DNA of 7,541 nt from Anaerolineales bacterium (GTDB lineage: Bacteria > Chloroflexota > Anaerolineae > 4572-78 > J111), in contig JAAUSP010000373.1 in the NCBI GenBank assembly GCA_012032575.1, positions 1 through 7,541 on the forward strand, written 5' to 3'. Shown here piece by piece: positions 1 to 7,541 of the stretch. Each line of letters begins with the position of its first letter. Position 1 is the first letter of the stretch. The notes under the pieces were generated by a model. It saw only the letters and a list, made by a program, of their open reading frames with translations, did no database searches and had not been told where the DNA came from. The translations under genes and the position numbers were made by a program.

Positions 1-2
1 GG

Positions 3-1706
3 CTGAACCGCCTCGGATGGGGCTGGGCTGCGCCTACGGGGGGTAATATTTCGCTGGCGACACAGAGCGGCGCCTACGGCATGGCCATTTTTGTGCTGGC
101 CCAGGAACGGCGCATGCGCTTTGCCAAAATCCTTTCCCACGGCAACAAAGCCGACGTGAGCGACCACGAAATCCTGGATTATTTCGGCACCGACGCCGAA
201 ACCGAGGTGTTGTGCCTCTTTCTGGAGTCGGTCAGCGAGGGCCGGGCTTTTTACGAGGCTCTGGCCCGCACGACGACTCAAAAGCCGGTAGTGATTGCCA
301 AAACAGGTCGCTCCGCCGCCGGGCAGCGAGCCGCCGCCTCGCATACTGCGGCCCTCACCGGCGACGCCACCGCCTTTGTGACGGCGGTAGCCCAGGCCGG
401 GGCCATCCTGGCCGAAAATGGCCTGGAAATGGTAGACATCGCCGAGGGTCTGGGGCGACAGCCGCTGCCGGCCGGTCGCCGGGTCGGGATCATTACGAAT
501 TCCGGTGGCACGGGGGTCGAACTGGCCGATTTGTGCGAGCGGTTGGGCCTGAACGTTCCCGAATTGAGCCAGACCACGCAGGCGCATATTTTGCCGCTCA
601 TTCCGGCCTTTGCCAGCCCGCGCAACCCGGTGGATGTCACCCCGGCCTGGGCACGCTTCCCGGCAATGTACGGCGGCAGTATCGAGGCTCTGTACGAGTC
701 CGACGAGGTGGATATTGTGATCCCCATCCTCTTGCAGCGCTCGGCTCTTATGCGCGAAAATGTGGAGGCGGTGCGGGATGCCGTGCTGCGCTGCCAGCAC
801 GAACGCGGCCTGACCAAACCCACTTACGTCTGTTGGGTGGCCGGGCGTGAAGGCGACGATAACAAAGCCATTCTGCAGGAAGCGGGCATTCCGGTTTACG
901 AGTGGCCGGAACGCACGGCGCGGGTCGCGGCGGCGATTGCCGGCTATGCGGAAATGCGGCGTGGGCGGGGTGTTCAGCCGGTTGATATAGAAGCAGCGCC
1001 GGCCCAGGCCCAAACCCAAGCCGCTGCCATTATTGCCAGGACAAAGGCGGAACAGCGCAATCTGTTGTTGGAGGCCGAGGTGAAGGCGCTGCTGGCAGCC
1101 TATGGGGCCAGGATTCCCCGCGAAACTCTGTGCGCCACTGCCGCCGAAGCGCATGCGGCCGCCGCCTCTCTGCCGGAGCCGTGTGTGATGAAGATTGTCT
1201 CGCCAGACATCAGCCACAAATCCGAGGTGGGCGGGGTGCGGGTGGGAGTCGCTCCGGGCGAAGCCGGGGCTGTGTTTGAAGCGATGCTGGCCTCCGTTGA
1301 GACGGCCCAGCCGGAGGCGCGAATTTTGGGGGTCAGTGTGCAGGAGTTGGTGCGCGGCCAGGAGGTTATTATCGGCGGGCTACGTGACCCGCAGTTTGGC
1401 CCACTACTCATGTTTGGCCTCGGCGGTATTTTTGTGGAAATTTTGCGGGATGTGGCCTATCGCCTGGCTCCGGCGAGTCGAGCCGAATTGGAAGCGATGG
1501 TGCGCGAAGTGAAAGGCTATCCGTTATTGACCGGAGCGCGGGGACGGGAACCGGTCAATCTGCCGGCTTTGATCCAAACGTTGCAAGCCGCCGCCTGGCT
1601 GCTGGCTGACTTCCCCGAAATAACGGAACTCGACCTGAACCCTGTTCTGGCGGGGCCGGAAATGGCGGTTGTGGCGGATGGTCGGGCGGTGTTGAGCGCA
1701 GGTTAG
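3..1706 (+). CDS. Acetate--CoA ligase (ADP-forming) family protein, fused alpha/beta, 5'-truncated by window edge
   Basis: Likely converts an acyl-CoA plus ADP and phosphate to the free acid, CoA and ATP (or the reverse) in the cytoplasm, through phosphohistidine relays. The frame is open to the window edge, and the 26 codons before the Met at 81 read as family sequence (GGNISLATQSGAYG), so that Met is internal; about 567 residues are visible against roughly 700 in the family. Missing is most of the N-terminal CoA-binding Rossmann domain. Numbering from the Met at 81, the succinyl-CoA-ligase-like flavodoxin domain includes GRSAAGQRAAASHTAAL with the expected phosphorylated His88, followed by VGIITNSGGTGVELAD. 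A C-terminal ATP-grasp_5 domain covers about 320-541 and carries the second His379 in SPDISHKSEVGGV, plus the terminal LDLNPVL signature. Both catalytic histidines are intact. There is no GNAT domain after the ATP-grasp. The acyl substrate cannot be told from sequence. The gene ends inside a hairpin repeat. Confidence 0.93.
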   Translation: MNRLGWGWAAPTGGNISLATQSGAYGMAIFVLAQERRMRFAKILSHGNKADVSDHEILDYFGTDAETEVLCLFLESVSEGRAFYEALARTTTQKPVVIAKTGRSAAGQRAAASHTAALTGDATAFVTAVAQAGAILAENGLEMVDIAEGLGRQPLPAGRRVGIITNSGGTGVELADLCERLGLNVPELSQTTQAHILPLIPAFASPRNPVDVTPAWARFPAMYGGSIEALYESDEVDIVIPILLQRSALMRENVEAVRDAVLRCQHERGLTKPTYVCWVAGREGDDNKAILQEAGIPVYEWPERTARVAAAIAGYAEMRRGRGVQPVDIEAAPAQAQTQAAAIIARTKAEQRNLLLEAEVKALLAAYGARIPRETLCATAAEAHAAAASLPEPCVMKIVSPDISHKSEVGGVRVGVAPGEAGAVFEAMLASVETAQPEARILGVSVQELVRGQEVIIGGLRDPQFGPLLMFGLGGIFVEILRDVAYRLAPASRAELEAMVREVKGYPLLTGARGREPVNLPALIQTLQAAAWLLADFPEITELDLNPVLAGPEMAVVADGRAVLSAG

Positions 1707-1765
1707 GAGATTGGAGATTGGTAATTAGAGATTAACCAATCGTCAATCTCTAATCTCTAATCTCC
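1706..1765. repeat. Heptamer-built hairpin repeat (GGAGATT type)
   Basis: The left arm is four consecutive 7-mers (GGAGATT, GGAGATT, GGTAATT, AGAGATT; 1706-1733). After an 11-nt spacer the right arm is three (AATCTCT, AATCTCT, AATCTCC; 1745-1765), complementary to the left. The arms can fold in two registers: an outer stem of about 16 bp with two G-U pairs, or an inner perfect 9-bp stem TTAGAGATT/AATCTCTAA plus an outer one. The last G of the upstream TAG stop is the first base of the repeat. No T tract follows, so a classical intrinsic terminator is not supported; it could still stabilise or end the upstream message. Confidence 0.75.
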
Positions 1766-1801
1766 CCAACTGAAAAGTTATCCCCAGGAAGAAAATTATT
1801 C

Positions 1802-1854
1802 CGTGTTGCGTGTTGCGTAAGATAATGGAGACGGAACACGCAAGGCGCAAGACG
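1802..1854. repeat. Second heptamer-built hairpin (CGTGTTG type)
   Basis: The left arm 1802-1818 is CGTGTTG twice plus CGT. The right arm 1838-1854 is two complementary units, CGCAAGG and CGCAAGA, inside ACGCAAGGCGCAAGACG. The 17-nt arms pair with 14 Watson-Crick pairs, one G-U and two mismatches around a 19-nt loop. It has the same architecture as the repeat at 1706-1765 but an unrelated unit sequence. It lies between the acyl-CoA synthetase gene and the LysM promoter and encodes nothing recognisable. Confidence 0.6.
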
Positions 1855-1858
1855 TTTT

Positions 1859-1885
1859 GGCAGCGGTTTGCTGCCCGGCTTTTTT
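1859..1885 (+). terminator. Possible intrinsic terminator upstream of the LysM gene
   Basis: A 6-bp GC-rich stem GGCAGC/GCTGCC with a GGTTT loop (1859-1875) is followed after four bases by a run of six T (1880-1885) on the plus strand. The stem is short and the spacing to the T run longer than ideal, so the call is tentative. Its position just before a strong promoter fits insulation of the LysM transcript from upstream reading. Confidence 0.4.
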
Positions 1886-1913
1886 CACTTCTCCGGCCCA
1901 ATCGTGGTATAAT
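1884..1913 (+). promoter_or_regulatory. Extended -10 promoter driving a leaderless LysM-lipoprotein transcript
   Basis: A perfect TATAAT (1908-1913) is preceded by TGG at 1905-1907, giving the extended -10 motif TGN. A partial -35 TTCACT lies at 1884-1889 with an 18-bp spacer. The expected transcription start, about 7 nt after the hexamer, falls at about 1919-1922, and the ATG begins at 1922. No Shine-Dalgarno-like sequence lies between them, so the message is probably leaderless or has a leader of at most a few bases. Confidence 0.7.
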
Positions 1914-1921
1914 CCGGCCTT

Positions 1922-2917
1922 ATGTTGGGGAAGTTCCTGCGGGTGAGACTCATTCTTTGGTTGTTATGCGGCTTAATCCTAACCGGCTGTGGCCGGCTGG
2001 CTACGCCGATCAGCAGTATTACTCCGGCCGTCCCGCCGACGCCGGTGGCGGCTGCCAGCATAACCCCAACCCCTACGGCCCGCGCCACCGCCACGCCGCG
2101 TCCGGCTACACCCATTGCCACAGCCACGCCCACTGTTACCCCGACCCCCGTTATCTATGTGATCCAGGCCGGCGATACCCTGCTTAACGTCGCCATCCAA
2201 TTCGAGCGCACCACCGAGGAGATTCAAACGGCCAACGGCATCGCCGACCCGCGCTTTCTACAGATTGGTCAGCAAATCATTATCCCGCCGCCCCGGATCA
2301 GCCCCGACGACACCCCCACCCCCACCCCCACGCCGCCGGTGCTGAAGGTAAAGGCTATCAATTTTCAGGAAACCCGGCAGGGCACGCTGTGGTGCCTGGG
2401 CGAGGTCAGCAACCCCGGCAGCCTGCCGCTGGCCGAAGTTGTCGTCGAAGCCTCGCTGCTGGATGGGGCCGGGCTGGTGCTGGCCAGGGGCGCGGCCTAC
2501 ACCCAACTCGACGTGATCCAGCCGGGTCAGACTGCGCCGTTTGCCATCCTGTTCGACTCGCCGCCCGACAGCTTTGCCCAGTACCAGGTTATCACCGTGT
2601 CTGGTGTACCAATTTCGGACCAGTCCCGTTATTATTTTGATTTGGAAACGTTTGACCTGCACGGCTCGCCGGAAGGGCTGGCGACCTATCGCCTGGAGGG
2701 ACAGCTTCGCAACAACGGGGCCAGCGACGCCGAGTCCATCCGGCTGGTCGCCATTGCCTACGACGCCGATGGGCGCGTGCTGGCTCAACGCCAGGCCGAA
2801 CTGGCTGTGACCCTGCTCAAAACCGGGGCCACCACATCGTTTGAGCTGGATTTAATTGTTCCCCAAGGCATGGTAGACCATTACAAAGTTTTAGCGCAAG
2901 GCTTGACGGCGCAGTGA
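1922..2917 (+). CDS. LysM-domain lipoprotein with two C-terminal FxLYD-like domains
   Basis: Predicted 331-aa cell-surface lipoprotein. Residues 1-22 form a signal peptide with a basic start, a hydrophobic core and the lipobox LTGC; Cys23 would be lipidated. A Thr/Pro/Ala-rich linker (about 28-77) leads to one LysM module at 79-122 (YVIQAGDTLLNVA through IGQQIIIP), a family that binds N-acetylglucosamine-containing glycans such as peptidoglycan. After a short TPTPTPTP linker (131-138) come two repeats resembling the FxLYD beta-sandwich: about 143-212, with GEVSNPGSLPL and a Gly-Gln-rich turn, and about 255-328, with EGQLRNNGASDAES. There are no catalytic motifs, so a binding or scaffolding role is inferred. 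The start is fixed by the signal peptide and by the promoter lying directly upstream; there is no ribosome binding site. The stop codon TGA overlaps the first bases of a palindromic repeat. The gene is likely first in an operon with the C26 peptidase and murI. Confidence 0.88.
   Translation: MLGKFLRVRLILWLLCGLILTGCGRLATPISSITPAVPPTPVAAASITPTPTARATATPRPATPIATATPTVTPTPVIYVIQAGDTLLNVAIQFERTTEEIQTANGIADPRFLQIGQQIIIPPPRISPDDTPTPTPTPPVLKVKAINFQETRQGTLWCLGEVSNPGSLPLAEVVVEASLLDGAGLVLARGAAYTQLDVIQPGQTAPFAILFDSPPDSFAQYQVITVSGVPISDQSRYYFDLETFDLHGSPEGLATYRLEGQLRNNGASDAESIRLVAIAYDADGRVLAQRQAELAVTLLKTGATTSFELDLIVPQGMVDHYKVLAQGLTAQ
2302..2329 (-). other. G-quadruplex-forming motif on the template strand
   Basis: The plus strand has CCCC, a 7-nt spacer, then three CCCCC runs separated by single A. 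The minus strand therefore satisfies the G3+N1-7 pattern with loops of 1, 1 and 7 nt. It lies inside the LysM gene, in the codons for the Pro/Thr linker between the LysM and C-terminal domains, so codon choice for Thr-Pro repeats explains it at least partly. Confidence 0.45.
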
Positions 2918-2995
2918 CGCGAGGAGGCGTGAGGCGAAGAGGCGAAGATTATTATCTTCCCCTCGCCTCCTCGCCTCTCGTGTCCTCGCCTCATC
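2916..2995. repeat. GAGGCGA-type palindromic repeat, copy 1
   Basis: Purine-rich left arm with GAGGCG units every 7-8 nt and a pyrimidine-rich right arm (CCTCGCC units), folding around GAAGAT-TATT-ATCTTC at 2944-2959. The right arm 2954-2995 matches the right arm of the repeat at 3773-3846 at 36 of 40 aligned bases with one 2-nt gap. Both copies also share GACGCGAGGAGGCG in the left arm (2916-2929 and 3784-3797). The repeat begins within the TGA stop of the LysM gene and ends 7 nt before the ribosome binding site of the next gene. Confidence 0.8.
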
Positions 2996-3012
2996 AATTT
3001 TGGAGAAAAATC

Positions 3013-3762
3013 ATGACTCACCCTCTCATTGGTATTCCCTGTCGGCCCGATGTGACCGGCGGCATCTATCCGGGCCGGACGATCAATGTCCAAAACGACT
3101 CGTATATCAACGCGGTTATTCAGGCGGGCGGACTGCCGGTTTTGATACCGCTGCAGGTGCAGGGCGAACTGCTGGAGGAGTTATTTCAGCGGCTCGATGG
3201 CCTCATCTTTAGCGGCGGCGGCGATATTGACCCGGCCTGTTACGGCGAGACGCCCCAGGTGGATACTCTGGACGAAATAAACCCGCTGCGCGATGAGGTG
3301 GAAATCCGGCTGATGCAACTGGCTACTGAGCGCGGCAAGCCGTTTTTGGCGATCTGCCGGGGAATTCAGGTGATGAACGTGGCCAACGGGGGCAGCCTGT
3401 GGCAAGACATCTTCCGCCAAAAACCCCAGGCCATCCGCCACAACTATTACAGCACCGATACCCGTCCCCGCGATTATCTGGCCCATGACGTCACGCTTGA
3501 GCCGGGGTCGCTGTTGAGCCGAATTTTGGACGCCGACCGGCTGCCGGTCAACAGCTTGCATCATCAGGGCGTCAAACAGGTTGGCTCCCGGCTTCGGGCG
3601 GTGGGTCACGCGGCTGACGGCCTGGTAGAGGTGCTGGAAGTGCCCAATCACCCCTTTGGCCTGGGTGTCCAATGGCACCCGGAGGAACTGGTTGACAGCC
3701 AGCCGGAGGCGCGGCAGTTGTTCGCCGGGTTGGTCAGCGCCGCCCGCAATGGATACAAGTAG
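3013..3762 (+). CDS. Gamma-glutamyl-gamma-aminobutyrate hydrolase family protein (peptidase C26, PuuD-like)
   Basis: A 249-aa cytoplasmic enzyme of the class I glutamine amidotransferase-like fold that hydrolyses gamma-glutamyl bonds; the best known member, PuuD of putrescine catabolism, is about the same length. The catalytic triad is complete: nucleophile Cys115 in AICRGIQ, and His222 and Glu224 in QWHPEE. The family signature SGGGDIDP is present near residue 70. The ATG at 3013 is chosen because GGAG at 3002-3005 lies 7 nt upstream and the protein then begins with the family N-terminus HPLIGIPCRPD; the frame stays open to a GTG at 2914, but that extension is translated repeat sequence. No other putrescine pathway genes are nearby, so the true substrate is unknown; the neighbouring glutamate racemase suggests glutamate or cell-wall peptide metabolism, which is inference only. 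Confidence 0.92.
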   Translation: MTHPLIGIPCRPDVTGGIYPGRTINVQNDSYINAVIQAGGLPVLIPLQVQGELLEELFQRLDGLIFSGGGDIDPACYGETPQVDTLDEINPLRDEVEIRLMQLATERGKPFLAICRGIQVMNVANGGSLWQDIFRQKPQAIRHNYYSTDTRPRDYLAHDVTLEPGSLLSRILDADRLPVNSLHHQGVKQVGSRLRAVGHAADGLVEVLEVPNHPFGLGVQWHPEELVDSQPEARQLFAGLVSAARNGYK

Positions 3763-3772
3763 AGGCGAGGGG

Positions 3773-3846
3773 GATGAGGCGAAGACGCGAGGAGGCGAGA
3801 GGACTTATCTTCTTCGCCTCCTCGCCGCACGAGTCCTCGCCTCATC
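3773..3846. repeat. GAGGCGA-type palindromic repeat, copy 2
   Basis: The outer arms GATGAGGCGA (3773-3782) and TCGCCTCATC (3837-3846) are perfectly complementary. Inside them GGAGGCGA-type units face TCGCCTCC-type units. It is homologous to the repeat at 2916-2995, which lacks the left outer GATGAGG part. Similar purine-rich sequence (AGAGGCGAGG) begins at the TAG stop of the C26 peptidase at 3760-3762. It lies in the gap before murI and carries no T tract. Confidence 0.8.
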
Positions 3847-3885
3847 GAGGCAGATAAGCAGTGAAAACTTGGGGATCATTATTTT

Positions 3886-4686
3886 ATGACTGACTCACGG
3901 CCTATCGGTCTGTTCGACTCGGGGGTGGGCGGCCTGTCGGTGTGGCGCGAGGTGGTGCGGCGGATGCCCCACGAAGCCACGCTCTATTTTGCCGACAGCG
4001 CTCACTGCCCCTATGGCCCCCGACCGGCAGCAGAAATCCAGGCGTTATCGGCTGCTATCACCCGTTTTTTGCTGACCCACGAGTCCAAATTGATCGTTGT
4101 GGCCTGCAACACGGCCAGCGCCGCGGCGCTGGAATCCCTGCGGGCCGAGTTTGACGTGCCGATTATCGGCATGGAACCTGCCCTCAAACCCGCCGCCGAA
4201 GCCACTCAGACCGGCCACGTGGGCGTCCTGGCGACCGAAGGTACGCTTAACGGCTACCTGTTCAAAAACACCTCAGAACGCCACGCCCGCGCCATTGAGG
4301 TGCATGTGCAGGTGGGTGAGGGCCTGGTCGAACTGGTTGAAGCGGGTCAACTCGATACGCCCGAAACGGAGTCCCTGCTGCGCCAGTACCTCGAACCGAT
4401 GCTGACCGCCCATGCCGACCAGCTTGCTTTGGGCTGCACCCATTATCCCCTGCTGCTGCCGCTCATCGAGCGGGTGGTGGCCGGCCGCGCCACTGTGATT
4501 GACCCGGCCCAGGCCGTCGCCCGGCAGGTCCAACGCGTGCTCATGCAGCGCAATCTGGAAACCGAAACCGGCTGTGTGGCCCAGCATCGCTTTTTCACCA
4601 CCGGACAGCCGAACATTCTGCAAAGGCTGGCTTCAGTCCTGAGCCAACATACGGTACAGGTGAGTCCTGTGCAGTTGATCGCTTAA
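3886..4686 (+). CDS. murI: Glutamate racemase
   Basis: Cofactor-independent interconversion of L- and D-glutamate in the cytoplasm, supplying the D-Glu of peptidoglycan stem peptides. The 266-aa length is normal. Active-site residues are all present: Asp11 in IGLFDSGVGGLSV, the first catalytic cysteine Cys74 in VACNTAS, and the second pair Cys184 and His186 in ALGCTHYP. The substrate-loop motif DSAHCPYG is at 37-44. The ATG at 3886 places the family N-terminus correctly; upstream there is only a weak GGGGAT at 3871-3876, 9 nt away. It follows the C26 peptidase in the same direction across a palindromic repeat. No separate promoter is evident in the short gap, so co-transcription with the LysM and C26 genes is plausible. 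A perfect 11-bp hairpin follows the stop. Confidence 0.96.
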   Translation: MTDSRPIGLFDSGVGGLSVWREVVRRMPHEATLYFADSAHCPYGPRPAAEIQALSAAITRFLLTHESKLIVVACNTASAAALESLRAEFDVPIIGMEPALKPAAEATQTGHVGVLATEGTLNGYLFKNTSERHARAIEVHVQVGEGLVELVEAGQLDTPETESLLRQYLEPMLTAHADQLALGCTHYPLLLPLIERVVAGRATVIDPAQAVARQVQRVLMQRNLETETGCVAQHRFFTTGQPNILQRLASVLSQHTVQVSPVQLIA

Positions 4687-4690
4687 AATT

Positions 4691-4716
4691 GGAGTCCAAA
4701 GCTTGCTTTGGACTCC
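4691..4716. repeat. Perfect 11-bp hairpin after murI (terminator-like without T tract)
   Basis: GGAGTCCAAAG and CTTTGGACTCC pair perfectly around a CTTG loop, starting 4 nt after the murI stop. The plus strand continues TAAAGAAA rather than T-rich, so it is not a standard intrinsic terminator for murI. It could protect the 3' end, work with Rho, or be another dispersed repeat. The rest of the gap (4717-4775) is AT-rich with nothing recognisable. Confidence 0.6.
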
Positions 4717-4775
4717 TAAAGAAATAGGTGTGACCCAAATGAAATCAAAAGTACCTTAAAATCTTTCGGAGACTA

Positions 4776-4804
4776 TTGACAAAATCTCTATCAGTAACTA
4801 TTAT
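4776..4804 (+). promoter_or_regulatory. Promoter of the Rrf2 regulator gene
   Basis: A perfect -35 TTGACA (4776-4781), a 17-bp spacer and -10 TATTAT (4799-4804; five of six consensus bases). This is close to the ideal sigma-70-type promoter and so would be strong unless repressed. The -10 box lies in the centre of the palindrome at 4790-4814. Confidence 0.85.
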
Positions 4805-4814
4805 AGTTACTGAT
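4790..4814. promoter_or_regulatory. Operator 1: 11-bp inverted repeat over the -10 box
   Basis: The perfect arms ATCAGTAACTA and TAGTTACTGAT are separated by TTA. The core AGTAAC-N7-GTTACT recurs before the aldo/keto reductase gene at 5295-5317 with identical half-sites and spacing. The position across the -10 box, just upstream of a transcription-factor gene, is the standard layout of autorepression. The regulator bound is inferred to be the adjacent Rrf2 protein. Confidence 0.8.
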
Positions 4815-4829
4815 TGTAGGGAGTCTAGC

Positions 4830-5279
4830 ATGGGGATTATCAGCAGCCGCTTTTCTTTAGCGGTGCATATTTTGGCTTTGTTGACCATCGAGGATAAGGC
4901 GGAGGCGACCACTTCGGAGTACCTGGCCCGCAGCGCCAACACCAACCCGGTGGTCATCCGGCGTATCCTGGCGATGCTGGGTAAGGCCGGCCTGCTGACG
5001 GCTCAAGCGGGGGTTAGCGGCGGGGTTCACCTGGCCCGGTCGCCCCAACAGATCACACTGCGCGATGTTTATGAAGCCGTGGAGAAGGGCGAAATTTTCA
5101 CGTTTGGCTCGCGTGAGCCAAACCCTTACTGCATTTGTGGCCGCAGCCTGGAGCCGGTGATGAAGAGTGTGTTTCAGCAGGCCGAAGCGGCCCTGGAGCA
5201 AACCCTGGCCCAAATGACCCTGGCTCAGGTGGCGCAGGAAGTGGAGCAAATAGATGCTCTGACCTGCCGATCCGCCTAA
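4830..5279 (+). CDS. Rrf2-family transcriptional regulator (YwnA-like)
   Basis: A 149-aa DNA-binding protein, expected to be a dimer. The start ISSRFSLAVHILALL is typical of the YwnA-like branch. A winged helix-turn-helix spans about 26-70, with a recognition-helix region NPVVIRRILAMLGKAGLL (39-56) and a wing AGVSGGVHLAR (60-70). A dimerisation helix lies at about 107-141. The three-cysteine Fe-S cluster motif of IscR/NsrR-type members is not seen: cysteines are Cys101 and Cys103 (YCICG) and Cys146 near the C-terminus. A thiol or ligand sensor is therefore more likely than a classical cluster, but this is inference. The ATG at 4830 has AGGGAG (4818-4823) 6 nt upstream; the in-frame TTG at 4776 would start within the -35 box and is rejected. 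Matching palindromes before this gene and the next point to autoregulation and control of the aldo/keto reductase. Confidence 0.93.
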   Translation: MGIISSRFSLAVHILALLTIEDKAEATTSEYLARSANTNPVVIRRILAMLGKAGLLTAQAGVSGGVHLARSPQQITLRDVYEAVEKGEIFTFGSREPNPYCICGRSLEPVMKSVFQQAEAALEQTLAQMTLAQVAQEVEQIDALTCRSA

Positions 5280-5294
5280 ATTTTTTTGTGGATT

Positions 5295-5317
5295 TTAGTA
5301 ACTATATCGGTTACTAA
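5295..5317. promoter_or_regulatory. Operator 2: matching palindrome upstream of the aldo/keto reductase
   Basis: The arms TTAGTAAC and GTTACTAA are perfect with a 7-nt centre TATATCG. The core half-sites and the 7-nt spacing equal operator 1 (AGTAAC-N7-GTTACT). By analogy with operator 1 the -10 box would be TATATC at 5303-5308, but no good -35 sits 17 bp upstream, so the promoter itself is not called. It lies 36 nt before the GTG start. Confidence 0.78.
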
Positions 5318-5353
5318 TTAAATTTTTTCGATAAAAAGAGAGGAAGAAAATCC

Positions 5354-6379
5354 GTGCGTTACAAACTGTTTGGCAAAAGCGGCTTGCGTGTGTCGGAATT
5401 AGCGTTGGGGACGATGACCTTTGGCCCTGAGTGGGGCTGGGGCGCTTCAAAAGAGGAGAGTCAAAAAATCTTTGAGGCGTATATGGAAGCGGGCGGCAAC
5501 TTTATTGATACGGCCAATCGCTACACCGAAGGCACCGCCGAGAAGCTTGTCGGCGAGTTTATTGCCAGCGACCGGGACCATTTTGTGCTGGCCACCAAGT
5601 ACAGCCTCTTCATGCGGCGCGATGATCCCAACTTTAGCGGCAACCACCGCAAAAATATGGTTCACTCGCTGGAGGCCAGCCTCAAGCGACTCAACACCGA
5701 CTATATTGACCTTTACTGGGTCCACGCCTGGGATTATATGACCCCGGTCGAGGAGGTGATGCGGGCGCTGGACGACCTGGTGCGGGCCGGCAAAATTCTG
5801 TACGTGGGCATTTCCGACACCCCGGCCTGGATTGTCTCGCAGGCCAATACCCTGGCCGAACTGCGCGGCTGGTCCCGCTTTGTGGGGGTGCAGCTTCAAT
5901 ACAGCCTGATCGAGCGCAATATCGAGCGGGAATTGCTGCCACTGGCGCGGGAAACCGACATGGCCGTGACAGCCTGGGGGGCGTTGGGGGCCGGGGTGTT
6001 GAGCGGCAAGTACAACAACAATACCTCCGCCGAGGGCCGGGCCGCTCTCTGGGGCAGCATTTCCGACAAGAATCTGCGGATTGCCCAAACCGTCAGCGAG
6101 GTGGCCCAGGAGCTTGAGCGCACCCCTTCGCAGGTGGCAATCAACTGGGTGCGGCAGCAGCCGGGGGTGATGATTCCGCTGATTGGGGCCAAAAAGGCCG
6201 ACCAGGTTAAAGATAATCTGGCCTGCCTCGATTTTACCCTCACAGACGAGCACCTGGCCCGCCTGAATGAAGTCAGCAAAATTGAACTGGGTTTCCCCTA
6301 TGACTTTTTGACCTCGGACGGGGTGCGCGACCTGGTTTACGGCGGAACCTTTGATAAGATAGATAATCACAGAGTTTGA
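5354..6379 (+). CDS. Aldo/keto reductase
   Basis: A 341-aa cytoplasmic NADPH-dependent oxidoreductase of the (beta/alpha)8 AKR superfamily, expected to reduce aldehydes or ketones to alcohols. The full catalytic tetrad is visible: Asp52 and Tyr57 in FIDTANRYTEG, Lys82 in LATKYS, and His124 in LYWVHAWD. The start region MRYKLFGKSGLRVSELALGT is a canonical AKR N-terminus. The late motif GVMIPLIGAKKADQVKDN contributes to cofactor binding in this family. The start is GTG at 5354 with AGAGAGGAAG ending at 5346, 7 nt upstream. It lies 74 bp behind the Rrf2 gene, with a copy of the same operator between them, so it is probably the main target of that regulator and may detoxify reactive carbonyls; the inducer and substrate are unknown. 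It converges with the transporter gene on the other strand. Confidence 0.93.
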   Translation: MRYKLFGKSGLRVSELALGTMTFGPEWGWGASKEESQKIFEAYMEAGGNFIDTANRYTEGTAEKLVGEFIASDRDHFVLATKYSLFMRRDDPNFSGNHRKNMVHSLEASLKRLNTDYIDLYWVHAWDYMTPVEEVMRALDDLVRAGKILYVGISDTPAWIVSQANTLAELRGWSRFVGVQLQYSLIERNIERELLPLARETDMAVTAWGALGAGVLSGKYNNNTSAEGRAALWGSISDKNLRIAQTVSEVAQELERTPSQVAINWVRQQPGVMIPLIGAKKADQVKDNLACLDFTLTDEHLARLNEVSKIELGFPYDFLTSDGVRDLVYGGTFDKIDNHRV

Positions 6380-6390
6380 GTCAGCCGCTT

Positions 6391-6425
6391 CAACCCTGTC
6401 AGGTCTCAAAGACCTGACAGGGTTG
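6391..6425. repeat. Perfect 15-bp hairpin (CAACCCTGTCAGGTC)
   Basis: CAACCCTGTCAGGTC at 6391-6405 and its exact complement at 6411-6425 flank a TCAAA loop, starting 11 nt after the aldo/keto reductase stop. No T tract follows. The perfect arms and the place between convergent genes suggest a mobile or dispersed palindromic repeat that may also end transcripts from both sides. Confidence 0.75.
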
Positions 6426-6434
6426 GGATATGCA

Positions 6435-6534
6435 TGTCATTTCGACCGGAGGGAGAAATCCCTAAGACCTCGTCTTGTAAGAGTAGTTTTGAGAGATTTC
6501 TCGCTCCCTGCGTAGCGTGTCGCTCGAAATGACA
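6435..6534. repeat. Palindromic REP/MITE-like element with TGTCATTTCGA termini
   Basis: The terminal inverted repeats TGTCATTTCGA (6435-6445) and TCGAAATGACA (6524-6534) are perfect. Inside, GAGAAATC (6453-6460) pairs with GATTTCTC (6495-6502), so most of the 100-bp element can fold into an interrupted hairpin. I recognise the TGTCATTTCGA...GAGAAATC style of palindrome as common in intergenic regions of environmental bacteria, which is recollection and not a search. It encodes no protein. Confidence 0.7.
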
Positions 6535-6555
6535 AAGCCGCGTAAGTCCTGACTT

Positions 6556-6629
6556 TTACGGGAACAAGGGCCAAAGAATTGGCAGGGCCACGGCTACCAA
6601 AATCAGATAGGTCAGGCTCAGGCCGAGGC
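6556..6629 (-). pseudogene. Out-of-frame C-terminal tail of the SLC13-type transporter
   Basis: Read on the minus strand one frame away from the transporter, this stretch encodes LGLSLTYLILVAVALPILW followed by PLFP and a TAA at 6556-6558. That is the final transmembrane helix and C-terminus expected for this family after YRFSDYTRVG. Adding one G (one C on the plus strand) next to 6629 restores a continuous reading frame. The loss is either a real frameshift mutation or a sequencing or assembly error. Confidence 0.75.
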
Positions 6630-7541
6630 GACCCTGGTGTAATCGCTAAATCTGTAACCACCCGGCCCAAACACCAGAGTGTTGGACTGGTGGCCGATGG
6701 GGGTCAGATAATCATTGCTGACGGCAATCACCACAGCCATTAAAAAAGCGCGCGGGTCTGCGCCGAGACTCTGGGCGATGTTGATCGCGATCGGGCCAAT
6801 CAAAACAATGGCAGCGGCATTGGACAGCGATTGGGTAATTAAAGCCGACAGCACATAAATACCGAGCAAAATCGCCAGCGTGCCAAATCCGGCCATCTGC
6901 GCCACCACCAAATCGGCCAGATATTTGGCCGCGCCGGTTGACTCCATGGCCAGGCCCATGGGCAGCATCCCGGCAATCAACAGGATCGAGCGCCAGTCAA
7001 TGGACTGGTAGCCCTCGTCAATGTTCAATACTCCCAGCAAAACCATCAGCAGCGCCGCAATCACTCCGGCCAGGGCGATGGGCAGCAATTCGCTGATAAT
7101 CACCACCAGAAAGACAGCGAAAATAGCCAGGGCAATCGGCGCTTTGGCGGTGCGGCGCGTTTCGATGGGGACGGGTTCCAGCACCAGGAAGTCGGAGCTG
7201 GTGCGCAGGATGTTGACAAAATCGCGCCGGCCCTGCACCAGCAGCATATCGCCGGGTTGAAGGGGTTCTTCGCTCAACTGCCCTTCGACAAAGTAGCCGC
7301 GCCGCCACAAAGCCAGTACCGTCAGCCGGTATTTTTCGCGGAAGCGAATGTCCTTCAGGCTTTGCCCGGCCAGGGTAGAACTGACATCCAGCACCACCTC
7401 GGCCACCATTACATCTTTGGAATTCAGATCAGATTCTTCGGTGTGCTTGGCATCCGGCTCGATCTGCAAATCGTGGCTGCGGCCGGCCTGCAAAATTTTG
7501 TCCAGGCTGCCTTTGACCAGCAAAATATCATTACCCAGAAT
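6618..7541 (-). CDS. SLC13-family permease with RCK/TrkA-C domains, 5'-truncated by window edge and frameshifted near its 3' end
   Basis: C-terminal 307 codons of an inner-membrane anion (sulfate, dicarboxylate or similar) transporter. The frame is open through the right window edge, so the TTG at 7523 is not the start. From the edge: the end of a first RCK_C domain (LGNDILLVKGSLDKIL), a second RCK_C domain (VMVAEVVLDVSSTLAGQSL through PGDMLLVQG), then the membrane half. Hydrophobic segments start at IALAIFAVFLVVIISELLPI, and the family motifs TQSLSNAAA, LTPIGHQSN and GPGGYRFSDY are present. After YTRV the frame runs into ASA and a TGA at 6618-6620, removing the last helix, which is encoded intact in the adjacent frame down to 6556. 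Substrate cannot be assigned. Whether the truncated form works is unknown. Confidence 0.88.
   Translation of the reverse strand: MLGNDILLVKGSLDKILQAGRSHDLQIEPDAKHTEESDLNSKDVMVAEVVLDVSSTLAGQSLKDIRFREKYRLTVLALWRRGYFVEGQLSEEPLQPGDMLLVQGRRDFVNILRTSSDFLVLEPVPIETRRTAKAPIALAIFAVFLVVIISELLPIALAGVIAALLMVLLGVLNIDEGYQSIDWRSILLIAGMLPMGLAMESTGAAKYLADLVVAQMAGFGTLAILLGIYVLSALITQSLSNAAAIVLIGPIAINIAQSLGADPRAFLMAVVIAVSNDYLTPIGHQSNTLVFGPGGYRFSDYTRVASA

Follow-up and report, generated by a model that had tools for sequence, protein, structure and literature searches.

The window, as we call the whole stretch of 7,541 nucleotides analysed here, contains a series of genes that run in one direction, namely glutamate racemase (3886-4686), a Rrf2-family predicted repressor resembling YwnA and SifR (4830-5279, plus strand, 149 aa) and, as its probable target, an aldo/keto reductase (AKR; 5354-6379, plus strand, 341 aa, GTG start). 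The latter two were both identified by Pfam profile search (PF02082 with 119.4 bits and PF00248 with 264.6 bits, respectively). Two exact copies of the palindrome AGTAAC-N7-GTTACT are present, at 4793-4811 and 5297-5315, where about 4 × 10-5 would be expected in the window under a first-order Markov model. No further exact copy was found in the window, and five other matches carry three mismatches, which bears out the first-pass annotation on the uniqueness of the pair. The two copies are also two of the three perfect 6-7-6 inverted repeats in the 7,541 bases. The first is the exact core of a 25-bp palindrome (operator 1, 4790-4814) in which the centre base alone is unpaired, and the second (operator 2, 5297-5315) pairs 8 bp on each side of 7 unpaired bases; neither is assigned to a strand.

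Operator 1 overlaps the Rrf2 promoter (4776-4804, plus strand), which consists of TTGACA (4776-4781), a 17-nt spacer and TATTAT (4799-4804) and matches the consensus at 11 of 12 positions. TATTAT forms the first six bases of the operator spacer, and the operator lies over the Rrf2 -10 box just as the earlier reading had it. That reading also placed the second site correctly, in the gap between the Rrf2 and AKR genes, but its description of both sites as lying at promoter regions does not hold for operator 2: a consensus scan of the window finds no recognisable promoter hexamers there, and a T-tract occupies the place where they would be. This tract of seven T (5281-5287, plus strand) lies 3' of the Rrf2 stop codon and spans exactly positions -17 to -11 relative to the core G of operator 2, its end falling 10 nt before that G. 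Judged by sequence and promoter consensus, operator 2 has the layout of a roadblock site, downstream of a promoter and without a recognisable one of its own, and it is proposed here as a roadblock operator.

The regulator belongs to the Rrf2 family by both profile and fold. Its match to PF02082 (cut-off 30) covers the whole domain, and structure prediction (mean pLDDT 89.5) yields a winged helix plus the long helix used for dimerisation, with Foldseek matches to 1ylf and 1xd7. The nearest solved sequences are likewise YwnA (1xd7) and a Rrf2 protein of Bacillus cereus (1ylf). The protein has three cysteines, C101, C103 and C146, the first two forming the CxC motif C101-I-C103, and in the predicted model the long helix (102-127) starts directly after C101. 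The CxC motif, which the first-pass annotation linked to a carbonyl or thiol sensor, is not general: among Chloroflexota it is present at 13 of 49 loci, and outside that phylum at 0 of 125, and C103 is common to L001, L002, L004, L099, L103, L105 and L109. Scores for the Fe-S Rrf2 regulators IscR, NsrR and RirA fall far under the curated cut-offs. Compared with the Fe-S ligand sets of these proteins (taken from PMC9218516), the connector region of the window protein has only C101 and C103, C146 lies near the C-terminus, and the spaced ligands are absent.

Among the closest known systems is SifR of Streptococcus pneumoniae, described in excerpts of PMC9218516 as an Rrf2 repressor that senses through one cysteine and lets go of DNA when quinone adducts form. 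SifR and the window protein both have, where helix 5 begins, the cysteine of a PNPxC motif (PNPYC in the window), and the SifR regulon includes YwnB and a catechol dioxygenase, comparable to the NmrA-like and VOC-fold partners described below. The two differ in that SifR has one conserved cysteine within HxxPNPxC, whereas the window protein has Ser at the His position and a second cysteine that creates CxC. With three cysteines it departs from the single conserved cysteine that defines the YwnA/SifR monothiol group; we consider that it works like this group, of which it is strictly a CxC variant. According to the same excerpts the sequence TGTAA-N9-TTACA is bound by SifR and also by HypR. At both window operators the inner GTAA-N9-TTAC is exact, while the outer pair is A..T and not T..A. 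Because the core agrees with this published SifR/HypR operator, we class the regulator as a probable variant, in Chloroflexota, of the electrophile sensors of the YwnA/SifR type; its partner here is an AKR. In the excerpted account (PMC9218516) the neighbourhood of sifR gives no hint of function, and a T-tract is not mentioned.

YwnA of Bacillus subtilis is closest in solved sequence (1xd7) and, like the window regulator, is encoded next to a reductase, which is however YwnB and not an AKR; both ywnA and ywnB are reported to be induced by allicin (4.6-6 log2, excerpts of PMC6943732). Our comparison of operators and T-tracts in Bacillus covers species of the genus other than B. subtilis strain 168. 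HypR of Staphylococcus aureus shares the identical core palindrome (PMC9218516), and the hypR-merA operon holds a redox enzyme (PMC6943732), as far as the excerpts go. It differs in being a two-cysteine sensor (C33/C99; PMC9218516, in part): the window protein has no cysteine near residue 33 and scores 53.8 bits against the HypR profile NF041852, for which the curated cut-off is 180. In the excerpted NsrR study (PMC9338935) the seven central bases of the operator could be changed without clear loss of binding, which fits a spacer that is free to hold a -10 box.

To describe the conservation of the paired sites we used 174 loci with distinct Rrf2 proteins, drawn from 80 initial loci and from genome samples. 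The initial loci, reached through two conserved peptide patterns, are the best 80 of at least 586 confirmed relatives, and each genome sample (the class, phylum and order of G001, which is the genome of the nearest named relative; the phylum of G006; the class of G008) then contributed at most its 30 best loci. Duplicates and pattern-derived and AKR-derived loci (21 for an earlier 117-locus set, 51 for the 174-locus set) were excluded before counting, and then also identical proteins and loci without a match. Start codons and next genes were assigned by simple rules. The core was defined as the ten bases of GTAAC-N7-GTTAC and a site was counted at no more than one mismatch, with downstream sites lying within 250 nt past the Rrf2 stop codon; the nulls for site, promoter and T-tract counts are first-order Markov models or simulations rather than strict shuffles. 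In the phylum of G001, two large genomes of about 11 Mb (G709 and G699) have four YwnA-like Rrf2 profile matches each.

The core is found upstream of Rrf2 at 138 of the 174 loci (64 exact), in several phyla, past the Rrf2 stop codon at 92 (45 exact) and in both places at 77; in the earlier set of 117 loci the corresponding counts were 93, 61 and 50. At more than 600 bp from the genes in question, 836,715 bp of the 117-locus set held no exact core and eight with one mismatch. A downstream site at up to one mismatch is lacking at 82 of the 174 loci and in 32 of the 73 representatives with a co-directional next gene. Five of the 92 loci with a downstream site were assigned a next gene on the minus strand. 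At L012, L026 and L028 this looks like an artefact of ORF length, because an NmrA frame is present on the plus strand, and a plus-strand frame is present at L054 and L121 too. In the G001 genome, HGTAACN7GTTACD occurs four times, twice at the Rrf2 locus and twice with G+C-rich spacers. Over 10 genomes no genome-wide excess of this pattern was seen (0-8 sites each, with the backwards control equal or higher in every genome), as expected for a local regulator. That the palindromes arose by chance, or matter only as RNA hairpins, is hardly credible: both do fold as RNA (-12.8 and -7.9 kcal/mol for operators 1 and 2, beating most shuffles), but their sequence, spacing and position are kept across phyla, the core agrees with a published operator, and operator 1 overlaps its own promoter. 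The regulator and its core operator are of an already known kind, and taken by themselves the paired sites extend the SifR/YwnA group modestly, by new phyla and further partner enzymes.

The reductase belongs to the AKR superfamily by its PF00248 match, its nearest solved sequences are DepB (8hwn) and 4xk2, and D52, Y57, K82 and H124, which we take to be the catalytic tetrad D-Y-K-H, stand at the tetrad positions. As a partner of the regulator the AKR is local. In the census of 117 loci, the next co-directional frame is NmrA/YwnB-like at 43, a VOC-fold protein (glyoxalase/dioxygenase superfamily) at 8 and an AKR at 3, with many small groups besides and none called at 9. The three AKR loci are the window, L001 and L099, and at L109 an AKR follows after one intervening gene. 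The Rrf2-AKR circuit of the first-pass annotation is for this reason better described as a local pairing, and a conserved AKR partner was rejected in favour of NmrA-like proteins as the commonest one. Profile scans covered the NmrA and VOC groups whole and one representative each for 30 of the 45 other groups. All 43 NmrA-like partners match PF05368; the other partners include nitroreductases, DsbA-like thioredoxins, LigB dioxygenase, SDR and DoxX, together with a sigma factor, an ABC permease and a chemotaxis protein that have no evident link. The partners seen most often are of redox or ring-cleaving type, as suits an electrophile response, though this does not identify the inducer at this locus. 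Where the earlier reading had inferred reactive carbonyl or thiol stress, homology to SifR makes a quinone or another thiol-reactive electrophile the better guess; the substrate of the reductase, like the inducer, we infer.

A single origin of the AKR pairing was also rejected. In a tree of 43 rows the window, L001 and L099 form one clade (100/100) and L109 stands apart, and two changes are needed since L109 lies outside the AKR-linked clade. Relatives of the AKR number 29, in 28 of 396 genomes of the class, and for 26 of them no Rrf2 gene was found in the stretch examined and no core within 250 nt upstream at two mismatches. The two relatives with a directly adjacent Rrf2 gene have an exact core. 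In G217, which carries L109, the order is Rrf2, another gene, then AKR; no core lies within 250 nt upstream of this AKR, and the region upstream of Rrf2 has the symmetric variant GTAAT-N7-ATTAC (read by eye). The presence of the core with Rrf2-linked AKRs and its absence otherwise indicate that the operator accompanies the regulator and not the reductase. Of the orthologous pairs, whose comparison was proposed earlier, L001 and L099 have both sites, with outer bases A..T at the second. Taken with the paired sites at other partner genes across phyla and the AKRs that lack both Rrf2 and core, this supports the predicted autorepression and next-gene control by one local regulator. The AKR of L001 (Anaerolineales H5_CFX7, the closest named relative) is split into two frames, 6525-7157 and further; the equivalent in L099 is open throughout, and the break in L001 is an assembly error or a pseudogene.

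The upstream and downstream sites are of two kinds. Upstream sites in the 117-locus set show both promoter hexamers (at least 4/6 each) at one register in 74 of 93 cases, with the -10 box in the operator spacer, and no other register exceeds 9. Among non-Bacteroidota representatives, 50 of 57 have such a promoter-like match at the upstream site against 8.8 expected. Downstream sites instead show T at a frequency of 70-88% at each position from -17 to -11, falling to 14% at -10 (core G = 0; 43 representatives below 70% identity), a pattern that first emerged from base counts around the operators without being sought. At least five T of seven at these positions occur in 34 of the 43 representative downstream sites vs 3 of 66 upstream sites, while the simulated maximum was 12 (1000 draws) and the rotation maximum 13 (2000). 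By group, the tract is present in 12 of 12 representatives of Chloroflexota, 9 of 12 of Bacillota, 7 of 10 of Bacteroidota and 6 of 9 others, and T-rich windows starting between -45 and -22 occur in only 0 to 2 of the 43. Clustering at 50% identity leaves 24 representatives; their downstream sites number 8, none from Bacillota, and 7 of these have the T-tract. On the mirror side of the downstream operator the tract appears in 4 of 43, and it is therefore directional. The upstream operator is also present in 29 of the 34 T-type representatives. The 174 loci have 107 downstream sites in all; the tract alone is present at 70, the promoter hexamers alone at 7, neither at 30 and both at none.

Individual loci vary on this pattern. 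Five Bacteroidota loci (L180, L182, L183, L185 and L193) have an A-run followed by TTT instead of T7, with the same end at -11, and many Bacteroidota operators have GTAAT or ATTAC on one side. Four Paenibacillus loci with VOC-fold partners (L015, L037, L041 and L070) each carry a pair of downstream operators, which lie 63-119 nt past the stop codon, and at L037 one of these lies on a TTGACA-N17-TATACT promoter and lacks the T-tract (read by eye).

The spacing of the tract is tied to the operator. Runs of at least six T, found in 29 of the 43 representatives, end 9-12 nt before the core in all 29 and at 10 nt in 22, and they lie 0-75 nt from the stop codon. It is thus improbable that the tract is an ordinary intrinsic terminator of Rrf2 that happens to lie near operator 2 and acts independently of the repressor, since such a terminator would not explain why the spacing is constant with respect to the operator but variable with respect to the stop codon. 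Some loci do have a hairpin ahead of the tract (e.g. L022, L066 and L224), and among the 44 representatives that have no downstream operator, 17 have T-runs of at least six no more than 60 nt from the stop. A hairpin of -6 kcal/mol or better precedes the tract in 11 of 33 T-tract representatives, but only 6 of the 33 beat all 12 shuffles, no RNA hairpin was found before the T7 tract of the window, and L120 (in G709) has two tandem T7-N10-operator units just past Rrf2; hairpin energy led us to reject intrinsic termination as the general explanation. We also rejected a translation enhancer, because operator and start codon lie anywhere between 17 and 135 nt apart (in the 22 of 33 T-type representatives with a callable start), while tract and operator keep a fixed distance. 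Still more improbable is a DNA-shape element, in which a T/A-tract with a narrow minor groove or a bend would aid repressor binding or looping. The Bacteroidota variants with an A-run before TTT do retain A-tract character, yet the tract occurs in 3 of 66 sites of the operator 1 type and on 4 of 43 mirror sides, even though the repressor dimer is presumably symmetric.

A more serious competitor, though in our judgement an unlikely one, is that a separate promoter for the reductase overlaps operator 2, that the repressor blocks initiation there, and that the T-tract is an AT-rich -35 element or UP-like part. The tract at -17 to -11 nearly coincides with the position of TTGACA at operator 1 (-18 to -13), TATATC in the operator 2 spacer matches the -10 box at 4 of 6 positions, and promoter hexamers do occur at 7 of the 107 downstream sites; weak AT-rich promoters would, moreover, escape a consensus scan. 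Around T-type downstream sites, however, promoter-like matches are at the chance level (5 of 27 vs 4.3 expected), the window region has none, and on this ground the tract was rejected as a promoter. The tract is also kept in 7 of 10 Bacteroidota representatives, and the primary promoter consensus of Bacteroidota differs. With promoter matches at chance in T-type regions, the next gene is probably co-transcribed with Rrf2.

Further evidence against a separate promoter comes from composite sites that do not follow an Rrf2 gene. Thirty genomes that were known to encode such regulators, about 178 Mb together, were searched for exact T5-N10-operator; 17 of them contain 20 matches and the other 13 none, and the backwards control gave 1 match. 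Comparing coordinates by eye placed 16 of the 20 immediately after a known Rrf2 gene and 1 in front of such a gene. The remaining three (L234, L235 and L236) all have a promoter matching at 11-12 of 12 positions upstream, and an equally good promoter was found in 0, 1 and 0 of 400 simulations, respectively. At L234 and L235, which hold NmrA genes and, over 2.1 kb, no Rrf2 gene, the -10 box of this promoter lies under an operator with one mismatch, and the leader contains the T-tract operator, 71 and 61 bp further downstream. A clear promoter is thus already present upstream of the T-tract at these two loci, and the pair of promoter-operator and T-tract-operator exists without an intervening gene, as a double lock would. 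L236 weighs against a double lock: the T-type site stands before an MFS transporter gene, with the promoter 225 nt upstream and no operator at up to two mismatches on its -10 box. Several operator-like sites lie in front of this gene, and a short Rrf2 frame (L236:306-632, 108 aa) is divergent from it, about 325 nt away.

We favour, with a little better than even confidence, a double lock in which initiation is blocked at operator 1 and elongation is ended at operator 2. A repressor dimer on operator 1 would cover the -10 box and block initiation. Rrf2 and the reductase would share one transcript, and a dimer on operator 2 would halt the polymerases that leak through, since a repressor bound inside a transcribed region probably acts on the elongating polymerase. 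With its end 10 nt before the core, the tract lies 11-17 nt upstream of it, about where roadblocked polymerases stop; excerpts describe a polymerase stopping 14 nt upstream of a site held by the Gln111 mutant of EcoRI (PMC5499547) and Pol I stopping 15 bp upstream of the Reb1/Nsi1 site, inside T-rich sequence (PMC12366685). The Rrf2 footprint may be wider than the 17-bp core, and the stop point may then lie a few nt upstream of the tract. The halted polymerase would have the RNA 3' end in or beside T7, where the weak rU:dA hybrid would favour release, and with the RNA released there the reductase would not be made. Release by RNA polymerase II at T-tracts is possible without a hairpin (PMC7615648, in excerpt). 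It may nevertheless need a factor, perhaps Mfd or another one, because Mfd is a major termination factor at a LacI roadblock in E. coli (PMC10310618, in excerpt). An electrophile (a quinone by homology, with an oxidant or aldehyde also possible) would modify C101, perhaps together with C103, and the modified repressor would leave both operators and allow the full transcript, including the reductase. Looping to operator 1 is a possible alternative action of operator 2. Other observations that count against the double lock are the 82 loci lacking a downstream site, the 13 genomes that contain no exact composite, the A-run variant in Bacteroidota and the scarcity of convincing hairpins, in the window as at most loci.

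The broader proposal, to which we give somewhat less than even chances, is that T7-N10-operator is a conserved, inducer-controlled roadblock terminator of bacteria, in which the repressor would be the roadblock and the T-tract 11-17 nt upstream the release element. It would serve as the second lock, between genes or in a 5' leader, for YwnA/SifR-type repressors of Chloroflexota, Bacillota, Bacteroidota, Acidobacteriota and Myxococcota, and would resemble the eukaryotic Pol I terminator by convergence. At that terminator (excerpts of PMC12366685), a DNA-bound protein, Reb1/Nsi1, likewise halts the polymerase in a T-rich stretch about 15 bp upstream, and altering this stretch lowered termination. 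The polymerase and the protein are different ones, LexA was a poor replacement roadblock, inducer control is not described in these excerpts, and an RNA hairpin is required for release, whereas the window has none. The excerpted account of the LacI roadblock at O3 (PMC3711431) does not mention a T-tract, and in the portions of the open-access literature on Rrf2 and roadblocks that we searched, we found no bacterial intercistronic operator described as having a T-tract at constant spacing. If the proposal is true, repressor genes of the YwnA/SifR group control the next gene by ending transcription and not through a second promoter, and a simple sequence rule is at hand for finding roadblock operators in other operons. 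A test of the roadblock reading needs no more than a promoter, an operator and a single purified protein.

Two other repeat structures lie in the window. The peptidase C26 gene (3013-3762) is flanked by related palindromic repeats of GAGGCGAAGA / TCGCCTCCTCGCC units (2914-2995 and 3770-3846), which look like a mobile or REP-like intergenic repeat. Directly 3' of the AKR gene, a perfect 16-nt inverted repeat around CAACCCTGTCAGGTCT (6391-6425) is possibly the AKR terminator or another intergenic repeat.
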